Below, piece by piece: positions 1-64,000 of a stretch of 64,000 bases of DNA (positions are counted from its first letter, which is position 1; each line of letters opens with the position of its first letter). This DNA is from Sphingopyxis sp. JAI128 (GTDB lineage Bacteria; Pseudomonadota; Alphaproteobacteria; Sphingomonadales; Sphingomonadaceae): assembly GCF_014207235.1 (NCBI RefSeq), contig NZ_JACHDA010000008.1, positions 1-64,000 on the forward strand. Reading direction: 5' to 3'. Both the position numbers and the translations under genes were made by a program. The notes below the pieces were generated by a model, which was not told the origin of the DNA, searched no databases, and saw nothing but the letters and a program-made list of their open reading frames with translations.

Positions 1-92
1 CAGGCGGTGGTGGAGGGGCGGCGACCTCGCGCCATTTGCCCCTCCGTCAGCGCTTCGCGCTGCCACCTCCCCATGGCTTCGCCACAGGGAGG
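1..92. repeat. Partial copy of nested palindromic intergenic element
   Basis: The right half of an element also present complete at 52419-52548. Both share the block CCCCTCCGTCAGCGCTTCGC followed by GCTGCCACCTCCCCATGGC and GCCACAGGGAGG. The left arm lies outside the window. The terminal 27-bp unit (66-92) is itself an imperfect palindrome with CCTCCC and GGGAGG ends. The following bases (GTCCGCAATCGGTCG, about 101-115) also match the outer flank of the 52-kb copy, so the repeat may extend past 92. Confidence 0.75.
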
Positions 93-163
93 ATTGAACG
101 TCCGCAATCGGTCGAAAGCCGCCATTCTTGGCGCAGGCTTGGAAAGACAGGATCGCCGTTAAA

Positions 164-1537
164 TCAAGCGGCCTGTTTCGCGCGATCCGCCATTTCCTGA
201 TTGAGCATTTCGGCCAGCAGGAAGGCGAGTTCCAAGCTCTGCCCTGCGTTGAGGCGCGGGTCGCAATGCGTGTGGTAACGGTCGGCGAGGTCCATCTGCG
301 TGACGTCCATCGCGCCGCCGGTGCATTCGGTGACATTCTGGCCGGTCATCTCGATATGGATGCCGCCGCCATGCGTGCCTTCGGCGCGGTGGACGGCGAA
401 GAAGCCGCGCACTTCGGCGAGGATACGCTCGAACGGGCGCGTCTTGTAACCGTTGGGCGTCTTGATGACATTGCCGTGCATCGGGTCGCACGACCAGACG
501 ACGGGGTGGCCCGATTCCTTCACCGCGCGCACCAGCTTGGGCAAATGCGCCTCGATCTTGTCGTGGCCGTAACGCGTGATCAGCGTCATGCGCCCCGCGA
601 CATGATGGGGGTTGAGCGTGTCGAGCAGGCGCAACAGCACGTCGGGCTCGAGGCTGGGGCCGCATTTCATCCCGACCGGATTGCCGATGCCGCGCAGATA
701 TTCGATATGCGCCGAGCCCTCGAACCGCGTGCGGTCGCCGACCCACAGGAAATGCCCCGACGTGTCGTACCAGCCGCCGGTCAGGCTGTCCTGCCGGGTG
801 AGCGCCTGTTCATAGGGGAGCAGCAGCGCTTCATGACTGGTGTAGAAGCTGGTGCCCTTGATCTGCGGCACCGTCTCGGGCGTCACGCCGCACGCTTCCA
901 TGAAAGCGAGCGCCTCGGAAATCCGTGCCGCGGTTTCCTGATATTTCTTGGCCCACGGGCTGCGGTCCATGAAATCGTGCGTCCAGGCGTTGACCTGGTG
1001 CAGGTTCGCATAACCGCCGCCGGCGAACGCGCGGAGCAGGTTCAGCGTCGCCGCCGACTGGTTATACGCCTTGACCATGCGCGCGGGGTCGGGCTCGCGG
1101 CCCGTTTCCTCGAACGCAATGTCGTTGATGATGTCGCCGCGGTAACTCGGCAGCGATACGCCATCGATATCTTCCATGTCCGCCGAGCGCGGCTTCGCGA
1201 ATTGGCCCGCCATGCGGCCGAGCTTCACCACGGGCATCTTCGACGCGAAGGTCAGCACGACCGCCATCTGGAGGAGGACGCGGAAGGTGTCGCGAATATT
1301 GTTCGGGTGGAATTCGGCAAAGCTCTCGGCGCAGTCGCCGCCCTGGAGCAGGAACGCCTTGCCTTCGGCAACCTTGCCGAGTTCGGCGGTCAGGTCGCGC
1401 GCCTCGCCCGCAAACACCAGCGGCGGATAATTGCTGAGCTCGCGCTCCGCCGCCGCGAGCGCATCGGCGTCGCGATAGGAGGGGAGTTGGCGGGCCTCGT
1501 GCGAGCGCCAGCTATGCGGTTGCCAATTTTTCGTCAT
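164..1537 (-). CDS. aroG: Class II 3-deoxy-D-arabino-heptulosonate 7-phosphate (DAHP) synthase
   Basis: Condenses phosphoenolpyruvate with erythrose 4-phosphate in the first step of the shikimate pathway to chorismate and aromatic amino acids; cytoplasmic. The 457-residue product is the plant/mycobacterial type II length. Family signatures are visible: QGGDCAESF near the N-terminus, [17 protein letters not shown] in the middle and [10 protein letters not shown] before the C-terminal [17 protein letters not shown] stretch. I chose the ATG at 1537, which gives an [10 protein letters not shown] start typical of the family; an upstream in-frame start would add 26 unrelated residues. It stands alone: a 254-bp gap separates it from the divergent CNB gene, and repeat sequence lies downstream. 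aroQ of the same pathway is at 14.1 kb. Confidence 0.95.
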
Positions 1538-1791
1538 CTGCCTGTCTTTTCGCGTTCGAATCGAGCGCCACATGGCGCCTATACCGCGCGGAAGCAATGT
1601 TTCCGGCACGATCAAACGAGAAAATTAGCATTATCGTGACCTTTGCGCACCTATGCTTTTCTTGGACCCCAAAAACTGATAGTTTGTTACAAGCTTTTGA
1701 AACGACGGTAGGAGCGCGATCAAGGCATTCGGCTATCGGTAACGTTATACATCCGCGGCCCGATTTGGGCCCCGACGTGAAGCGATTGGCT

Positions 1792-2502
1792 ATGGCGAAT
1801 TTCGATTCCGCATGGTTCGTTTATGGGGTGCTGCTGTTGCTGCTGGCGACGAGTTTCGTCGTGCGCATCGATTATGTCCGCATGGGACTTGCCGCCGCCG
1901 CGCTCGTCGCGCTTCCGCTCGTCCTGTTCCGCGACCCCGATGTCGGCTATGGCCTGCTCGTGCTCGCCATCCTGGTCGTCAACATCGGCATATTGACCCG
2001 GCTGTGGCTGCACGGGACAAATGTCCGCTTTTCGGCGGAGGAAGAGGAATTGCGCCGTCAGCATTTCGGGCGGCTCGGTCCCCTCGCCGCGCGCGGTCTC
2101 ATCGATCAGGGGCACTGGATTTCGGCAAAGCGCGGCGAGGTGCTGATCCGCGAGAATCAGGCAGCGCCCAGCCTTTTCTATCTCGCCGAAGGGCTCGCTT
2201 CGGTCCAGCGCGACGGCGCCGAGATCGCGCGTCTGTCTGACGGCGCGTTGATCGGCGAAGCGACCGTGCTCGGCGGCGCCCATGCGACCGGCACGGTGGT
2301 GCTGGGCAGCAACGCGCGGCTGTGGTTCGTCCCGGCGGCGGCGCTGCGTGCCTATCTCGCCGCCAATCCCGACCTCGCCGGGGCGCTCCACGAAGGCTTT
2401 GCGCGCGCGCTGCGCGGCAAGCTGGCGAGCGCGAACACGCGGATCGCCGAGCGGCCCCTTGTTTCGAAAGCGACGCCCGCATCTGACGCCTCGAATATGT
2501 AA
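1792..2502 (+). CDS. Membrane-anchored cyclic-nucleotide-binding (CNB) domain protein
   Basis: A 236-residue product with two or three hydrophobic segments at the N-terminus (about residues 7-65), then a soluble domain. The C-terminal half reads as a Crp-like cNMP-binding beta-roll: RGEVLIRENQAAPSLFYLAEG, then AEIARLSDGALIGEATVLGG, which matches the phosphate-binding-cassette region of CNB domains. The usual RxA arginine-alanine of the cAMP-binding cassette is not obvious, so ligand binding is uncertain. The layout resembles Popeye-type membrane CNB proteins. ATG 1792 is chosen; a GTG lies 15 bases upstream. It ends 23 bp before the ArsC-like gene and could be co-transcribed with it. Function is not known beyond the domain. 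Confidence 0.75.
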   Translation: MANFDSAWFVYGVLLLLLATSFVVRIDYVRMGLAAAALVALPLVLFRDPDVGYGLLVLAILVVNIGILTRLWLHGTNVRFSAEEEELRRQHFGRLGPLAARGLIDQGHWISAKRGEVLIRENQAAPSLFYLAEGLASVQRDGAEIARLSDGALIGEATVLGGAHATGTVVLGSNARLWFVPAAALRAYLAANPDLAGALHEGFARALRGKLASANTRIAERPLVSKATPASDASNM

Positions 2503-2525
2503 TCGCGTCCTGCTAATCCTCGGGC

Positions 2526-2876
2526 ATGACGCTGATTCTCTATGGCATTCCGAATTGCGACACGGTGAAAAAGGCGCGCCGCTGGCTCGACGAGCGGGAC
2601 GTGGCGTATCGCTTTCATGATTTCCGCAAGGACGGGCTCGACCCCGCGCGGCTTGATGGCTGGATCGATGCGCTGGGCTGGGAAAAGCTGCTCAACAAGG
2701 CGGGCACGACCTTCCGCAAGCTGCCTGACGCGCAGAAGAACGGCCTCGACGCCACTTCGGCCAAGGCGCTGATGCTCGAGCAGCCGGCGATGATCCGGCG
2801 GCCGGTAGTCGAAGCGGCGGACGGGGTCGGCGTCGGGTTTTCGCCCGACGAATGGCAGGCTCGTTTTGCGAAATGA
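2526..2876 (+). CDS. ArsC/Spx-family reductase (YffB-like)
   Basis: A 116-residue thioredoxin-fold protein of the ArsC/Spx/MgsR family. It has the YffB-type start MTLILYGIPNCDTVKKARRW, with a single active-site-like cysteine (NCDTVKKA) and the family's FHDFRKDGL segment. The C-terminal IRRPV carries the conserved RP that follows the variable loop. True arsenate reductases of this fold have HNPxCGTSR, as in the gene at 19083, so arsenate reduction is unlikely here; YffB homologues are thought to be glutathione-dependent thiol reductases, but the substrate is unknown. Its stop overlaps the glpQ start in an ATGA arrangement, implying translational coupling. Confidence 0.85.
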   Translation: MTLILYGIPNCDTVKKARRWLDERDVAYRFHDFRKDGLDPARLDGWIDALGWEKLLNKAGTTFRKLPDAQKNGLDATSAKALMLEQPAMIRRPVVEAADGVGVGFSPDEWQARFAK

Positions 2877-3949
2877 TGCGGCGTTTCGCGGCGCTGCTCG
2901 CCCTGATGCTTACCGCCGGCTGCGCGGCTGAGCCCGTGACCGCGCAGGCAACCCTCGACGGCCAGCCGCCAATCGTCATCGCGCATCGCGGGGCGTCGGG
3001 CGAGCGGCCCGAACATACCATCGCCGCATACAAGCTCGCGATCGAACTGGGCGCCGATTATATCGAGCCCGACCTTGTCCTGACCAAGGACGGCACCCTC
3101 GTCGCACGGCACGAGAATGAGATTTCCGAAACCACCGATGTTGCGAACCGCCCGGAATTTGCCGATCGCAAGACGAGCAAGACCATCGACGGGCAAAAGG
3201 TCACCGGCTGGTTTACCGAGGATTTCACGCTGGCCGAGCTCAAGACGCTGCGCGCGCGCGAGCGATTGCCGAAACTGCGCAGCACCGATTACGACGGGCA
3301 ATATGAAATCCCGACCTTCGAGGAAATCCTGACCTTCCTTGCCGAAGCCAACAAGGGGCGCGAGCGGCCCGTCGGCGTCTATCCCGAAACCAAGCATCCC
3401 GCCTATTTCGCGTCGATCGGCTTGCCGCACGAGGGGCCGCTGCTCGCGATGCTCGATCGCTTCGGTTACCGCGGACGTGCGGCGCCGGTGTTCATCCAGA
3501 GTTTCGAAGTCGGCAATTTGAAGGCGCTGCGCGCGAAGAGCGACCTGCCGCTGATCCAGCTGATGGATGGCGAAGGCGGTCCGGCCGACACGCCGGGCAC
3601 CAGCTATGCCGCGATGGCGGCGCCTGCGGGCCTCACCGCAATCGCCGCCTATGCCGACGGCATCGGGCCGTATAAGGAAATGGTCATTCCGCGCGGCGCG
3701 CTGGGCCGGCTCGGCGATCCGACGAACCTTGTGCGCGATGCGCATGCCGCGGGGCTCAAGGTCCATCCCTGGACCTTTCGCCGTGAAAATTACTTCCTGC
3801 CGCTCGGCGACAAGGGCGGGATCAATCCCGCCGGCCACGGCGATCTGGCGGCGGAAATCGACGCCTATCTGAAAACCGGCATCGACGGGCTGTTCAGCGA
3901 CAACCCGCGCGAAGCGGTCGCGGCAGCCAAGACGCGCGCCGGAGGCTGA
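2873..3949 (+). CDS. glpQ: Periplasmic glycerophosphodiester phosphodiesterase (lipoprotein)
   Basis: Hydrolyses glycerophosphodiesters to glycerol 3-phosphate and an alcohol in phospholipid turnover. The 358-residue product begins with a lipoprotein signal, MMRRFAALLALMLTAGC, whose lipobox LTAGC predicts lipidation of the cysteine and a periplasmic location. The GDPD catalytic core is clear: HRGASGERPEHT (general acid/base His), EPDLVLTKDG (metal-binding Glu/Asp) and a second His in ARHENE. The C-terminal KVHPWTFRREN and DGLFSDNP motifs complete the TIM barrel. The start at 2873 overlaps the upstream stop by ATGA; an ATG three bases later is equally possible. Confidence 0.92.
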   Translation: MMRRFAALLALMLTAGCAAEPVTAQATLDGQPPIVIAHRGASGERPEHTIAAYKLAIELGADYIEPDLVLTKDGTLVARHENEISETTDVANRPEFADRKTSKTIDGQKVTGWFTEDFTLAELKTLRARERLPKLRSTDYDGQYEIPTFEEILTFLAEANKGRERPVGVYPETKHPAYFASIGLPHEGPLLAMLDRFGYRGRAAPVFIQSFEVGNLKALRAKSDLPLIQLMDGEGGPADTPGTSYAAMAAPAGLTAIAAYADGIGPYKEMVIPRGALGRLGDPTNLVRDAHAAGLKVHPWTFRRENYFLPLGDKGGINPAGHGDLAAEIDAYLKTGIDGLFSDNPREAVAAAKTRAGG

Positions 3950-4029
3950 TCGGCCCGCATCGGAAGCAGTGGCCGCGCGGGGTCCTGAAACCACCGACAG
4001 CCGCTAACCTCCTCTCCCAGCCCAAAACC

Positions 4030-4590
4030 TCAGCGCAATGTCATCGTGTCGCCTTCGACATTGACCGCATCGAGCTTCGCCAGGAAGCTCTGGCCGAGCA
4101 GCGATACGCCCATGTCGGCATCGACAACGGCCGCCCGCACTTGCCGTACTTCGAGCCCGTCGACCTCGACGCTGTCGAGCATGACCGTGCGCATCGGCAC
4201 GTCGCCGCCCGCAGTGCGCGCCATGCCGCTGACCGGCAGGTCGTCGACATCGATCCCGATCGCTTCGGCATCGCGGCGCGTCAGCGCGACGATCGACGCG
4301 CCACTGTCTACCATCATGCGGACGTTGGTCCCATCGATCTCGGCGTCGGCGTAAAAATGCGAGTCGCCGGACCGGCCAAGCCGCACTTCCCCACCCGACG
4401 ATCGGGACGCCGGCGACGGTTCGGACGACCATCCGCCGCGCCGGTCGCGCTGCGTCGTCCAGTTGCCGTGGGCGTCATCCGCGCTTTCGGCCGACGCGCG
4501 CGCATCGCTGGCCGACCGACCGGCGATCCCCGCCATACCGATCGACGCCACCGCGATCACCGCGGCCAAGCCAAGAAAACGCCCCATCAT
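4030..4590 (-). CDS. Retropepsin-like clan AA aspartic protease (TIGR02281 type), membrane-anchored
   Basis: A 186-residue protein with an N-terminal hydrophobic segment (about residues 3-25) that would anchor it with the protease domain in the periplasm. After a Ser/Arg-rich linker the domain contains the single active-site triad DSGAS (in MMVDSGASIVALT) and the second conserved block SLLGQSFLAKL. This is the bacterial single-lobe retropepsin-like family, which must dimerise to form a two-Asp active site. Substrates are unknown for the family. ATG 4590 or 4587 are both possible starts. It lies 35 bp downstream of another exported protein gene on the same strand. Confidence 0.85.
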   Translation of the reverse strand: MMGRFLGLAAVIAVASIGMAGIAGRSASDARASAESADDAHGNWTTQRDRRGGWSSEPSPASRSSGGEVRLGRSGDSHFYADAEIDGTNVRMMVDSGASIVALTRRDAEAIGIDVDDLPVSGMARTAGGDVPMRTVMLDSVEVDGLEVRQVRAAVVDADMGVSLLGQSFLAKLDAVNVEGDTMTLR

Positions 4591-4625
4591 GTGGCGCCTT
4601 TTCGCAAACACAGGTTGGATATTGG

Positions 4626-5246
4626 TTAAGCGGGGGCCTGTTCGATGAAAGCCCGCCAGACCGGCATCGCCCCGCGGATCGAATAAACGATCCGCGCGCA
4701 GGCATAGGAACGTCCATGACGGTTGTCGGCATCTGTCGCGGTCGCGGGCCAGGGCCCCGCGCCGTCATCACCCGCGGACCAGCAGACGATCGCCTCGGCC
4801 TCCTTTCCCGCTTCGATCGCGGCGCGCTCATCGGCGCCCAGCGAAGCGGGCGCGCGCCAGCCCAGGATCGCGCGGTGCGTGACGCGGTCTGAGAAAAGCG
4901 CGTGCCCGAAAGGACCGTGACGATCGCCGAGAAGATTTTCGACGCACGCACGGTCGGCGGCCGAAAGCCATTGCCCGCCGAGCAAGGGTGCCCACGCCGC
5001 CTCATCGCGCGAACGGAGCGCCGCGGCCAATTCGTCGGCCGCCGCCGCAAAGCGCGGCGTCCACACCGAATCCGCTGCGAGCGGAACAAGTTGTGCGCGT
5101 GGCGCCGCCGCCTCGGGCTCGGTCGGCAACAGCGACGCCGGCGCCGCGACTGCGGCAATCGGGGATGCGAGAATGGCGACGAGCGCCAACGAAATCGGCA
5201 TAGCGCGCATGCTGCGGATTCTAGCAGCAAAGGCTGCATCTGTCAT
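4626..5246 (-). CDS. Hypothetical exported protein
   Basis: I do not recognise this 206-residue protein. It has a basic N-terminus and a hydrophobic stretch (MPISLALVAILASPIAAVAA) that looks like a Sec signal peptide with cleavage after an AVAA site. The mature part is acidic and Trp-rich, with two cysteines (DRACVENLLGD and IVCWSAGD) plus one in RSYACARIVY. ATG 5246 overlaps the ygfZ stop (ATGA), which favours coupling; a start at 5210 would give a shorter, more usual signal peptide. It sits between ygfZ and the aspartic protease, suggesting one minus-strand operon. Confidence 0.65.
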   Translation of the reverse strand: MTDAAFAARIRSMRAMPISLALVAILASPIAAVAAPASLLPTEPEAAAPRAQLVPLAADSVWTPRFAAAADELAAALRSRDEAAWAPLLGGQWLSAADRACVENLLGDRHGPFGHALFSDRVTHRAILGWRAPASLGADERAAIEAGKEAEAIVCWSAGDDGAGPWPATATDADNRHGRSYACARIVYSIRGAMPVWRAFIEQAPA

Positions 5247-5968
5247 GAGCCGCCGGCGAGCCCCTCGCGCATCCATGCCGGGGCGGTGGCGGGGTCGATC
5301 GCCTCGGTCCACCGATGCTCGACCGACCAGCCAAGCTCGGGATAGGCAATGACCTGCCTTTTCTCGTCGGCCTCGGCGACCGGGACGACAACGATCCGGC
5401 GGTTCACCTTCTGCCGCCAGTTCATCCGCGCGGTATTTTCCTGCCCCACATAACAACCCTTGGTAAAGCTGACTCCGTTCAGTTCGGCCGCATTGCATTC
5501 GAGCCACAACGTCGTCCCGTCGCCGAGCTCGGCGCGGCCTTCGGCTACACCCAGCGCGAGCCGGTGCGCGCGCCAGGCGGCGTCGGCCCCCTCGCCTTCG
5601 CCGGCGGGCGCAAGCCAGCGCTGGCCGAGGTCGGGCAGCCGCGGATCGACGACACCCAGATCGCCGCCGGGCGCCCAATGCACCGCCAGCTCGGGCTCCA
5701 ATGCGATCGTGATCGCGCGGCGCAGGCGATAGAGGGTCAGGCGTTTCGCCAGCGCCTCCGCCGCATCGCGCTCGCAATCGATCAGCACATCCTGCTCGTC
5801 GGCCCAGATCAGGAAATCGAACAGCGCCTTGCCCTGCGCAGTGAGCAGCGCCGCCCACACCGGCAAATTGCCCGACGTGTCGTTGGTGACGAGACCTTGC
5901 AGGAAACCGCGAACATCCTCCCCCGACAGACGGATGAGGGCGCGGTCGTGGAGGGTGGTATTGGACAT
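5243..5968 (-). CDS. ygfZ: YgfZ/GcvT-family folate-binding protein, iron-sulfur cluster maintenance
   Basis: A 241-residue member of the YgfZ branch of the GcvT fold. YgfZ/Iba57 proteins use tetrahydrofolate and support assembly or repair of certain [4Fe-4S] enzymes such as MiaB-type radical SAM proteins. The diagnostic motif KGCYVGQE, with its functional cysteine, is present near residue 168. The N-terminal RALIRLSGEDVRGFLQGLVT block is also typical. It lacks the glycine-cleavage context expected of gcvT. It is divergent from pyrC across 58 bp and couples to a downstream exported protein. Confidence 0.92.
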   Translation of the reverse strand: MSNTTLHDRALIRLSGEDVRGFLQGLVTNDTSGNLPVWAALLTAQGKALFDFLIWADEQDVLIDCERDAAEALAKRLTLYRLRRAITIALEPELAVHWAPGGDLGVVDPRLPDLGQRWLAPAGEGEGADAAWRAHRLALGVAEGRAELGDGTTLWLECNAAELNGVSFTKGCYVGQENTARMNWRQKVNRRIVVVPVAEADEKRQVIAYPELGWSVEHRWTEAIDPATAPAWMREGLAGGS

Positions 5969-6026
5969 GACGATAATTTAGGGACGCCTCAGCCAAAGCC
6001 AAGCCCACTATCAACGAGTCTTTCCG

Positions 6027-7049
6027 ATGACCGACCGCCTGACGATCCGCCGCCCCGACGACTGGCATGTTCACCTGCGCGACGGCGCGATGCTCGACCA
6101 TGTCGCGCAATATACCGCGCGCCAGTTCGCGCGCGCGATCGTCATGCCCAACCTGTCGCCGCCGGTGACGACCGCCGAGGAGGGCCGCGCCTACCGCAAC
6201 CGCATCAACGCCGCGGTGCCCGCCGGGCTAGACTTCACCCCGCTGATCGTCGCCTATCTCACCGATCACAGCGACCCCGACGAGATGGCGCGCGGCCATG
6301 AAGACGGCGTCTTCACCGCCGCCAAACTCTACCCCGCGCACGCGACCACCGGCAGCGCGCACGGCGTCACCGACGTCGCAAACATCATGGGCGTACTCGA
6401 ACGGATGCAGGAGATCGGCATGCCGCTTCTCATCCACGGCGAGGTCACCGACCATGACGTCGATATCTTCGACCGCGAGGCGGTATTCATCGAACGCACG
6501 CTGGAACCGCTCGTCCGCGCGCTTCCCGCGCTCAAGATCGTCTTCGAACATATCACCACCGCCGAGGCTGCGCAGTTCGTCGCCGATGCGCCCGCGACCG
6601 TGGCAGCGACGATCACCCCGCAGCATCTCCACATCAACCGCAACGCGATGCTCGTCGGCGGCATCCGCCCGCACGCTTATTGCCTGCCCGTCGCCAAGCG
6701 CGAGCATCACCGGCTTGCAGTTCGCGCCGCCGCGACCTCGGGCTCGCCCAAATTTTTCCTCGGCACCGACAGCGCGCCGCATGCGGCGCACACGAAAGAG
6801 GCGCCCTGCGGCTGCGCGGGCATATTCAACGCCCCCTATGCGCTCGAAAGCTATATCAAGGCGTTCGACGAGGATGATGCGCTGGCCCATTTCGAGGGCT
6901 TTGCCAGCGAACATGGCCCGCGCTTCTACGGCCTGCCGCTCAATGAGGGCACGGTGACATTGGAACGCGGCGAGTCGCTCGTCCCCGACCGCATCGGCGA
7001 GGTCGTCCCCTTCCACGCGGGCGAAACGCTGGGCTGGCGGCTGGTCTGA
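6027..7049 (+). CDS. pyrC: Dihydroorotase (class II)
   Basis: Interconverts N-carbamoyl-L-aspartate and dihydroorotate in de novo pyrimidine synthesis. The 340-residue length and N-terminal zinc motif [10 protein letters not shown] match the E. coli PyrC type. [13 protein letters not shown] supplies the carboxylated lysine that bridges the two zinc ions; LLIHGEV and FEHITT supply further His ligands. [10 protein letters not shown] carries the catalytic aspartate. It is a lone plus-strand gene between divergent ygfZ and convergent rarD, followed immediately by a palindromic repeat that may act as its transcript end. Confidence 0.96.
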
Positions 7050-7053
7050 AAAT

Positions 7054-7080
7054 CTTCCCTGTGGCGCAGCCATGGGGAGG
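7054..7080. repeat. 27-bp palindromic repeat between pyrC and rarD
   Basis: A single unit of the CCTCCC/GGGAGG palindrome family (here CTTCCCTGTGGC, CAG, CCATGGGGAGG), lying exactly in the gap between two convergent genes. It could form a stem-loop in either transcript. No T-run follows, so a role in termination or RNA stability is only inferred. Confidence 0.7.
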
Positions 7081-7086
7081 ATATCA

Positions 7087-8004
7087 TCAAGCCACCTCGA
7101 TCATCCGCTCGGCGCGCATCTTGCGCAGCATGTCGAAACTGAACACCGCGATGCTTGCCCAGATCAGTACGAAGCAGGCGAACTGCGCGGGCTTCAGCGG
7201 CTCGTGGAAGACGAACAGGCTCAGGACGAACTGCAGCGTCGGCGCGAGGAACTGGACGAAGCCGAGCGCGGCATAGCTCATTCGCCGCGCCGCGGTGGCA
7301 AAGAGCAGCAGCGGCACCGCGGTCACGACACCCCCCGCCATCAACAGCAGGCTGATCGATCCGTCCGCTCCGAAACCTCGCCCGTCGCCCGCCCACAAAT
7401 ACCAGGCGGACACGGCAAGCGACGGCAACAGCAGCACGGTCGTCTCGACCGAAAGCCCGGGCAACGCCCCGACGGGAACGACCTTGCGGATCAGGCCATA
7501 GATGCCGAACGAAAAGGCGAGCGTCAGGCTGATCCACAAGGTATCGAGCGCACCCGCGAGCAAGATGGCGACCCCGACCCCGGCGATCGCCACCGCCAGC
7601 AGTTGTAACTTCGACAGCCGCTCGCCAAGGAAGATCATGCCGAGCATGACATTGACCAGCGGGTTGAGATAATAGCCGAGGCTCGCCGCGAGCACATGGT
7701 CGGTGAAGATCGAATAGATATAGACGAGCCAGTTGACCGCGATCAGCAACGAACTCGCGAGCAGCAGCCGCAGCGTCCGCCAGTCCCTCAGCGCCGCCAG
7801 ATATTCGCCGATCTGCCGCCGAAAGAGCATGATGACGAAACAGAGCGGCAGCGACCAGATGATCCGCTGTGCCAGCACCTCGACCGGCGGCACGCTGCTC
7901 AGCAATTTGAAGAACAGCGGGACGAAGCCCCAGATGCCATAGGCGGCGAGCGCAAAGGGCAATCCGCCCTGATTGCTCCCCGCGGGGGCCGGTGTCTGTG
8001 CCAT
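7087..8004 (-). CDS. rarD: RarD, EamA-family inner-membrane transporter
   Basis: A 305-residue integral membrane protein with about ten hydrophobic segments in two EamA repeats. RarD-specific features include the start LPFALAAYGIWGFVPLFFKL, the AQRIIWSLP block and SLGYYLNPLVNVMLG. RarD proteins are named from a chloramphenicol-sensitive phenotype, but their substrate is not established. The coding end is only 6 bp from the palindromic repeat separating it from pyrC. There is no apparent operon; the next minus-strand gene upstream starts 24 bp beyond its start codon region. Confidence 0.93.
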   Translation of the reverse strand: MAQTPAPAGSNQGGLPFALAAYGIWGFVPLFFKLLSSVPPVEVLAQRIIWSLPLCFVIMLFRRQIGEYLAALRDWRTLRLLLASSLLIAVNWLVYIYSIFTDHVLAASLGYYLNPLVNVMLGMIFLGERLSKLQLLAVAIAGVGVAILLAGALDTLWISLTLAFSFGIYGLIRKVVPVGALPGLSVETTVLLLPSLAVSAWYLWAGDGRGFGADGSISLLLMAGGVVTAVPLLLFATAARRMSYAALGFVQFLAPTLQFVLSLFVFHEPLKPAQFACFVLIWASIAVFSFDMLRKMRAERMIEVA

Positions 8005-8027
8005 CGCGCTCTGGGCCGTCTAGGGGA

Positions 8028-8249
8028 TCAGATGATGCCGCCGCCGAGCATCAGGCGAATGACGCCGATCACGATGACGACGATATTGAGGTTCCGCCCG
8101 CTCGTCTTGTCCGACATCGCACCGAGTGCGAGCCCGATGACGGCAAAGGGGATGATCACCCAGTTCGCCCAGCCGAGCAGCGGAATGAACGCAAAAACAG
8201 CCAGAACCAAGGCGATGGCGCCGATGATGAGCGATCCGATATTGAGCAT
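8028..8249 (-). CDS. Small hypothetical membrane protein
   Basis: A 73-residue, strongly hydrophobic product with two probable membrane helices (about residues 5-28 and 52-72) linked by a short polar loop ending SDKTSGRNLN. I know no function for it. The middle segment WVIIPFAVIGLALGAMSDKT resembles small DUF4190-like membrane proteins, but the match is weak. It is immediately upstream of rarD on the same strand (23 bp), so the two may be co-transcribed. Confidence 0.6.
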   Translation of the reverse strand: MLNIGSLIIGAIALVLAVFAFIPLLGWANWVIIPFAVIGLALGAMSDKTSGRNLNIVVIVIGVIRLMLGGGII

Positions 8250-8427
8250 GGACGCGGTTCTCGCACGCCCTCCGCGATGCGGCAAGACCCTTTCGGTTCG
8301 TCGATGGATGCGCTCGCTTCGTCTCGTTGCCTTGCGTTCATGCAACGCGATCGGGAGCAGGCTCGTTTTCTCCTCGAAGCGCCTGAACCTTCCGGGGACG
8401 GAGCGCGGAACCAGGAAAGGATTTATC

Positions 8428-8826
8428 ATGCGTATCATCACCAAAGGCCTGATCGGCGCGTTCGCCGCCGCCAGCGTCCTCGGCACCACGCCGCTGCACG
8501 CGGGCGTGACGACCCCCGCCAAGGCGCCGGGCTATCACGAATTCGAACAGTCGTCGGACTTCTACCGCAAGCGCAAGGATCGCCGCTATTATGCGCGTGA
8601 CGAGCGCATCAATCGCAACACGCGCATCTGGCGCGACAATGACGGCCGTTATCGCTGCAAGAAGGACAATGGCACGACCGGCCTTCTGATCGGCGGGGCT
8701 GTCGGCGGTCTCGCCGGCCACGAAATCGCCGGGAGTGGCGACAAGCTGCTCGGCACGGTGCTCGGCGCCGCAGGTGGCGCGCTGCTCGGCCGCGAAATCG
8801 ATCGCGACAAATATCGCTGCCGTTAA
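8428..8826 (+). CDS. Glycine-zipper 2TM (17-kDa antigen-like) surface protein
   Basis: A 132-residue exported protein. The N-terminal MRIITKGLIGAFAAASVLG stretch looks like a signal peptide ending near LHAG. A basic, Tyr/Arg-rich middle (YRKRKDRRYYARDER) is followed by the glycine-zipper domain GLLIGGAVGGLAGHEIAG...GAAGGALLGREID, as in Rickettsia 17-kDa antigens and many outer-membrane-associated small proteins. It has no lipobox cysteine. A good ribosome binding site (AGGAAAGG) sits 5-8 bases before ATG 8428. A strong stem-loop follows at 8886. Confidence 0.82.
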   Translation: MRIITKGLIGAFAAASVLGTTPLHAGVTTPAKAPGYHEFEQSSDFYRKRKDRRYYARDERINRNTRIWRDNDGRYRCKKDNGTTGLLIGGAVGGLAGHEIAGSGDKLLGTVLGAAGGALLGREIDRDKYRCR

Positions 8827-8885
8827 AGAGACAGAAACCGTCTCGAGTGCGGGTTGAGACCCCTCCACCCGTACGCGCTGATGGA

Positions 8886-8915
8886 GAGGGCACCGGTTTC
8901 AACGCCGGTGCCCTC
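8886..8915 (+). terminator. Perfect 11-bp stem-loop after the glycine-zipper gene
   Basis: GAGGGCACCGG and CCGGTGCCCTC pair perfectly around an 8-base loop, 60 bp past the stop codon of the glycine-zipper gene. No uridine run follows, so it may end or stabilise the mRNA without being a classical intrinsic terminator. Confidence 0.4.
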
Positions 8916-8986
8916 AAGCGTGCGCCCTTGCCCTGACCACCCTCTTGCCGCAAAAGCGTGGGCCGATTGCTGCGAGAGAGAGACAA

Positions 8987-9538
8987 ATGTTAAATGGCCC
9001 CCTGCTCGTCACCGAGCGGCTCATCCTGCGCCCCCCCGCCACCGAGGATTTCGACGGCTTCGCCGAAATGTGCGCCGAAGAAGACACGATGCGCTTCATC
9101 GGCGGCACCTGCCCGCGCTCGGCGGCCTGGCGCATGTGGTGCACGCTTGCCGGCGCTTGGCATATTCGCGGATTTTCCATGTTTTCCGTCATCGAACGCG
9201 CGACCGGCGAGTGGGTCGGGCGCCTCGGCCCATGGGAACCCGACGGCTGGCCCGCGCCCGAAATCGGCTACGGGGTGCGCGCCAAATTTGCCGGAAAAGG
9301 CTATGCGCTCGAGGGCAGCGTCGCTGCCTGCGACTTCGCGGTCGAATTTCTGAAATGGCCCGAACTGATGCACAGCATCGACCCCGCGAACACGCGCTCG
9401 CAGGCGCTTGCCAGGCGGCTCGGCGCGACGAACAGCGGCCCGACGCGCCTGCCCGCGCCCTTCGAGAATGCACCGGTCGACGCCTGGACGCAGAGCGCCG
9501 ACGCCTGGCGGGTCAAGCGCAAGGAGTTTATGCCATGA
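8987..9538 (+). CDS. GNAT-family N-acetyltransferase (RimJ/RimL type)
   Basis: A 183-residue acetyltransferase of the RimJ/RimL-like group. It has the start LLVTERLILRPPATEDFDGF and the acetyl-CoA-binding segment EIGYGVRAKFAGKGYALEGS. The late NTRSQALARRLGA block, where a side chain contacts CoA, is also typical. The acceptor substrate cannot be inferred. ATG 8987 follows a GAGAGAGAG purine-rich ribosome site; an ATG 42 bases upstream is less likely. The stop overlaps the next start (ATGA), so the DUF1330 gene is translationally coupled. Confidence 0.88.
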   Translation: MLNGPLLVTERLILRPPATEDFDGFAEMCAEEDTMRFIGGTCPRSAAWRMWCTLAGAWHIRGFSMFSVIERATGEWVGRLGPWEPDGWPAPEIGYGVRAKFAGKGYALEGSVAACDFAVEFLKWPELMHSIDPANTRSQALARRLGATNSGPTRLPAPFENAPVDAWTQSADAWRVKRKEFMP

Positions 9539-9975
9539 CAGACCGCCATATCGACCCCGAACGCGCCCAGTTCGATGCGTTCAAAGCGCTTCCCCGCGAT
9601 ACGGTCATACATATGCTCAACCTCGTCCGCTTCCGGGACCGGGCGATCTACCCCGACGGCCACCCGCTCGCCGCCAAGGATCTGACGGGCGCCGAGGCCT
9701 ATCGCCATTACGGCGCGGGCAGCGGCCCGGTATTCGCGCGCGTCGGCGGACGCGTCGTCTGGAGCGGAACGATGGAAGCGATGGTGATCGGGCCCGCCGA
9801 CGAACGTTGGGATGCGGTCTTTATCGCCGAATATCCAGGTAGCGCCGCCTTCATGGAGATGGTCACCGACCCCGTCTATCGCGAGGCCGTGATCCATCGT
9901 CAGGCGGCGGTCGAAACCTCGCGCCTGATCCGCTGCGCACCCAAAGCGTCTCGCTCCGAGACAGTTTTCGGTTGA
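9535..9975 (+). CDS. DUF1330-family protein
   Basis: A 146-residue protein with the ferredoxin-like alpha/beta repeat of DUF1330. Visible are TVIHMLNLVRFRDRAIYPDG, the GAEAYRHYGAGSGPVFARVGG block, and AVFIAEYPGSAAFMEMVTDPVYREA, which is the family's second strand-helix pair. No activity is known for the family. It overlaps the upstream GNAT gene by ATGA, making a two-gene operon. No terminator is evident before the 10-kb lipoprotein gene. Confidence 0.82.
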   Translation: MTDRHIDPERAQFDAFKALPRDTVIHMLNLVRFRDRAIYPDGHPLAAKDLTGAEAYRHYGAGSGPVFARVGGRVVWSGTMEAMVIGPADERWDAVFIAEYPGSAAFMEMVTDPVYREAVIHRQAAVETSRLIRCAPKASRSETVFG

Positions 9976-10061
9976 TAAACCCCTGCCCGTTAACGCATTT
10001 TATTTGGGCCTTTTTGACCAAAATCGGGCATTCCCGGTAAAGGATTAAGGGAGTGTTAGCG

Positions 10062-10811
10062 ATGATGTTGCGCGGAAAATGGCTTGTTGCCGGGTTGCTG
10101 ATGGTGGCGGCGCCGCTCGCCGGCTGCCGGGACAATCCGAATGCCAAGGCCGAGCTGGCACCGCTCGACGACGGCCTCGCGGGCGCCGATCCCGCCATCA
10201 AGGGCTCGCTCGAAGACAAGATCATGGTCGACCCCAAACTGACCGGCCAGTCGAACCAGAATGCTGTCGGTCCGGGCAACAGGCCCGTCAACGGCGGTGT
10301 TCCGGGCGTCGCCGGCGGCAAGGCGGCAACCGCGGCCGAAGCGGCGGCGGCCCAAGCGGCCGGCAAATTGCTCACCGCGCCCAAGGCGCTGCCGTTCGAA
10401 GCGGGATGCGATGGCTGCGATGCCCAGAAGCGTCCCGTCACGATCGGCGCGCTCGCCCGCGAACAGCAAAAGGGCAGCTGCGATGCCAAGCTGACCTATG
10501 GCAACGCATGGGCCGATCGCCTTCCCGCCGCGTTCAAAATCTACCCGCGCGCCACGCTGCGCGAGGCGGCCGGCGTGGCCGGCGGCAAATGCAATATCCG
10601 CGTCGTCAATTTCCAGACGGCGGCGTCGATGCAGGCGGTGCTCGACTATTATCACACGATGGCGGTCCGCGCAGGCTACACCAGCGATCACCGGGTCAAC
10701 GGCAGCGAGCATATGCTCGGCGGCACCAAGGGCGATCTAGCCTATGTGCTGTTCATGCGCCGCGATGGGGGAATGACCGACGTCGATCTCGTCGCTTCCG
10801 GCGGTAAATAG
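10062..10811 (+). CDS. Hypothetical lipoprotein
   Basis: A 249-residue lipoprotein. The signal LVAGLLMVAAPLAGC ends in a lipobox. A low-complexity Gly/Ala/Asn linker (about residues 65-110) precedes a domain with four more cysteines: FEAGCDGCDAQK (a CxxC pair), GSCDAKL and GKCNIRV. The CxxC could be redox-active or simply form disulfides. The C-terminal part (SMQAVLDYYHTMAVRAGY...) looks like a small alpha/beta domain. Family and function are not recognised. ATG 10062 follows AAGGGAG with an 8-base spacer; GTG 10053 is the alternative. An intrinsic terminator follows 21 bp after the stop. Confidence 0.75.
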   Translation: MMLRGKWLVAGLLMVAAPLAGCRDNPNAKAELAPLDDGLAGADPAIKGSLEDKIMVDPKLTGQSNQNAVGPGNRPVNGGVPGVAGGKAATAAEAAAAQAAGKLLTAPKALPFEAGCDGCDAQKRPVTIGALAREQQKGSCDAKLTYGNAWADRLPAAFKIYPRATLREAAGVAGGKCNIRVVNFQTAASMQAVLDYYHTMAVRAGYTSDHRVNGSEHMLGGTKGDLAYVLFMRRDGGMTDVDLVASGGK

Positions 10812-10832
10812 ACCCTCCGCAAACAAAGTGAA

Positions 10833-10869
10833 AAGGCCCCGGGGAGAGGGATCCCGGGGCCTTCTTCTT
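10833..10869 (+). terminator. Intrinsic terminator shared by lipoprotein gene and csbD
   Basis: A 9-bp GC stem (GGCCCCGGG with CCCGGGGCC) with AA before and TTCTTCTT after. It sits between the convergent lipoprotein and csbD genes and is placed to terminate the plus-strand transcript. Read from the other strand the U-run is short, so it would work less well for csbD. Confidence 0.8.
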
Positions 10870-10890
10870 GCCCTTCGGGGCAAGCAAGGA

Positions 10891-11073
10891 TCAGATCTTG
10901 TCGCCGAGCGCGCCTTGGACCTTGCCCTTCAGATTCTGGGCTTCGCCCTTGCGCTCCTGCGCTTCGCCTTCGGCGCGCAGTCGTTCGTTGTCACTCGCCT
11001 TGCCGATCGCCTGCTTGGTGTTGCCGGCGGCTTCGTTGGCAATGCCTTTCGCTTTTTCGGTAAGTTCGCCCAT
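10891..11073 (-). CDS. CsbD-family stress protein
   Basis: A 60-residue, highly charged helical protein of the CsbD family: MGELTEKAKGIANEAAGNTK, then QAIGKASDNERLRAEGEAQE and a final KGKVQGALGDKI. CsbD proteins are general-stress proteins in many bacteria, with unknown mechanism. AAGGAG lies 7 bases before the ATG. A match to the alphaproteobacterial EcfG promoter (GGAAC-17-CGTT) lies 51 bp upstream, consistent with stress control. Confidence 0.92.
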   Translation of the reverse strand: MGELTEKAKGIANEAAGNTKQAIGKASDNERLRAEGEAQERKGEAQNLKGKVQGALGDKI

Positions 11074-11123
11074 GGGGATTCTCCTTCGGATTAGCGAGGC
11101 GGAGGGGATGCCTCTGCTCCCGC

Positions 11124-11149
11124 AACGGGCGGGCTCGCGATGACGTTCC
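11124..11149 (-). promoter_or_regulatory. EcfG-type general stress response promoter for csbD
   Basis: On the minus strand the sequence reads GGAAC, 17 bases, CGTT, which equals the -35/-10 consensus of EcfG (ECF15) sigma-factor promoters in alphaproteobacteria. It is 51 bp from the csbD start. The match is by eye; the family of the controlled gene makes it credible. Confidence 0.65.
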
Positions 11150-11188
11150 GATCGACGGGACAAGGCGTTCAGGAGAAAAGACGGCTGG

Positions 11189-12040
11189 CTAAGGCCTTGT
11201 TGCGAACAGCCGGGCTGCATTGCCCTGGCGTATCTTCTCCTTCTCCTCGGGAGTAAGATCGAGCCGTTCCAGAGCTTCGGTCGTCTGCTCCAGCGAGAAT
11301 TGCGGATAGTCCGACCCGAGCAGGATATGATCGATGCCCACATTGCGCATCGTCCAGACGAATTCTTCCTCGATCGGCGCATCGGCCGCCAGCGTTACCG
11401 TCGCCGAAATATCGAAATAAATATTGTCGCCTAACAATCCTTCGGCGGTGCGCGCCATTTTGAGGATGTTCCAGAAGCGAAAGTTCGGCCCGCCCATATG
11501 AGCGAAGACGAATCTCGTCTGGGGCGCAGACAGCGCCAGGTTGAACAATTTTTCGCTGTCGCCGCCGGGAACGATGTTCGCATTGTCCATCACGACGATC
11601 ACGCCGAGTTCGCCCGCGCGCTTGACCAGCGTCAGCACGCGCGGATCGGCGGGGTCGAAACGCTGCGTGTGCGGATGGATTTTGAGCAGCCTGACGCCGC
11701 GCCCCGCGACGCGCGCCAACTCGTCGAGCGCCGCGGGGCCGTCATAAGGATGCACCGTCGCGATCGGAACGACGCCCCCATGCTTCGCCGCCAGCGCGAT
11801 CAGCGCATCGTTGCGCGCGCTAATGTCCGCGGGATTGCCCGCGCGCGCCTGGTTCGGGCCCCCGAACCACATCACGCCCAGCCCGCTCACCGTCAGCCCC
11901 GCCGCCTTCACTTGCGCCTCATATTCGCCGAGCGATTTTTCGCCGTCCCACAGGTGGACATGGCTGTCGAACACCGGCCGGGCGGTCGCGGCCGCCGGGA
12001 CGAGCAGCAGGGCGGCGGCGAGGAAGGTTGTGATGTTCAT
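11189..12040 (-). CDS. Exported amidohydrolase-family (TIM-barrel) protein
   Basis: A 283-residue Amidohydrolase_2-type protein with a Sec signal peptide (MNITTFLAAALLLVPAAATA). The metal-site pattern is present: FDSHVHLWDG (HxH), KIHPHTQR, FAHMGG and LLGSDYPQFS with the catalytic Asp. The family includes decarboxylases and lactonases acting on cyclic acids; the substrate here is unknown. A periplasmic location is unusual for metabolic members. It lies 27 bp downstream of the nucleotidyltransferase and may be the last gene of the thiS-thiG transcript. Confidence 0.82.
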   Translation of the reverse strand: MNITTFLAAALLLVPAAATARPVFDSHVHLWDGEKSLGEYEAQVKAAGLTVSGLGVMWFGGPNQARAGNPADISARNDALIALAAKHGGVVPIATVHPYDGPAALDELARVAGRGVRLLKIHPHTQRFDPADPRVLTLVKRAGELGVIVVMDNANIVPGGDSEKLFNLALSAPQTRFVFAHMGGPNFRFWNILKMARTAEGLLGDNIYFDISATVTLAADAPIEEEFVWTMRNVGIDHILLGSDYPQFSLEQTTEALERLDLTPEEKEKIRQGNAARLFATRP

Positions 12041-12067
12041 AGGCGTTGCCTTGATCGACGGGCTGGG

Positions 12068-12634
12068 CTAGCGGCGCAAAACCGCTTCGCCCCATGGCAG
12101 GATTTCGAGATCTGGCCAATACTGCCGCCACCGCGCGGACTTCAATTCATAATAGGCTTCGGTGATTTGCGTCGCATTGGCCCGCACAACGGGGCGCAGC
12201 AAATCTGCCAGCCCGAAGGGCGCAACTATCTCAAGGTCCGTTGCCCGGCGCAATCCGATCGCCGCAGCGGTCGTCGGATAAGTCCCGATCGCGTCGGGCA
12301 CCGACCGATAGGGTACGATGGCATGGCCGAATTTGGCGGCGTACCACAGGTGGACCCGCGCCTGGTTCTTGACGTCGAACCGCACGGGCAGGTCGGCGAA
12401 CAGCGACGCGATCCGCAATTCGGTCCGCTCTTCGGCTTCGGCCGACAAGTCGCCGGCGTCGAAATAGACGATATCGGCGTCGGCGATCCCGTGATGCGGG
12501 TCGAAACCGAAATGCTCGTTCCACCGGGCCTGCGCCACGATGCTGCCGGTCAACCATGCGTCGGGCAGCGCAATCTCGCCCCACCGGCGCAGGATCGACG
12601 AAACCGCCGGATGCCCGGTTACCAGGCCGGACAA
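12068..12634 (-). CDS. Nucleotidyltransferase-family protein (COG3575 type)
   Basis: An approximately 188-residue protein resembling the COG3575/DUF925 nucleotidyltransferase-like family: LPDAWLTGSIVAQARWNEHFG, then GIADADIVYFDAGDLSAEAE with the paired acidic residues (DADIVYFD) of the NTase fold, and VHLWYAAKFG. No activity is established. There is no ATG near the thiG end; TTG 12634 is proposed. A CTG at 12658 overlaps the thiG stop as CTGA and is an alternative. The gene follows thiG directly and precedes the amidohydrolase. Confidence 0.72.
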   Translation of the reverse strand: MSGLVTGHPAVSSILRRWGEIALPDAWLTGSIVAQARWNEHFGFDPHHGIADADIVYFDAGDLSAEAEERTELRIASLFADLPVRFDVKNQARVHLWYAAKFGHAIVPYRSVPDAIGTYPTTAAAIGLRRATDLEIVAPFGLADLLRPVVRANATQITEAYYELKSARWRQYWPDLEILPWGEAVLRR

Positions 12635-12654
12635 GCGCCGCGCGAGCTCGTCGG

Positions 12655-13437
12655 TCAGATCAGACCCGCCAGCGGGCTCGACGGGTCGGCATATTTGCGC
12701 AGCCCCATGCGCCCCGCGAGGTAAGCGTCGCGCCCGGCCTCGACCGCGCGCTTCATCGCCCGCGCCATCAGGATGGGGTCCTTCGCTTCGGCGATCGCGG
12801 TGTTCATCAGCACGCCGTCGCAACCCAGTTCCATCGCCACCGCCGCATCGCTAGCGGTACCGACGCCCGCGTCGACAAGCACCGGCACCGACGCCCCCTC
12901 GACGATCAGGCGGATCGTGACGCGGTTCTGGATGCCGAGTCCCGAGCCGATCGGCGCGCCCAAAGGCATGATCGCGACCGCGCCCGCGTCCTCGAGTTGT
13001 TTCGCTGCGATCGGATCGTCGACGCAGTAGACCATCGGCAGGAAGCCTTCCTTGGCAAGGACTTCGGTCGCCTCCAGCGTCTCGCGCATGTTGGGATACA
13101 GCGTCTTCGCCTCGCCCAGTACTTCCAGCTTGACCAGGTCCCAGCCGCCCGCCTCGCGCGCCAGCCGCAGCGTGCGGATCGCATCGTCGGCGTTGAAGCA
13201 GCCCGCGGTGTTCGGCAGATAGGTGATCTTCTTGGGATCGATTAAGTCGGTCAGCATCGGCGCCGTCGGATCGGACACGTTGACGCGGCGCACCGCGACG
13301 GTGACGATCTCCGCACCCGAAGCCGCAACCGCCGCGGCATTCTGTTCGAAATCCTTGTATTTGCCGGTGCCGACGATCAGGCGCGACGTAAAGGTCCGGC
13401 CGGCGACGCTCCAGCTATCGATCTTGTCCACATTCAA
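12655..13437 (-). CDS. thiG: Thiazole synthase
   Basis: Builds the thiazole phosphate moiety of thiamine from 1-deoxy-D-xylulose 5-phosphate, dehydroglycine and ThiS-thiocarboxylate. The 260-residue product shows the start [18 protein letters not shown], the Schiff-base lysine in [10 protein letters not shown], and the phosphate-binding GLGIQNRVT and [20 protein letters not shown] segments. It overlaps the VOC gene upstream by ATGA. ThiS, its sulfur donor, is two genes upstream in the same operon. No other thi genes and no TPP riboswitch are visible nearby. Confidence 0.97.
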
Positions 13438-13784
13438 TCCTTATTCTGTACCACATTCGCAACGCCGCCGAGCGGATCGCGCACGAAAAAGCGGCGGACA
13501 CCCCATGGCTCGTCTCGCAGGGCATAGACGATCTCGTGACCGGCCTCGACCGCACGCGCATACACGGCATCGACGTCATCGACGCCGACCGAATAGGCAG
13601 GGCCCCACCCCGACGGATCGCTGCTGAGGATGCTGATCTGCGCCAGCGGCTGTCCGGCCGAGCGATAGGTTGTGATGAAATCCATCGCCATCGCGGTCTC
13701 GAGCCCCAACACTTCGTTGAAGAAGCCCTTGCCCGTTCCCGGATCGTCCGCGTAACGATTGGGGACTATCCGTGCGACCGGCAT
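13434..13784 (-). CDS. VOC (glyoxalase/bleomycin-resistance fold) protein between thiS and thiG
   Basis: A 116-residue VOC-superfamily protein: a beta-alpha-beta-beta-beta core with [36 protein letters not shown] and the final [18 protein letters not shown] typical of the glyoxalase fold. The N-terminal metal-ligand position is a Val/Ile-rich stretch without His, and the usual Glu near the C-terminus is absent (VANVVQ), so metal catalysis is doubtful. It overlaps the thiS stop (TGATG) and the thiG start (ATGA), so all three are translationally coupled. A role in thiamine synthesis is an inference from context only. Confidence 0.8.
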
Positions 13785-13984
13785 CAGCCGCCTCCTACGA
13801 AATGAACGATTTCCAGCGCGTCGCCTTCCGCGAGCGCCACATCGGCAAGGGTCGAGCGGGGAACGATTTCGCGGTTGCGCTCGACCGCGACCTTCTTCAC
13901 GTCGAGACCTAACGACGCGACCAGATCGGCGATGCTGCCCTCGCGCACCTGCCGGGATTCGCCGTTGAGAATGACCGAGATCAA
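13784..13984 (-). CDS. thiS: Sulfur carrier protein ThiS
   Basis: A 66-residue ubiquitin-fold sulfur carrier. It starts [20 protein letters not shown], and the C-terminus ends in VHFVGGG, the Gly-Gly tail that is adenylated and thiocarboxylated for thiazole synthesis. The apparent start is TTG 13984; no ATG or GTG gives a full-length protein. The start faces aroQ across a 78-bp divergent gap, and aroQ also begins with TTG. Confidence 0.88.
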
Positions 13985-14062
13985 GAAATCCGCCTCGCTT
14001 TGCCTTTTGCCGAGCAGCCCATATAGGGGGAGCGAGCCTCGCCGCAACCGAAAGCCCGCGCC

Positions 14063-14503
14063 TTGCCCGAACTTCCGACCGTCTTTGTCCTCTCCGGCCC
14101 GAACCTCAACCTGCTCGGCACGCGCGAGCCCGAGATTTACGGGACCGATACGCTGAACGACATCCATGCCCGGCTCGAGGCACAGGCCACCGCTCTCGGC
14201 CTCCGCGTCGAATGCCGCCAGACCAATCACGAAGGCGTGCTGATCGACTGGCTGCACGAAGCCTATATCGCCGGCGCGAAAGCCGTGCTGCTCAATGCGG
14301 GCGGTTACACGCACACCTCGATCGCGATCCACGACGCGATCAAGTCGATCAAGGTTCCGGTGATCGAGGTCCATTTGTCGGACCCGATGAAACGCGAAGC
14401 GTTCCGGCATTTGAGCTATGTCGGCATGGCCGCGGCGCAGCATTTTGCCGGCCACGGCGCGGATAGCTACACGCTGGCGCTGGACGCCGCCGCCCGTCTC
14501 TGA
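14063..14503 (+). CDS. aroQ: 3-Dehydroquinate dehydratase, type II
   Basis: Dehydrates 3-dehydroquinate to 3-dehydroshikimate in the shikimate pathway. The 146-residue length and motifs are those of the dodecameric type II enzyme: [21 protein letters not shown] with catalytic Tyr, [30 protein letters not shown] and EVHLSDP with the catalytic His region. The start codon is TTG 14063. It is followed 68 bp later by accB and then accC, a gene order common in proteobacteria. Confidence 0.95.
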
Positions 14504-14571
14504 CAATAGGGCCCATCAAAAAACGGGGTCAGGCGTTCGACCAACGGCGCCGCAACAACAGGAAAATTCTC

Positions 14572-15057
14572 ATGGGTGACCATAAAGACAATGGCATCAA
14601 TATCGATCCGGCGTTCGTGCGCGCGCTCGCCGAACTGCTCGACGACACGCAGCTCAGCGAAATCGAGGTCGAGGACGGCGACCGCAAGGTCCGCGTCGCG
14701 CGCACGCTGACCGCTGCCGCGCCGGTCGCCTTCGCGCCGGCGCCCGTCGCAGCGCCTGCCGCCGCGGCACCGGCCGCTCCCGCCGCCGCTCCAGCCGCAG
14801 CGGCGCCCGCCGCCGACAGCTTCGCCGATGCCGTCAAGTCGCCGATGGTCGGCACCGTCTATCTCGCCCCCGAACCCGGTGCGCCCAATTTCGCGGCAAT
14901 CGGATCGGCGGTAAAGGCTGGCGAGACGATCCTGATCATCGAGGCGATGAAGGTCATGAACCCGATCGTTGCGCCCGCCGCAGGCACGCTGAAGGCCGTG
15001 CATGTCGAGAACAGCCAGCCGGTCGAGTTCGACCAGCCGCTGTTCACCATCGGATAA
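14572..15057 (+). CDS. accB: Biotin carboxyl carrier protein of acetyl-CoA carboxylase
   Basis: Carries biotin for acetyl-CoA carboxylase, the first committed step of fatty-acid synthesis. The 161-residue product has an N-terminal dimerisation part, an Ala/Pro-rich flexible linker (about residues 47-83) and the biotinyl domain SPMVGTVYLAPEPGAPNF with the biotinylated lysine in IIEAMKVMNPI. The glycine-rich C-terminus ends FDQPLFTIG. It is 9 bp upstream of accC and clearly forms an operon with it. Confidence 0.97.
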   Translation: MGDHKDNGINIDPAFVRALAELLDDTQLSEIEVEDGDRKVRVARTLTAAAPVAFAPAPVAAPAAAAPAAPAAAPAAAAPAADSFADAVKSPMVGTVYLAPEPGAPNFAAIGSAVKAGETILIIEAMKVMNPIVAPAAGTLKAVHVENSQPVEFDQPLFTIG

Positions 15058-15066
15058 AGTCAGCCC

Positions 15067-16428
15067 ATGGCTATCGAGAAACTGCTGATCGCCAACCGTG
15101 GCGAGATCGCACTGCGCATCCACCGCGCGTGCCATGAAATGGGTATCAGGACGGTCGCGGTCCACTCGACCGCCGATACCGACGCGATGCACGTCCGCCT
15201 TGCCGACGAGGCCGTGTGCATCGGACCGCCGGCGGCCAAGGACAGCTATCTCAATATTCCCGCGATCATCTCGGCGGCGGAGATCACAGGCGCGGACGCG
15301 ATCCACCCGGGCTATGGCTTCCTCTCGGAAAACGAACGCTTCGCCGAGATTATCGAAGCGCACGACATGATCTTCGTCGGCCCGAAGCCCGAGCATATCC
15401 GCACGATGGGCGACAAGGTCGAGGCCAAGCGCACCGCGGTCGCATTGGGCCTGCCTGTCGTTCCAGGCTCGCCCGGCGCGGTGACCTTCAGCGAGGAGAC
15501 CAAGAAGCTCGCCAAGGACATCGGCTATCCGGTGCTCATCAAGGCCGCCTCGGGCGGCGGCGGGCGCGGCATGAAGGTCGTTCCCGACGAGGACAGCCTC
15601 GAAAGCCTGATGGGTCAGGCCTCGTCCGAGGCGGCGGCTGCGTTTGGCGATCCGACCGTCTATATGGAAAAATATCTCGGCAACCCGCGCCACATCGAAT
15701 TCCAGGTGTTCGGCGACGGCCGGGGCAATGCCATCCATTTGGGCGAGCGCGACTGCTCGCTCCAACGCCGCCACCAGAAGGTGCTCGAAGAGGCCCCCTC
15801 GCCGATTATCTCGGCCGAGGAACGCGCGCGCATGGGCGGTATCTGCGCCGACGCGATGGCAAAGATGAGCTATCGCGGCGCCGGGACGATCGAATTCCTC
15901 TGGGAAAATGGCGAATTCTTCTTCATCGAGATGAACACGCGCATCCAGGTCGAACATCCGGTGACCGAGATGATCACCGGCTTCGACCTCGTCCGCGAAC
16001 AGATCCGCATTGCGGGCGGCGCGGGCCTGTCGGTAAAACAGGAAGACCTCGAGTTCCGCGGCCATTCGATGGAATGCCGCATCAATGCAGAGGATCCGCG
16101 CAACTTCCTGCCCTCGCCGGGCAAGGTGACGAGCTATCACGCTGCGGGCGGCATGCATGTCCGCGTCGATAGCGGGCTCTACGCCGGCTATTCGATTCCG
16201 CCCTATTACGACAGCATGATCGGCAAGCTGATCGTCTATGGCCGCAGCCGCGAAAGCTGCATGATGCGGATGCGCCGCGCGCTGGACGAAATGGTGATCG
16301 GCGGGGTCAAGACGAACATCCCGCTCCACCAGGCGCTGCTCGCCGACCCCGACGTCATCCACGGCGACTATACGATCAAATGGCTCGAAGAATGGCTCGC
16401 GCGAAAGGATGACGAGGCGAAAGCCTGA
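15067..16428 (+). CDS. accC: Acetyl-CoA carboxylase, biotin carboxylase subunit
   Basis: ATP-dependent carboxylation of biotin on AccB using bicarbonate. The 453-residue ATP-grasp enzyme shows [14 protein letters not shown] at the N-terminus, the glycine-rich loop [31 protein letters not shown] with active-site residues, [21 protein letters not shown] and [13 protein letters not shown]. All are characteristic of AccC. accA and accD are not in this window. Confidence 0.98.
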
Positions 16429-16500
16429 CGTCTTTTCTTGCGCCGAACTGTGCGGCAGCTCACTTTCACTGCGGTTGATTTTTGGCTATGGGCTCTAATC

Positions 16501-17850
16501 ATGGTCAAAAACTCTCCTTTTTCGGCGCGCCCCGCCACCGCGCTTCTTCTCCCGCTGAGCCTGCTCGCGGCGCCCGCCCTCGCCCAAACGGCGGTGAAGG
16601 AAGATTCTGTCATCCTCCAGCCCGACAAGGTGAAGGACGACGCGCCCGTCGTCGAAACCGCCGCCGAAGCGAATCTGCCAAGCTGGTCGAAACAGAATGC
16701 TGAGGCGCTGCTCGTGTCGATCGAAGGCATCGGCGCCGAAGGCCTGTTCGCCAAGGACTATAATCCCGACGCGCTCGCCGCGGCGATCATGGGCGAGGAC
16801 CAGGCCCGGCTCGACAAGGTCGCGACCGACACCTTCCTGCTGCTCGCGACGCATCTGCGCGACGGCCGCACGCCCAATGCTGCGCGCAAGCAATGGTTCA
16901 TGGTCGACAGCGACGCCGAAAGCGAACCTTTGCTCTCGCTCCTCGCCGGCGCGCTGGGCGCCGGAACGGTGAGCGAGACGCTTGCAACGCTCGATCCCGT
17001 GCACCCCGATTTCGCAGCCCTTAAGGCGTCGCTCGCGAAGGCGAAAACCCCGGCCGAAGCCAATGCGATCCGCGTCAACATGGAACGCTGGCGGTGGATG
17101 CCGCGCAACCTCGGCGAACGCTATGTCGTCAGCAACGTGCCCGAATATCTGACCCGTGTCGTCCACGGCGGCACGGTCATCGCGACGCACAAGGCCGTGG
17201 TCGGCAAGAATGCGACCCCGACGCCGCAATTGAACCCGATGGCGACCGGGATCATCGTCAACCCGACCTGGACACTGCCGCGCAGCATCATCAACGAAGG
17301 CATCGGCGCGACGATCGCGCGCAATCCCGGCTCCGCGCGCGCGCAGGGCTATACCTGGACCGGCAGCGGAAAGACGCTGTCGGTGGTCCAGCAGCCCGGC
17401 GCCAACAATGCGCTCGGCGTGATGAAGATGGAGATGCTCAACGAGCATGCCATCTATCTCCACGATACGCCCTCAAAGGGGGCGTTCAACGCCGCCGCGC
17501 GCGCGTTCAGCCATGGTTGCATCCGTACCGAGCGCGCGCTGCATTTCTCGGGCCTGATGGCGGTGATGTTCGCGGGCAAAAGCCCCGAGGAATTCGGTGA
17601 GGCGATCGCGAGCGGCAAGACGACGCGATTCGGCTTCGACCAGCCTTTTCCCGTCTATGTCGCCTATTGGACCGTCGTTCCCGACGGCAAGGGCGGCATA
17701 AAGAAGCTCGCCGACATCTATGGCCGCGACGCGCCCGTGGTCGCGAGCTTCGCCAAGCCCGGCCGCCCGACCGCGACGATCGTCGCGCCGGCGCCGCCCG
17801 CCGTCGTGCCGACGGTCACGACGACGCCGGAGACAAGCGGAATTTATTGA
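16501..17850 (+). CDS. Periplasmic L,D-transpeptidase (YcbB/LdtD-like)
   Basis: A 449-residue protein with a signal peptide (ATALLLPLSLLAAPALAQ), a helical scaffold region and a C-terminal YkuD catalytic domain. The active site is AARAFSHGCIRTERAL, in which the HGC cysteine makes 3-3 peptidoglycan cross-links or attaches proteins. NMERWRWMPRNLGERYVVSN just before the domain is diagnostic of the YcbB type. A Pro/Ala/Val-rich tail (TIVAPAPPAVVPTVT) ends the protein. ATG 16501 is chosen; the upstream in-frame extension lacks signal-peptide character. A second, different L,D-transpeptidase lies convergently 314 bp away. Confidence 0.93.
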   Translation: MVKNSPFSARPATALLLPLSLLAAPALAQTAVKEDSVILQPDKVKDDAPVVETAAEANLPSWSKQNAEALLVSIEGIGAEGLFAKDYNPDALAAAIMGEDQARLDKVATDTFLLLATHLRDGRTPNAARKQWFMVDSDAESEPLLSLLAGALGAGTVSETLATLDPVHPDFAALKASLAKAKTPAEANAIRVNMERWRWMPRNLGERYVVSNVPEYLTRVVHGGTVIATHKAVVGKNATPTPQLNPMATGIIVNPTWTLPRSIINEGIGATIARNPGSARAQGYTWTGSGKTLSVVQQPGANNALGVMKMEMLNEHAIYLHDTPSKGAFNAAARAFSHGCIRTERALHFSGLMAVMFAGKSPEEFGEAIASGKTTRFGFDQPFPVYVAYWTVVPDGKGGIKKLADIYGRDAPVVASFAKPGRPTATIVAPAPPAVVPTVTTTPETSGIY

Positions 17851-18164
17851 GCGCCGGCTAACGACCGATGGTGTCATTAATCCTCCCCATCGCGTCGCCA
17901 CAGGGAGGACTTTCTCTTCGCCACAAAGCCGACGCCGAAAAAAAAGCGCTTTCCTACAATATCCGGCTATGCCAGCCTTCACCCCGGCTCTTTCACCCGG
18001 TAGATAAAAGCGGTTGCTGGCTCGTTTGCTCAGGCGGTCTGGCTGGGCGCATCCCGTACCCCTGCGGCGTCAAATCGGGCGGCGCACAAGGCTGACTTTT
18101 ACTGACCTTTGGACGGCGTTACAGGCGGTGGCAGGTTCCCACGCCAAAAACCGGCGGCGCATTA
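17851..18164. other. Intergenic region between two convergent L,D-transpeptidase genes
   Basis: No gene is supported in these 314 bases. It holds one copy of the 27-bp palindrome near its left end (17882-17908). I see no clear intrinsic terminator for either flanking gene. Short open frames here have no ribosome site or family resemblance. Confidence 0.7.
17882..17908. repeat. 27-bp palindromic repeat, diverged copy
   Basis: Reads CCTCCCCATCGCGTCGCCAC then AGGGAGG. The outer CCTCCC/GGGAGG and GCCACAGG arm are intact, but the left arm is diverged (CATCGC instead of CATGGC), so this copy folds less well than the others. Confidence 0.6.
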
Positions 18165-18911
18165 TCAGTCCGCCGTCTTGGGCAACGTCCCGCTGAAACT
18201 GCTCGCGCGGCGCAGATTCTCCGTGCCGGGCAGCGGATCGGCCGGCGGCAGATCGAACGGCTTGGGCATCGGCGGCGGCGCGCTGAGCCGGTCGGCGAAG
18301 AGCAACCGGCCGGGCCCCAGCTTGTAGAGGATCATCGGCAACAGTTCCTCGCCGAACACGAAACAGCCTTCGCTCCGCCCCAACTTGCCTTGCGTCGCGA
18401 TCAGCGACGGATCGGCATACCAGGCGCCATGCACGACGATCGCGCGCACGTCGGCCGAATAATTGTCGGGCTCCAGCCCGGCAAGCCGCATCGACGATCC
18501 GTTGGCGCCCCAGTAATAATCGCTGGTGCGATAGGCACCGCGCGACGTCGCGAGGCTGCCGACGCGGTTCGAAAAGCTCTTGAGCCAGCCGTCGTGCTGC
18601 GGGTCTGACCCGCGCCCGTGCGTCACCGGGAACATGTCGACCTTGCCCGCCACCATATCGACCAGCGCGAAGCGCGGGCGCGACGACGGCAGGCCGAAAT
18701 CGACGACGCCGACGCGGTCGCTCTGCGGGATATTGCGCCCCTGCATCGCCAGCTGCTTCTTCGCGACGGCGACATAATCGACGGGCGGCGGCAAGGGCGC
18801 CGCCGGCTGTTGAATCCAATTAGGCAGCTGCGCGCGCGCCGGTGCGGCGGCCAGTGCCCCCGCTCCTGCAAGTCCCGTCAACAACGCCCTGCGATCGATC
18901 AATTCATGCAC
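18165..18911 (-). CDS. Exported murein L,D-transpeptidase of the YkuD_2 family
   Basis: A 248-residue protein. Its N-terminus, DRRALLTGLAGAGALAAAPARA, could be a Sec or weak Tat signal. The catalytic part contains VVDFGLPSSRPRFALVDM, VTHGRGSDPQHDGW and LGRSEGCFVFGEELLP, where RSxGC is the YkuD_2 cysteine motif. The family is placed with L,D-transpeptidases but is not well characterised. It is convergent with the YcbB-like gene and divergent from arsC. The C-terminus is Pro-rich (APPPMPKPFDLPPADP). Confidence 0.88.
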   Translation of the reverse strand: MHELIDRRALLTGLAGAGALAAAPARAQLPNWIQQPAAPLPPPVDYVAVAKKQLAMQGRNIPQSDRVGVVDFGLPSSRPRFALVDMVAGKVDMFPVTHGRGSDPQHDGWLKSFSNRVGSLATSRGAYRTSDYYWGANGSSMRLAGLEPDNYSADVRAIVVHGAWYADPSLIATQGKLGRSEGCFVFGEELLPMILYKLGPGRLLFADRLSAPPPMPKPFDLPPADPLPGTENLRRASSFSGTLPKTAD

Positions 18912-19082
18912 TTGAACAGCAACCCCGCAATGGCCGCCCTTTGGCGGTCCCTCGACATTGCATAAGTCGTGTTCGGGCCGCGAAAGGCAAGCAGGTGGTT
19001 CCCCTTCATGCGGGAGGATGTGCCATATATGCCATGAATAGCGCGTTTACGCCGCGATAAGGCTGCGTTAGGACGTCATCCC

Positions 19083-19427
19083 ATGAACGCGACCATCTGG
19101 CACAACCCCGCTTGCGGCACCTCGCGCAAGACGCTGGCGATCCTTCAGGAGACGCCCGGCGTCGCGCTGACCGTCGTCGAATATCTCAAAAATCCGTACA
19201 GCGCCGACAAGCTGCGCCAGCTGTTCGCCGACGCCGGCCTCACCGCGCGCGACGCGCTGCGCCTGCGCGGCACCGACGCCGAGGAACGCAGGCTCAACGA
19301 CGCCGACGAGGACGAGATCATCGCCGCGATGGCCGCAAATCCCGCCTATGTCGAACGCCCATTCGTCGAAACCGACAAGGGCGTGCGATTGTGCCGCCCG
19401 CAGGACCGGGTGCACGAAATCCTCTGA
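19083..19427 (+). CDS. arsC: Glutaredoxin-dependent arsenate reductase
   Basis: Reduces arsenate to arsenite using glutathione/glutaredoxin. The 114-residue product has the true ArsC active site WHNPACGTSRKTLAIL (catalytic Cys) and two later arginines in YVERPFVETDKGVRLCRP that bind arsenate in the R773-type enzyme. No arsR, arsB or acr3 lies nearby, so it may be a housekeeping thiol reductase copy. It is 15 bp from the convergent hypothetical membrane gene. Confidence 0.9.
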   Translation: MNATIWHNPACGTSRKTLAILQETPGVALTVVEYLKNPYSADKLRQLFADAGLTARDALRLRGTDAEERRLNDADEDEIIAAMAANPAYVERPFVETDKGVRLCRPQDRVHEIL

Positions 19428-19441
19428 CGGTTTCGCGACCG

Positions 19442-20329
19442 TTACAGCGGCAATGGTTCTGCCTCTTCCTCCTCGTCGGCATGATCGGGCAGACCGGCAT
19501 CCTTGCGCGTTTTGCGGAACACGCGTTCCAGTTCGTGCGGCAGGGCAAAATAGGCCCACAGCCCGGCAATTGCTGCGGAAAAGAGAGCTCTGACCAAAGC
19601 CATCTGGGTCAACCCGCCCAGCATGACATCGTGCGCGATCGCGACCGGCAGGTGAAACGCGAATGCCGCGATCACCATGCCATAGGCGTACAGGCCACGG
19701 CGTTGATCGATATACCTCAGCTGTTCGAGACGCTGGATGAGAGCCAATCCGCCTATTGGTCGCCGCGCCCGCATGGCACACCGTACACCTGCGTGGCAGG
19801 AAAGGATCGTCAGCAACGCCAGATTGAAGGTTGCAGTGCCTGAGATGTCGACGCCTGACCGGGTCAGAAAATAGGCCAGCAATCCGCCTGCCAACTGCAC
19901 GGGAGCGTAACCCGACAGGAAGCGAAGGGCGATCCCGCGCACCGATTTGCCTTCTCCGGCAACGATGTCCGCCTTGGCAAAGCCCTGCGCCAGATACACA
20001 CGAATGGCCTGATGGCCGTGCTCGGTGAGCACCCACTCCTCCATTCCTAACGCGCTCAAGCCTTCATCGATCGTGCCGGGCTCGGCCATGCCGAACGAGT
20101 GCAGGACATGGTAGAATTCGCTATGAGCCGATTTGGACGCCGTCATCTGTTGACGGCCGGGCTCGGCCAACATCTGCGCAAGACACGACTGGTCTCCCCG
20201 CGAAAGCCGCTGGAAGCTATACCATATGATTTTGCCGTCGTAGTCCAAGCTGGTCGCCCCCGAATTAGGCAGCCTATGACGGAAACCTTGTGTTGCTGTT
20301 AAGAAGTCGGCTTGGGATCGCCGCAACAA
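19442..20329 (-). CDS. Hypothetical membrane protein, atypical composition
   Basis: I do not recognise this protein (up to 295 residues). The first half is soluble, with EEWVLTEHGHQAIRVYLAQG in the middle. The second half has three or four hydrophobic segments (about 137-165, 210-230, 240-262), and the protein ends in an acidic tail (HADEEEEAEPLPL). Codons are visibly less GC-biased than its neighbours, especially over 20100-20330, hinting at acquisition. The full frame starts with TTG 20329; ATG 20173 or 20146 are alternatives, none with a convincing ribosome site. It lies 9 bp after the spermidine-synthase-like gene on the same strand. Confidence 0.6.
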   Translation of the reverse strand: MLRRSQADFLTATQGFRHRLPNSGATSLDYDGKIIWYSFQRLSRGDQSCLAQMLAEPGRQQMTASKSAHSEFYHVLHSFGMAEPGTIDEGLSALGMEEWVLTEHGHQAIRVYLAQGFAKADIVAGEGKSVRGIALRFLSGYAPVQLAGGLLAYFLTRSGVDISGTATFNLALLTILSCHAGVRCAMRARRPIGGLALIQRLEQLRYIDQRRGLYAYGMVIAAFAFHLPVAIAHDVMLGGLTQMALVRALFSAAIAGLWAYFALPHELERVFRKTRKDAGLPDHADEEEEAEPLPL

Positions 20330-20338
20330 AACCTGCCC

Positions 20339-21010
20339 TTACCCCGCCGTCGCAAACCAGATGACATGCCGCGCACCCTTGCCGTTGCTCCGCGCGCGAA
20401 CGCCGACCTCGTCGACCCGGAATCCCGCCGCCGCCAGCCGCCGCGTAAAGCGCGCATCGGGCGCCGCCGACCAGATCGCCAATATGCCGCCTCGCGTCAG
20501 CGCTGCCTTTGCCGCCGCAAGGCCGGCGGCCGAGTATATCCGGTCATTGGCTTCATGCGTCAACGCATCGGGGCCATTGTCGACGTCGAGCAGGATCGCG
20601 TCATATTGGCCGCGACCATCGGCAATCGCCGCCGCGACGTCGCCGACGACGAGTTCGACCCGCGGGTCGTCGAGGGCGCCCGCCGCCAGCTCGGCCATCG
20701 CCCCGCGCGCCCAGTCGATGATGCCGGGAACCAGCTCGGCCACCGTGATCTTCGCGTCGGGCCCTAGCGCGGCGAGCGCGGCGCGCAGGGTAAAGCCCAT
20801 GCCATAACCGCCGATCAGCAGATGTGGCGCCTTGCGCCCTGCCAGACGCGCATAGCTCATCGTGGCCAATGCCTCTTCGGACCCGCTCATCCGGCTGCTC
20901 ATCAATTCGTTACCGCCGATCGCGATGATGAAATCGCCGCCGCGCCGGAACAGGTGAAGCTCGCCGCCACCGGGCACTGCCGCCGTGCCGATCAATTCGC
21001 GCACCTTCAC
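20339..21010 (-). CDS. Spermidine synthase-like SAM-dependent methyltransferase-fold protein
   Basis: A 223-residue Rossmann-fold protein of the SpeE-like group. APHLLIGGYGMGFTLRAAL is the nucleotide-binding motif I region. ITVAELVPGIIDWARG and VVGDVAAAIADGRGQYDAILLDVDNGPD match the spermidine synthase core. The N-terminal oligomerisation domain of true spermidine synthases is short or missing, and the DNGPD replaces the usual DSTDP catalytic loop. Polyamine synthesis is therefore doubtful and a methyltransferase role is possible. It lies 37 bp downstream of the YegD-like chaperone gene. Confidence 0.8.
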   Translation of the reverse strand: MKVRELIGTAAVPGGGELHLFRRGGDFIIAIGGNELMSSRMSGSEEALATMSYARLAGRKAPHLLIGGYGMGFTLRAALAALGPDAKITVAELVPGIIDWARGAMAELAAGALDDPRVELVVGDVAAAIADGRGQYDAILLDVDNGPDALTHEANDRIYSAAGLAAAKAALTRGGILAIWSAAPDARFTRRLAAAGFRVDEVGVRARSNGKGARHVIWFATAG

Positions 21011-21047
21011 TTGCCCTCGCCCGTCATTGCGTCATTCCCCATTGTCA

Positions 21048-22349
21048 TCATGCGGCCCATTCGGCTGGATCGGACTCTTCGCCGATCAAGGCAAGGCCAT
21101 GCGCGATCGAGGTCAGCTCGCCCCCGGTCGCGATCCGGTCGGCGCCGAAGCGGCGATCGAAGAGCGCCCGGATCGCGGGGATCAGCGACGAACCGCCGGT
21201 CAGAAAGATACGGTCGATGGCCGCCGGCGCGACGCCCGCCCGCGCCAGCGCGGTGTCCATCGCGGTTTCGATGCGGCGCAGGTCGTCGGCGATCCAGCGT
21301 TCGAAATCGGCGCGGCGCACCTCGGCCCGGATGTCGACGCCATCGCCCGTAAAAGTGAATTCGGCTTGGTCGGCGCCCGACAGGGCGCGCTTGAGCCGCC
21401 CGACCGCGTCGTAGAGCGGAAAACCCTGTTCATGCTCGATCAGCGCGATCATGCGCCCGATCGGTTCTGGATCGACCGCATCGCGCTGCAGCCGCCGCAA
21501 TTCGCCCAGCGTACGGCGATTGCGCATCAGCGCGAGGCGCGACCAATCGGCAAAATCGGCGAAATAGCCGCCCGGAATTTCGAGCAGTTTGTCGAACGAG
21601 CGATAGGTACCGCCCTTGCCCAGCAGCGGCAGCACCAGCCTGTCGACGATGCGATAATCGAACCGGTCGCCCGCGATGCCGATCCCCGACGATGCGAGCG
21701 GGACGCAGCGGCGCGCACTTCCCGGCGCAGCGACGCGGACGATCGAAAAGTCGGTGGTGCCGCCGCCGAAGTCGGCGACAAGGATCGTCGCAGGCTCGGT
21801 CAGGCGCGAGGCATAGCTGTGCGCCGCTCCCAGCGGTTCGTGCACATAATATATTTCGGTACCGAAGGCTTCGAGCATCAGGTCGTAACGCTGCCGCGCC
21901 AGCGCCGCGTCGGGCCGCGCGCCGGCATACTCGACCGGACGACCGACGATCACCCGCCGCGGCCGCGTATCGAGCCGCCCGCCAGCATGCGCGACCAGCC
22001 GCTGCAGGAACAGCCGCCCCATATCCTCGAAGCGGTACGGCTTGTTGAAGATCATCGCGCGTTCGAACGACGGGCTCGCCGCGACGCTCTTGAACGACTG
22101 GACGAAACGGCTGTCGAGCGGCGACTGAAGATATTCTTCGATCGCCCACGGCCCCGCTTCATGCGCGACTCCCTGCCAGGCGCGTTCTTCTTCCCAGAAG
22201 CAGAGCGCCGAGCGGAATACGCCGCCGGTCGCCGCATCACCCGCAAATTCGACGAGTTGCGTATCGCCGCTGCCGTTGGCCAGCGCAACGACGGTGTTGG
22301 TGGTGCCGAAATCGAGCCCGAGCGCGCTCGCGGCCTGGTTGCTGTTCAT
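21048..22349 (-). CDS. yegD: Hsp70-family chaperone of the YegD type
   Basis: A 433-residue Hsp70/actin-fold ATPase resembling E. coli YegD. It has GLDFGTTNTVVALANG (phosphate 1), ATILVADFGGGTTDFSIVRV (phosphate 2), and IDRIFLTGGSSLIPAIRALF (adenosine motif). It ends soon after the nucleotide-binding domain and so lacks the DnaK substrate-binding and lid domains. YegD has no well-defined role. ATG 22349 is chosen because it begins MNSNQAASALGLDFG. The gene precedes the SpeE-like gene and follows recF on the same strand. Confidence 0.9.
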   Translation of the reverse strand: MNSNQAASALGLDFGTTNTVVALANGSGDTQLVEFAGDAATGGVFRSALCFWEEERAWQGVAHEAGPWAIEEYLQSPLDSRFVQSFKSVAASPSFERAMIFNKPYRFEDMGRLFLQRLVAHAGGRLDTRPRRVIVGRPVEYAGARPDAALARQRYDLMLEAFGTEIYYVHEPLGAAHSYASRLTEPATILVADFGGGTTDFSIVRVAAPGSARRCVPLASSGIGIAGDRFDYRIVDRLVLPLLGKGGTYRSFDKLLEIPGGYFADFADWSRLALMRNRRTLGELRRLQRDAVDPEPIGRMIALIEHEQGFPLYDAVGRLKRALSGADQAEFTFTGDGVDIRAEVRRADFERWIADDLRRIETAMDTALARAGVAPAAIDRIFLTGGSSLIPAIRALFDRRFGADRIATGGELTSIAHGLALIGEESDPAEWAA

Positions 22350-22437
22350 GACGATACCTGTGGGGATGAGCCGAGGCCGGCGCGGGCGGCGCCTATTGCA
22401 CAGACTCAAATGATGGGCAAGGCGCCCGCCCGGCCCG

Positions 22438-23547
22438 CTATCCTGCCCCGATCCGCCCGTCCGCGATATGAAAGCGCGTCACCGGTCCCGGCATGTCGTC
22501 GAACAACGCCCCCTCGGTGCCCGTCAGCCACGCCTGCCCCCCCTGCCCCGCAAGCCGTTCGTAGAGTGCGCCGCGGCGCAGCGGGTCGAGATGCGCCGCA
22601 ACCTCGTCGAGCAGCAGCACCGGCCGCTGTCCGCGCAGCCGCGCGACGCAATCGCTGTGCGCCAGAACGAGCGACAGCAGCATCGCCTTCTGTTCGCCGG
22701 TCGAGCAGCGCGCTGCAGCGCGGCCGGTTGCGGCATGAACCGCCGACAGGTCGTCGCGATGCGGCCCTGCGGTCGCGCGCCCGGCGGCGGCGTCGATGCG
22801 GCGACGGCCCGCGAACAGCGCCTTCAGCGCCTCGACCTCGTGCGGCGCGCTGCGCGCATCGCCCTCGCTGTCGACAAGTGTCAGCAGCGGGCGGGCGAAG
22901 GGCGCATCGGGCAGCGCGGCGAGTTCGGCCGATAGGGCGGCGAGCATATGCTGGCGCGCCGTGTCCATCGCGGCGCCATGTTCGGCGAGCTGCGCTTCGA
23001 GACTCGCGAGCCACCCCGCATCGGCGGCCGGCAGGTCGACGAGCAATTTGCCGCGCGCGCGCAGCGCCGCTTCATAGCGGTTGCTGTGCTGCGCGTGGCG
23101 CGGGTCGAGCGCGAGCACGAGCCGGTCGAGGAAGCGGCGGCGGTTGCCCGCGGTTTCGACGAACAGCCGGTCCATCGCCGGAGTCAGCCACAATATCGCA
23201 AGCCATTCGCCGAGCGCAGTCGCCGCCGCCGCAGCGCCGTTGATCCGCACGATGCGGCGCCCCGAATGCGCGGGCTCGGTCCCGGTACCGAGCGCGACCG
23301 GCGGCAGGTCCACCCCAGCCTGGAGTTCAGCGAACACGGCGAAGCCCCCGCTTGCCCCGTCGCGCACCATGTCGAGGAGCGCCGCGCGCCGCAGTCCGCG
23401 ACCCGGCGCGAGCAGCGAGATCGCTTCCAATATGTTGGTCTTGCCCGCGCCATTGTTGCCGTGCAGCGCGACCAGCCCCGCTGCGGCCGCCATGTCCGCG
23501 CCGGCGTGATTGCGAAAATCGGTTAACGAAAGGCGGGTCAGCGTCAT
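22438..23547 (-). CDS. recF: DNA replication and repair protein RecF
   Basis: An SMC-like ATPase that, with RecO and RecR, loads RecA at single-strand gaps. The 369-residue protein starts [12 protein letters not shown] and has Walker [19 protein letters not shown], the [16 protein letters not shown] RecF signature, the ABC signature-like [17 protein letters not shown] and Walker [18 protein letters not shown]. It is not next to dnaA/dnaN here, in line with many alphaproteobacteria where recF has moved. Confidence 0.95.
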
Positions 23548-23624
23548 CCTTTTCTGCGCCTACCGCAGCGCCCGCAACGACACCAGCCCGACGCGCGCAT
23601 CTTTCGAAAGAATATTTTTCGTCA

Positions 23625-23643
23625 AATGGCAATTTTCACCATT
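23625..23643. promoter_or_regulatory. Possible upstream activator site for the sigma-54 promoter
   Basis: A short inverted repeat AATGG-9-CCATT lies about 75 bp upstream of the -24/-12 element, the distance range used by enhancer-binding proteins. The arms are only 5 bp, so chance is quite possible. Confidence 0.25.
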
Positions 23644-23715
23644 CATGCGCAAATTTCCCGTTTGAATATCGGGTCGCGATTCAGAAAATGGCGCTTAACC
23701 GCCAATTAATGAAAT

Positions 23716-23731
23716 TGGCACGCCCCATGCA
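23716..23731 (+). promoter_or_regulatory. Sigma-54 (RpoN) -24/-12 promoter for the pspC operon
   Basis: TGGCACGCCCCATGCA matches the sigma-54 consensus TGGCACG-N4-TTGCA at all but one position, with the invariant GG and GC correctly spaced. The predicted transcript start is near 23743, giving a leader of about 44 bases with a strong AAGGAAGGA ribosome site before ATG 23787. Psp operons in enterobacteria are sigma-54 dependent, which supports the call. Confidence 0.75.
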
Positions 23732-23786
23732 TAACTGCTGGCATCCACCGGATGGCCGGATGGAAGGTTCAAGGAAGGATAAAATC

Positions 23787-23915
23787 ATGGCTCATTTCAA
23801 CGTTCACGCCGTCAAGAGCTACGCGCTTGCTGCTTTCGCTTCAGTCTATGCCTCGGTGATGTTGCTCGCAATCGTCGGTCAGAATGGTGCGCAGGTCGGT
23901 TCGCTGGTCGTTTGA
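23787..23915 (+). CDS. Small single-span membrane peptide upstream of pspC
   Basis: A 42-residue peptide, MAHFNVHAVKSYALAAFASV at its start, with one hydrophobic helix (about residues 12-31) and a short polar tail. It has a very good ribosome site (AAGGAAGGA) and is the first gene behind the sigma-54 promoter, so it is likely real. I know of no characterised homologue. Its position suggests a role in the envelope-stress response with the PspC protein encoded 60 bp downstream. Confidence 0.7.
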   Translation: MAHFNVHAVKSYALAAFASVYASVMLLAIVGQNGAQVGSLVV

Positions 23916-23975
23916 TCGGCGAACCCCACCAGCCTTCGATAACGCCGGCCCCGAGCCGGGATGGAAAGGAAAGAA

Positions 23976-24155
23976 ATGAAACAGGGTTTTCGCAAGAATC
24001 GTCGCGACGGGATGATCTTCGGCGTGTGCGCCGGAATGTCAGAACAGTTCGGTATCGACGTCTTGTGGACGCGCGTCGGCTTTGTCGCCCTGACGCTTCT
24101 AGGCTTCGGCCTGCCTCTGCTGCTGTACCTCGCCGTCGCGATCCTCGCGCCCTAG
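23976..24155 (+). CDS. pspC: PspC-domain membrane protein
   Basis: A 59-residue minimal PspC domain: FRKNRRDGMIFGVCAGMSEQ (the family's GVCAGxA-like motif), then FGIDVLWTRVGFVALTLLGF and a second hydrophobic run ending LAVAILAP. PspC proteins sense or transmit membrane stress, in enterobacteria by binding PspA. ATG 23976 is preferred over 23961 because GGAAAGGA sits just before it. No pspA, pspB or pspF is in this window. A terminator follows 62 bp downstream. Confidence 0.88.
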   Translation: MKQGFRKNRRDGMIFGVCAGMSEQFGIDVLWTRVGFVALTLLGFGLPLLLYLAVAILAP

Positions 24156-24216
24156 GACAGCCCGGGCCGGCCGCCTTACAGGCGCAGTCGCACCGGCCCG
24201 CATATTTCCAAGGACC

Positions 24217-24249
24217 AAGGGCCCACCGGCCAGACCGGTGGGCCCTTTT
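24217..24249 (+). terminator. Intrinsic terminator after pspC
   Basis: GGGCCCACCGG pairs with CCGGTGGGCCC and is followed by TTTT. It closes the pspC operon. It also abuts the frame-2 stop codon of the convergent secreted-protein gene (24249-24251), so it probably once served both transcripts. Confidence 0.85.
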
Positions 24250-24331
24250 CATTTGGGGCGCACGGTGAAACGGTAAGGAATATAGAGGAACACCTCGGTC
24301 GCGCTCGCCTGCGCCCAGATCAGTTGCTCAT

Positions 24332-24949
24332 TCAGCCCCGCGACCTCACGCCATAGTCGGGTCCGAAGGCGCCGGCGGTCTTGAGCGCCTCGTCCGCGAC
24401 CAGCTTGACGATCTCGGGCCGATACTGGTCGGGGTTGATGATCGTGAGCGTAATGGCGCCGCGCCGTTCGATCAGCGCGCGCCCTTCGGCCGGCACGACC
24501 TTGATGAAATTGTCGATCCGCGACTGCGCGCTGCCGACCGATCCGCCCAGCTTCGCCTTTACATAGACCGCAATCTCGCTGGTATCCGGACGTCCCCCGC
24601 TCCGGAAGGCGAGGTCGCTATAGTTGGCAAGCGTTACTTTGGTCAGCTCGAATTCGCCGGTGACCAGTTCAACCCCAGCGGCGTCGGTACGCCTGATCGC
24701 GCTCTCGATCATCGCATGGATCTCGCGCTTGCGGACGTCGGCGTCGCGCGAATCCGAAGTGAATTTAACCGGCTGGATGGCGCTGTCGGCCGCCCGCCGC
24801 AAGCCGACGACGGTCTGTTCGTCGGAGAGATAATCGGCCGAGGCGCGTTGCCCCGTCACAACCACTTCCCCCATGATATTGCTATTGTCCTGCGCTGCAG
24901 CAGGAGCGCCCGCCGCCAGCATCGCCGCCGCGATCATACCGATACGCAT
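24332..24949 (-). CDS. Secreted hypothetical protein with an apparent C-terminal frameshift
   Basis: A 205-residue product as read, with signal peptide MRIGMIAAAMLAAGAPAAAQ and a mature start GEVVVTGQRASADY, which looks like the VVTG segment seen near TonB boxes. It continues with SDSRDADVRKREIHAMIESA and a core ending AFGPDYGVRSRG. Just past this stop, the other frame continues as GLNEQLIWAQASATEVFLYI then PYRFTVRPK and stops at 24249, exactly at the terminator. That tail looks like a genuine C-terminus of this family, so a 1- or 2-base indel near 24345-24355 probably shortened the protein by about 30 residues. Function unknown. ATG 24949 is chosen. Confidence 0.75.
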   Translation of the reverse strand: MRIGMIAAAMLAAGAPAAAQDNSNIMGEVVVTGQRASADYLSDEQTVVGLRRAADSAIQPVKFTSDSRDADVRKREIHAMIESAIRRTDAAGVELVTGEFELTKVTLANYSDLAFRSGGRPDTSEIAVYVKAKLGGSVGSAQSRIDNFIKVVPAEGRALIERRGAITLTIINPDQYRPEIVKLVADEALKTAGAFGPDYGVRSRG

Positions 24950-24995
24950 CGCTATCTCCTCACCATTGAACAAGCCATGCTATCAGCTTGGGCCA

Positions 24996-25031
24996 AAGAA
25001 GAAGCCCCGCCGGATCGCTCCGGCGGGGCTC
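24996..25031 (-). terminator. Intrinsic terminator after rpoC
   Basis: On the minus strand AGCCCCGCCGGAGCGATCCG continues to GCGGGGCT, followed by TCTTCTTT. It is about 36 bp past the rpoC stop and ends the rpoBC transcript. Confidence 0.85.
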
Positions 25032-25066
25032 CTTGCTTTTCGGTGTCGCTACCCGAGGGGAGAGGC

Positions 25067-29347
<4,281 letters not shown>

Positions 29348-29375
29348 CTCTATTTCCCTCGTTAAGGGCGAAAAT

Positions 29376-29558
29376 TCAATCGTCTTGGTGGCGGCGCATC
29401 ACGAGGCCGGTGCCGATCAGGATCACGGCTGCCACGACCTGCGCCACGACCGCGAACATTCGGAGGGTGGTTTCGGGACCGTCGATCAGCACATAGGCAC
29501 CTTGCAACAACAGGATCATGCCCACAAAGATCGGTATCCGACCACCCCGCCCAATCAT
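29376..29558 (-). CDS. Small two-helix membrane protein encoded between rpoB and rpoC
   Basis: A 60-residue protein with two hydrophobic helices (about residues 8-25 and 33-52), a basic start [13 protein letters not shown] and a charged tail VMRRHQDD. Its ATG overlaps the rpoB stop as ATGA and its stop lies 28 bp before the rpoC start, so it is embedded in the RNA polymerase operon and would be translated with it. I do not recognise a family. rpoB and rpoC are normally adjacent, so this insertion is notable. Coding status rests on overlap and hydrophobic pattern, not on homology. Confidence 0.65.
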
Positions 29559-32500
29559 TCGGCAGCCTCAGGCAGCGCGTCCGGATCTTCGTCATCCTCG
29601 TCCGCATAGGAGGAGAGTTCGACGTTGAGGCCCAGCGAACGCATTTCCTTGACAAGCACGTTGAAGCTTTCGGGAATGCCGGCTTCGAAGGTATCGTCGC
29701 CCTTGACGATCGCTTCGTAAACCTTGGTGCGGCCGATCACGTCGTCGGACTTCACCGTCAGCATTTCCTGCAGCGTATAGGCCGCGCCATAAGCTTGCAG
29801 AGCCCACACTTCCATTTCCCCGAAGCGCTGGCCACCGAACTGCGCCTTACCGCCCAGCGGCTGCTGGGTAACGAGGCTGTAGGGACCGATCGAACGCGCG
29901 TGAATCTTGTCGTCGACCAAGTGGTGCAGCTTCAGGATATACATATATCCCACCGTCACCTTGCGGTCGAAGCGGTCACCCGTGCGGCCGTCGTAGAGAT
30001 CGACCTGGCCCGACCGGTCGAGACCCGCGCGCTCCAACATCGTCGACACATCGCCTTCGCGCGCGCCATCGAACACCGGGGTTGCGAAGGGCACGCCCAC
30101 CGACAGGTTTCCGGCAAGTTCGACGACCTCTTCGGTCGTCCGCGCCTTGATCTCGTCGGCATATTCGTCGCCATAGGCCTGCAACAGCGCCTCGCGCACC
30201 GCTTCGGGCGGAGCGCCCGCCTCGGGGTCGGGGTTCGCCATGCGCCAGTCCTCGAGCGCCGCGGTGATCTGGCGGCCGAAACCGCGCGATGCCCAGCCGA
30301 GGTGCGTTTCGAGGATCTGCCCGACGTTCATGCGCGACGGCACGCCCAGCGGGTTGAGCACGAAATCGACATGCGTCCCGTCTTCGAGGAACGGCATGTC
30401 CTCGATCGGCAGGATGCGGCTGATGATGCCCTTGTTGCCGTGACGGCCGGCCATCTTGTCGCCCGACTGAAGCTTGCGCTTCACCGCGACGAAGACCTTG
30501 ACCATCTTGAGCACGCCCGGGGCGAGTTCGTCGCCGCGCTGCAGCTTTTCGACGCGGTCTTCGTACTTCGCGCTGATCCGCTTGATGGCATCGTCATATT
30601 GCGCCTTGATCGCTTCCAATGCGGCCTGCGCATTGTCTTCGACGACCGCCAGCTTCCACCAGTCGGCGCGGTCGAGATCGACGAGCATTTCCTCGGTGAC
30701 GATATCGCCCTTCTTCAGGCCCTTCGGCACTGCACTGGTCGCTTGACCGATCAGCAGTTCCTTGAGGCTCGAGAAGGTCGCGCGGTTGAGGATCGCGCGC
30801 TCGTCGTCGGCATCCTGCTTCAGACGTTCGATCTCTTCGCGTTCGATCGCGATCGCGCGCTCGTCCTTGTCGATACCGTGGCGGTTGAAGACACGGACCT
30901 CGACGACGGTGCCCGACACGCCCGGCGGCAGGCGCAGCGAGGTGTCGCGCACGTCGCTCGCCTTTTCGCCGAAGATCGCGCGCAGCAGCTTTTCTTCCGG
31001 CGTCATCGGCGATTCACCCTTGGGGGTGATCTTGCCGGCCAGAATGTCGCCCGGGCCGACCTCGGCGCCGATGTAGACGATGCCCGCTTCGTCGAGGTTG
31101 CGGAGCGCTTCCTCACCGACGTTCGGGATGTCGCGCGTGATGTCTTCGGGGCCAAGGCGCGTGTCGCGCGCGGTGACTTCGAATTCCTCGATGTGGATCG
31201 AGGTAAAGACGTCGTCCTTCACGATACGTTCGCTGATGAGGATCGAGTCCTCGTAGTTGTAGCCGTTCCACGGCATGAACGCGACGAGCACATTCTTGCC
31301 GAGCGCCAGTTCGCCGAGTTCGGTCGACGGACCGTCGGCGATGATGTCGCCGGCGCGGACCACTTCGCCCACCTTCACCAGCGGACGCTGGTTGATGCAG
31401 GTGTTCTGGTTCGACCGCTGGAATTTCTGCAGGCGGTAGATGTCGACGCCCGATTTGCCGGGTTCGACCATGTCGGTTGCACGGATAACGATACGCGTCG
31501 CATCGACCTGGTCGATCACGCCGCCGCGGCGCGCCGCGATGGCGGCACCCGAATCGCGCGCCACGGTTTCTTCCATGCCGGTGCCGACGACCGGCGCCTC
31601 GGCGCGCAGCAAAGGCACAGCCTGACGCTGCATGTTCGAACCCATCAGCGCGCGGTTGGCGTCATCGTTCTCCAGGAACGGAATCAGCGATGCCGCGACC
31701 GAAACCAGCTGCTTCGGCGACACGTCCATCAGCGTGATCTGGTCGCGCGGCGCCATCAGGAATTCGCCGGCTTCGCGCGCCGAGATCAGCTCGTCGATGA
31801 AGCTGCCGTCGGGGTTGAGGTCGGCGTTCGCCTGCGCAACCGTGTGCTTCTGCTCTTCCATCGCCGAAAGGTAGACGACTTCGTTCGTGACCTTGCCGTC
31901 GACGATGCGGCGGTAGGGGGTTTCGATGAAGCCATATTTGTTGACGCGCGCGAAGGTCGCGAGGCTGTTGATCAGACCGATGTTCGGGCCTTCGGGCGTT
32001 TCGATCGGGCAGATGCGACCATAGTGCGTCGGGTGAACGTCGCGGACTTCGAAGCCCGCGCGCTCGCGCGTCAGACCGCCCGGCCCGAGCGCCGACACGC
32101 GGCGCTTGTGCGTCACTTCCGACAGCGGGTTGGTCTGGTCCATGAATTGCGACAGCTGCGACGAACCGAAGAATTCGCGCACCGCGGCCACCGCGGGCTT
32201 CGCATTGATCAGGTCGTTCGGCATCACGGTCGAGACGTCGACCGAGCTCATCCGCTCCTTAACGGCGCGCTCCATGCGGAGCAGACCGACGCGATACTGG
32301 TTTTCGAGCAGCTCGCCGACCGAACGCACGCGGCGGTTGCCAAGATTGTCGATATCGTCGATCTCGCCCTTGCCGTCCTTCAGGTTCACCAGCTCCTTGA
32401 CCACGGCGAGTATGTCCTCGCTGCGCAGCGTGGTCACCGTATCCTCGGCGTCGAGGCCCAGGCGCATGTTGAGCTTGACGCGGCCCACGGCCGAAAGGTC

Positions 32501-33730
32501 GTAACGCTCGGCGTCGAAGAACAGCCCGCCGAACAAGGCTTCGGCGGTTTCGCGCGTCGGCGGTTCGCCGGGGCGCATGACGCGGTAGATGTCGCTCAAT
32601 GCCTGGTCGCGATCCTCAGCCTTGTCGGCCTTCAGCGTGTTGCGGATCCACGGACCGGTGTTGTTGTGGTCGATGTCGAGCAGCACCAGCTTGTCGATCC
32701 CCGCGGCGTCGAGCTTCTCGAGATTGTCGGCGCTCACTTCGTCGCCGGCCTCGATGTAAATCTCGCCGGTCGACTCGTTGATCAGGTCATAGGCGCTGTA
32801 ACGGCCGAAGATTTCCTCGGTCGGAATCAGCAGCGTGTCGAGACCGTCCTTCGCGGCCTTGTTGGCAAGGCGCGGGCTGATCTTGTGGCCGGCGGCGAAG
32901 ACGACCTCGCCGGTCTTGGCATCGACGACATCGAAGGCGGGCTTCGAACCGCGCCAGTTTTCGACGACAAAGGGGACCTTCCAGCCGTTTTCGGCGCGCT
33001 CGAAGACGAGGCGGTCGTAGAAATGATTGAGGATTTCCTCGCCCGACATGCCCAGCGCATAGAGGAGCGACGTCACCGGCAGCTTGCGCTTGCGGTCGAT
33101 GCGGACGTTGACGATGTCCTTGGCGTCGAATTCGAAGTCGAGCCACGATCCGCGATAGGGGATCACGCGCGCGGCGAACAGGAACTTGCCCGACGAGTGG
33201 GTCTTGCCGCGGTCATGGTCGAACAGAACACCAGGCGAGCGGTGCATCTGCGACACGATAACGCGCTCGGTCCCGTTGACGAAGAAGGTGCCGTTCTCGG
33301 TCATGAGCGGCATGTCGCCCATGTAAACGTCCTGCTCCTTGATATCGAGGACCGAACGCGTGTCGGTTTCGCTGTCGACTTCAAAGACGATCAGGCGCAG
33401 CGTGACCTTCATCGGCGCCGCATAGGTGATGCCGCGCTGACGACATTCCTCGACGTCATACTTCGGCGCTTCGAGCTCGTAATGGACGAAGTCGAGTTCG
33501 GCGGTGCCGGCGAAATCACGGATCGGGAACACGCTGCGCAGCGTCTTTTCGAGACCCGAAACATAGCCGATCGACGGGTCCGAACGCAGGAACTGCTCAT
33601 AGGATTCGCGCTGCACCTCGATGAGGTTTGGCATCTCCACCGCTTCATGGATATTGCCGAACAGCTTACGGATTCGCTTGCTTGCGGTTGCTTCGAGGGC
33701 CTTGCCCACCGACTTCGCCTTGGTCGCCAT
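29555..33730 (-). CDS. rpoB: DNA-directed RNA polymerase subunit beta
   Basis: Second catalytic subunit of RNA polymerase, 1391 residues. Diagnostic regions are the fork-loop/rifampicin cluster [20 protein letters not shown] followed by [37 protein letters not shown], the [16 protein letters not shown] active-site segment, and the C-terminal [20 protein letters not shown]. The rifampicin cluster reads as the sensitive form at the familiar Ser, Asp, His and Ser positions. It is preceded by its own promoter at 33908-33936 rather than by rplL. Confidence 0.99.
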
Positions 33731-34007
33731 AAGTGATTGTCTCGCCTTGAAAAAATAGCTTGCGAGCGCAGGAGAGACGCAAAAAGGCCGCGAGCAACCG
33801 TTGCCGGTTTACCGCAGCTTCCAACGCATCTCGAAATCCCGAACGCCCTATCCGTACAACCTGCCGCGCAAAGTCAGGCTCTATCTCGGATGATCGGGTA
33901 TGATGGCCATATAGGATCGGCGGTGCGAGGTGTCAACGGTCCTGCCGCCGCAGAGGAGCAAGGATGCCCGCCGCCGCGTTTTATCGTATTGCAATATAGA
34001 AAATATT
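33731..34007. other. rpoB leader and divergent control region
   Basis: About 280 bases without a gene, between rpoB (minus) and the DUF2975 operon (plus). It contains the rpoBC promoter at 33908-33936 and a leader of about 170 bases before the rpoB start. I see no strong hairpin in that leader. The right edge is A/T-rich and leads into the inverted repeat at 34008. Confidence 0.6.
33908..33936 (-). promoter_or_regulatory. Sigma-70 promoter of rpoBC
   Basis: On the minus strand TTGACA, 17 bases, TATATG: a full -35 match and a good -10 at ideal spacing. It gives rpoBC a promoter of its own, as needed because rplJL lies 12 kb away. Confidence 0.75.
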
Positions 34008-34036
34008 GATTATCGATATGAACATTATCGATAATC
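34008..34036. promoter_or_regulatory. Inverted repeat operator upstream of the DUF2975-XRE operon
   Basis: GATTATCGATA-7-TATCGATAATC is a perfect 11-bp inverted repeat ending one base before the GGGGAG ribosome site of the DUF2975 gene. It overlaps the expected promoter and leader and is a good binding site for the XRE regulator encoded second in the operon (autorepression inferred). Confidence 0.65.
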
Positions 34037-34049
34037 GGGGAGATTCGCG

Positions 34050-34550
34050 ATGCTTCGGTGGAGCCGGAGGTTACTTGCGGGGCTGAATATTCTGAACTGG
34101 GTGGCCGGGCTGCTGATCCTCGCGACGATCGCCCTCGTCGCCTTTGCCGCACCCGACATGCTGGCGGCGGCGCTCCACGGCAAGATGAAGCATCCCGAAG
34201 CCGCGGTAACGTGGTTGCGATGGGTCATGGTCATCACTGCGCCGGTCATCCTGTTCGCGCATGTCATTCTGACGCGGCTGATCGCGATGATCGACGAAGT
34301 GCGCGCGGGCAAGCCCTTCGCCGGCGCCAACGCGGCGCGCCTCCGCCACATCGCCTGGGCGCTGCTCGGTATCCAGCTCCTCGACCTCGCCTATGGTTTC
34401 GTCAGCATTGCCGCGAGCGAGCGCACGGGCGAATATTTCGGCTGGAGTTTCGGGCTCACCGGCTGGCTCGCCATACTCATGCTCTTCATCCTCGCGCGCA
34501 TTTTCGAGCGCGGCGCGGCGATGCAAGACGAGCTGGAGCAGACGATCTGA
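34050..34550 (+). CDS. DUF2975-domain membrane protein
   Basis: A 166-residue protein with four hydrophobic helices (about 13-35, 58-80, 105-122, 134-152). The central VILTRLIAMIDEVRAGKPFA followed by GANAARLRHIAWALL is typical of DUF2975, in which a loop between helices 2 and 3 carries the GxPF motif. The family is almost always followed by a small XRE regulator, as here (overlap TGATG). Function is unknown; the pair behaves like a membrane sensor or inhibitor with its transcription factor, but that is inference. Confidence 0.88.
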   Translation: MLRWSRRLLAGLNILNWVAGLLILATIALVAFAAPDMLAAALHGKMKHPEAAVTWLRWVMVITAPVILFAHVILTRLIAMIDEVRAGKPFAGANAARLRHIAWALLGIQLLDLAYGFVSIAASERTGEYFGWSFGLTGWLAILMLFILARIFERGAAMQDELEQTI

Positions 34551-34774
34551 TGACGATCCGGGTCCAGCTCGACGACATGCTGTGGCGGCGGCGCATGACG
34601 CTGACCGAACTCAGCGAGCGCGTCGACATCACCGTGGCCAACCTGTCGGTGCTCAAGACCGGCAAGGCCAAGGCGATCCGCTTCTCGACGCTCGACGCAA
34701 TCTGCCGCGTCCTCGAATGCCAACCCGGCGAACTCATCCTTTTCCATCCCGAAGGCGCCCCCGATGAAGACTGA
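34550..34774 (+). CDS. Small XRE (Cro/CI-type) transcriptional regulator
   Basis: A 74-residue helix-turn-helix protein of the YozG-like group: IRVQLDDMLWRRRMTLTELS, then ERVDITVANLSVLKTGKAKA as the HTH with recognition helix, and FSTLDAICRVLECQPGELIL closing the five-helix fold. It overlaps DUF2975 upstream (TGATG) and the membrane protein downstream (11 bp). It likely binds the perfect inverted repeat at 34008-34036. Confidence 0.92.
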   Translation: MTIRVQLDDMLWRRRMTLTELSERVDITVANLSVLKTGKAKAIRFSTLDAICRVLECQPGELILFHPEGAPDED

Positions 34775-35522
34775 TATCGCATCGATCTATCGCAGCGCCC
34801 GGGCTTTTGCGCTCGCCTGCCCGCTCCTCTTCCTTATCCCGGCACTCGTCGAACTCGCGCAGCATGTCGTCGAATGGCGCGCGGGCATGTACGACGGCGT
34901 CGCCGGGGCAAAGGCCGCCGAGGCCGACCCGCTGCGCCTGCAATTCGGCTTCGCCAAGACGCTCGCCATCCTGCTGCCCGGTTATTGGTTCACCCGCTAT
35001 ATGCTGTTCAACCGCGACGCGGCGCGCGCGCGCCGCATCGAATGGCCAGCGATCGGCCTGTGGTTCATCCTGTTCACGCCCAACGCTCTGCAACAATGGT
35101 GGACGCTGTTCGGCCCTTCGCTCACCGGCCTCCTTGGCCTGACCGGCGTCGCCGCGCAATGGACGGGCTATGCGCTCGCCTTGCTCGGCGCCGTCGCCGG
35201 TATCTATTTCGTGGCGTGGACCGTGGCGTGGACGGTCGGCAATAGCGCGATCGGCCCGATCCGCTCGATCCGGATCGTGGCGGGCAGTTTCTGGCGGACC
35301 GTTCTGCTGATCCTCGCCGGGGCGCTGCCGCTGATGATCGCACATTATGCGCTCAGCTTCGCCGCAATCTTCGGCCCTGCGACCCTCGACGGGCCGCTGC
35401 TGCTGCTCGACGCACTCGTCGTCGGCCTGCTCGCGCTGACCATGGCGGGCAGCAACGCCGTCGCCGCCCGCCACGCGGCCATGAAAAAGGGGCTCGACCT
35501 CGCGACGGGCGCCCCGCGCTGA
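34764..35522 (+). CDS. Hypothetical multi-pass membrane protein of the DUF2975-XRE operon
   Basis: A 252-residue protein with six or so hydrophobic segments (about 15-35, 68-82, 95-110, 122-160, 175-198, 205-232). I do not recognise the family. The start overlaps the XRE stop by 11 bases, so it is part of the same operon. The C-terminus is basic (AVAARHAAMKKGLD). It may be the regulated target of the XRE/DUF2975 pair. Confidence 0.72.
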   Translation: MKTDIASIYRSARAFALACPLLFLIPALVELAQHVVEWRAGMYDGVAGAKAAEADPLRLQFGFAKTLAILLPGYWFTRYMLFNRDAARARRIEWPAIGLWFILFTPNALQQWWTLFGPSLTGLLGLTGVAAQWTGYALALLGAVAGIYFVAWTVAWTVGNSAIGPIRSIRIVAGSFWRTVLLILAGALPLMIAHYALSFAAIFGPATLDGPLLLLDALVVGLLALTMAGSNAVAARHAAMKKGLDLATGAPR

Positions 35523-35713
35523 AAAGGCGGGGCGTCGGCCGCGCGCTCACGGCCCCAAACGGCACGAAAAAGCGGCTCGAGCTTGGAGTGCCGACCCGAT
35601 CAACTCGGCTCATCGCGTCCAACGCACGGCTCGTCCACCTTGGCGTGGCCCTTGCGCCCTTCCGCGCGTTGAACGGACAAGCGTTCCATCAACACCAAAG
35701 GAGACCGAAAGCG

Positions 35714-36562
35714 ATGCGGAAATTCGCAGGCTTTGTTGCAACCATTTCTCTTGGCATGTCGGCTATCGCCGCCGCCCCCGCCCTGGCGCAGGATGCCGCC
35801 GCCGCGACCGTCAACCTGACGGCGGGCACCAAGGTTTTTGATTCCGAAGGCGCCGAACTCGGCACCGTTACCAGCGTCGCGGGCGCCAACGTCGTTGTCG
35901 ATCTGGGTGAAGGCAAACAGGTTACCCTCCCTTCCAACGCATTCGGACAGCTTGAAAAAGGCCCGACTATCGGCGCCACCAAGGCGCAGGTCGTCGCGGC
36001 GGTCGATCAGGCCAATGCCGGGAGCGAAGCCAAGCTCACCGCAGCCTTGCAGCCCGGCGCCGACGTGCGCGGCGTCAGCGGCGCTACGATCCTCGGCAAG
36101 GTCAAGCTCGTCGCGCAGGACGGCGTGGTCCTCACCACCCCGACCGGCGACGTAAAACTGCCCCGCAACGCCTTTTTCGTCGGACAGGCCGGTCTCGCGA
36201 CCAGCTTTACCGCCGAACAATTCGCGGCTGCGATGCAGGAAGTGAACACCGCCGCCGCCGCGGACGACGCCGCGGTGGCCGCCGCGCTCAACCCCGGTGC
36301 CGAGGTGCGTAGCCTTAAAGGGGCCGCCGTTCTTGGCAAAGTCAAATCCGCCAGCGCCGACACGGTCGTCGTCACCACCGCCGCAGGCGACGATGTCAGC
36401 CTCCCGCGCAGTGCCTTCCTGATGTCGCCCGCGGGCCTCGCCGCCGCCTATACGGCCGAACAATTCGCCGCCGCCGTGGCGCAGGCGACAGGTGAACCCG
36501 CGCCGCAGACTGAAGCGACAACCGATGCGGCGCCGGCCCCGGCGCAAAAGTCGGCCAACTAA
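35714..36562 (+). CDS. Secreted protein with three tandem PRC-barrel-like repeats
   Basis: A 282-residue exported protein: signal peptide ending PALAQ near residue 26, then three repeats of about 80 residues. Each begins with a small beta unit (TKVFDSEGAELGTVTSV; ADVRGVSGATILGKVKLV; AEVRSLKGAAVLGKVKSA), followed by LP-x-NAF or LPRSAF, and then an AEQFAAA helix. Repeats 2 and 3 are closest to each other. The short beta units resemble PRC-barrel strands. The tail is Ala/Pro-rich. AAAGGAG precedes ATG 35714 and a strong terminator follows. No function is known. Confidence 0.75.
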   Translation: MRKFAGFVATISLGMSAIAAAPALAQDAAAATVNLTAGTKVFDSEGAELGTVTSVAGANVVVDLGEGKQVTLPSNAFGQLEKGPTIGATKAQVVAAVDQANAGSEAKLTAALQPGADVRGVSGATILGKVKLVAQDGVVLTTPTGDVKLPRNAFFVGQAGLATSFTAEQFAAAMQEVNTAAAADDAAVAAALNPGAEVRSLKGAAVLGKVKSASADTVVVTTAAGDDVSLPRSAFLMSPAGLAAAYTAEQFAAAVAQATGEPAPQTEATTDAAPAPAQKSAN

Positions 36563-36579
36563 CCGGCCCGAATAAGGGA

Positions 36580-36616
36580 ATGGGGCGCCGACCTATGGGT
36601 CTGCGCCCCATTTTTT
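36580..36616 (+). terminator. Intrinsic terminator after the three-repeat protein
   Basis: ATGGGGCGC pairs with GCGCCCCAT and is followed by TTTTTT, 17 bp past the stop at 36562. Confidence 0.88.
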
Positions 36617-36694
36617 CATCCGCAATTACTGTCCAGAAGGACCAGATTCGACCGCTTGCGGATGTTGATTTCATGGTTTGCGATCATGAAAGTT

Positions 36695-36964
36695 TCAAAA
36701 CCTTGGCAGGGTCAACATGGCAACGGGCGGGAAAGTTCCGCCTGCTATCGTCAAATAGAAGCGTCGCGACGTCCCTTGTTCCTTGGCGACCACATCAACC
36801 TCTTCATTCTGAAAGCACAACCAGAACCGGTGGGTTCCGGCGTTGATCCAGTGGACGATCTGATCGGCGAGGAACAGGCTCTCGCCCACCTTCACAGCGG
36901 CGATATGATGCGTCCGGCCATTACCGGCACCCTCACGGACGGCGACAATCTCATAGTCGGTCAT
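36695..36964 (-). CDS. DUF3892-family protein
   Basis: An 89-residue protein starting TDYEIVAVREGAGNGRTHHI with AAVKVGESLFLADQIVHWIN, which matches DUF3892 (a small beta-rich family annotated only by sequence). The later FWLCFQNEEVDVVAKE and RRFYLTIAGG segments suggest a compact alpha/beta fold. It is the last gene of a four-gene minus-strand cassette (36695-38150), 32 bp after the preceding gene. Confidence 0.75.
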   Translation of the reverse strand: MTDYEIVAVREGAGNGRTHHIAAVKVGESLFLADQIVHWINAGTHRFWLCFQNEEVDVVAKEQGTSRRFYLTIAGGTFPPVAMLTLPRF

Positions 36965-36996
36965 GTGTTGACGTCAGATCCTCTTGCGCGGGAGAT

Positions 36997-37230
36997 CTAG
37001 TAGCGAACCGGAATGATGCGAATCCGATCGATAGCGCCGGGGGATGCGCGCGACCGGGCGATGGCGGCGGCGCGAAGTTCATCGAGAGCGATGACTTCGT
37101 AGCCGTTTTCGTCGGGCTGCATGGGAAGGTCGGTTTCGACGACAAGAATGACCTTTCGCGCAAGACCGTCGATCTCCCACTCGAACCAGCAACGCACAAT
37201 ATGGTGCGCACCTTCGCGCTCATCCTCCAT
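36997..37230 (-). CDS. Hypothetical small protein of the DUF2384 cassette
   Basis: A 77-residue protein starting MEDEREGAHHIVRCWFEWEI, then a beta-rich segment GLARKVILVVETDLPMQPDE and a basic C-terminal helix region. Not recognised. ATG 37230 overlaps the end of the DUF2384 gene by 11 bp; an upstream start at 37314 would overlap much more and is less likely. Confidence 0.6.
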   Translation of the reverse strand: MEDEREGAHHIVRCWFEWEIDGLARKVILVVETDLPMQPDENGYEVIALDELRAAAIARSRASPGAIDRIRIIPVRY

Positions 37231-37522
37231 CGGGCGTATCCCGAACGGAGGATCGTGCGCGAAGCTCACGCTCGACGCTGGCATAGCCGGCCTCGCTTTG
37301 CGTCGCGACGGCAATGGGACGCCCGCTTAAAATTGCGTCCTCGCGGTTGAGAAAGTCCAGCGCCGCGTCCCGTCCGCCGAGCAGCTCGAACGCCAGCGCG
37401 CTGATCGCTCCCTGCCGCTGCGCATCGTCCTGCGCAAGCGGCTTGACGTTCCGATTTCGCCGAAACGGGTTTGTACGCGCGCTCGCCAAGGCGGGGCCGG
37501 GTTTGACCTGCTCAGCTGTCAT
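37220..37522 (-). CDS. MbcA/ParS/Xre-type (DUF2384) antitoxin-like protein
   Basis: A 100-residue protein whose second half is the DUF2384 toxin-binding domain: ISALAFELLGGRDAALDFLN, then SGRPIAVATQSEAGYASVER ending ELRAR. In the known systems this domain follows an Xre-like helix-turn-helix and pairs with a RES-domain toxin. Here the N-terminal part is short and basic (NPFRRNRNVKPLA) with no clear HTH, and no RES gene is adjacent. The flanking genes overlap it by 11 bp on each side, so it is tightly coupled to two proteins of unknown family. Confidence 0.78.
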   Translation of the reverse strand: MTAEQVKPGPALASARTNPFRRNRNVKPLAQDDAQRQGAISALAFELLGGRDAALDFLNREDAILSGRPIAVATQSEAGYASVERELRARSSVRDTPDGG

Positions 37523-38150
37523 TGGCCTGCCCCCCTTTCGCTCCGTTCGCGGAACTTTCACGCCCGAGCGCGGCGCGCGCGTCATCAATACTCGAATATC
37601 GGAACGGTCCGACTCGGAATTGTTCCGCATATATGTGAACAATGCCGGCTTCCGATAGCGAGCGGAATGGCTGGAGATGTACTGCATCGGGTCGATGCAA
37701 ATCGGGTAAGGCGGGCAATTTGGCGGCCAGCTTGGCCAGCTTGTCCTCATCGAAGCCAAGCGCGCGATAGATGTCGCGTCCGATAACCCAAATTTCTTCC
37801 TGGACTGCGGCAAGCCGGCCGACGACATGTTCGAGGCCGAAGGACGCCCTTTCCTCCTCCGTCATCGCCAGCGCCTCATTGACGAGCAGTTCGGCAATCA
37901 GCGTGTCGCCCAAAAAAAACGGATAGTCGGCCGCCGGCTCGGAAACCGGGGGTACGGCCGACAGACCCTCACCTTCCTCGGCAACCCCGGAAAGGTCGTC
38001 CGCCAGCCCGCGCCGCTCGCGATATTCGTGAATCCGCTTCGCATAATAGCGGGGCAGGTCGAAATTCGGGAGCAAGTCACCATCGCGCCGTGCGTGGCTC
38101 ACCGTCATGAGCGCCATCTGGTGATGATAGAGAAGTTGGTTGAGATCCAT
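37512..38150 (-). CDS. Hypothetical protein, first gene of the DUF2384 cassette
   Basis: A 212-residue soluble protein starting MDLNQLLYHHQMALMTVSHA, then a basic stretch (PRYYAKRIHEYRERRG), an acidic linker and a longer helical C-terminal half ending KGGQANDS. Not recognised. It overlaps the DUF2384 gene by 11 bp. If the cassette works like a toxin-antitoxin or conflict module this would be the candidate partner, but nothing in the sequence shows a catalytic site. Confidence 0.6.
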   Translation of the reverse strand: MDLNQLLYHHQMALMTVSHARRDGDLLPNFDLPRYYAKRIHEYRERRGLADDLSGVAEEGEGLSAVPPVSEPAADYPFFLGDTLIAELLVNEALAMTEEERASFGLEHVVGRLAAVQEEIWVIGRDIYRALGFDEDKLAKLAAKLPALPDLHRPDAVHLQPFRSLSEAGIVHIYAEQFRVGPFRYSSIDDARAALGRESSANGAKGGQANDS

Positions 38151-38310
38151 ATCAGCCTCCCGTTTGCGGGAGCGCTATTGTCTCTCAGGCGCCGACATGC
38201 AGGATGAAGCCAACGATGCATGTCATATGGGCGCTGCGGCCGATTCTTTCAAGATGATCGCGCTGCGGGCCGGCCGGTTGCCAAAGACAGCGGGTGACCG
38301 CTTCCCACCC

Positions 38311-40095
38311 CTACGCCGCCTTGCGCAGCCGGTTCCGGCCTTCGCGCTTGGCGGCGTAAAGCGCCTGATCGGCGCGGTGCAGCAATTCCTCGATATCGAG
38401 TTCGCCGTCGAACACCGCCAGCCCGACGCTGATCGTCGCGTCGGGGATGGCATCTTCGGCCGCCGCTGCGGTTTCGACCGCCTTGCGCACGCGCTCGGCG
38501 ATGATCTCGGCCGACCGGGCGCTCGATCGCTGGAGGACGCAGACAAATTCCTCGCCACCGATGCGTCCGACCAGATCCTCGTCGCACAGCGCTGCCTTGG
38601 CGCGCCGGGCGACGCGCTGGATCACCTGGTCACCGGTGGCATGGCCGTGCGCATCGTTGATCTGCTTGAAATGATCGATATCGAAGATTGCGACCGCCAG
38701 CGGCGCGCCATGCTCGCGCGCGCCGGCCAGCGCCTTTTCGAGGAACGCCAACGTGTGCCGCCGGTTTGGCAGCCCGGTCAGCATGTCGGTGTTGGCAATC
38801 CGTTCGGCCGCGCTGCGCGCCGCTTCCAATATCCGGGCATTTTCGACCGTCTCGGTGACGTCCTGCACGGTGCCGAAGATGCCGACCGTGCGCCCGCTCC
38901 GGTCGATTTCGATCGATCCGTGCGATTTGACGTGACGGATTTCACCATCGGCGCGCCGGATGCGTCCCTGGAACTCGAAGGGTTCGCCCGACTGGACCGC
39001 CTGTTCCAATATCCGCCGTACTTGGGCGGCGTCCTCGGCGACATATTGCTTGACGCTGTAATTGACGTCGACCGGGCTGCCGGGTTCGAGACCGTGGATG
39101 CGATAGGCTTGGTCCGACCATTGGATCCTCCATCGGACCAGATCGACGCGCCAATGGCCGACCAGCGCCGCCGCTTCGGCCTGCAGCAGCAAGCGGTTGC
39201 TCTGTTCCAGCCGCTTCGCCAGCCGCTGGCGCACGATCAGCATCGCAGCGAGCGGCAGCGTCGTGAACAACAGCGCCAGCAAATAGAATTGCAGGAAAAA
39301 GACGCGGAGCTTCTGCTCACCCTCGATCGCCGCGATCGGACCATAGCCCTGTCCGGTCAGTAACGACGCCGTGATCGCTACGATAAGCATTCCCGCAGCC
39401 GCGCCAAAGGGGCCCAGCCGGTATGCGGCGGCGACGACAGCAATGCAGGGCAGGAAGGTGGCGGGGAACTGCGACTGCGAAAAGGCCACTATAGAAACGA
39501 GACCTGCGACGGTCAGGATCGCGGTCGCTTCCAACTTCATGCCATCGGGGGCATTGTCGAACATATTGGCGTCGACCATCCGGGCGAGCATCACGATTGG
39601 CGGGGTCACGATCAGCATGCCGAGCAGCACCGTCGACAGCCAGGACAGGAAGAAATCCGCGCCGTTCCCCGTCAACAGCCACGCGATGCTGGCGCTTGCG
39701 ACGCCCGACACGAACGCCGCAAAGCAGAAATTGGCAACCGAACGCGGGACCATGAATGACAGATCGCCCGTCTCGCGGCGACCCAGCAGCCACAGCGCCA
39801 GCGCGGCTTCACAGCCGTTCGACAACGTGAAGGCAACGCAGGTCCAGGGCGGTGTGCCCCCCAGGAAGTTCGCTGCCAGGCTTGCCGACGCCATGCCGGC
39901 GAAACCGGCAATTCGCGCACGCGCGGGCATCAACAGCAAAAGGGCGAGGAAATATCCGCTGGGCGGCCAGACGGCCGCGATATTGTCTTCACCCTTGGTG
40001 GCATAGAGAGACAGGCTCGCAAGCAGGAAATATCCCACCGCGGTGAGCAGGAACCAAAAGACCGCTTCGACTCTGGGGGATAGCGACCGGGTCAT
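38311..40095 (-). CDS. MASE1-PAS-GGDEF diguanylate cyclase
   Basis: A 594-residue protein. The first ~290 residues form eight or more membrane helices with AAVWPPSGYFLALLLL, the WPPSG signature of the MASE1 sensor domain. A PAS/PAC domain follows (about 305-420: ALVGHWRVDLVRWRIQWSDQ ... GIFGTVQDVTE). The C-terminal GGDEF domain has TDMLTGLPNRR, FDIDHFKQINDAHGH and the active GGEEF half-site, so it should make cyclic di-GMP. The position of the RxxD inhibitory site is CDED, so product inhibition at the usual I-site is probably lost. It stands alone. Confidence 0.93.
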   Translation of the reverse strand: MTRSLSPRVEAVFWFLLTAVGYFLLASLSLYATKGEDNIAAVWPPSGYFLALLLLMPARARIAGFAGMASASLAANFLGGTPPWTCVAFTLSNGCEAALALWLLGRRETGDLSFMVPRSVANFCFAAFVSGVASASIAWLLTGNGADFFLSWLSTVLLGMLIVTPPIVMLARMVDANMFDNAPDGMKLEATAILTVAGLVSIVAFSQSQFPATFLPCIAVVAAAYRLGPFGAAAGMLIVAITASLLTGQGYGPIAAIEGEQKLRVFFLQFYLLALLFTTLPLAAMLIVRQRLAKRLEQSNRLLLQAEAAALVGHWRVDLVRWRIQWSDQAYRIHGLEPGSPVDVNYSVKQYVAEDAAQVRRILEQAVQSGEPFEFQGRIRRADGEIRHVKSHGSIEIDRSGRTVGIFGTVQDVTETVENARILEAARSAAERIANTDMLTGLPNRRHTLAFLEKALAGAREHGAPLAVAIFDIDHFKQINDAHGHATGDQVIQRVARRAKAALCDEDLVGRIGGEEFVCVLQRSSARSAEIIAERVRKAVETAAAAEDAIPDATISVGLAVFDGELDIEELLHRADQALYAAKREGRNRLRKAA

Positions 40096-40161
40096 GTCCC
40101 CAGCTAACCGAAAACAGGAAAATAAACCGCTAATAATGTTCGCAGCGCCGCGCCGGCAGCG

Positions 40162-40767
40162 TCAACCGACCCCGCCGAAGGTCAAGCCGACAACTTCGGC
40201 GACCTTGGCCTCGTCCCATTCGATCCGCCGGTCGAGCACCAGCATGGCGAGGCCGTGGACCAGCGACCAGGCGTGAAGCGCGGCGGTGTCCGGGTCCTCG
40301 ACCCCGGGCAGCGCCTCGCCGACGCCGGCGCGGAGCAGATTATAGGCCACTTCGCCGCCGTCCCCCCCTTCCTTGCGATCGGACATCTGGCGCGTGAAGC
40401 TCAGACGAAAAAGCGCGGGCTCGTCGTGCGCGAAGCGGACATAGGCGGTGCCCGTCGCCTTGAATCCCGCAACGCCGCCGCCCGCCTTCAGCCAAGCCTG
40501 CGCCTGCAACGCGCCGAGCCGGCGCAGCCCTTCGTCGGCGAGCGCGTCGAGCAGCGCCTCCTTGTCGGGGAAATGGCGGTAGAGCGCGGTCGCGCTGACC
40601 CCGACGTCGCGCGCCAACGCCCGCAGCCCCAGTTCGGCGCCGTCGCCCGCTTCGAGCCGCTTCAGCCCCGCCGCGATCACCGCCGCGCGCAGGTCGCCAT
40701 GATGATAGGCGCCCGACGCCTTCGCGCGCTCGCCTTTTATGTTGACACTGTTATCTTTGCTCGCCAT
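40162..40767 (-). CDS. TetR/AcrR-family regulator (WHG domain)
   Basis: A 201-residue repressor: HTH in LGLRALARDVGVSATALYRH ending FPDKEALLDALADEG, with a C-terminal ligand domain of the WHG type (LHAWSLVHGLAMLVLD carries the WxxxHG motif). It is divergent from the carotenoid oxygenase gene. A near-palindrome lies two bases upstream of its start codon (40769-40785), so it likely represses itself and the oxygenase. Confidence 0.92.
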   Translation of the reverse strand: MASKDNSVNIKGERAKASGAYHHGDLRAAVIAAGLKRLEAGDGAELGLRALARDVGVSATALYRHFPDKEALLDALADEGLRRLGALQAQAWLKAGGGVAGFKATGTAYVRFAHDEPALFRLSFTRQMSDRKEGGDGGEVAYNLLRAGVGEALPGVEDPDTAALHAWSLVHGLAMLVLDRRIEWDEAKVAEVVGLTFGGVG

Positions 40768-40768
40768 A

Positions 40769-40785
40769 TGTTGTCACTGTAAACA
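40769..40785. promoter_or_regulatory. Operator-like palindrome in the tetR/carotenoid oxygenase gap
   Basis: TGTTGTCACTGTAAACA is an imperfect palindrome in the 84-bp divergent gap. A similar sequence, TGTTGACACTGTTATC, occurs inside the first codons of the tetR gene (40740-40755). The paired sites suggest a two-site operator for the TetR protein. Confidence 0.5.
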
Positions 40786-40851
40786 TATCGATTCGCCGGC
40801 GCAACCCCACGCTGCGCGGCACCTTCGCCAACTTCCGTAAGGAGCATCGCC

Positions 40852-42294
40852 ATGGCAAGCAACGTCGAAACCCTCATCCGCGGCGCCGTCACCAAAGGCA
40901 TCGTCAAGCTCGCCGACTTCAACCGCAAGCGCCTCCCCCGCCCCACCGACGCGCACCCTTTCCTCATCGGCATTCACAAACCGATGACCGAAGAATTCAC
41001 GCTCGAACAATTGCGCGTCGACGGCGAGATCCCGCTCGCGCTGACTGGCCGCTACCTGCGCAACGGCCCCAACCCCGCCGCCGCGCCCGACCCCGCCAGC
41101 TATCACTGGTTCACCGGCACCGGCATGGTGCACGGCATCCGGATCGAGGGGGGCAGGGCCGCGTGGTACCGCAACCGCTGGGTCCGAGGCGCCGAAGCCT
41201 GCGAGATGCTTGGCGAACAGGTGCCCCCCGGCCCCTGTCACCCGACCAACGACGCGCCGAACACCAATGTCGTCGGCCTGGGCGGCCGCACCTTCGCGAT
41301 CGTCGAGGCCGGTGGCAAGCCGGTCGAACTCGGCTATGAGCTTGATACGATCGCGCATAACCCCTTCGACGGCACGCTCGCCGGCGCCTACACCGCGCAT
41401 CCCCATCACGACCCCGTTAACGACGAAATGCACGCGATCACCTATCGTGGCGACGAGCCGAACAAGGTTTGGCATGTGGTGCTAGACAAAAACGCCCATG
41501 TCGTGCGCGAGGAAGCCATCGCCGTCAGCGACGGCCCCTCGATCCATGATTGCGCGATCACCGAAAATCATGTGCTGGTTTTCGACCTGCCCGTAACCTT
41601 CTCGATGAAGATGCTGCTCGCCGGCTATCGCTTTCCTTATGCGTGGAACGACGCACATCAGGCACGCGTCGGCCTCCTCCCCAGGAGAGGCCGCGGCGAC
41701 AGCATCGTCTGGGTGCCGGTCGAGCCCTGCTATGTCTTCCACCCCGCCAACGCCTATGAAACCGCGGACGGCAATGTGATCGTCGACGTCGTGGCGCACG
41801 AAACGATGTTCGCGCAGTCGAAGCGCGGCCCCGACAGCGAAAAGTCACGCATGGAACGCTGGACGATCGACCCGACCGCCGGGACGACGACCCGTGCAAT
41901 TATCCACGATCATGCGCAGGAATTTCCGCGCTATGACGAGCGTCTGACGACAAAGCCCTATCGTTACGCCTATTCGGTTGCGATCCCCGACGGCGTCTCG
42001 TCCGAATGGGCGCTTGCCGATACAAGGCTGTTCAAGCATGACCTCGACAAGGGCACGACCGCGATCCACGATTTCGGTCCGGGTCGCCATCCCGGTGAGT
42101 TCGTCTTCGTCCCGCGCAGCGAAAATGGCGCCGAAGACGACGGCTGGTTGATCGGCCTTGTCGTCGACATGAATGACGAGACGACGGCGCTCGTCATCCT
42201 CAACGCCGACGACTTTACCGGGTCACCGCAAGCCGTCGTTCACCTGCCGCATCGCATTCCCCCGGGTTTTCACGGGAATTGGATCGCCGACTGA
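40852..42294 (+). CDS. Carotenoid oxygenase-family dioxygenase (lignostilbene/carotenoid cleavage type)
   Basis: A 480-residue non-heme iron enzyme that cleaves a C=C double bond of carotenoids, apocarotenoids or stilbenes. The four histidine iron ligands are placed as in the family: TAHPHHDPVN, DGPSIHDCAITENH, YVFHPANAYE and the C-terminal PPGFHGNWIAD. RYLRNGPNPAAAPDPASYHW is the usual start region and VEIVDVVAHE-like acid residues are present. The substrate is not identifiable. It is divergent from a TetR regulator, and its 3-prime end overlaps the convergent nucleotidyltransferase by 80 bp. Confidence 0.93.
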   Translation: MASNVETLIRGAVTKGIVKLADFNRKRLPRPTDAHPFLIGIHKPMTEEFTLEQLRVDGEIPLALTGRYLRNGPNPAAAPDPASYHWFTGTGMVHGIRIEGGRAAWYRNRWVRGAEACEMLGEQVPPGPCHPTNDAPNTNVVGLGGRTFAIVEAGGKPVELGYELDTIAHNPFDGTLAGAYTAHPHHDPVNDEMHAITYRGDEPNKVWHVVLDKNAHVVREEAIAVSDGPSIHDCAITENHVLVFDLPVTFSMKMLLAGYRFPYAWNDAHQARVGLLPRRGRGDSIVWVPVEPCYVFHPANAYETADGNVIVDVVAHETMFAQSKRGPDSEKSRMERWTIDPTAGTTTRAIIHDHAQEFPRYDERLTTKPYRYAYSVAIPDGVSSEWALADTRLFKHDLDKGTTAIHDFGPGRHPGEFVFVPRSENGAEDDGWLIGLVVDMNDETTALVILNADDFTGSPQAVVHLPHRIPPGFHGNWIAD

Positions 42295-43075
42295 CGATAT
42301 CGCGGCGCGCCATCAGCGCCTCGGTAACCCGCAGCGACCGCTCGTTGTCGACATCGATCGCCGTCGCCCCGTCGCCGACCAGCAACGGGGCGATGTCGAC
42401 TTTCAGCCGCTGCGAAAGACGCCCGAAAACATGGTGGATCGGTCCGAGGCCAAAACGAAAGCGAAGCAGGTTGACGAGTCCAAAGGCGCGTAACACGCGC
42501 AGCGGCTTCTTGACGAATTGCCCGCCGCCGCGAAACGCCTCCACCGCGCGCAACGCCCCGGGATGGGCGATCCAATAAGCATTGCAGTTCGATACCGCGA
42601 CGTCCGAAAATTCGTAGAAGCGCCGTTGCCCTTCTGGATGAACCGCGAGCACATCTTCGCGCCGTGCGAGCGCCACGCCGGCATCGATACCCAACCGCTC
42701 TGCCTCCAAGCCAACCTCGGCGATCGTCGCGGGCGTCAGCAGGCAATTGTCGGCGGTCGTCACCAGCAGTGGAAAGTCCGCCACGCCCGCAACCGCAAGA
42801 ACCGAGTCCGCCAGATTGTCAGCGGCGGGAACAATGATCAGGCGGCGACCGAGGAGGTCGACAACCGGGTCGTTCAGGTGGTCGAGCAGCGCGCCATGGT
42901 GGGTCGACACGAACACTCGGCTGGCCTGGCTGTCGGCCGCACTTTCCAGCACGTGCGCGATCATCGGCCGCCCGGCGACGGGGACAAGGCATTTATCGGC
43001 GACATCATAGGCCTCGGCCAGCGGGTCGGCCGCGCCGGGTCGACGCCCCGCGAGGATCAGGATCGACCCGCTCAT
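42215..43075 (-). CDS. Nucleotidyltransferase-like (MobA/GlmU-type NTP transferase) protein
   Basis: A 286-residue protein of the NTP_transf_3 fold: ILILAGRRPGAADPLAEAYD as a modified glycine-rich nucleotide motif, DKCLVPVAGRPMIAHVLESA with the substrate lysine and FPLLVTTADNCLLTPATIAE with an acidic metal-binding pair. This fold transfers nucleotides to sugars, alcohols or molybdopterin. The last ~27 codons overlap the end of the carotenoid oxygenase gene on the other strand and look poorly conserved. It overlaps the ATP-grasp gene upstream (ATGA), so the two form an operon of unknown product. Confidence 0.82.
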   Translation of the reverse strand: MSGSILILAGRRPGAADPLAEAYDVADKCLVPVAGRPMIAHVLESAADSQASRVFVSTHHGALLDHLNDPVVDLLGRRLIIVPAADNLADSVLAVAGVADFPLLVTTADNCLLTPATIAEVGLEAERLGIDAGVALARREDVLAVHPEGQRRFYEFSDVAVSNCNAYWIAHPGALRAVEAFRGGGQFVKKPLRVLRAFGLVNLLRFRFGLGPIHHVFGRLSQRLKVDIAPLLVGDGATAIDVDNERSLRVTEALMARRDIVSRRSNSRENPGECDAAGERRLAVTR

Positions 43076-44100
43076 GCCGCGTCGCGCCGCACCGCCGCCG
43101 GCAGGATCTGGCGGATCATGCTTTCGGCGACGATCGTCTCGATCAGCGCCGCGTGCGTGAAGCCGGCCGCGACAGCAGATCGCGAGAACAGCTTTTCAGA
43201 CCACAGATTGCAGTTGAGGTTGACCTCGAGCAGCCGGACGTCGCCGGTCTTGTGATCGACGCGAAACTCGAACCGTCCATAGTCGAACGGACGAAATATA
43301 TCAGCCATCCGTGCGGTATAATCGATTATCCGGTCGGCGATGGCCCGGTCGTCGAACGGCTTGATGCAATATCCGACATTGTCCACCAGATCGCGCTTTT
43401 CCTGATAGGTGCGCAATTGGGTCGGATCGTCCTGTTCGAAGATCATCATCGGCAACATCGCGGGTTCGCCATCCAGCGTGATCACCGGCACCTCGATATC
43501 GCTGCCGTCGATAAAGGGCTCGACAAGCGCGTCATGGTCGAGCGCATGGATTTCGGCGACCGCTTGCGCCAGTTGCCCCCGGTCCTGCGCGTCGCGAACG
43601 CCCCATGAGGCAGAACTGTTGTTCGGTTTGATCACCCAGCGCCGCGCCGGCGGGCAGCGCGACACGTCGACTGGCGCTCCACGACGGAAAAGCGTCCACG
43701 GCGCCGTCGGCACGCCGCGCGCGGTCGCTTCCAGCTTCGTCAGATGCTTGTCGTCGGACAGGCCGCGCACGATCGGCGATGCGCCCAGATAAGGCAGGCC
43801 ATGCCGGTTGCACAGCAAGGGCAACAGCATCTCCGAATTGAAGAAACCGCCACGATTGAGCAGCGGAAAGACGAAATCGGCGGCCGGCCGATCGAAGAGC
43901 GCCGCATAGCTGTCGGCGATCAGCAACGCGATGCCTAGCCCTTCGAGCGTCTCGCGCATCTCGCGATGATAGGATGCGTGATTGCCGTCGTCCGCGTGCA
44001 ATCCGCCGCTCCAGCGCGCATGTTTGGCGATGAACAAAAGCCGCTGCGTATCGCGCAATTCGTCGGGCAGTCGGGTGGGCCCAAGGTCGGTCGTTTTCAT
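43072..44100 (-). CDS. ATP-grasp ligase (D-alanine-D-alanine ligase-like)
   Basis: A 342-residue ATP-grasp protein resembling the Ddl group: PYLGASPIVRGLSDDKHLTK, WVIKPNNSSASWGVRDAQDR as the nucleotide/acidic substrate loop, ALVEPFIDGSDIEVPVITLD and YGRFEFRVD...LLEVNLNCNLW with the Mg-binding Glu/Asn. It probably forms an amide or peptide-like bond; the substrate is unknown. Peptidoglycan ddl genes usually lie with mur genes, which is not the case here. ATG 44100 (MKTTDLGPTRL) is chosen over an upstream start. It is coupled to the NTP transferase by ATGA. Confidence 0.85.
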   Translation of the reverse strand: MKTTDLGPTRLPDELRDTQRLLFIAKHARWSGGLHADDGNHASYHREMRETLEGLGIALLIADSYAALFDRPAADFVFPLLNRGGFFNSEMLLPLLCNRHGLPYLGASPIVRGLSDDKHLTKLEATARGVPTAPWTLFRRGAPVDVSRCPPARRWVIKPNNSSASWGVRDAQDRGQLAQAVAEIHALDHDALVEPFIDGSDIEVPVITLDGEPAMLPMMIFEQDDPTQLRTYQEKRDLVDNVGYCIKPFDDRAIADRIIDYTARMADIFRPFDYGRFEFRVDHKTGDVRLLEVNLNCNLWSEKLFSRSAVAAGFTHAALIETIVAESMIRQILPAAVRRDAA

Positions 44101-44332
44101 GCGCGGCGTTGAGCATGCGAAGGTTGCGCGGGGATGACGAATTGGTGACGCGGCTCGACGCAAAAGCGCAAACCCGCTGTCATCTGCCGGCCTTTCGCCC
44201 GATCGCAAAACCGATCGCACGCGCGACCAAAGGTGCCCAAATTAACGCCGCGTCGTTCAGCGCACACGATTCATCGTGGAAACGACGCTCAACTGGCAGC
44301 ATTTTTCAGGGCCTGTTCGTTCGTCCTTCACT

Positions 44333-45379
44333 ATGACAAGAAATATCGCCCTCTCCCGCCCCGCCCTGAGCGCGATTGCCGCGTTCCTGGTCCTGTCCAC
44401 CCCTGCCGCCTTTGCGCAGGAAGTCCCTACAATCACGATGACGCCGCCGGTGACCGCACCCACCGCCTCGACGCCGCAGCCCCCCCCGACCGCCGCCGAA
44501 CCGAGCACCACGGCACCCGTCGCCACTCCGCAGGCCACGCAGCCGGCCACCCCCAAGCCGGTGATCCGTGTGCCGCTGGATATCGCACCGGCCGAAACCG
44601 CACCAGTTGCTGAGGCGGCCGAGCGCGCTGCGCCCGCTCCCAAACGCGCCGAACGTGCGGCACCACGCGCAAAGGCCGCGACCGTAGCGGCCGCCCCCAC
44701 CGCCGCGACGACAACCGCCGCAGCGCCGACCGCAACGACCGAAGCACCGTCAACCGATGCACTGGCCCCAATCACCGCGCCCGGCGCAGCCCCCGTTGAA
44801 CCGCTCGCGGCAGCAACGCCGCCCCCGGCCGCAAAATCGGCTTCGACTGGTAGCGAACTACCTTGGGAACTGCTCGGCGGAGCCGCCGCCCTGCTCCTCG
44901 CCGCAGGTGCCGGTCTCGCATTCGCACGTCGCCGCAGGGTTGACGATATGATCGCCGAAGACGCGCCCGTTTATGTCCATGAGTCCGAGGCTGCGCCGAC
45001 GATCGACGAAGCCCGTCCTTGGGTGACGCCGGCCTACGCTCCCCGCGAAAACATCGCATCGCGAACCGTTCCGGCTTTTGCCGCTGTCCCTAGCGGGAGC
45101 ATGGGTCGCCACGAAGCGATGGCCATGGCCGGTCCCACGCCCGACAATCCGTTCGTCACGCTAAGCAAGCGGCTCAAGCGGGCCCGCTTCCTCGATCGCA
45201 AGGACCGCCTCGCTTATGAGGCGACGCTGGCGCAGCAGAAGGACACGACCCGCAAGCCAGCGAGTGCATGGGAGATCTCCCAGCGTCCGGCCGCCCCCAT
45301 TGTTCCGGAACAAGAGGTCCGCCGTCCCGAACCCGCGCGCGGTCGTCCAGATCTTCGTCCCGGCTTTGCCCGCAACTAA
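44333..45379 (+). CDS. Hypothetical Ala/Pro-rich single-span membrane protein
   Basis: A 348-residue protein with a signal peptide ending AAFAQ near residue 29 and a long low-complexity Ala/Pro/Thr region (to about residue 175). One membrane helix follows (LLGGAAALLLAAGAGLAFA), then RRRR and a soluble tail of about 130 residues with RAPLxKRLKRARF-like basic stretches. The layout ELPWELLGG-helix-RRRR resembles an anchor or sorting tail, but no sortase-type LPxTG is present. The function is unknown. ATG 44333 is chosen. An intrinsic terminator follows 22 bp downstream. Confidence 0.7.
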   Translation: MTRNIALSRPALSAIAAFLVLSTPAAFAQEVPTITMTPPVTAPTASTPQPPPTAAEPSTTAPVATPQATQPATPKPVIRVPLDIAPAETAPVAEAAERAAPAPKRAERAAPRAKAATVAAAPTAATTTAAAPTATTEAPSTDALAPITAPGAAPVEPLAAATPPPAAKSASTGSELPWELLGGAAALLLAAGAGLAFARRRRVDDMIAEDAPVYVHESEAAPTIDEARPWVTPAYAPRENIASRTVPAFAAVPSGSMGRHEAMAMAGPTPDNPFVTLSKRLKRARFLDRKDRLAYEATLAQQKDTTRKPASAWEISQRPAAPIVPEQEVRRPEPARGRPDLRPGFARN

Positions 45380-45400
45380 ACGGCGACATTGTATCTTACG

Positions 45401-45439
45401 AAAAAGGGCGGCGCTTCGCAGCACCGCCCTTTTCTTTTT
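45401..45439. terminator. Bidirectional intrinsic terminator between the Ala/Pro-rich gene and rplL
   Basis: AAAAAGGGCGG and CCGCCCTTTT form a GC stem bounded by A- and T-runs on both sides, so it can terminate both the plus-strand gene and the minus-strand rplJL transcript. Confidence 0.85.
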
Positions 45440-45482
45440 GCTGGAACCCGCCCGGACGAACCGGCCGGCTCCCCGAACCGAA

Positions 45483-45863
45483 TTACTTCAGTTCGACGGT
45501 CGCGCCGGCAGCAACCAGCTTGGCCTTCAGCTCTTCAGCTTCCGCCTTGCTGGCGCCTTCCTTGACGGCCTTCGGCGCGCTTTCGACGAGCGCCTTGGCT
45601 TCGCCCAGACCCAGGCCGGTGATCGCACGGACTTCCTTGATCACGTTGATCTTGTTGCCGCCGTCACCCGTCAGGATGACGTCGAATTCGGTCTGCTCTT
45701 CAGCAGCCGGGCCAACGGCAGCCGCCGGGCCAGCGGCGACGGCGACGGCAGCGGCGGCCGAAACGCCCCACTTTTCTTCGAGCAGCTTCGAAAGTTCGGC
45801 AGCTTCCAGAACGGTCAACGCCGACAGGTCTTCAACGATCTTTGCGAGATCAGCCATTTTCAT
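45483..45863 (-). CDS. rplL: 50S ribosomal protein L7/L12
   Basis: Stalk protein of the large subunit that recruits elongation factors. The 126-residue product has the N-terminal dimerisation domain ([20 protein letters not shown]), an Ala-rich hinge (about residues 40-55) and the C-terminal domain with [20 protein letters not shown] and [14 protein letters not shown]. It is 51 bp downstream of rplJ and followed by a terminator, so the operon ends here instead of continuing into rpoB. Confidence 0.97.
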
Positions 45864-45913
45864 TCTCCATCAGAACCGGGAAAGCCCGGTGAATTGTTAC
45901 GGTAGGTAAAAGT

Positions 45914-46429
45914 TTATGCCGCTTCCTTGGCGCCATAGGCACCAAAGACCCGCGCCAGCTGACCAGCCGGGGCTGCCGCAATCTGGGCAACCTTGGTGGC
46001 CGGAGCCTGGAGCAGGCCGACAAGCTTGCCACGCAGTTCGTCAAGCGACGGCAGCGATGCAAGCGCCTTCACGCCATCCACGTCGAGGACCACATCCCCC
46101 ATGCCGCCGCCAACGATTTCAAGCTTGTCGTTGGTCTTGGCAAATTCCACCGCGATCTTCGCAGCTGCCACCGGGTCGGTGGACGAAGCGATTGCCGTGG
46201 GGCCGGTCAGCAGTTCGCCGATACCGGTATAGGGCGTGCCGTCGAGCGCGATCTTGGCCAGGCGGTTCTTTGCGACCTTAAAGCTCGCGCCCGCAGTCCG
46301 CATCTGCTCGCGAAGCACCGTCGACTGGGCGACGGTAAGACCCAGGTTGCGAACAATCACAACCGAGGCTGCATTCGACAGCGTAGCGTTCAGCGAGGAT
46401 ACGGCTTCGGCCTTTTCAGCACGATCCAT
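45914..46429 (-). CDS. rplJ: 50S ribosomal protein L10
   Basis: A 171-residue L10 that binds 23S rRNA and anchors the L7/L12 dimers through its C-terminal helix. [20 protein letters not shown], then [20 protein letters not shown] and [20 protein letters not shown] are typical. The Ala/Gly-rich C-terminus carries the L7/L12-binding helix. ATG 46429 is chosen over an upstream ATG. L10 normally represses its own operon by binding the mRNA leader. Confidence 0.97.
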
Positions 46430-46737
46430 GCCTGTTTCTCCACTCATGCCCGGAAACATGCGCGAACGCATGCGGCCGGGCTGCTAACACACGCAAAAGC
46501 CATGCGAGCCAAGGCTCACCTGTCCTTCACGCAACGATGTCCGATGGGGTCGGTCAAGCCGCTGGCGCCTGCACAAGCAGGCGGGCGACCGATAAAAGAC
46601 TGTTCCCCGTCTCGGCTGGAAATTAAGAAGGGCATATTCCCTTCACCAACTGTCTCGGACGGAATTGCCCCAAATCCGCAAAGCGCGAACCCGTGACAAC
46701 ACGGGCGGGCCAATAGCAGCGACGGTCGCAGAGTCAA
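46430..46737 (-). promoter_or_regulatory. rplJ leader with possible L10 regulatory structure and promoter
   Basis: About 300 bases before rplJ contain no gene. On the minus strand TTGACT at 46732-46737 with a poor -10 about 16 bases on is a possible promoter. The leader then holds several stem-loops: 46690-46706 (CCCGTG/CACGGG), 46630-46647 and a perfect 7-bp stem with a 4-base loop at 46566-46583 (CGCCTGC/GCAGGCG). Their grouping is consistent with an L10 leader, but I cannot match the L10 kink-turn consensus by eye. Confidence 0.4.
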
Positions 46738-46807
46738 GGCCGATTCCCGCTGAAGCGCCGCATATCCCGCTTGGCTGGCCCCGCGACGACGGTTAAGGCG
46801 CACCGCC

Positions 46808-47251
46808 ATGACAAGCATCCGACAATCCACGCCCACCGACGGCGAACGCGTCGTCCAGATCTGGCGCGAGGCCGTCGATGCGACGCATGATTTCCTGACT
46901 GCAGCCGACCGTGCGGCGATCGAAGCCGAGGTCCAGGCCTTTTTGCCTGCCGCCCCGCTCTGGCTTGCAGTCGATGCCGGGGACCGTCCGGTCGGGTTCA
47001 TGTTGCTCGACGGGGCGAGCATGGACGCGCTTTTCATCGATCCCGCTTATCGCGGCGCCGGGATCGGGCGCGCGCTCGTCGAACATGCGTTGGAACGCCA
47101 CCCCGTCCTCACGACCGAGGTCAATGAACAGAATGTCCAGGCGGTCGGCTTTTACGAACGGCTTGGGTTCGAAGCGACCGGTCGATCGGCCCGCGACGGT
47201 CAGGGCCGCCCCTATCCCTTGATCCACTTGCGCTTCGGTTCGCAAATCTGA
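46808..47251 (+). CDS. GNAT-family N-acetyltransferase (YjaB-like)
   Basis: A 147-residue acetyltransferase. The acetyl-CoA loop MDALFIDPAYRGAGIGRALV is classical, followed by ALERHPVLTTEVNEQNVQAV and FYERLGFEATGRSARDGQGR, which match the YjaB group. The substrate is unknown; the trailing DGQGRPYPLIHL is characteristic. It is divergent from rplJ (378 bp) and is not clearly co-transcribed with the PadR gene. Confidence 0.9.
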   Translation: MTSIRQSTPTDGERVVQIWREAVDATHDFLTAADRAAIEAEVQAFLPAAPLWLAVDAGDRPVGFMLLDGASMDALFIDPAYRGAGIGRALVEHALERHPVLTTEVNEQNVQAVGFYERLGFEATGRSARDGQGRPYPLIHLRFGSQI

Positions 47252-47337
47252 CCCGCGGCGCCGACGCGCGCGGAAGTTATCGAAAGTGCCGCGCAGCGCA
47301 ACCGGCGCCCCTTGCAACTTTGGATTCCAGATATGTC

Positions 47338-47361
47338 TTAGATGCATCTCGAATAGTCTAA
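47338..47361. promoter_or_regulatory. Inverted repeat before the PadR gene
   Basis: TTAGA...TCTAA arms surround the 10-bp palindrome AGATGCATCT. The element ends at the AAGG ribosome site of the upstream ATGs (47365/47371). PadR proteins bind short AT-rich palindromes at their own promoters, so this is a plausible autoregulatory site. Confidence 0.45.
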
Positions 47362-47428
47362 GGAATGAAAATGATATTCTATGCAAAAATGGATCGCAGC
47401 GGCTGCGGCGGGCGCCATGCTATGCACC

Positions 47429-47438
47429 GGGGGGGGGG
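47429..47438 (+). repeat. G10 homopolymer tract in the 5-prime coding region of the PadR gene
   Basis: Ten consecutive G residues. Upstream ATGs at 47365 and 47371 (with an AAGG ribosome site) open a frame that includes a GCGGRHAMHRGG start; the frame downstream of the tract is that of the PadR domain. One more G (or two fewer) would join the two frames. Confidence 0.8.
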
Positions 47439-47522
47439 CGCGGGTTCGGCCACGGCTTTGGTGGCGGTTTCGGCAGCGGCCGGCGTGGCGGTGGCCGCGG
47501 CGAACGTGGCGAGCGGCGCCGG

Positions 47523-47975
47523 ATGTTCGATGGCGGCGAACTGCGGCTCGTGCTGCTGAAGCTGATCGCCGACGAACCGCGCCATGGCTATGACCTGATC
47601 CGCCGGATCGAGGAACTGACCGGCGGCGCCTATGCGCCCAGCCCCGGCGTGATTTACCCGACCCTCACCCTTTTGGACGACATGGGGCTGATCGAGGCGA
47701 CCGACAGCGAGGGCGCGAAGAAGCTGTTCGCGATCACCGAAGCCGGCGAGGCCGAGCTCGACGCGAACAAGGACAGCGTCGAACGCCTCATCGCCCGGCT
47801 CACCGACGTCGGCGAGGAACGACAGCGCACCGACAGCGCATCGGTCCGCCGTGCGATGGGCAATTTGAAGGCCGTCCTCATGAACCGGCTCGGCGACCGC
47901 GATCTCGACGAAGCAACGCTGCACGGCATCGTCGCGCTGATCGACGAGGCCGCACAAAAGATCGAGCGCCTCTGA
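47523..47975 (+). CDS. PadR-family transcriptional regulator
   Basis: The PadR winged-helix domain is complete from MFDGGELRLVLLKLIADEPR: HGYDLIRRIEELTGGAYAPS, then PGVIYPTLTLLDDMGLIEAT with the wing, and a C-terminal dimerisation helix (LIDEAAQKIERL). ATG 47523 gives 150 residues. A Gly/Arg-rich segment (RGFGHGFGGGFGSGRRGGGR), in frame upstream, matches the N-terminal extension often seen in this subgroup but is cut off from ATG 47365/47371 by the G10 tract. The true start may therefore lie upstream, subject to slippage. It overlaps the DUF2218 gene by TGATG. Confidence 0.85.
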   Translation: MFDGGELRLVLLKLIADEPRHGYDLIRRIEELTGGAYAPSPGVIYPTLTLLDDMGLIEATDSEGAKKLFAITEAGEAELDANKDSVERLIARLTDVGEERQRTDSASVRRAMGNLKAVLMNRLGDRDLDEATLHGIVALIDEAAQKIERL

Positions 47976-48295
47976 TGAGCGCGGCGGCTATTGCCAGCGT
48001 ACCCACGGCGCACGCGAGCAAATATCTGCAGCAGCTGTGCAAGCATTGGCAGCATAATCTTGCGGTCGAATTCACGCCCGACCGTGGCACCGTGACCTTC
48101 CCCCGCGATGCGCGCGGCGCGACCTGGGCGGGGGATGCGCTCATGACCTTCGATGCCGGATCCGACACGCTGTTGGTCCGCATCGACGCCAGCAGCGAGG
48201 ACCATGTCGAGGCAATGAAGGGCGTCGTTGCGCGCCACCTCGACCGCTTCGCCTTTCGCGAGGCGCCGCTGATCTTTGATTGGCGCGCGGCCTAA
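47975..48295 (+). CDS. DUF2218-family protein
   Basis: A 106-residue protein: SVPTAHASKYLQQLCKHWQH, then VEFTPDRGTVTFPRDARGAT and a C-terminal LVRIDASSEDHVEAMKGVVA. This is the DUF2218 pattern (N-terminal helix with His/Cys, alpha/beta core). The family often sits next to PadR or siderophore genes; activity is unknown. Its ATG overlaps the PadR stop. It is convergent with the APC permease, whose stop is 2 bp away. Confidence 0.85.
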   Translation: MSAAAIASVPTAHASKYLQQLCKHWQHNLAVEFTPDRGTVTFPRDARGATWAGDALMTFDAGSDTLLVRIDASSEDHVEAMKGVVARHLDRFAFREAPLIFDWRAA

Positions 48296-48297
48296 GA

Positions 48298-49728
48298 TCA
48301 GGCGACGATGGCGTTTCGCCGGGCATAGAGGAAATAGACGGCCAACCCGGCGAGATTCCAGATGCCGAACCACAGCTGCGTCTTCGCGGGCAGGCTGTAG
48401 AAAAGATAAAGGCAGCCGCCGATCGCGACGACCCCGATCAGCCAGGGCAGCGGCGCGCGAAAGGTGCGCGGCGCATCCGGCGCGCGCTGCCGCATGATCA
48501 ACATGCAGACGGTGACAGCGGTAAAAGCCGCCAATGTTCCCGCATTGGCGAGCGCCGCCAGTTCGTCGAGCGGGATGCAGGCCGCGAGGACCGAGACGAC
48601 GATCGCCGTGAACAAGGTGATCCGCGTGGGCGCCCCGCGCTGCGACAGTTTCGCGAGGCGGGCGGGCAACATGCCGTCGCGCGCCATGGTGAAGAAGATG
48701 CGGCTTTGCCCGTAGAAGAAGGCGAGGATGACGGTCGGCAGCGCGATAACCGCCGACAGGCCCAGATAGCGCGCCGCCCCCGGCTGGCCGATCTCGCGCA
48801 GGATGAAGGCCAGCGGCTCGTCGCTTCCGGCAAGGCGGGTGTAATTCAGCGCCCCCACCGCGGTGACGCCCACCGCGACATAAATCAGCACGCAGATCAG
48901 CATCGACCCGACGATGCCGATCGACAGGTCGCGGCCGGGATTTTTCGTCTCCTCGGCGGCGGTCGCGATGGCGTCGAAGCCGTAAAAAGCGAAGAAGATG
49001 ATCGCCGCCGCGGCCATGACCCCGACCTCCTGACCGGGAAGGCCGCTTTTCGGAAAGCCGTTCGGCATGAAGGGATCGAGATTGGCGGCATCGAAATGCG
49101 GCAGCGCGACCACGACGAATACGATCAGCGCGGCGATCTTGACCAGCACCAGCGTCGCGTTGAGTGTCGCGCTTTCGCGTGTGCCTGCGATCAGGAGCCC
49201 CGCGACGACAAAAATGATAAAGACGGCGGGCAGGTTGATTCCGGCCCGTGCGACCGCAAGCGTTCCGTCGCTCAAATGCCCGGCCAGAACGGGCGCATGG
49301 GTCAGCCAGTCGGGAAAGGACATCCAGCTTTTTAACAGGGGCGAGGCATAGCCCGACCAGCCGACGGCGACGGTGCTGACCACCAGCGAATATTCAAGGA
49401 TCAGGCTCCACCCGATCACCCATGCGACCAGTTCGCCGATGACGACATAGCTATAGGTATAGGCGCTGCCCGACGCGGGAATCATCGTCGCCATTTCGGC
49501 ATAGGCGAGCGCGGCGCAGATGCAGATCAGCCCCGCGATGGCAAAGGAGAGGATCACTGCCGGCCCCGCCTTCGCGGCGCCGACGCCGATCAGAGTCAAT
49601 ATGCCGGTGCCGACGATCGCCCCGACGCCGAGCGCGACGAGGTGCGGCCAGCTGAGCGTGCGGGCAAGTCCCTGGCCCTCCGCCTGCTTCGGAACGATAT
49701 CCTTGCGGCGTAGGAGGCTGTCGGTCAT
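48298..49728 (-). CDS. APC-superfamily amino-acid permease
   Basis: A 476-residue transporter with about twelve hydrophobic helices. The N-terminal LVALGVGAIVGTGILTLIGV carries the GTGI signature of APC transporters, and PASGSAYTYSYVVIGELVAW and IIFFAFYGFDAIATAAEETK NPGRDLS match the CAT/cationic amino-acid transporter group. The substrate is likely an amino acid, possibly cationic, but this is not certain. ATG 49728 is chosen over longer N-terminal extensions. It stands alone. Confidence 0.9.
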   Translation of the reverse strand: MTDSLLRRKDIVPKQAEGQGLARTLSWPHLVALGVGAIVGTGILTLIGVGAAKAGPAVILSFAIAGLICICAALAYAEMATMIPASGSAYTYSYVVIGELVAWVIGWSLILEYSLVVSTVAVGWSGYASPLLKSWMSFPDWLTHAPVLAGHLSDGTLAVARAGINLPAVFIIFVVAGLLIAGTRESATLNATLVLVKIAALIVFVVVALPHFDAANLDPFMPNGFPKSGLPGQEVGVMAAAAIIFFAFYGFDAIATAAEETKNPGRDLSIGIVGSMLICVLIYVAVGVTAVGALNYTRLAGSDEPLAFILREIGQPGAARYLGLSAVIALPTVILAFFYGQSRIFFTMARDGMLPARLAKLSQRGAPTRITLFTAIVVSVLAACIPLDELAALANAGTLAAFTAVTVCMLIMRQRAPDAPRTFRAPLPWLIGVVAIGGCLYLFYSLPAKTQLWFGIWNLAGLAVYFLYARRNAIVA

Positions 49729-49807
49729 GTCGCGGCTCCCCCTGAATGTCGCATCGCTTGTAATGACATGAGGCGTCAGCGCAAGATAAGAACAAGCGTT
49801 CTCGACG

Positions 49808-50095
49808 CTACAGCAAGGCCTCGATCGCCTCGGCCAGCTTTGCATCGCGGTCCGACAAGCCATCGGCGTCGTGCGTCGTCAGCAATATGTCGACGCGGTT
49901 ATAGACGTTCGACCATTCGGGATGGTGGTCCATCTTTTCGGCGATAATCGCGACGCTCGCCATGAAGCCGAAGGCCTGTGCGAAATCGGCGAAGGAGAAC
50001 CGGCGGATGATCGCGTCGCGCGACGGTTCGTGGGCCCATTCGGGAAAGCGGGCAAGCAGCGCGGCGCGCTGTGCGTCGTCGAGTTTCTGGACCAT
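49808..50095 (-). CDS. phhB: 4a-Hydroxytetrahydrobiopterin dehydratase (pterin-4-alpha-carbinolamine dehydratase)
   Basis: A 95-residue PCD/DCoH-fold enzyme that dehydrates 4a-hydroxytetrahydropterin produced by phenylalanine hydroxylase. The active-site triad is visible: [20 protein letters not shown], with the His-His-Pro and the later [16 protein letters not shown] containing the third His. phhA is not in this window, so it could also serve another hydroxylase. It is divergent from the metallopeptidase gene. Confidence 0.93.
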
Positions 50096-50146
50096 TTTCT
50101 TTCTCCCGCTGGTCAAGGCCGTGCGCTCGCCATAAGGATGCCAGCG

Positions 50147-50566
50147 ATGCGCGACAAGCCTAGCCTGCCAGCCGGATGGACCGGCACCGCCCCCGACGCC
50201 GACGCGCTGTTCGCGATGGCCGAAGCGGCGCTGGAAACCATGCCCGACGTGTTCAAGTCGCATATCGAGGGCGTCGTGATTTCGGTCGAGGAATTTGCCG
50301 ACGACGAAGTGCTCGCCTCGCTCGACATCGAGCATCCCTATGACCTGACCGGCCTGTACGAAGGCCGCCCGCTGACCGAGCGCAGCATCGGCGAAAGCGG
50401 CGGCATGCCCGACCGGGTGACGCTCTATCGCATCCCCATCCTCGTCGAGTGGATCGAGACGGGCGAAAAGCTCGAGTGGCTGGTACGCCATGTACTGATC
50501 CACGAGATCGGCCATCATTTCGGCTTTTCGGACGATGACATGCACGCGCTCGAGGATATGGCGTGA
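50147..50566 (+). CDS. Zincin-like metallopeptidase (HEIGHHFG family)
   Basis: A 139-residue protein of the acidic minigluzincin-like family. The C-terminal zinc motif is [18 protein letters not shown], a classic HExxH with a third acidic/His ligand beyond, and an N-terminal helix pair ([14 protein letters not shown]). Function is unknown. AAGGA lies 8 bases before ATG 50147. The stop overlaps the ccmA start (ATGA), linking it to the cytochrome c maturation genes. Confidence 0.82.
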
Positions 50567-51147
50567 CCGAGCTTTTGCGGATTGACCAGCTGGCGTGTAT
50601 CCGCGGCGACCGCCTGCTGTTCGAGGGGCTGTCGCTCGCGCTGAACCGCGGCGGCGCGCTGTGGCTGCGCGGGCCGAACGGGGCGGGCAAGTCGAGCCTG
50701 ATCCGCCTCGCCGCCGGATTGCTGCGCCCCGCCGCGGGCCTTGTCGAACGCCGCGAGCGCGTCGCGCTGATCGACGAGACGGCGGCGCTCGACGCCGAGC
50801 TGCCGCTGCGCCGCGCGCTCGATTTCTGGGCGCGGGTCGACACCGTCGATGGGTATAGCGTCGACCGCGCGATGGACGAAATGGCGCTGAACAATCTGGC
50901 CGAAGTGCCGATCTCGATGTTGTCGACCGGGCAGCGCAAGCGCGCCGCGATGGTGCGCGTGATCGCGAGCGGCGCGCCGATCTGGCTGCTCGACGAACCC
51001 GCCAATGGCATGGACGATGCAGCGCAGGCGCGGCTGGTCGCCGCGATTGCGAGGCACCGCGCGAACGGCGGCGCGGTGCTGCTGGCGTCGCACTTCGCGC
51101 TGGACGTGCCCGATCTGGCCGAACTGGACATGGGAGCGCTCGCGTGA
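50563..51147 (+). CDS. ccmA: Heme exporter ATP-binding subunit CcmA
   Basis: ATPase of the CcmABCD complex that releases holo-CcmE during cytochrome c maturation. The 194-residue ABC protein has Walker [19 protein letters not shown], signature [11 protein letters not shown] and Walker [20 protein letters not shown]. The short length and [10 protein letters not shown] are typical of CcmA. It overlaps the metallopeptidase upstream and ccmB downstream (ATGA each). Confidence 0.93.
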
Positions 51148-51791
51148 CCGCGCTCATCGCCCTTTTCTGGCGCGACCTCCGCCGCGCGTGGGGCAGCGGG
51201 GCGCTGTGGCTGCCGATACTCTTCTTCCTGCTCGTCGCGACCGCCTTTCCTTTTGCAGTAGGGCCCGACGCCCCGCTGCTGCGCCGCGCGGGCGGTGGGA
51301 TGGTCTGGGTCGCCGCGCTGCTGGCGGCGCTGTTGCCGATCGACCGGCTGGTAAAGCCCGACAAGGATGCCGGCGTGCTGGACCAACTCGCAGTGCGCGG
51401 GTTCGCTGACGAGGTGATCGCCGCCGTGAAGATCGGCGCGCATGCCATTGGTTTCGGATTGCCTCTGATAGTGGCGCTCTTTCCGGCGGCAGCGCTGCTG
51501 GCGCAGGATAGCGGGCGCGTCGAGATGCTGGCGACAGGCATCGCCATCGCCGTCCCCGCGCTCGCCTCGCTCGCGGTGTTGAGCGCCGCGCTGACCGCGA
51601 ACCACAAGGGCGGCAGCGCGATCGGCGGGCTGCTGATCCTGCCGCTCGCCGTGCCCATGCTGATCTTCGGCGCGGGGATGCTCGATCCGTCGGGGCGGGG
51701 CGCGGTCAAGCTGCTGGCAGCGACCAGCTTGCTGCTGACGGTGATCGGGCCGTTCGCGGCTGGGGCAGCGCTCAGGGGGCTGCGCGAATGA
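51144..51791 (+). CDS. ccmB: Heme exporter membrane subunit CcmB
   Basis: A 215-residue inner-membrane protein with six hydrophobic helices, starting [40 protein letters not shown] and [14 protein letters not shown] are CcmB-typical. It pairs with CcmA. The remaining ccm genes are not adjacent; a VOC protein follows instead (start overlaps the stop by ATGA). Confidence 0.92.
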
Positions 51792-52189
51792 TGCGTCAGT
51801 CTCTCGCGCATGTCGCCCTGGTCGTGCGCGACTATGACGAGGCGATCGACTTCTATGTCGCTACGCTCGGCTTCACGCTCGTCGCCGACGAATATCAGCC
51901 AGCGCGGGACAAGCGCTGGGTGCTTGTCGCCCCGCCGGGCAATCCCCAAGGCGGCGCGACGATCCTGCTGGCGCGCGCGGCGAACGAGGAACAAGCGGCG
52001 TTCATTGGTAATCAATCGGGCGGGCGCGTTTTCCTGTTCCTGCAGACCGACGATTTCGCGCGCGATTATCAACGCCTGCTCGACAAGGGCGTGCGGATCG
52101 AGCGCCAGCCGCTGGAGGCAGACTATGGCACGGTGGCGGTATTTCTGGATCTCTACGGCAACAAGTGGGACCTGATTGAATTCCGTTGA
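51788..52189 (+). CDS. VOC-family protein after ccmB
   Basis: A 133-residue vicinal-oxygen-chelate fold protein: [20 protein letters not shown] with the first His ligand, then [20 protein letters not shown] and [18 protein letters not shown] with the final Glu. Metal ligands appear intact (His, His/Gln, Glu), so it may be enzymatic; the substrate is unknown. It overlaps ccmB by ATGA, so the two are coupled. It is unrelated to cytochrome maturation by any known function. Confidence 0.85.
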
Positions 52190-52418
52190 TCGGAACGGAG
52201 AACGGCGGACGGCTTTTGTCCTTAAAGACACAAAAGCCCCGCATGGATGCGTCGAAAATGTGTCCTTTGTGGCTTTAAGCGTGGGACGGGTGCGGGAGGG
52301 TCGTGACGCGCGGTTCGAGGCAAGCGACCCTGTCATCCAATATCGTAGATCATGGCGACGAATTTTAGGAAAGAAGTTTTTTGGGGCGTCCGATAGCGAC
52401 CGGTCGCGGACATAAAGT

Positions 52419-52548
52419 CCTCCCTGTGGCGCGGCCATGGGGAGGGGGACCGCCGCGAAGCGGTGGTGGAGGGGCTGCGACGGTGTGCCATTGGCCCCTC
52501 CGTCAGCGCTTCGCGCTGCCACCTCCCCATGGCTGCGCCACAGGGAGG
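52419..52548. repeat. Complete nested palindromic element (~130 bp)
   Basis: Two 27-bp outer palindromes (52419-52445 and 52522-52548), themselves inverted with respect to each other, enclose a second inverted pair (GCCGCGAAGCGGTGGTGGAG against CCACCGTC-type complement on the right) and a short central loop. Nearly the whole element could fold into one long hairpin of about 60-bp arms. It has no coding capacity. The right half matches 1-92 closely. Confidence 0.8.
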
Positions 52549-52561
52549 ATATTCCACCCCC

Positions 52562-52635
52562 CGTCATCCCGGACTTGATCCGGGACCCATCGCGGCGTCG
52601 AAGTCATGGACCCCGGATCAAGTCCGGGGTGACGA
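52562..52635. repeat. CCGGACTTGATCCGG-type palindromic repeat
   Basis: GTCATCCCGGACTTGATCCG starts an inverted repeat whose right arm is CCCCGGATCAAGTCCGGGGT then GAC, with about 18 bases between. Repeats of this sequence type are widely dispersed in alphaproteobacterial genomes, usually between convergent genes. Confidence 0.75.
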
Positions 52636-52684
52636 GGGCGGAGCTGACTGTGACAGCTAACCACCCCAAAGCAGCCATAGCGCA

Positions 52685-52713
52685 TAAAAAAGGGCCGGAG
52701 TTTCCCCCGGCCC
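52685..52713 (-). terminator. Intrinsic terminator after rplA
   Basis: On the minus strand GGGCCGG...CCGGCCC is followed by TTTTTT, 25 bp past the rplA stop. The plus-strand flank is weaker. Confidence 0.85.
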
Positions 52714-52737
52714 TTCCCTAATTCTTCGTGCCTGAAA

Positions 52738-53436
52738 TCAGGCGCCGGCGACGTCGGCCGTGTCGACCTTGATGCCGGGGCCCATCGACGACGACAGCGC
52801 GATCTTGCGGACATATTTGCCCTTCGCGCCGGCCGGCCGTGCCTTGACGATCGCATCGACGAAGGCGTCGAAGTTCTGGCGGAGCTTTTCCTCGCCGAAC
52901 GACAGCTTGCCGAGGCCGGCGTGGATGATGCCGACCTTTTCGACGCGGAATTCGATCTGACCGCCCTTGGCGGCCTTCACGGCTTCGGCGACGTTCGGGG
53001 TCACGGTGCCCAGCTTCGGGTTCGGCATCAGGCCCTTCGGGCCCAGCGTCTTGCCGAGGCGGCCGACGATGCCCATCATGTCCGGCGTCGCGATGACGCG
53101 GCCATAGTCGAGGTTCCCCGCGAGCATGTCTTCCATCAGGTCTTCGGCACCGACCTTGTCGGCGCCGGCGGCCAGCGCCTTTTCGGCATTGTCGCCGCGC
53201 GCGAAGACGGCGACCTTGACGTCCTTGCCGGTACCGGCGGGGAGCGTGACGACGCCGCGGACCATCTGGTCGGCGTGGCGCGGATCGACGCCGAGGTTCA
53301 TCGCGATTTCGAGCGTTTCGTCGAACTTGGCCGAGGCCAGCTCGCGAACGGTCTTCAGCGCTTCGTCGACGGTGTGCAGCTTCAGCGCATCAACCTTGCC
53401 CTCGAGGGCCTTCTGCTTCTTGGTCAGCTTTGCCAT
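52738..53436 (-). CDS. rplA: 50S ribosomal protein L1
   Basis: A 232-residue L1 stalk protein: [20 protein letters not shown], then [34 protein letters not shown] and [20 protein letters not shown] with GQIEFRVEK. It binds 23S rRNA and, in many bacteria, its own operon mRNA as a repressor. It is 4 bp downstream of rplK and followed by a terminator, so the operon ends here. Confidence 0.97.
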
Positions 53437-53440
53437 GGGG

Positions 53441-53872
53441 TCAGCCCTCCGTCACTTCGAGGCCCATCGAGCGGGCGCTGCCTTCGATGATCTTCGTCGC
53501 CTGTTCGAGGTCGTTGGCGTTGAGATCCTTCATCTTGATCTCGGCGATTTCGGTCAGCTTCGAACGTGCGATCTTGCCGCCGCTGATCTTGCCCGGCTCC
53601 TTCGAACCCGACTTGAGATTCGCGGCCTTCTTGATCAGGTAGGTCGCCGGCGGCGTTTTCGTGACGAACGAAAAGCTCTTGTCGGCGAACACGGTGATGA
53701 TGGTCGGGGTCGGCGTGCCCTTTTCCAGGCCGTCGGTCGCGGCGTTGAACGCCTTGCAGAATTCCATGATGTTGACGCCGCGCTGACCGAGCGCCGGCCC
53801 GAGCGGCGGCGACGGGTTGGCGGTGCCGGCAGGCACCTGCAGCTTGATGTAGCCGCTGATCTTCTTGGCCAT
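53441..53872 (-). CDS. rplK: 50S ribosomal protein L11
   Basis: A 143-residue L11 of the GTPase-associated centre: [20 protein letters not shown], then [20 protein letters not shown] with the thiostrepton-binding region, and the C-terminal [20 protein letters not shown] with MGLEV. It is the first gene of the rplK-rplA unit. A GC stem-loop sits 23 bp upstream of its start. Confidence 0.97.
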
Positions 53873-53894
53873 GATGGCCTCCTTTCTTTCTGTC

Positions 53895-53914
53895 GCCCCG
53901 GACGGATCCGGGGC
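53895..53914 (-). promoter_or_regulatory. Stem-loop in the rplK leader
   Basis: GCCCCGGA-4-TCCGGGGC forms a perfect 8-bp stem just before the AAAGGAGG ribosome site. It could be an L1-binding autoregulatory site or only a short palindrome related to the repeat at 52562. I cannot decide from sequence alone. Confidence 0.35.
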
Positions 53915-54025
53915 TCAAAATAAGCGGTCGAACAGAAGGGCATCACCCCTTCCTCCCGCGCGGCATCACGCCCTTGTCTGACGCGAAGCGGCGCGCATAA
54001 GCGCAAACGCCGCCAAAAACAAGCT

Positions 54026-54964
54026 TTATGCGCCGGGCGCGGGCGGCGTGATGCGCAGTAGCCCTTCCTGCATCGCCGAGGCGATCAGCGTCCCGTCGCG
54101 GCGATAGATCAGCCCGCGGTTGATCCCGCGGCTGCCGCCCGTCCAGTCGCTGTCCATCACATAGACGAACCAGTCGTCGACGCGGATGTCGCCGTGAAAC
54201 CACATCGCATGGTCGAGGCTGGTCGAAAACAGCCCCGGCGTCGACCAGGTAAAGCCATGCGGCAGCAGCGACGAGGACAGGAGCCCCATGTCCGACACAT
54301 AGGCGAGGAAGGCGCGGTGGAGCAGCGGATCGTCGCCGATCGGCGCCGCAAGCCGGTACCATTGATAATGGGTCGTGCCGCGTTCGGTCGACGACGGGCG
54401 AAAATTACGCGTCTCGAAGGGCCGCAGCCGCGCCATCCGTTCGAGCTGCGCATCGGTGACATTCGGGTCGGCCGCCAGATTTTCGACGAGTTCGGCGCAT
54501 TCCTCGGGCGGCAGGACGTCGGGCATCGGCGCCTGATGCGCCGCGCCGGGCTCCGGCGCGTGGAAGGAGGCAGTGAGGTTGAAGATCACCTTGCCGTCCT
54601 GGCGCACGACGACGCGCCGGTTCGCGAAGCTGCGCCCGTCGAAGTCGCGATGAACGCGGAAATGGAGCGGCTTCGCTTCGTCTCCGCCGCGCAGGAAATA
54701 GGCGTGGAGCGAGTGCGCCGGCTTGTTCGCATCGACGGTACGCGCGGCGGCAGCAAGCGCCTGCGCGATCACCTGTCCACCGAAGATACGCTGGCGGGTC
54801 GGCTTGTCGAACGCCGGGAAAGTGAACTCGTCTTCGAGCCCCGGCACCGGGTCGAGTTCGAACAGTCGGGTCACCCCACGCACGACCTTTTCGGGTGAAA
54901 AGCTCGCCTGGATTTCGCGTACGCGGTCGAGACGGGCCTGCATCTCTTCGGGAGTGAGGCTCAT
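54026..54964 (-). CDS. tesB: Acyl-CoA thioesterase II (TesB-like)
   Basis: Hydrolyses acyl-CoA to free acid and CoA. The 312-residue product has two hotdog domains: RIFGGQVIAQALAAAARTVD with SLHAYFLRGGDEAKPLHFRV, and later SLDHAMWFHGDIRVDDWFVY and the SDWTGGSRGINRGLIYRRDG motif that follows the catalytic Gln/Asp region. ATG 54964 is chosen. It lies between nusG and rplK, where those two genes are usually adjacent. Confidence 0.93.
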   Translation of the reverse strand: MSLTPEEMQARLDRVREIQASFSPEKVVRGVTRLFELDPVPGLEDEFTFPAFDKPTRQRIFGGQVIAQALAAAARTVDANKPAHSLHAYFLRGGDEAKPLHFRVHRDFDGRSFANRRVVVRQDGKVIFNLTASFHAPEPGAAHQAPMPDVLPPEECAELVENLAADPNVTDAQLERMARLRPFETRNFRPSSTERGTTHYQWYRLAAPIGDDPLLHRAFLAYVSDMGLLSSSLLPHGFTWSTPGLFSTSLDHAMWFHGDIRVDDWFVYVMDSDWTGGSRGINRGLIYRRDGTLIASAMQEGLLRITPPAPGA

Positions 54965-55012
54965 AGGTTCGATCCGATGGCTGGGACGCGCCCGCAAAGG
55001 CGCGCCGCGACG

Positions 55013-55549
55013 TTATTTGAAGCGTTCGACCTGTTCGAAGTCGAGTTCGACGGGGGTCGCGCGACCGAAGATCGACACCGACACCTTGACGCGCGCCTTT
55101 TCGAAATCGAGTTCCTCGACCAGCCCGTTGAAGCTGGCGAAGGGACCGTCGAGAACCTTGACCTGATCGCCGATTTCGTAATCGACGCGGATTTCGGTCT
55201 TCGGACGCGCCGCAGCCTCTTCCTTGCTGTTCAGGATGCGCGCGGCTTCGGCTTCGCTGATCGCCTGCGGCTTGCCCATCGAGCCGAGGAAACCCGTGAC
55301 CTTCGGCGTGTTCTTAACAAGGTGATAGACGTCGTCGGTCATCGTCAGCTTGGCAAGAACATAGCCGGGGAAGAATTTGCGTTCGGCCTGGACCTTCTTG
55401 CCGCGCTTTACCTCGGTGACGGTCTCGACCGGCACTTCGACGGCTTCGACAAAATCGGTCAGGCCCATACGTTCGGCTTCGGCAAGCACCGAATCGCGGA
55501 CCTTGTTCTCGAAACCCGAATAGGCGTGAATGATGTACCAGCGCGCCAT
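55013..55549 (-). CDS. nusG: Transcription termination/antitermination protein NusG
   Basis: Couples RNA polymerase to Rho and to the ribosome. The 178-residue product begins ARWYIIHAYSGFENKVRDSV, with FFPGYVLAKLTMTDDVYHLV in the NGN domain. The C-terminal KOW domain is IGDQVKVLDGPFASFNGLVE ELDFEKARVKV. It is 34 bp downstream of secE; the two are co-transcribed. Confidence 0.97.
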   Translation of the reverse strand: MARWYIIHAYSGFENKVRDSVLAEAERMGLTDFVEAVEVPVETVTEVKRGKKVQAERKFFPGYVLAKLTMTDDVYHLVKNTPKVTGFLGSMGKPQAISEAEAARILNSKEEAAARPKTEIRVDYEIGDQVKVLDGPFASFNGLVEELDFEKARVKVSVSIFGRATPVELDFEQVERFK

Positions 55550-55583
55550 ATGTGTCCGTATCCTGTTTGTAGTGCCGCGGGCG

Positions 55584-55781
55584 TTAGCGCGCGAGCGACG
55601 TCAGCCAGCTGACGATCGCGTTGAAAACCGTGTCGACGCCAAAGAAAAACAGCGAAAGGATCGTCGTCATGATCAGCACCATGATCGTCGTCTGCACCGT
55701 TTCGCGGCTGGTGGGCCACACGATCTTGCGGGCTTCGTCCTTCACCTGATTGATGAACTGCCCGGGGCTGGTCTTCGCCAT
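55584..55781 (-). CDS. secE: Preprotein translocase subunit SecE
   Basis: Essential SecYEG subunit. The short 65-residue alphaproteobacterial form has FINQVKDEARKIVWPTSRET, the conserved amphipathic VWPT motif, and one membrane helix (TTIMVLIMTTILSLFFFGVD). ATG 55781 is chosen. No tRNA-Trp gene precedes it, unlike in many bacteria. Confidence 0.95.
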   Translation of the reverse strand: MAKTSPGQFINQVKDEARKIVWPTSRETVQTTIMVLIMTTILSLFFFGVDTVFNAIVSWLTSLAR

Positions 55782-55940
55782 ATCGATCGTCCTGTCCTTA
55801 TAGCGTCTATAATCCGGGCCAGATGGGTTGCCGTCCCGCACGCGTCAAGCGCGTTTCGGGCAATAGTCCGCCCACCCTTCCCGAGCGTGTCGGCGAAGGG
55901 CGGAAGGAAAACGGCGCATCTGTCCGAATGAAAGCGGCCT

Positions 55941-57317
55941 TTACTTGCGCGGCGCGGCGATTGCAAGAGCGGCCGTCCGACCCATTTCGCGCTGCATCAA
56001 GAGCAGCAGGCCGGTCATCACGATCCAGCTCGACGTCGGCAGGACGGCGAAGAGCAGGTGCAGTTCGCGCGCCGCGGCCTTCCCGTTTTGCGGATCGAAC
56101 CCGACGAGGTCGAGCGCGGCGTAGCTGACGGCGATCGCGGCGGCGACGCCGAACTTTTGCATCAGGTTGAGCAGCGCGAACAGAAAGGCCGAACGACCGC
56201 GCCCGCACCGTTCGGCATCGCGCGGGATCAGGTCGGCGAGCATCGAATAGGTGAAGAGCAGGCCGACGAAACCGGTGCCCAGCGCCAGCGAAAAGCCCGC
56301 CGCCTGCCCCAGTCCGCGCGGTTCCTGCGCGAGCGTCGCGACCAGCAGCCCGGAAATCAGGAGTCCCATCACGATCATCATCGGCGGTTTTCCGAACCGG
56401 CGCGCCAGCAGCGTCCAGACCGGCGACGCCAACGCCCCGCCGACGAAGCTCGCAAAGAGCAGCACCGCGCTCTGCCCGTCGAGATCGAGCACCGCGGCGG
56501 CAAAGAATATGAACAGCGAAGTGAGCGACCCAAAGGCGAAGCTGTTGAGGAACTGGACGCCGAGCAGAAGCATCAGCGGCCGGAAGGACAGCGACACGCG
56601 GATTTCATGCCGCCAGCCGATGCCGGGTTCGGCGACGACATCACGCGGCGGGACGCGGCGGATCGCGAACAGCGCGATGGGCACCATCAGCAGGAACAGG
56701 CTGGCATAGGCCATGATCCGCCCCTGCAATCCGACCCCCGGGAACAGCAATTGCGCCGCCGCCGGCGCGGCGAAGGCCAGGATCAGCGCGATCTTCGCAA
56801 ACCAGTCGCGCATGCCGTAAAGCAGGGCGCTGTCCGCTGGGGAGCGCACGAGCGCCGATCCCCATGACAGCTGCGCGACCTCGTAAAGGCTGTAGCTCGA
56901 ATAGAAGAGCACCATCATCAGAAAGAGCGCGGCAAAGGGAAGCTGGTCGCCGACAGTCACCAGCGCGAACAGCAGCAGCGACAAGGGAAGCAGCGCGACC
57001 AGCATCCAGCGCCGGTGTGCGCCGACGCCCGTTCGCACCCGGTCGACCATCGTACCAATCAGCGGATCGACGATACCGTCCCATATCGTCGTCAGCGAAA
57101 AGAGCAGTCCGACGAGCGCCACCGGAATCGCCCCGCCCGCCGCGATATAGGGTGGCAGGTAGACGCTGAACGGCAGGCCGAGGATCACTGTCGGCCCCGC
57201 GGTCGCGGCATAGGCGGCCACCGTCCGCGGGCGCAGAGCGGCGGTATCGGCGACCGGTGCGGCCGATGGCAGGGCGGTGCTGGCCAGAATGCGACACTCC
57301 CGAAACGGAGGCCGCAA
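55941..57317 (-). CDS. MFS_2/GPH-type sugar transporter
   Basis: An up to 458-residue transporter with twelve hydrophobic helices. LPFSVYLPPYIAAGGAIPVA, then DGIVDPLIGTMVDRVRTGVG and ALLYGMRDWFAKIALILAF match the glycoside-pentoside-hexuronide (MFS_2) family, including the DP-GxxDR loop. The substrate is unknown. There is no ATG near the N-terminus: TTG 57317 gives the full frame and GTG 57221 would start just before helix 1. It is 86 bp downstream of the TetR gene and may be under its control. Confidence 0.85.
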   Translation of the reverse strand: MRPPFRECRILASTALPSAAPVADTAALRPRTVAAYAATAGPTVILGLPFSVYLPPYIAAGGAIPVALVGLLFSLTTIWDGIVDPLIGTMVDRVRTGVGAHRRWMLVALLPLSLLLFALVTVGDQLPFAALFLMMVLFYSSYSLYEVAQLSWGSALVRSPADSALLYGMRDWFAKIALILAFAAPAAAQLLFPGVGLQGRIMAYASLFLLMVPIALFAIRRVPPRDVVAEPGIGWRHEIRVSLSFRPLMLLLGVQFLNSFAFGSLTSLFIFFAAAVLDLDGQSAVLLFASFVGGALASPVWTLLARRFGKPPMMIVMGLLISGLLVATLAQEPRGLGQAAGFSLALGTGFVGLLFTYSMLADLIPRDAERCGRGRSAFLFALLNLMQKFGVAAAIAVSYAALDLVGFDPQNGKAAARELHLLFAVLPTSSWIVMTGLLLLMQREMGRTAALAIAAPRK

Positions 57318-57403
57318 GCTTTCAGTTATTTACAACCATGTCAACAGGCTGATGGTGCTGGGATGCTGGCGCATTTTAACGAGCGGCGCATGATTTTGCT
57401 CAC

Positions 57404-58039
57404 CTAACGAATCTGGAAATGCGAAAGGAACGGCTGGAGCCGCCAGTCGATCTGTTCGGCGTCCAGCCATTCGACCTCGATCCCCATCAACGTATTCAGC
57501 ATCGAGTCGCCGACGACGATATCGAAGAACAGGCGCGCGGCGGCGTCGGGGCGGTCGATCGCGGCCTTTCCGGTGACCGCCCATTCGGCGAACAGGTCGA
57601 TCAATTCCTCGAGCGCGGGCACATGAAGGTCGAGGTAGATTTGCATTGCGAATTCATGATCGCGCAAACTTTCGGAGATCAGCATGCGCATCAACGCAAC
57701 GGCGTGCGGCGATTCCATCAGCTCTTTCTGGCGATGCGCATAGCGTTTCAGGATTTCGACGCTCGACAATCCCTTCGTCGCATCGTCGTCGAACGAACGG
57801 AGCATCGCTTCGTCACACCAGCGCGTCGCGATCGCGCGGAGCAGTCCCTGCTTGTTGCCGAACAGTTCGTACAGCGTGGCGAGCGAGCCTCCCGACCGCT
57901 TGACGATTTCCGCCAGGCTGGTGCGTTCATAGCCCTGTTCGAGGAACAGCGACTCCGCCGCGTCGAGGATCGCGCTTAGCCGCCGCTTGCGCGGCGACAG
58001 CCTATCTATCTGACATATATCCGATTCCGGCGTGCCCAA
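57404..58039 (-). CDS. TetR/AcrR-family repressor of the RND operon
   Basis: A 211-residue regulator: ILDAAESLFLEQGYERTSLA, then EIVKRSGGSLATLYELFGNK as the HTH, and a helical ligand-binding domain (ELMESPHAVALMRMLISESL). It is divergent from the efflux operon, and a 16-bp perfect palindrome lies in the 110-bp gap, the usual arrangement for local repressors of RND pumps. Confidence 0.92.
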   Translation of the reverse strand: MGTPESDICQIDRLSPRKRRLSAILDAAESLFLEQGYERTSLAEIVKRSGGSLATLYELFGNKQGLLRAIATRWCDEAMLRSFDDDATKGLSSVEILKRYAHRQKELMESPHAVALMRMLISESLRDHEFAMQIYLDLHVPALEELIDLFAEWAVTGKAAIDRPDAAARLFFDIVVGDSMLNTLMGIEVEWLDAEQIDWRLQPFLSHFQIR

Positions 58040-58066
58040 TCGAAGATCCTCTCACTTGCTCTTTTT

Positions 58067-58082
58067 TGTAATTTAAATTACA
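58067..58082. promoter_or_regulatory. Perfect 16-bp palindrome, probable TetR operator
   Basis: TGTAATTTAAATTACA is its own reverse complement and lies between the divergent tetR and RND adaptor genes, where a repressor would block both promoters. AT-richness contrasts with the surrounding GC-rich sequence. Confidence 0.75.
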
Positions 58083-58149
58083 CGGCCACTCAGCGCAAGC
58101 GTTTGCGCAAATACAGCTCCCGCACAACTGCGATTTTTCAGGGGTCCTT

Positions 58150-59304
58150 ATGAGTCGCTTTCGTCCTCTCGGCTGCGCCGCCGGCGCCGCGCTGGCCCTG
58201 TTGCTGGCTTCCTGCTCTTCGGAAGCGCCGCCCGCACCGCCGCCACCCGAGGTGAACATCGTCACGATCCGGACGCAGGCCGTCCCGAACGTGATCGAAC
58301 TGCCCGGCCGCGTGCAGGCCTATCGCACGTCCGAAGTCCGCGCCCGCGTCAACGGCATCGTCGAACGCCGCCTGTTCGACGAGGGCAGCTTCGTTCGCGC
58401 CGGGACCCCGCTGTTCCGGATCGATCCACGCGAGCTGATCGCCACCGCCAATGCCGCCCGCGCGCAGCTCGCGCGGGCGCAGGCGACGGCGGCCAATGCA
58501 CGGCAGGTCGTCGGCCGCTATCAGCCGCTGCTCGCCGACCAGGCGATCGGGAAGCAGGAATATGACGCCGCGGTCGCCGCGCAGCGCACCGCCGAGGCCG
58601 ATGTGCAGCAGGCACAGGCCAATCTGGAATCGGCGCGCCTCAACCTTGGCTATGCGTCGGTCACGGCGCCGATTTCCGGCCGCGCCCGCCGCGCCGAGGT
58701 CACCGAAGGCGCACTGGTCAGCGCCGGGCAAGGCACGCTGCTCACGACCATCGAACAGATCGACCGCGTTTACGTCAATTTCGGCCAGTCGAGTTCGGAC
58801 CTGCTCGCGACCCGCCGCGACATGGGGTCGGGCAAGGTCAGCGCGCCGCAGCTCGAACGCGTCGAGGTCCAGTTGATCCTCGAGGACGGCAGCGCCTATC
58901 CGGTCATCGGCCATCTCGACTTCCTCGACCTGTCGATCGACGAAGCGACGGGCACCGCGGCGCTGCGCGCCGAATTCCCGAACCCGAACTCGGCCCTCTT
59001 GCCCGGCCAGTTCGTGCGCGCGCGCATCTTCGCCGGCAACCGCGCCGATGGTGTTCTGATCCCGCAACGCGCGGTCAAGCTGGCGGCCGACAATGCCAGC
59101 GTCATGGTGCTCGACGCCAAGAATGTCGCGACCCCGCGCCCGGTCAAGCTCGGCACGATGGTCGCCGGCCAATGGGCGATCCTCGACGGGCTCAAACCCG
59201 GCGACCGGGTGATCGTCGATGGATTGCAAAAAGTGCAGCCCGGCCAGCCGGTGCGCGTCGCTCAGCCCAAGGGAACCGCCTCCACCCCCCCGGCAAAGCG
59301 CTGA
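58150..59304 (+). CDS. RND efflux periplasmic adaptor (membrane fusion) lipoprotein
   Basis: A 384-residue AcrA/MexA-type adaptor. The signal LALLLASC has a lipobox cysteine, giving an inner-membrane lipoprotein. ELPGRVQAYRTSEVRARVNG with IVERRLFDEGSFVRAGTPLF is the lipoyl domain, the alpha hairpin spans about 95-165 (AQLARAQATAANARQVVGRY), and the beta-barrel/membrane-proximal domain ends with LKPGDRVIVDGLQKVQPGQP. It links the pump to the channel. First gene of the efflux operon. Confidence 0.96.
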   Translation: MSRFRPLGCAAGAALALLLASCSSEAPPAPPPPEVNIVTIRTQAVPNVIELPGRVQAYRTSEVRARVNGIVERRLFDEGSFVRAGTPLFRIDPRELIATANAARAQLARAQATAANARQVVGRYQPLLADQAIGKQEYDAAVAAQRTAEADVQQAQANLESARLNLGYASVTAPISGRARRAEVTEGALVSAGQGTLLTTIEQIDRVYVNFGQSSSDLLATRRDMGSGKVSAPQLERVEVQLILEDGSAYPVIGHLDFLDLSIDEATGTAALRAEFPNPNSALLPGQFVRARIFAGNRADGVLIPQRAVKLAADNASVMVLDAKNVATPRPVKLGTMVAGQWAILDGLKPGDRVIVDGLQKVQPGQPVRVAQPKGTASTPPAKR

Positions 59305-59310
59305 TCCGAC

Positions 59311-62300
59311 ATGACCCCCCGCTTCTTCATCGACCGGCCCATTTTCTCCTGGGTCATCGCCATCGGCATTCTACTCGCCGGGATCATCGCGCTACGCAGC
59401 CTGCCCGTCGAACAATATCCGTCGGTCGCGCCGCCGTCGCTGACGATCGGCGTCACCTATCCGGGCGCCGACGCCAGCACGCTCGAACAGAATGTCACGC
59501 AGGTCATCGAGCAGGAACTGAACGGGGTCGAGGGCTTCCTCTACATGGCCTCGACCAGCGAATCGAACGGCACCGCGTCGATCACCCTGACCTTCGAGGC
59601 CGGGACCGACATCGACAATGCGCAGATGGAAGTGCAGAACCGCCTGCGCCGCGTCGAGCAGCGGCTGCCCGAAGATGTGCGTCGGCAGGGCATTTCGGTG
59701 ACCGAGGCCAATTCGGGCTTCCTGCTCATCGTCGCGATCACGTCGAAGAGCGGCAACACCGACCCGATGGAGGTCAACAATTTCGCGAACACGCGCGTGC
59801 TCGACGAGCTCCGCCGCGTGAACGGCGTCGGCAACGTTCAGGCCTTTGCCCCCGAATATGCAATGCGCATCTGGCTCGATCCGCAGAAGCTCGCGTCCTA
59901 TAACCTCTCCGCCGCCGAGGCCTTGGGCGCGGTGCAGGAACAGAATAGCCAGACGCCAGGCGGCCAGCTCGGCGACCAACCTATCGCCAAGGGCGCGCAG
60001 CTCAACGCTGTGATCACGACGCAGGGCCGCTTCACCAAGCCCGAGCAGTTCGAAAGCATCATCCTGCGCGCCAATCCCGACGGTTCGGCGGTGACGCTGG
60101 GCGACGTCGGGCGCGTCGAATTGGGCGCGGCGAGTTATCTCTTTTCATCCGAACTCAACGGCAAGCCGATGGCGGGCCTTGCAGTCCAGCTGACCCCGGG
60201 GGCCAATGCGCTGTCGACCGCCGAGGGCATTCGCGCCCGGATGGATGAGCTGTCGAAAGGCTTTCCGCCCGACATCACCTGGTCGATCCCTTACGACACC
60301 ACGCCCTTCATCAGCCTGTCGATCGAGGAGGTCGTAAAGACGCTGGGCGAGGCGATGCTGCTCGTCTTCCTCGTCATGTTCCTCTTCCTCCAGAACTGGC
60401 GCGCGACGGTGATCCCGACCGTGGTCGTTCCGATCGCGCTCGCGGGTGCGTGCCTCGGCCTCTGGATGTTCGGATTCTCGATCAACGTGCTGACCTTGTT
60501 CGGCATGGTGCTTGCGATCGGCATCCTCGTCGACGATGCGATCGTCGTGATCGAAAATGTCGAGCGCATCATGAACGAGGAGCATCTGCCGCCTTATGAG
60601 GCGACAGTGAAGGCAATGGGGCAGATTACCTCGGCGATCATCGGCATCACGCTGGTGCTGATCGCGGTGTTTATCCCGATGGCCTTCTTCCCCGGATCGA
60701 CCGGCGGCATCTATCGCCAATTTTCGATGACGCTCGCGATCTCGATCGCCTTTTCGGCGCTACTCGCGCTCACACTGACCCCGGCGCTTTGCGCGACGCT
60801 TTTGAAGCCGCACGACAATAGCGAGCGCAAGGGGCGGATCGGCGCGTTTTTTGATCGGTTCTTCGGCCGCTTCAACGACTGGTTCGGACGTACGACCGAC
60901 CGTTATCAGGGTGGCGTCGGCAAGATGCTCGCGGCACCGCTACGCTGGCTCGGCGTTTTTGGGGCGATGGTCGCGGTGACGGCTTTGCTGTTTTTCCGCC
61001 TGCCGGGATCCTTCCTGCCGCAGGAAGATCAGGGCTATCTGATCACCGTCATCCAGGCACCGCCAGGCGCGACGACGCAGCGCACCAACGAGGCGACGAA
61101 GCAGGTCAAGGCCTTCTTCGCCGAACAGCCGCAGGTCGCCAATGTCGTGTCGGTCAACGGCTTCAGCTTCTTTGGACAGGGCCAGGCGAACGCGATCATG
61201 TTCACCCCGCTCAAACCCTGGGACGAACGCAAGGCCGAAGGCGATGGCGCCGATGCGATCGCGGGCAAGGCAATGGGCGCGTTCATGGGGATCAAGGAGG
61301 CGTTCGTCTTTTCACTGAGCCCGCCGTCGATTCCCGAACTCGGCACGTCGAGCGGCTTCACCTTCAAGCTGCAGGATCGCGGTGGCAACGGGCGCGACGC
61401 GCTGGTCGCCGCGCGCAACCAGATGCTCGGCGGCGCGATGCAGAGCAAGCTGCTCGCCAATGTCCGCCCCGAGGGGCAGGAGGATGCGCCTGTGCTGAAG
61501 GTCGATATCGACCGCATCCAGGCGCGCGCGCTCGGCCTGTCGATCGGCGACGTCAATGCGACGCTCGCGATCAGCTTTGGCAGCGCCTATGCCAACGACT
61601 TCACCCGCGAGGGCCGCGTGCTGCGCGTGCTGCTCCAGGCCGATGCCGCGAGCCGCATGACGCCGCAGGACGTGCTCGACCTGCGCGTGCGCAGCGCGAA
61701 CGGCGACATGGTTCCCTTCGGTTCGTTCAGCAAGGCCGAATGGTCGGCCGAGGCGCCGCAGCTCCAGCGCTATAACGGCTATCCCGCGATGACGATTTCG
61801 GGCGAGCCCGCACCGGGCCAATCGACGGGCGAGGCGATGGCCGAGATGGAGCGGCTCGCGTCGCAGTTGCCCGCGGGTTTCGCCTTTGAATGGACGGGCA
61901 TTTCGTACGAAGAAAAGCAGTCGGCGGGCCAGATCGGCATGCTGCTCGGCCTGTCGCTCGTCGTCGTTTTCCTGTTGCTCGCGGCGCTTTACGAAAGCTG
62001 GTCGGTGCCCGTCGCGGTGCTGCTGGTGGTGCCACTGGGCGTGCTTGGCGCCGTGCTCTTTTCGATGCTGCGCGGGCTGTCGGCGGACATTTATTTCAAC
62101 GTCGGGCTGATCACGATCATCGGCTTGGCGGCGAAGAATGCGATCCTGATCGTCGAATTCGCGATCGAGCAGGAAGCCGAGGGCAAGCCGACGCTCGACG
62201 CGGTGATGGAAGCGGTCAAGCTGCGCCTGCGCCCGATCATCATGACCAGCCTCGCCTTCATCCTGGGCATGGTGCCGCTCGTCATCGCGAGCGGAGCGGG

Positions 62301-62475
62301 CGCGGCCAGCCGCATCGCGGTCGGATCGGGCGTGATGGGCGGGATGATCGCCGCGACGTTGCTCGGCATCTTCTTCATTCCGCTCTTCTATCTGTCGGTG
62401 CGCAAATGGCTGAGCCGCAAGCGCCCCCCCGCCCCTGCCGAGAAAGGCCATCATGAGGAACCCGGCCATGCGTAA
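59311..62475 (+). CDS. RND-family multidrug efflux pump (AcrB/MexB-like)
   Basis: A 1054-residue HAE1-type transporter. MTPRFFIDRPIFSWVIAIGI starts the classical N-terminus. The TM4 proton relay motif GMVLAIGILVDDAIVVIENV contains the adjacent acidic pair. Later EQSAGQIGMLLGLSLVVVFL-like and LIVEFAIEQEAEGKPTLDAV segments complete the second half, and porter-domain blocks such as NGVGNVQAFAPEYAMRIWLD are present. It likely exports multiple drugs; substrate range unknown. It is 6 bp after the adaptor. Confidence 0.97.
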   Translation: MTPRFFIDRPIFSWVIAIGILLAGIIALRSLPVEQYPSVAPPSLTIGVTYPGADASTLEQNVTQVIEQELNGVEGFLYMASTSESNGTASITLTFEAGTDIDNAQMEVQNRLRRVEQRLPEDVRRQGISVTEANSGFLLIVAITSKSGNTDPMEVNNFANTRVLDELRRVNGVGNVQAFAPEYAMRIWLDPQKLASYNLSAAEALGAVQEQNSQTPGGQLGDQPIAKGAQLNAVITTQGRFTKPEQFESIILRANPDGSAVTLGDVGRVELGAASYLFSSELNGKPMAGLAVQLTPGANALSTAEGIRARMDELSKGFPPDITWSIPYDTTPFISLSIEEVVKTLGEAMLLVFLVMFLFLQNWRATVIPTVVVPIALAGACLGLWMFGFSINVLTLFGMVLAIGILVDDAIVVIENVERIMNEEHLPPYEATVKAMGQITSAIIGITLVLIAVFIPMAFFPGSTGGIYRQFSMTLAISIAFSALLALTLTPALCATLLKPHDNSERKGRIGAFFDRFFGRFNDWFGRTTDRYQGGVGKMLAAPLRWLGVFGAMVAVTALLFFRLPGSFLPQEDQGYLITVIQAPPGATTQRTNEATKQVKAFFAEQPQVANVVSVNGFSFFGQGQANAIMFTPLKPWDERKAEGDGADAIAGKAMGAFMGIKEAFVFSLSPPSIPELGTSSGFTFKLQDRGGNGRDALVAARNQMLGGAMQSKLLANVRPEGQEDAPVLKVDIDRIQARALGLSIGDVNATLAISFGSAYANDFTREGRVLRVLLQADAASRMTPQDVLDLRVRSANGDMVPFGSFSKAEWSAEAPQLQRYNGYPAMTISGEPAPGQSTGEAMAEMERLASQLPAGFAFEWTGISYEEKQSAGQIGMLLGLSLVVVFLLLAALYESWSVPVAVLLVVPLGVLGAVLFSMLRGLSADIYFNVGLITIIGLAAKNAILIVEFAIEQEAEGKPTLDAVMEAVKLRLRPIIMTSLAFILGMVPLVIASGAGAASRIAVGSGVMGGMIAATLLGIFFIPLFYLSVRKWLSRKRPPAPAEKGHHEEPGHA

Positions 62476-63868
62476 CCTCATCGCGCTGCTCGCGGCGACG
62501 ACGCTTGCCGGATGCGTCAACATGGCGCCGCAACACGAGCGTCCGCCGCTCTCGACCGCCGCCGACTATCCGGCCGAGTTCGCGGGCGACGTGACGCTGG
62601 GACAGCGGGCGAACGAGGTCGCATGGCGCGACTTCTTCGCCGACCCCCAGCTCGAGGTGCTGATCGAACAGGCGATCGCACGCAATCGCGACCTCGCCGT
62701 CGCGGTCGCGCAGATCGAGGAAGCGCGCGGCCTATACCGCATCCAGGCGGCGGACCGCCTGCCGACCGTGGGCGCAAGCGCCGACGCGGCGCGGACGCGC
62801 GGGCCGTCGCTGACGGCACCGGGCCCCGACACGACGAACCGCTATTCGCTCGGGGTCGGCGTGACCTCGTTCGAGCTCGATTTCTGGGGGCGGGTCAAGA
62901 ATCTGTCCGAAGCGGCGCGCAGCCAGTATCTCGCGACCGAAGCGGCCGAACGCGCCTTCCGCCTGACGCTCGTCCGCGACGTCGCGTCGACCTATTTCGC
63001 TTCGCGCGGCGCCGAGGAGCAGATTGAGCTCGCCGAAGCGACGGTGACGAGCCGCAAGGAAGGACTGCGCATCGCCAAGCGCCGGCTCGACGCCGGGGTT
63101 ACCTCGGCACTCGATTATCGCCAGTCCGAAACATTGCTGACGCAAGCCGAGACGCAGCTTGCCAGCCTGAAGCTCGGCAAGGCGCAGGCCGACAATTTCC
63201 TCGCCGTGCTGACGGGTGGCCCGGTGACGGGCCCCCTGCCCGCGCCGCTGCCGCTCGTCGCGCAGGGAAAGTCGCCGACACTGACCGCGGGCCTGCCGTC
63301 GGACCTGCTCGTCGCGCGTCCCGACATCGTCGCGGCCGAGGAACGGCTGCGCGCTGCCCGCGCCAATGTCGGCGCGGCGCGCGCCGCCTTTTTCCCGTCG
63401 ATTTCGCTGACCGGTAATCTGGGTTTCGCGTCGGGGTCGCTCGACAATCTGTTCAGCGACGACGGCTTCGGCTGGAGCTTCGGTCCGTCGATCACGCTGC
63501 CAATCTTCGATTTCGGGCGCAACAAGGGCAATCTGACCGTCGCCGAGGCGCGCGAGAATATCGCCGTCGCGACCTATGAACGCACCGTGCAGGGCGCGTT
63601 CCGCGAAGTCGCGGACGCGCTGGCCGGGCGCCGCTACCTTGCCGAGCAGGTCGACGCGCAGGAGCGCGGGACCGAAGCGACGCGGCGCATCGCCGACCTT
63701 GCGCGCAAGCGGTATCGCGAGGGGGTCTCGACCTATCTCGAAGTGCTCGACGCCGAACGCAATCTGTTCGCGTCGGAACAGACGCTGATCGAACTCCGCC
63801 GGGCGCAGGTCGACAATCTGGTGACGCTCTATGTCGCGCTCGGCGGTGGGCTGGTCGAGCGCCGCTGA
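62468..63868 (+). CDS. Outer-membrane efflux channel lipoprotein (OprM/TolC family)
   Basis: A 466-residue NodT-type channel. The lipobox is TTLAGC near residue 16. WRDFFADPQLEVLIEQAIAR with NRDLAVAVAQIEEARGLYRI is typical of the OprM family, and the second repeat begins GLPSDLLVARPDIVAAEERL RAARANVGAARAAFFPSISL. The C-terminal FDFGRNKGNLTVAEA closes the barrel part. It overlaps the pump gene by 8 bp, completing a tripartite system. Confidence 0.94.
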   Translation: MRNLIALLAATTLAGCVNMAPQHERPPLSTAADYPAEFAGDVTLGQRANEVAWRDFFADPQLEVLIEQAIARNRDLAVAVAQIEEARGLYRIQAADRLPTVGASADAARTRGPSLTAPGPDTTNRYSLGVGVTSFELDFWGRVKNLSEAARSQYLATEAAERAFRLTLVRDVASTYFASRGAEEQIELAEATVTSRKEGLRIAKRRLDAGVTSALDYRQSETLLTQAETQLASLKLGKAQADNFLAVLTGGPVTGPLPAPLPLVAQGKSPTLTAGLPSDLLVARPDIVAAEERLRAARANVGAARAAFFPSISLTGNLGFASGSLDNLFSDDGFGWSFGPSITLPIFDFGRNKGNLTVAEARENIAVATYERTVQGAFREVADALAGRRYLAEQVDAQERGTEATRRIADLARKRYREGVSTYLEVLDAERNLFASEQTLIELRRAQVDNLVTLYVALGGGLVERR

Positions 63869-63886
63869 TCGCGGCGCCCGGCCGGT

Positions 63887-64000
63887 TCAGCGCGCCACCG
63901 CCATCGCGGGCAGCCCCGATCCGGCGTTCGTCAACTCGCGCTCGGCCTGCGTGAATCCATAAGCGGGGACGATCGCGCCATCGCGGTCGGAAACCTCGTT
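63887..64000 (-). CDS. C-terminal fragment of an unidentified protein (runs off the window)
   Basis: Thirty-seven codons and a stop, reading NEVSDRDGAIVPAYGFTQAE then RELTNAGSGLPAMAVAR. The rest lies beyond position 64000. It is convergent with the efflux channel gene, 18 bp away. The fragment is too short to assign a family; coding status rests on the codon pattern and an open frame to the edge. Confidence 0.5.
   Translation of the reverse strand, partial: NEVSDRDGAIVPAYGFTQAERELTNAGSGLPAMAVAR

Follow-up and report, generated by a model that had tools for sequence, protein, structure and literature searches.

A sigma-54-dependent peptide–PspC unit of Sphingopyxis sp. JAI128 as a predicted satellite operon of the PspF regulon

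The analysis of the 64-kb stretch of DNA considered here (the window) indicates that a short sigma-54 unit encoding a 42-residue membrane peptide and a 59-residue PspC is probably a satellite operon of two genes within the PspF regulon, transcribed with the activator of pspA and supplementing the Psp machinery. The comparison of related genomes supports this assignment through the promoter, the similarity of the operator to that of pspA, the co-conservation of the two genes, the coding status of the peptide and the coexistence of the unit with a complete pspFABC set. From these we infer PspF binding, induction by stress and an interaction between the peptide and PspC. The features of the unit are as follows:

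23616..23658, strand not assigned: predicted PspF-binding region (UAS), from matches to a motif of pspA upstream regions; it starts about 100 bp and ends about 57 bp upstream of the -24 element
23715..23730, plus strand: sigma-54 -24/-12 promoter TTGGCAC-GCCCCA-TGC, TTGGCACGCCCCATGC, from the sequence pattern and 73/73 same-genus loci
23744..23764, plus strand: 5'-UTR stem-loop TCCACCGG-ATGG-CCGG(A)TGGA, from the hairpin in orthologous UTRs
23772..23779, plus strand: ribosome-binding site AGGAAGGA of the 42-aa peptide, from the sequence
23787..23915, plus strand: 42-aa single-span membrane peptide without a Pfam or NCBIfam family, from profile searches, conservation and codon substitutions
23976..24155, plus strand: short stand-alone PspC of 59 aa (PF04024, 66.3 bits, cutoff 25)
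24217..24247, plus strand: intrinsic terminator closing the unit, a hairpin with a 13-bp stem followed by a T-rich tail

The promoter sequence TGGCACGCCCCATGCA at 23716-23731 has the spacing GG-N10-GC, i.e., 10 bases separate the GG at -24 from the GC at -12 (TTGG-N10-GC, 23715-23730), which is the arrangement taken here to define a sigma-54 promoter. The sequence-only reading of this DNA had proposed an RpoN promoter that is rare by chance, and both points were borne out: the window has a single copy of the pattern TTGGCACNNNNNNTGC, where shuffles lead one to expect 0.15, and the 4.1-Mb genome has 16, where the reversed control has three. A stricter pattern, TGGCACN5YTGCA, gave eight genome matches against two for the control; the window site falls outside it because its -14 base is A, the usual base being C or T. 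Sites ending in ATGC exist among the Salmonella sigma-54 sites given in PMC3844500, e.g., that of zraP. Conservation of the -24/-12 element had been named beforehand as the point on which the proposal could fail, and TGGCA[CT]-N6-TGC was found upstream of the peptide in all 73 same-genus peptide loci. In the alignment of these 73 upstream regions, TTGGCACG and CTGCA are kept at 95% or more; the 20 bp immediately 5' of the -24 element are also fairly conserved, and most of the other flanking sequence is much less so. The search for a sigma-70-like promoter in 23500-24400 found none. From the usual promoter spacing, the transcription start is predicted near 23742.

The tiny single-span peptide of the earlier reading was likewise recovered at 23787-23915, with its best 19-residue hydrophobic stretch at residues 13-31. 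By sequence, it is present in 73 of the 80 same-genus genomes, including the own genome, and in none of the 68 other genomes of the order; its length is 42 aa in 56 of the 73 loci and 37-43 aa in the others. Purine-rich stretches resembling its ribosome-binding site were seen by eye in other listed upstream regions. Among the 54 unique 42-aa versions, the pairwise differences at codon positions 1/2/3 amount to 13901/6895/20365, and the nonsynonymous/synonymous ratio is approximately 0.23. The openness of the frame is no proof by itself, because 48 of these 54 versions are open in frame 2 as well; it is the substitution pattern that carries the case that the peptide is coding and that its amino-acid sequence is under purifying selection. 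The hydrophobic span is retained in the diverged versions that were measured. The Pfam and NCBIfam libraries contain models of PspD and PspG. The comparison of the peptide with both libraries gave no match up to an E value of 1, profile searches being weak for so short a protein. The peptide is missing from seven same-genus genomes: three are 77-90% complete, two (G042 and G075) carry a diverged version with two promoters in tandem, and G015 and G017, both 99% complete, have two PspC matches against three in most of the genus.

The minimal PspC of 59 residues proposed earlier was confirmed as a member of the PspC family by the PF04024 model (66.3 bits, cutoff 25). The TIGR02978 model for the full-length equivalog gave 47 bits against a cutoff of 104 and covered positions 4-57 of 121, below what is expected of the complete protein. 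The reading frame ends at 24155 and counts 59 aa from the ATG at 23976 or 64 aa from the ATG at 23961, and a PspC reading frame lies downstream of the peptide in 73/73 same-genus peptide loci. A third PspC-domain match of the genome lies at C5:206598 (33.2 bits) and is apparently a 116-aa ORF. Upstream, the unit is bordered by a divergent gene at 22438-23547, which we take to be recF; of the 73 same-genus loci, 72 have a recF match in the flanking sequence retrieved.

The same genome carries a complete Psp system. The presence of rpoN (PF04552, 212.7 bits) and of a PspF-type activator such as had been sought (TIGR02974, 471.5 bits, cutoff 443.55) was confirmed, and on contig C3 (L018) pspF is divergent from an operon of a 56-aa membrane peptide, pspA, pspB and pspC, the last three being equivalogs above cutoff. 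The pspA promoter of this locus, on the strand opposite to pspF, is TTGGCACGCCTCCTGCA. Among the 148 relatives, PspF is above cutoff in 135 and has an E value of at most 1e-100 in 137, and pspA matches occur in 138. A TGGCA[CT]-N6-TGCA site and a membrane peptide of 43-57 aa stand ahead of pspA in 30/30 of the Sphingopyxis loci listed (own included). At 13 further pspA loci the promoter was found in 13/13 and the peptide ahead of pspA in 11 by script; the peptide of L156 was seen by eye, and L158, from another family, has none. Homology of the window peptide family with these pspA-leader peptides was considered and not supported (hhalign probability 3.3%). Downstream of pspC in the own C3 locus (L018:1005-2474, minus strand) several small ORFs of PspB-like layout were noticed by eye, of which two give weak matches to the PspB model (E values 2.2e-5 and 0.0099); PMC11237479 mentions duplicates of PspB in psp operons.

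The presence of pspF, pspA, pspB and a full pspC at a separate locus means that the window unit is not a replacement of pspA/pspB; it is an extra unit beside a full Psp system. The sequence-only reading, in which a reduced phage-shock response had a new gene in place of pspA/pspB, thus holds in part: the sigma-54 promoter, the peptide, the minimal PspC, the link to Psp and the predicted PspF activator stand, whereas the replacement has to be given up.

The layout of the unit extends beyond its close orthologs. It is shared by 7/7 second-PspC loci from other or divergent genomes, with diverged peptides. Five of these loci come from other genera of the family (G080, G081, G083, G085 and G088) and two from divergent same-genus genomes; the set was drawn without G082, in which the second PspC lies beside the first near pspA, and without G087, and G084 and G086 have a single PspC only. 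In total, the seven loci have nine promoters, each followed by one to three peptides of 35-43 aa and by PspC. In L140, L142 and L143 the stop codon of the last peptide overlaps the PspC start as ATGA, which suggests that the translation of the peptide and of PspC would be coupled there. In the two divergent same-genus loci, L144 (G075) and L145 (G042), a pair of sigma-54 promoters lies in tandem, some 770 bp from each other; they are followed by two and one small peptides, respectively, with a PspC-domain match after each, an arrangement that is read from the sequence as a local duplication of the whole unit. In a named set of 59 loci, which consists largely of the same genomes again, a promoter lies at most 600 bp upstream of the match in 50 loci, that of Sphingobium boeckii (L209) among them, and the nine without one are all from other phyla, among the matches listed in both cases.

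The predicted PspF-binding region was located with position weight matrices from 12 pspA upstream regions, a set to which neither the window operon nor the own genome contributed. The matrices were trained on the 100 bp next to the promoter, with widths of 18, 22 and 26 and with sets of 8 (other-genus) or 12 sequences. The reliance on the 22- and 26-mers of the 12-sequence set was decided after the results were seen, and the P values are uncorrected and come partly from related genomes that are not independent. An initial motif from 200 bp upstream of pspA locked onto the pspF coding sequence, gave no signal in the window operon and was discarded. The best matches in the window are 23616-23641 and 23628-23649 (minus strand), in a region where the block AATTTTCC...GGGAATTTTCACC is moderately conserved in the 73-locus alignment. 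The window operator scored 10.8 bits with the 22-mer and 15.7 bits with the 26-mer of the 12-sequence set, with shuffle P values of 0.027-0.040 and 0.003-0.010, respectively; with eight training sequences P was 0.099 and 0.020. The 18-mer motif failed at the window site (P 0.356 with 12 training sequences and 0.604 with 8). In the genus, P<=0.05 was reached by a fraction of 0.19, 0.85 and 0.90 of the 73 loci for the 18-, 22- and 26-mers with 12 training sequences and of 0.22, 0.56 and 0.74 with 8, and the median position of the motif in the genus was -97 for the 22-mer and -100 for the 26-mer. The operator signal is therefore dependent on motif width and training set: a PspF-regulon operator is predicted by the 22- and 26-mers and not by the 18-mer.

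Similar results were obtained for the nine second-PspC promoters of other or divergent genomes. With 12 training sequences, P was at most 0.012 at 9/9 promoters for the 22-mer and at 8/9 for the 26-mer, the one miss being L145+654 (P 0.142), and at most 0.022 at 4/9 for the 18-mer; with 8 sequences, P<=0.05 was reached at 7/9, 8/9 and 4/9 for the 22-, 26- and 18-mers. The 22-mer lies at -97/-98 at five of these promoters and at -87 or -107 at the other four. When the 16 TTGGCAC-N6-TGC sites of the genome were ranked, pspA came first (23.9/23.3 bits with the 22-/26-mer) and the window second (10.8/15.7) in both widths, the next-best scores being 6.6 and 6.7. Two other sigma-54-like sites passed P<=0.05, each at a single width: L235 (0.03) and L230 (the same as L097, 0.01-0.037), with scores below that of the window; L094, a site of another sigma-54 pattern, scored 7.7 with the 22-mer. 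Among 576 overlapping windows of the own genome, whose source loci include one with the true pspA operator, the window site is in the top 1.0% (22-mer) and 0.35% (26-mer). The motif also matches the E. coli pspF-pspA (P 0.004, 0.006) and dusA-pspG (P 0.002, 0.012) intergenic regions, and pspA and pspG are given as established PspF targets in PMC2763126 and PMC9239133. The motif learned from pspA would be PspF's own site. At L158, a pspA locus from another family, the upstream region gave no motif score. Elsewhere in the genome, a sigma-54-like site TTGGCACGGCTCCTGC (L231, C5:275692) about 0.7 kb from the sigma-54 activator gene C5:274497 was without a PspF operator score in the motif test.

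The unit could be driven with sigma-54 by another enhancer-binding protein and thus stand outside the Psp response. The sigma-54 activator domain PF00158 has 12 matches in the genome, eight of them strong, PspF among them, and the window operator is weaker than that of pspA in both widths. We nevertheless regard this as quite unlikely: pspA and the unit have an operator in common at a similar distance in several genera, the remaining 14 of the 16 sigma-54-like genome sites score below both, and the presence of a PspC gene is itself a pointer to Psp. A reduced Psp system that stands alone and works without PspA, as read earlier, has a precedent in other phyla, where PMC9239133 notes PspC lying outside operons and unaccompanied by PspA; with pspA in 138 and PspF (E <= 1e-100) in 137 of the 148 relatives and pspFABC in the own genome, it is contradicted for this genome and highly improbable.

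It has also to be considered that the 42-aa ORF is a regulatory leader, in which an upstream ORF and the 5'-UTR hairpin would set PspC translation and the peptide itself would be inert. A small ORF does stand at the head of both psp transcripts, ATGA overlaps occur in some genera, and the hairpin, which sits right after the predicted transcription start, shows some compensatory changes. It is formed in 55 of 60 unique genus UTRs, with a median energy z of only -1.3; only 17% of the 60 have z < -2, so that the thermodynamic support is weak. Changes on both sides affect five of its nine pairs in 21 hand-picked UTRs and four of five measures exceed every shuffle, and the structure shifted by -1 has a greater covariation score (0.168 vs 0.152); the support for a conserved structure is therefore mixed. 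Against an inert peptide stand the purifying selection on its amino-acid sequence, the hydrophobic span kept in the diverged versions measured and the two or three peptide ORFs in tandem at some loci, which make the leader reading unlikely.

As a satellite of the PspF regulon, the unit may work as follows. Membrane stress would free PspF, made from the separate pspF-pspA locus, from PspA; that PspA keeps PspF inactive until membrane stress releases it is established for E. coli according to PMC2763126 and PMC9239133. PspF would then bind about 100 bp upstream of 23715 and, as at pspA, activate transcription by the sigma-54 polymerase. The resulting mRNA, ending at 24217-24247, would yield the 42-aa single-span peptide and the 59-aa PspC without the C-terminal half, both predicted inner-membrane proteins. 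These may act together, since they are co-conserved and their genes overlap at some of the loci from other genomes, and as co-made membrane partners they could supplement Psp membrane sensing or protection in the manner of E. coli pspG. The peptide is likely to serve the short PspC as an inner-membrane partner or effector that is made along with it. A wider and distinctly tentative idea is that transcripts driven by PspF in Sphingomonadaceae generally start with a small, rapidly evolving single-span peptide, in the pspA operon and in the short-PspC satellite alike, and that these peptides form a new class of Psp effectors or feedback elements, e.g., tuning PspC or the proton-motive force. As an analogy only, the small E. 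coli membrane protein YohP is described as dissipating the membrane potential and inducing psp (PMC12719787).

PspF and its regulon were worked out in enterobacteria. From the sequence, a functional PspF regulon is predicted for Sphingomonadaceae; it would have a second target of its own, a second, bare PspC and membrane peptides that are uncharacterised. The unit offers a clear test of PspC function apart from PspA, and it also bears on why short membrane peptides start a membrane-stress response. According to the survey PMC9239133, a role of PspF in the Psp response had been described from Enterobacteriaceae alone, and E. coli has just one further known PspF target outside the psp operon, namely pspG. 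Titles and abstracts on PspF or phage shock in Sphingomonadales, the PspF regulon and pspG, PspF comparative genomics, and PspC with small membrane proteins contained no description of the unit. The main text of the two Psp surveys (PMC9239133, PMC11237479) has no word beginning with Sphingo, and PspC has a column of its own in a table of a paper on Novosphingobium genomes (PMC5443232). PspB duplicates and PspC outside operons are known features, as these surveys note them; what appears to be new here is the PspF-regulon satellite with its unfamiliar peptide.

Compared with known systems, the unit is closest in layout to E. coli pspG, which is likewise a separate sigma-54 unit for a small predicted inner-membrane protein (PMC9239133, PMC2763126), and the upstream regions of both are matched by the motif derived from Sphingomonadaceae pspA. 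Unlike the window unit, pspG is annotated as a single gene without PspC; the 42-aa peptide, having no family match, is likened to PspG by layout and not by direct alignment. In E. coli K-12, pspG is followed immediately downstream by pspH, which is annotated as a small RNA (L219:2140-2250). With classical PspC (PF04024/TIGR02978) the window protein shares the domain above the Pfam cutoff and the conserved GVC and arginine positions, whereas it is only 59 aa long, lacks the C-terminal half and stays under the equivalog cutoff (47 vs 104 bits). The canonical pspF-pspABC locus (L018) has the same kind of promoter, a similar operator and a small membrane peptide first, as the window unit does; however, this first peptide is not detectably homologous to that of the window (the same 3.3% in hhalign), and the canonical locus contains pspA, pspB and a full pspC where the window unit has the short PspC only.
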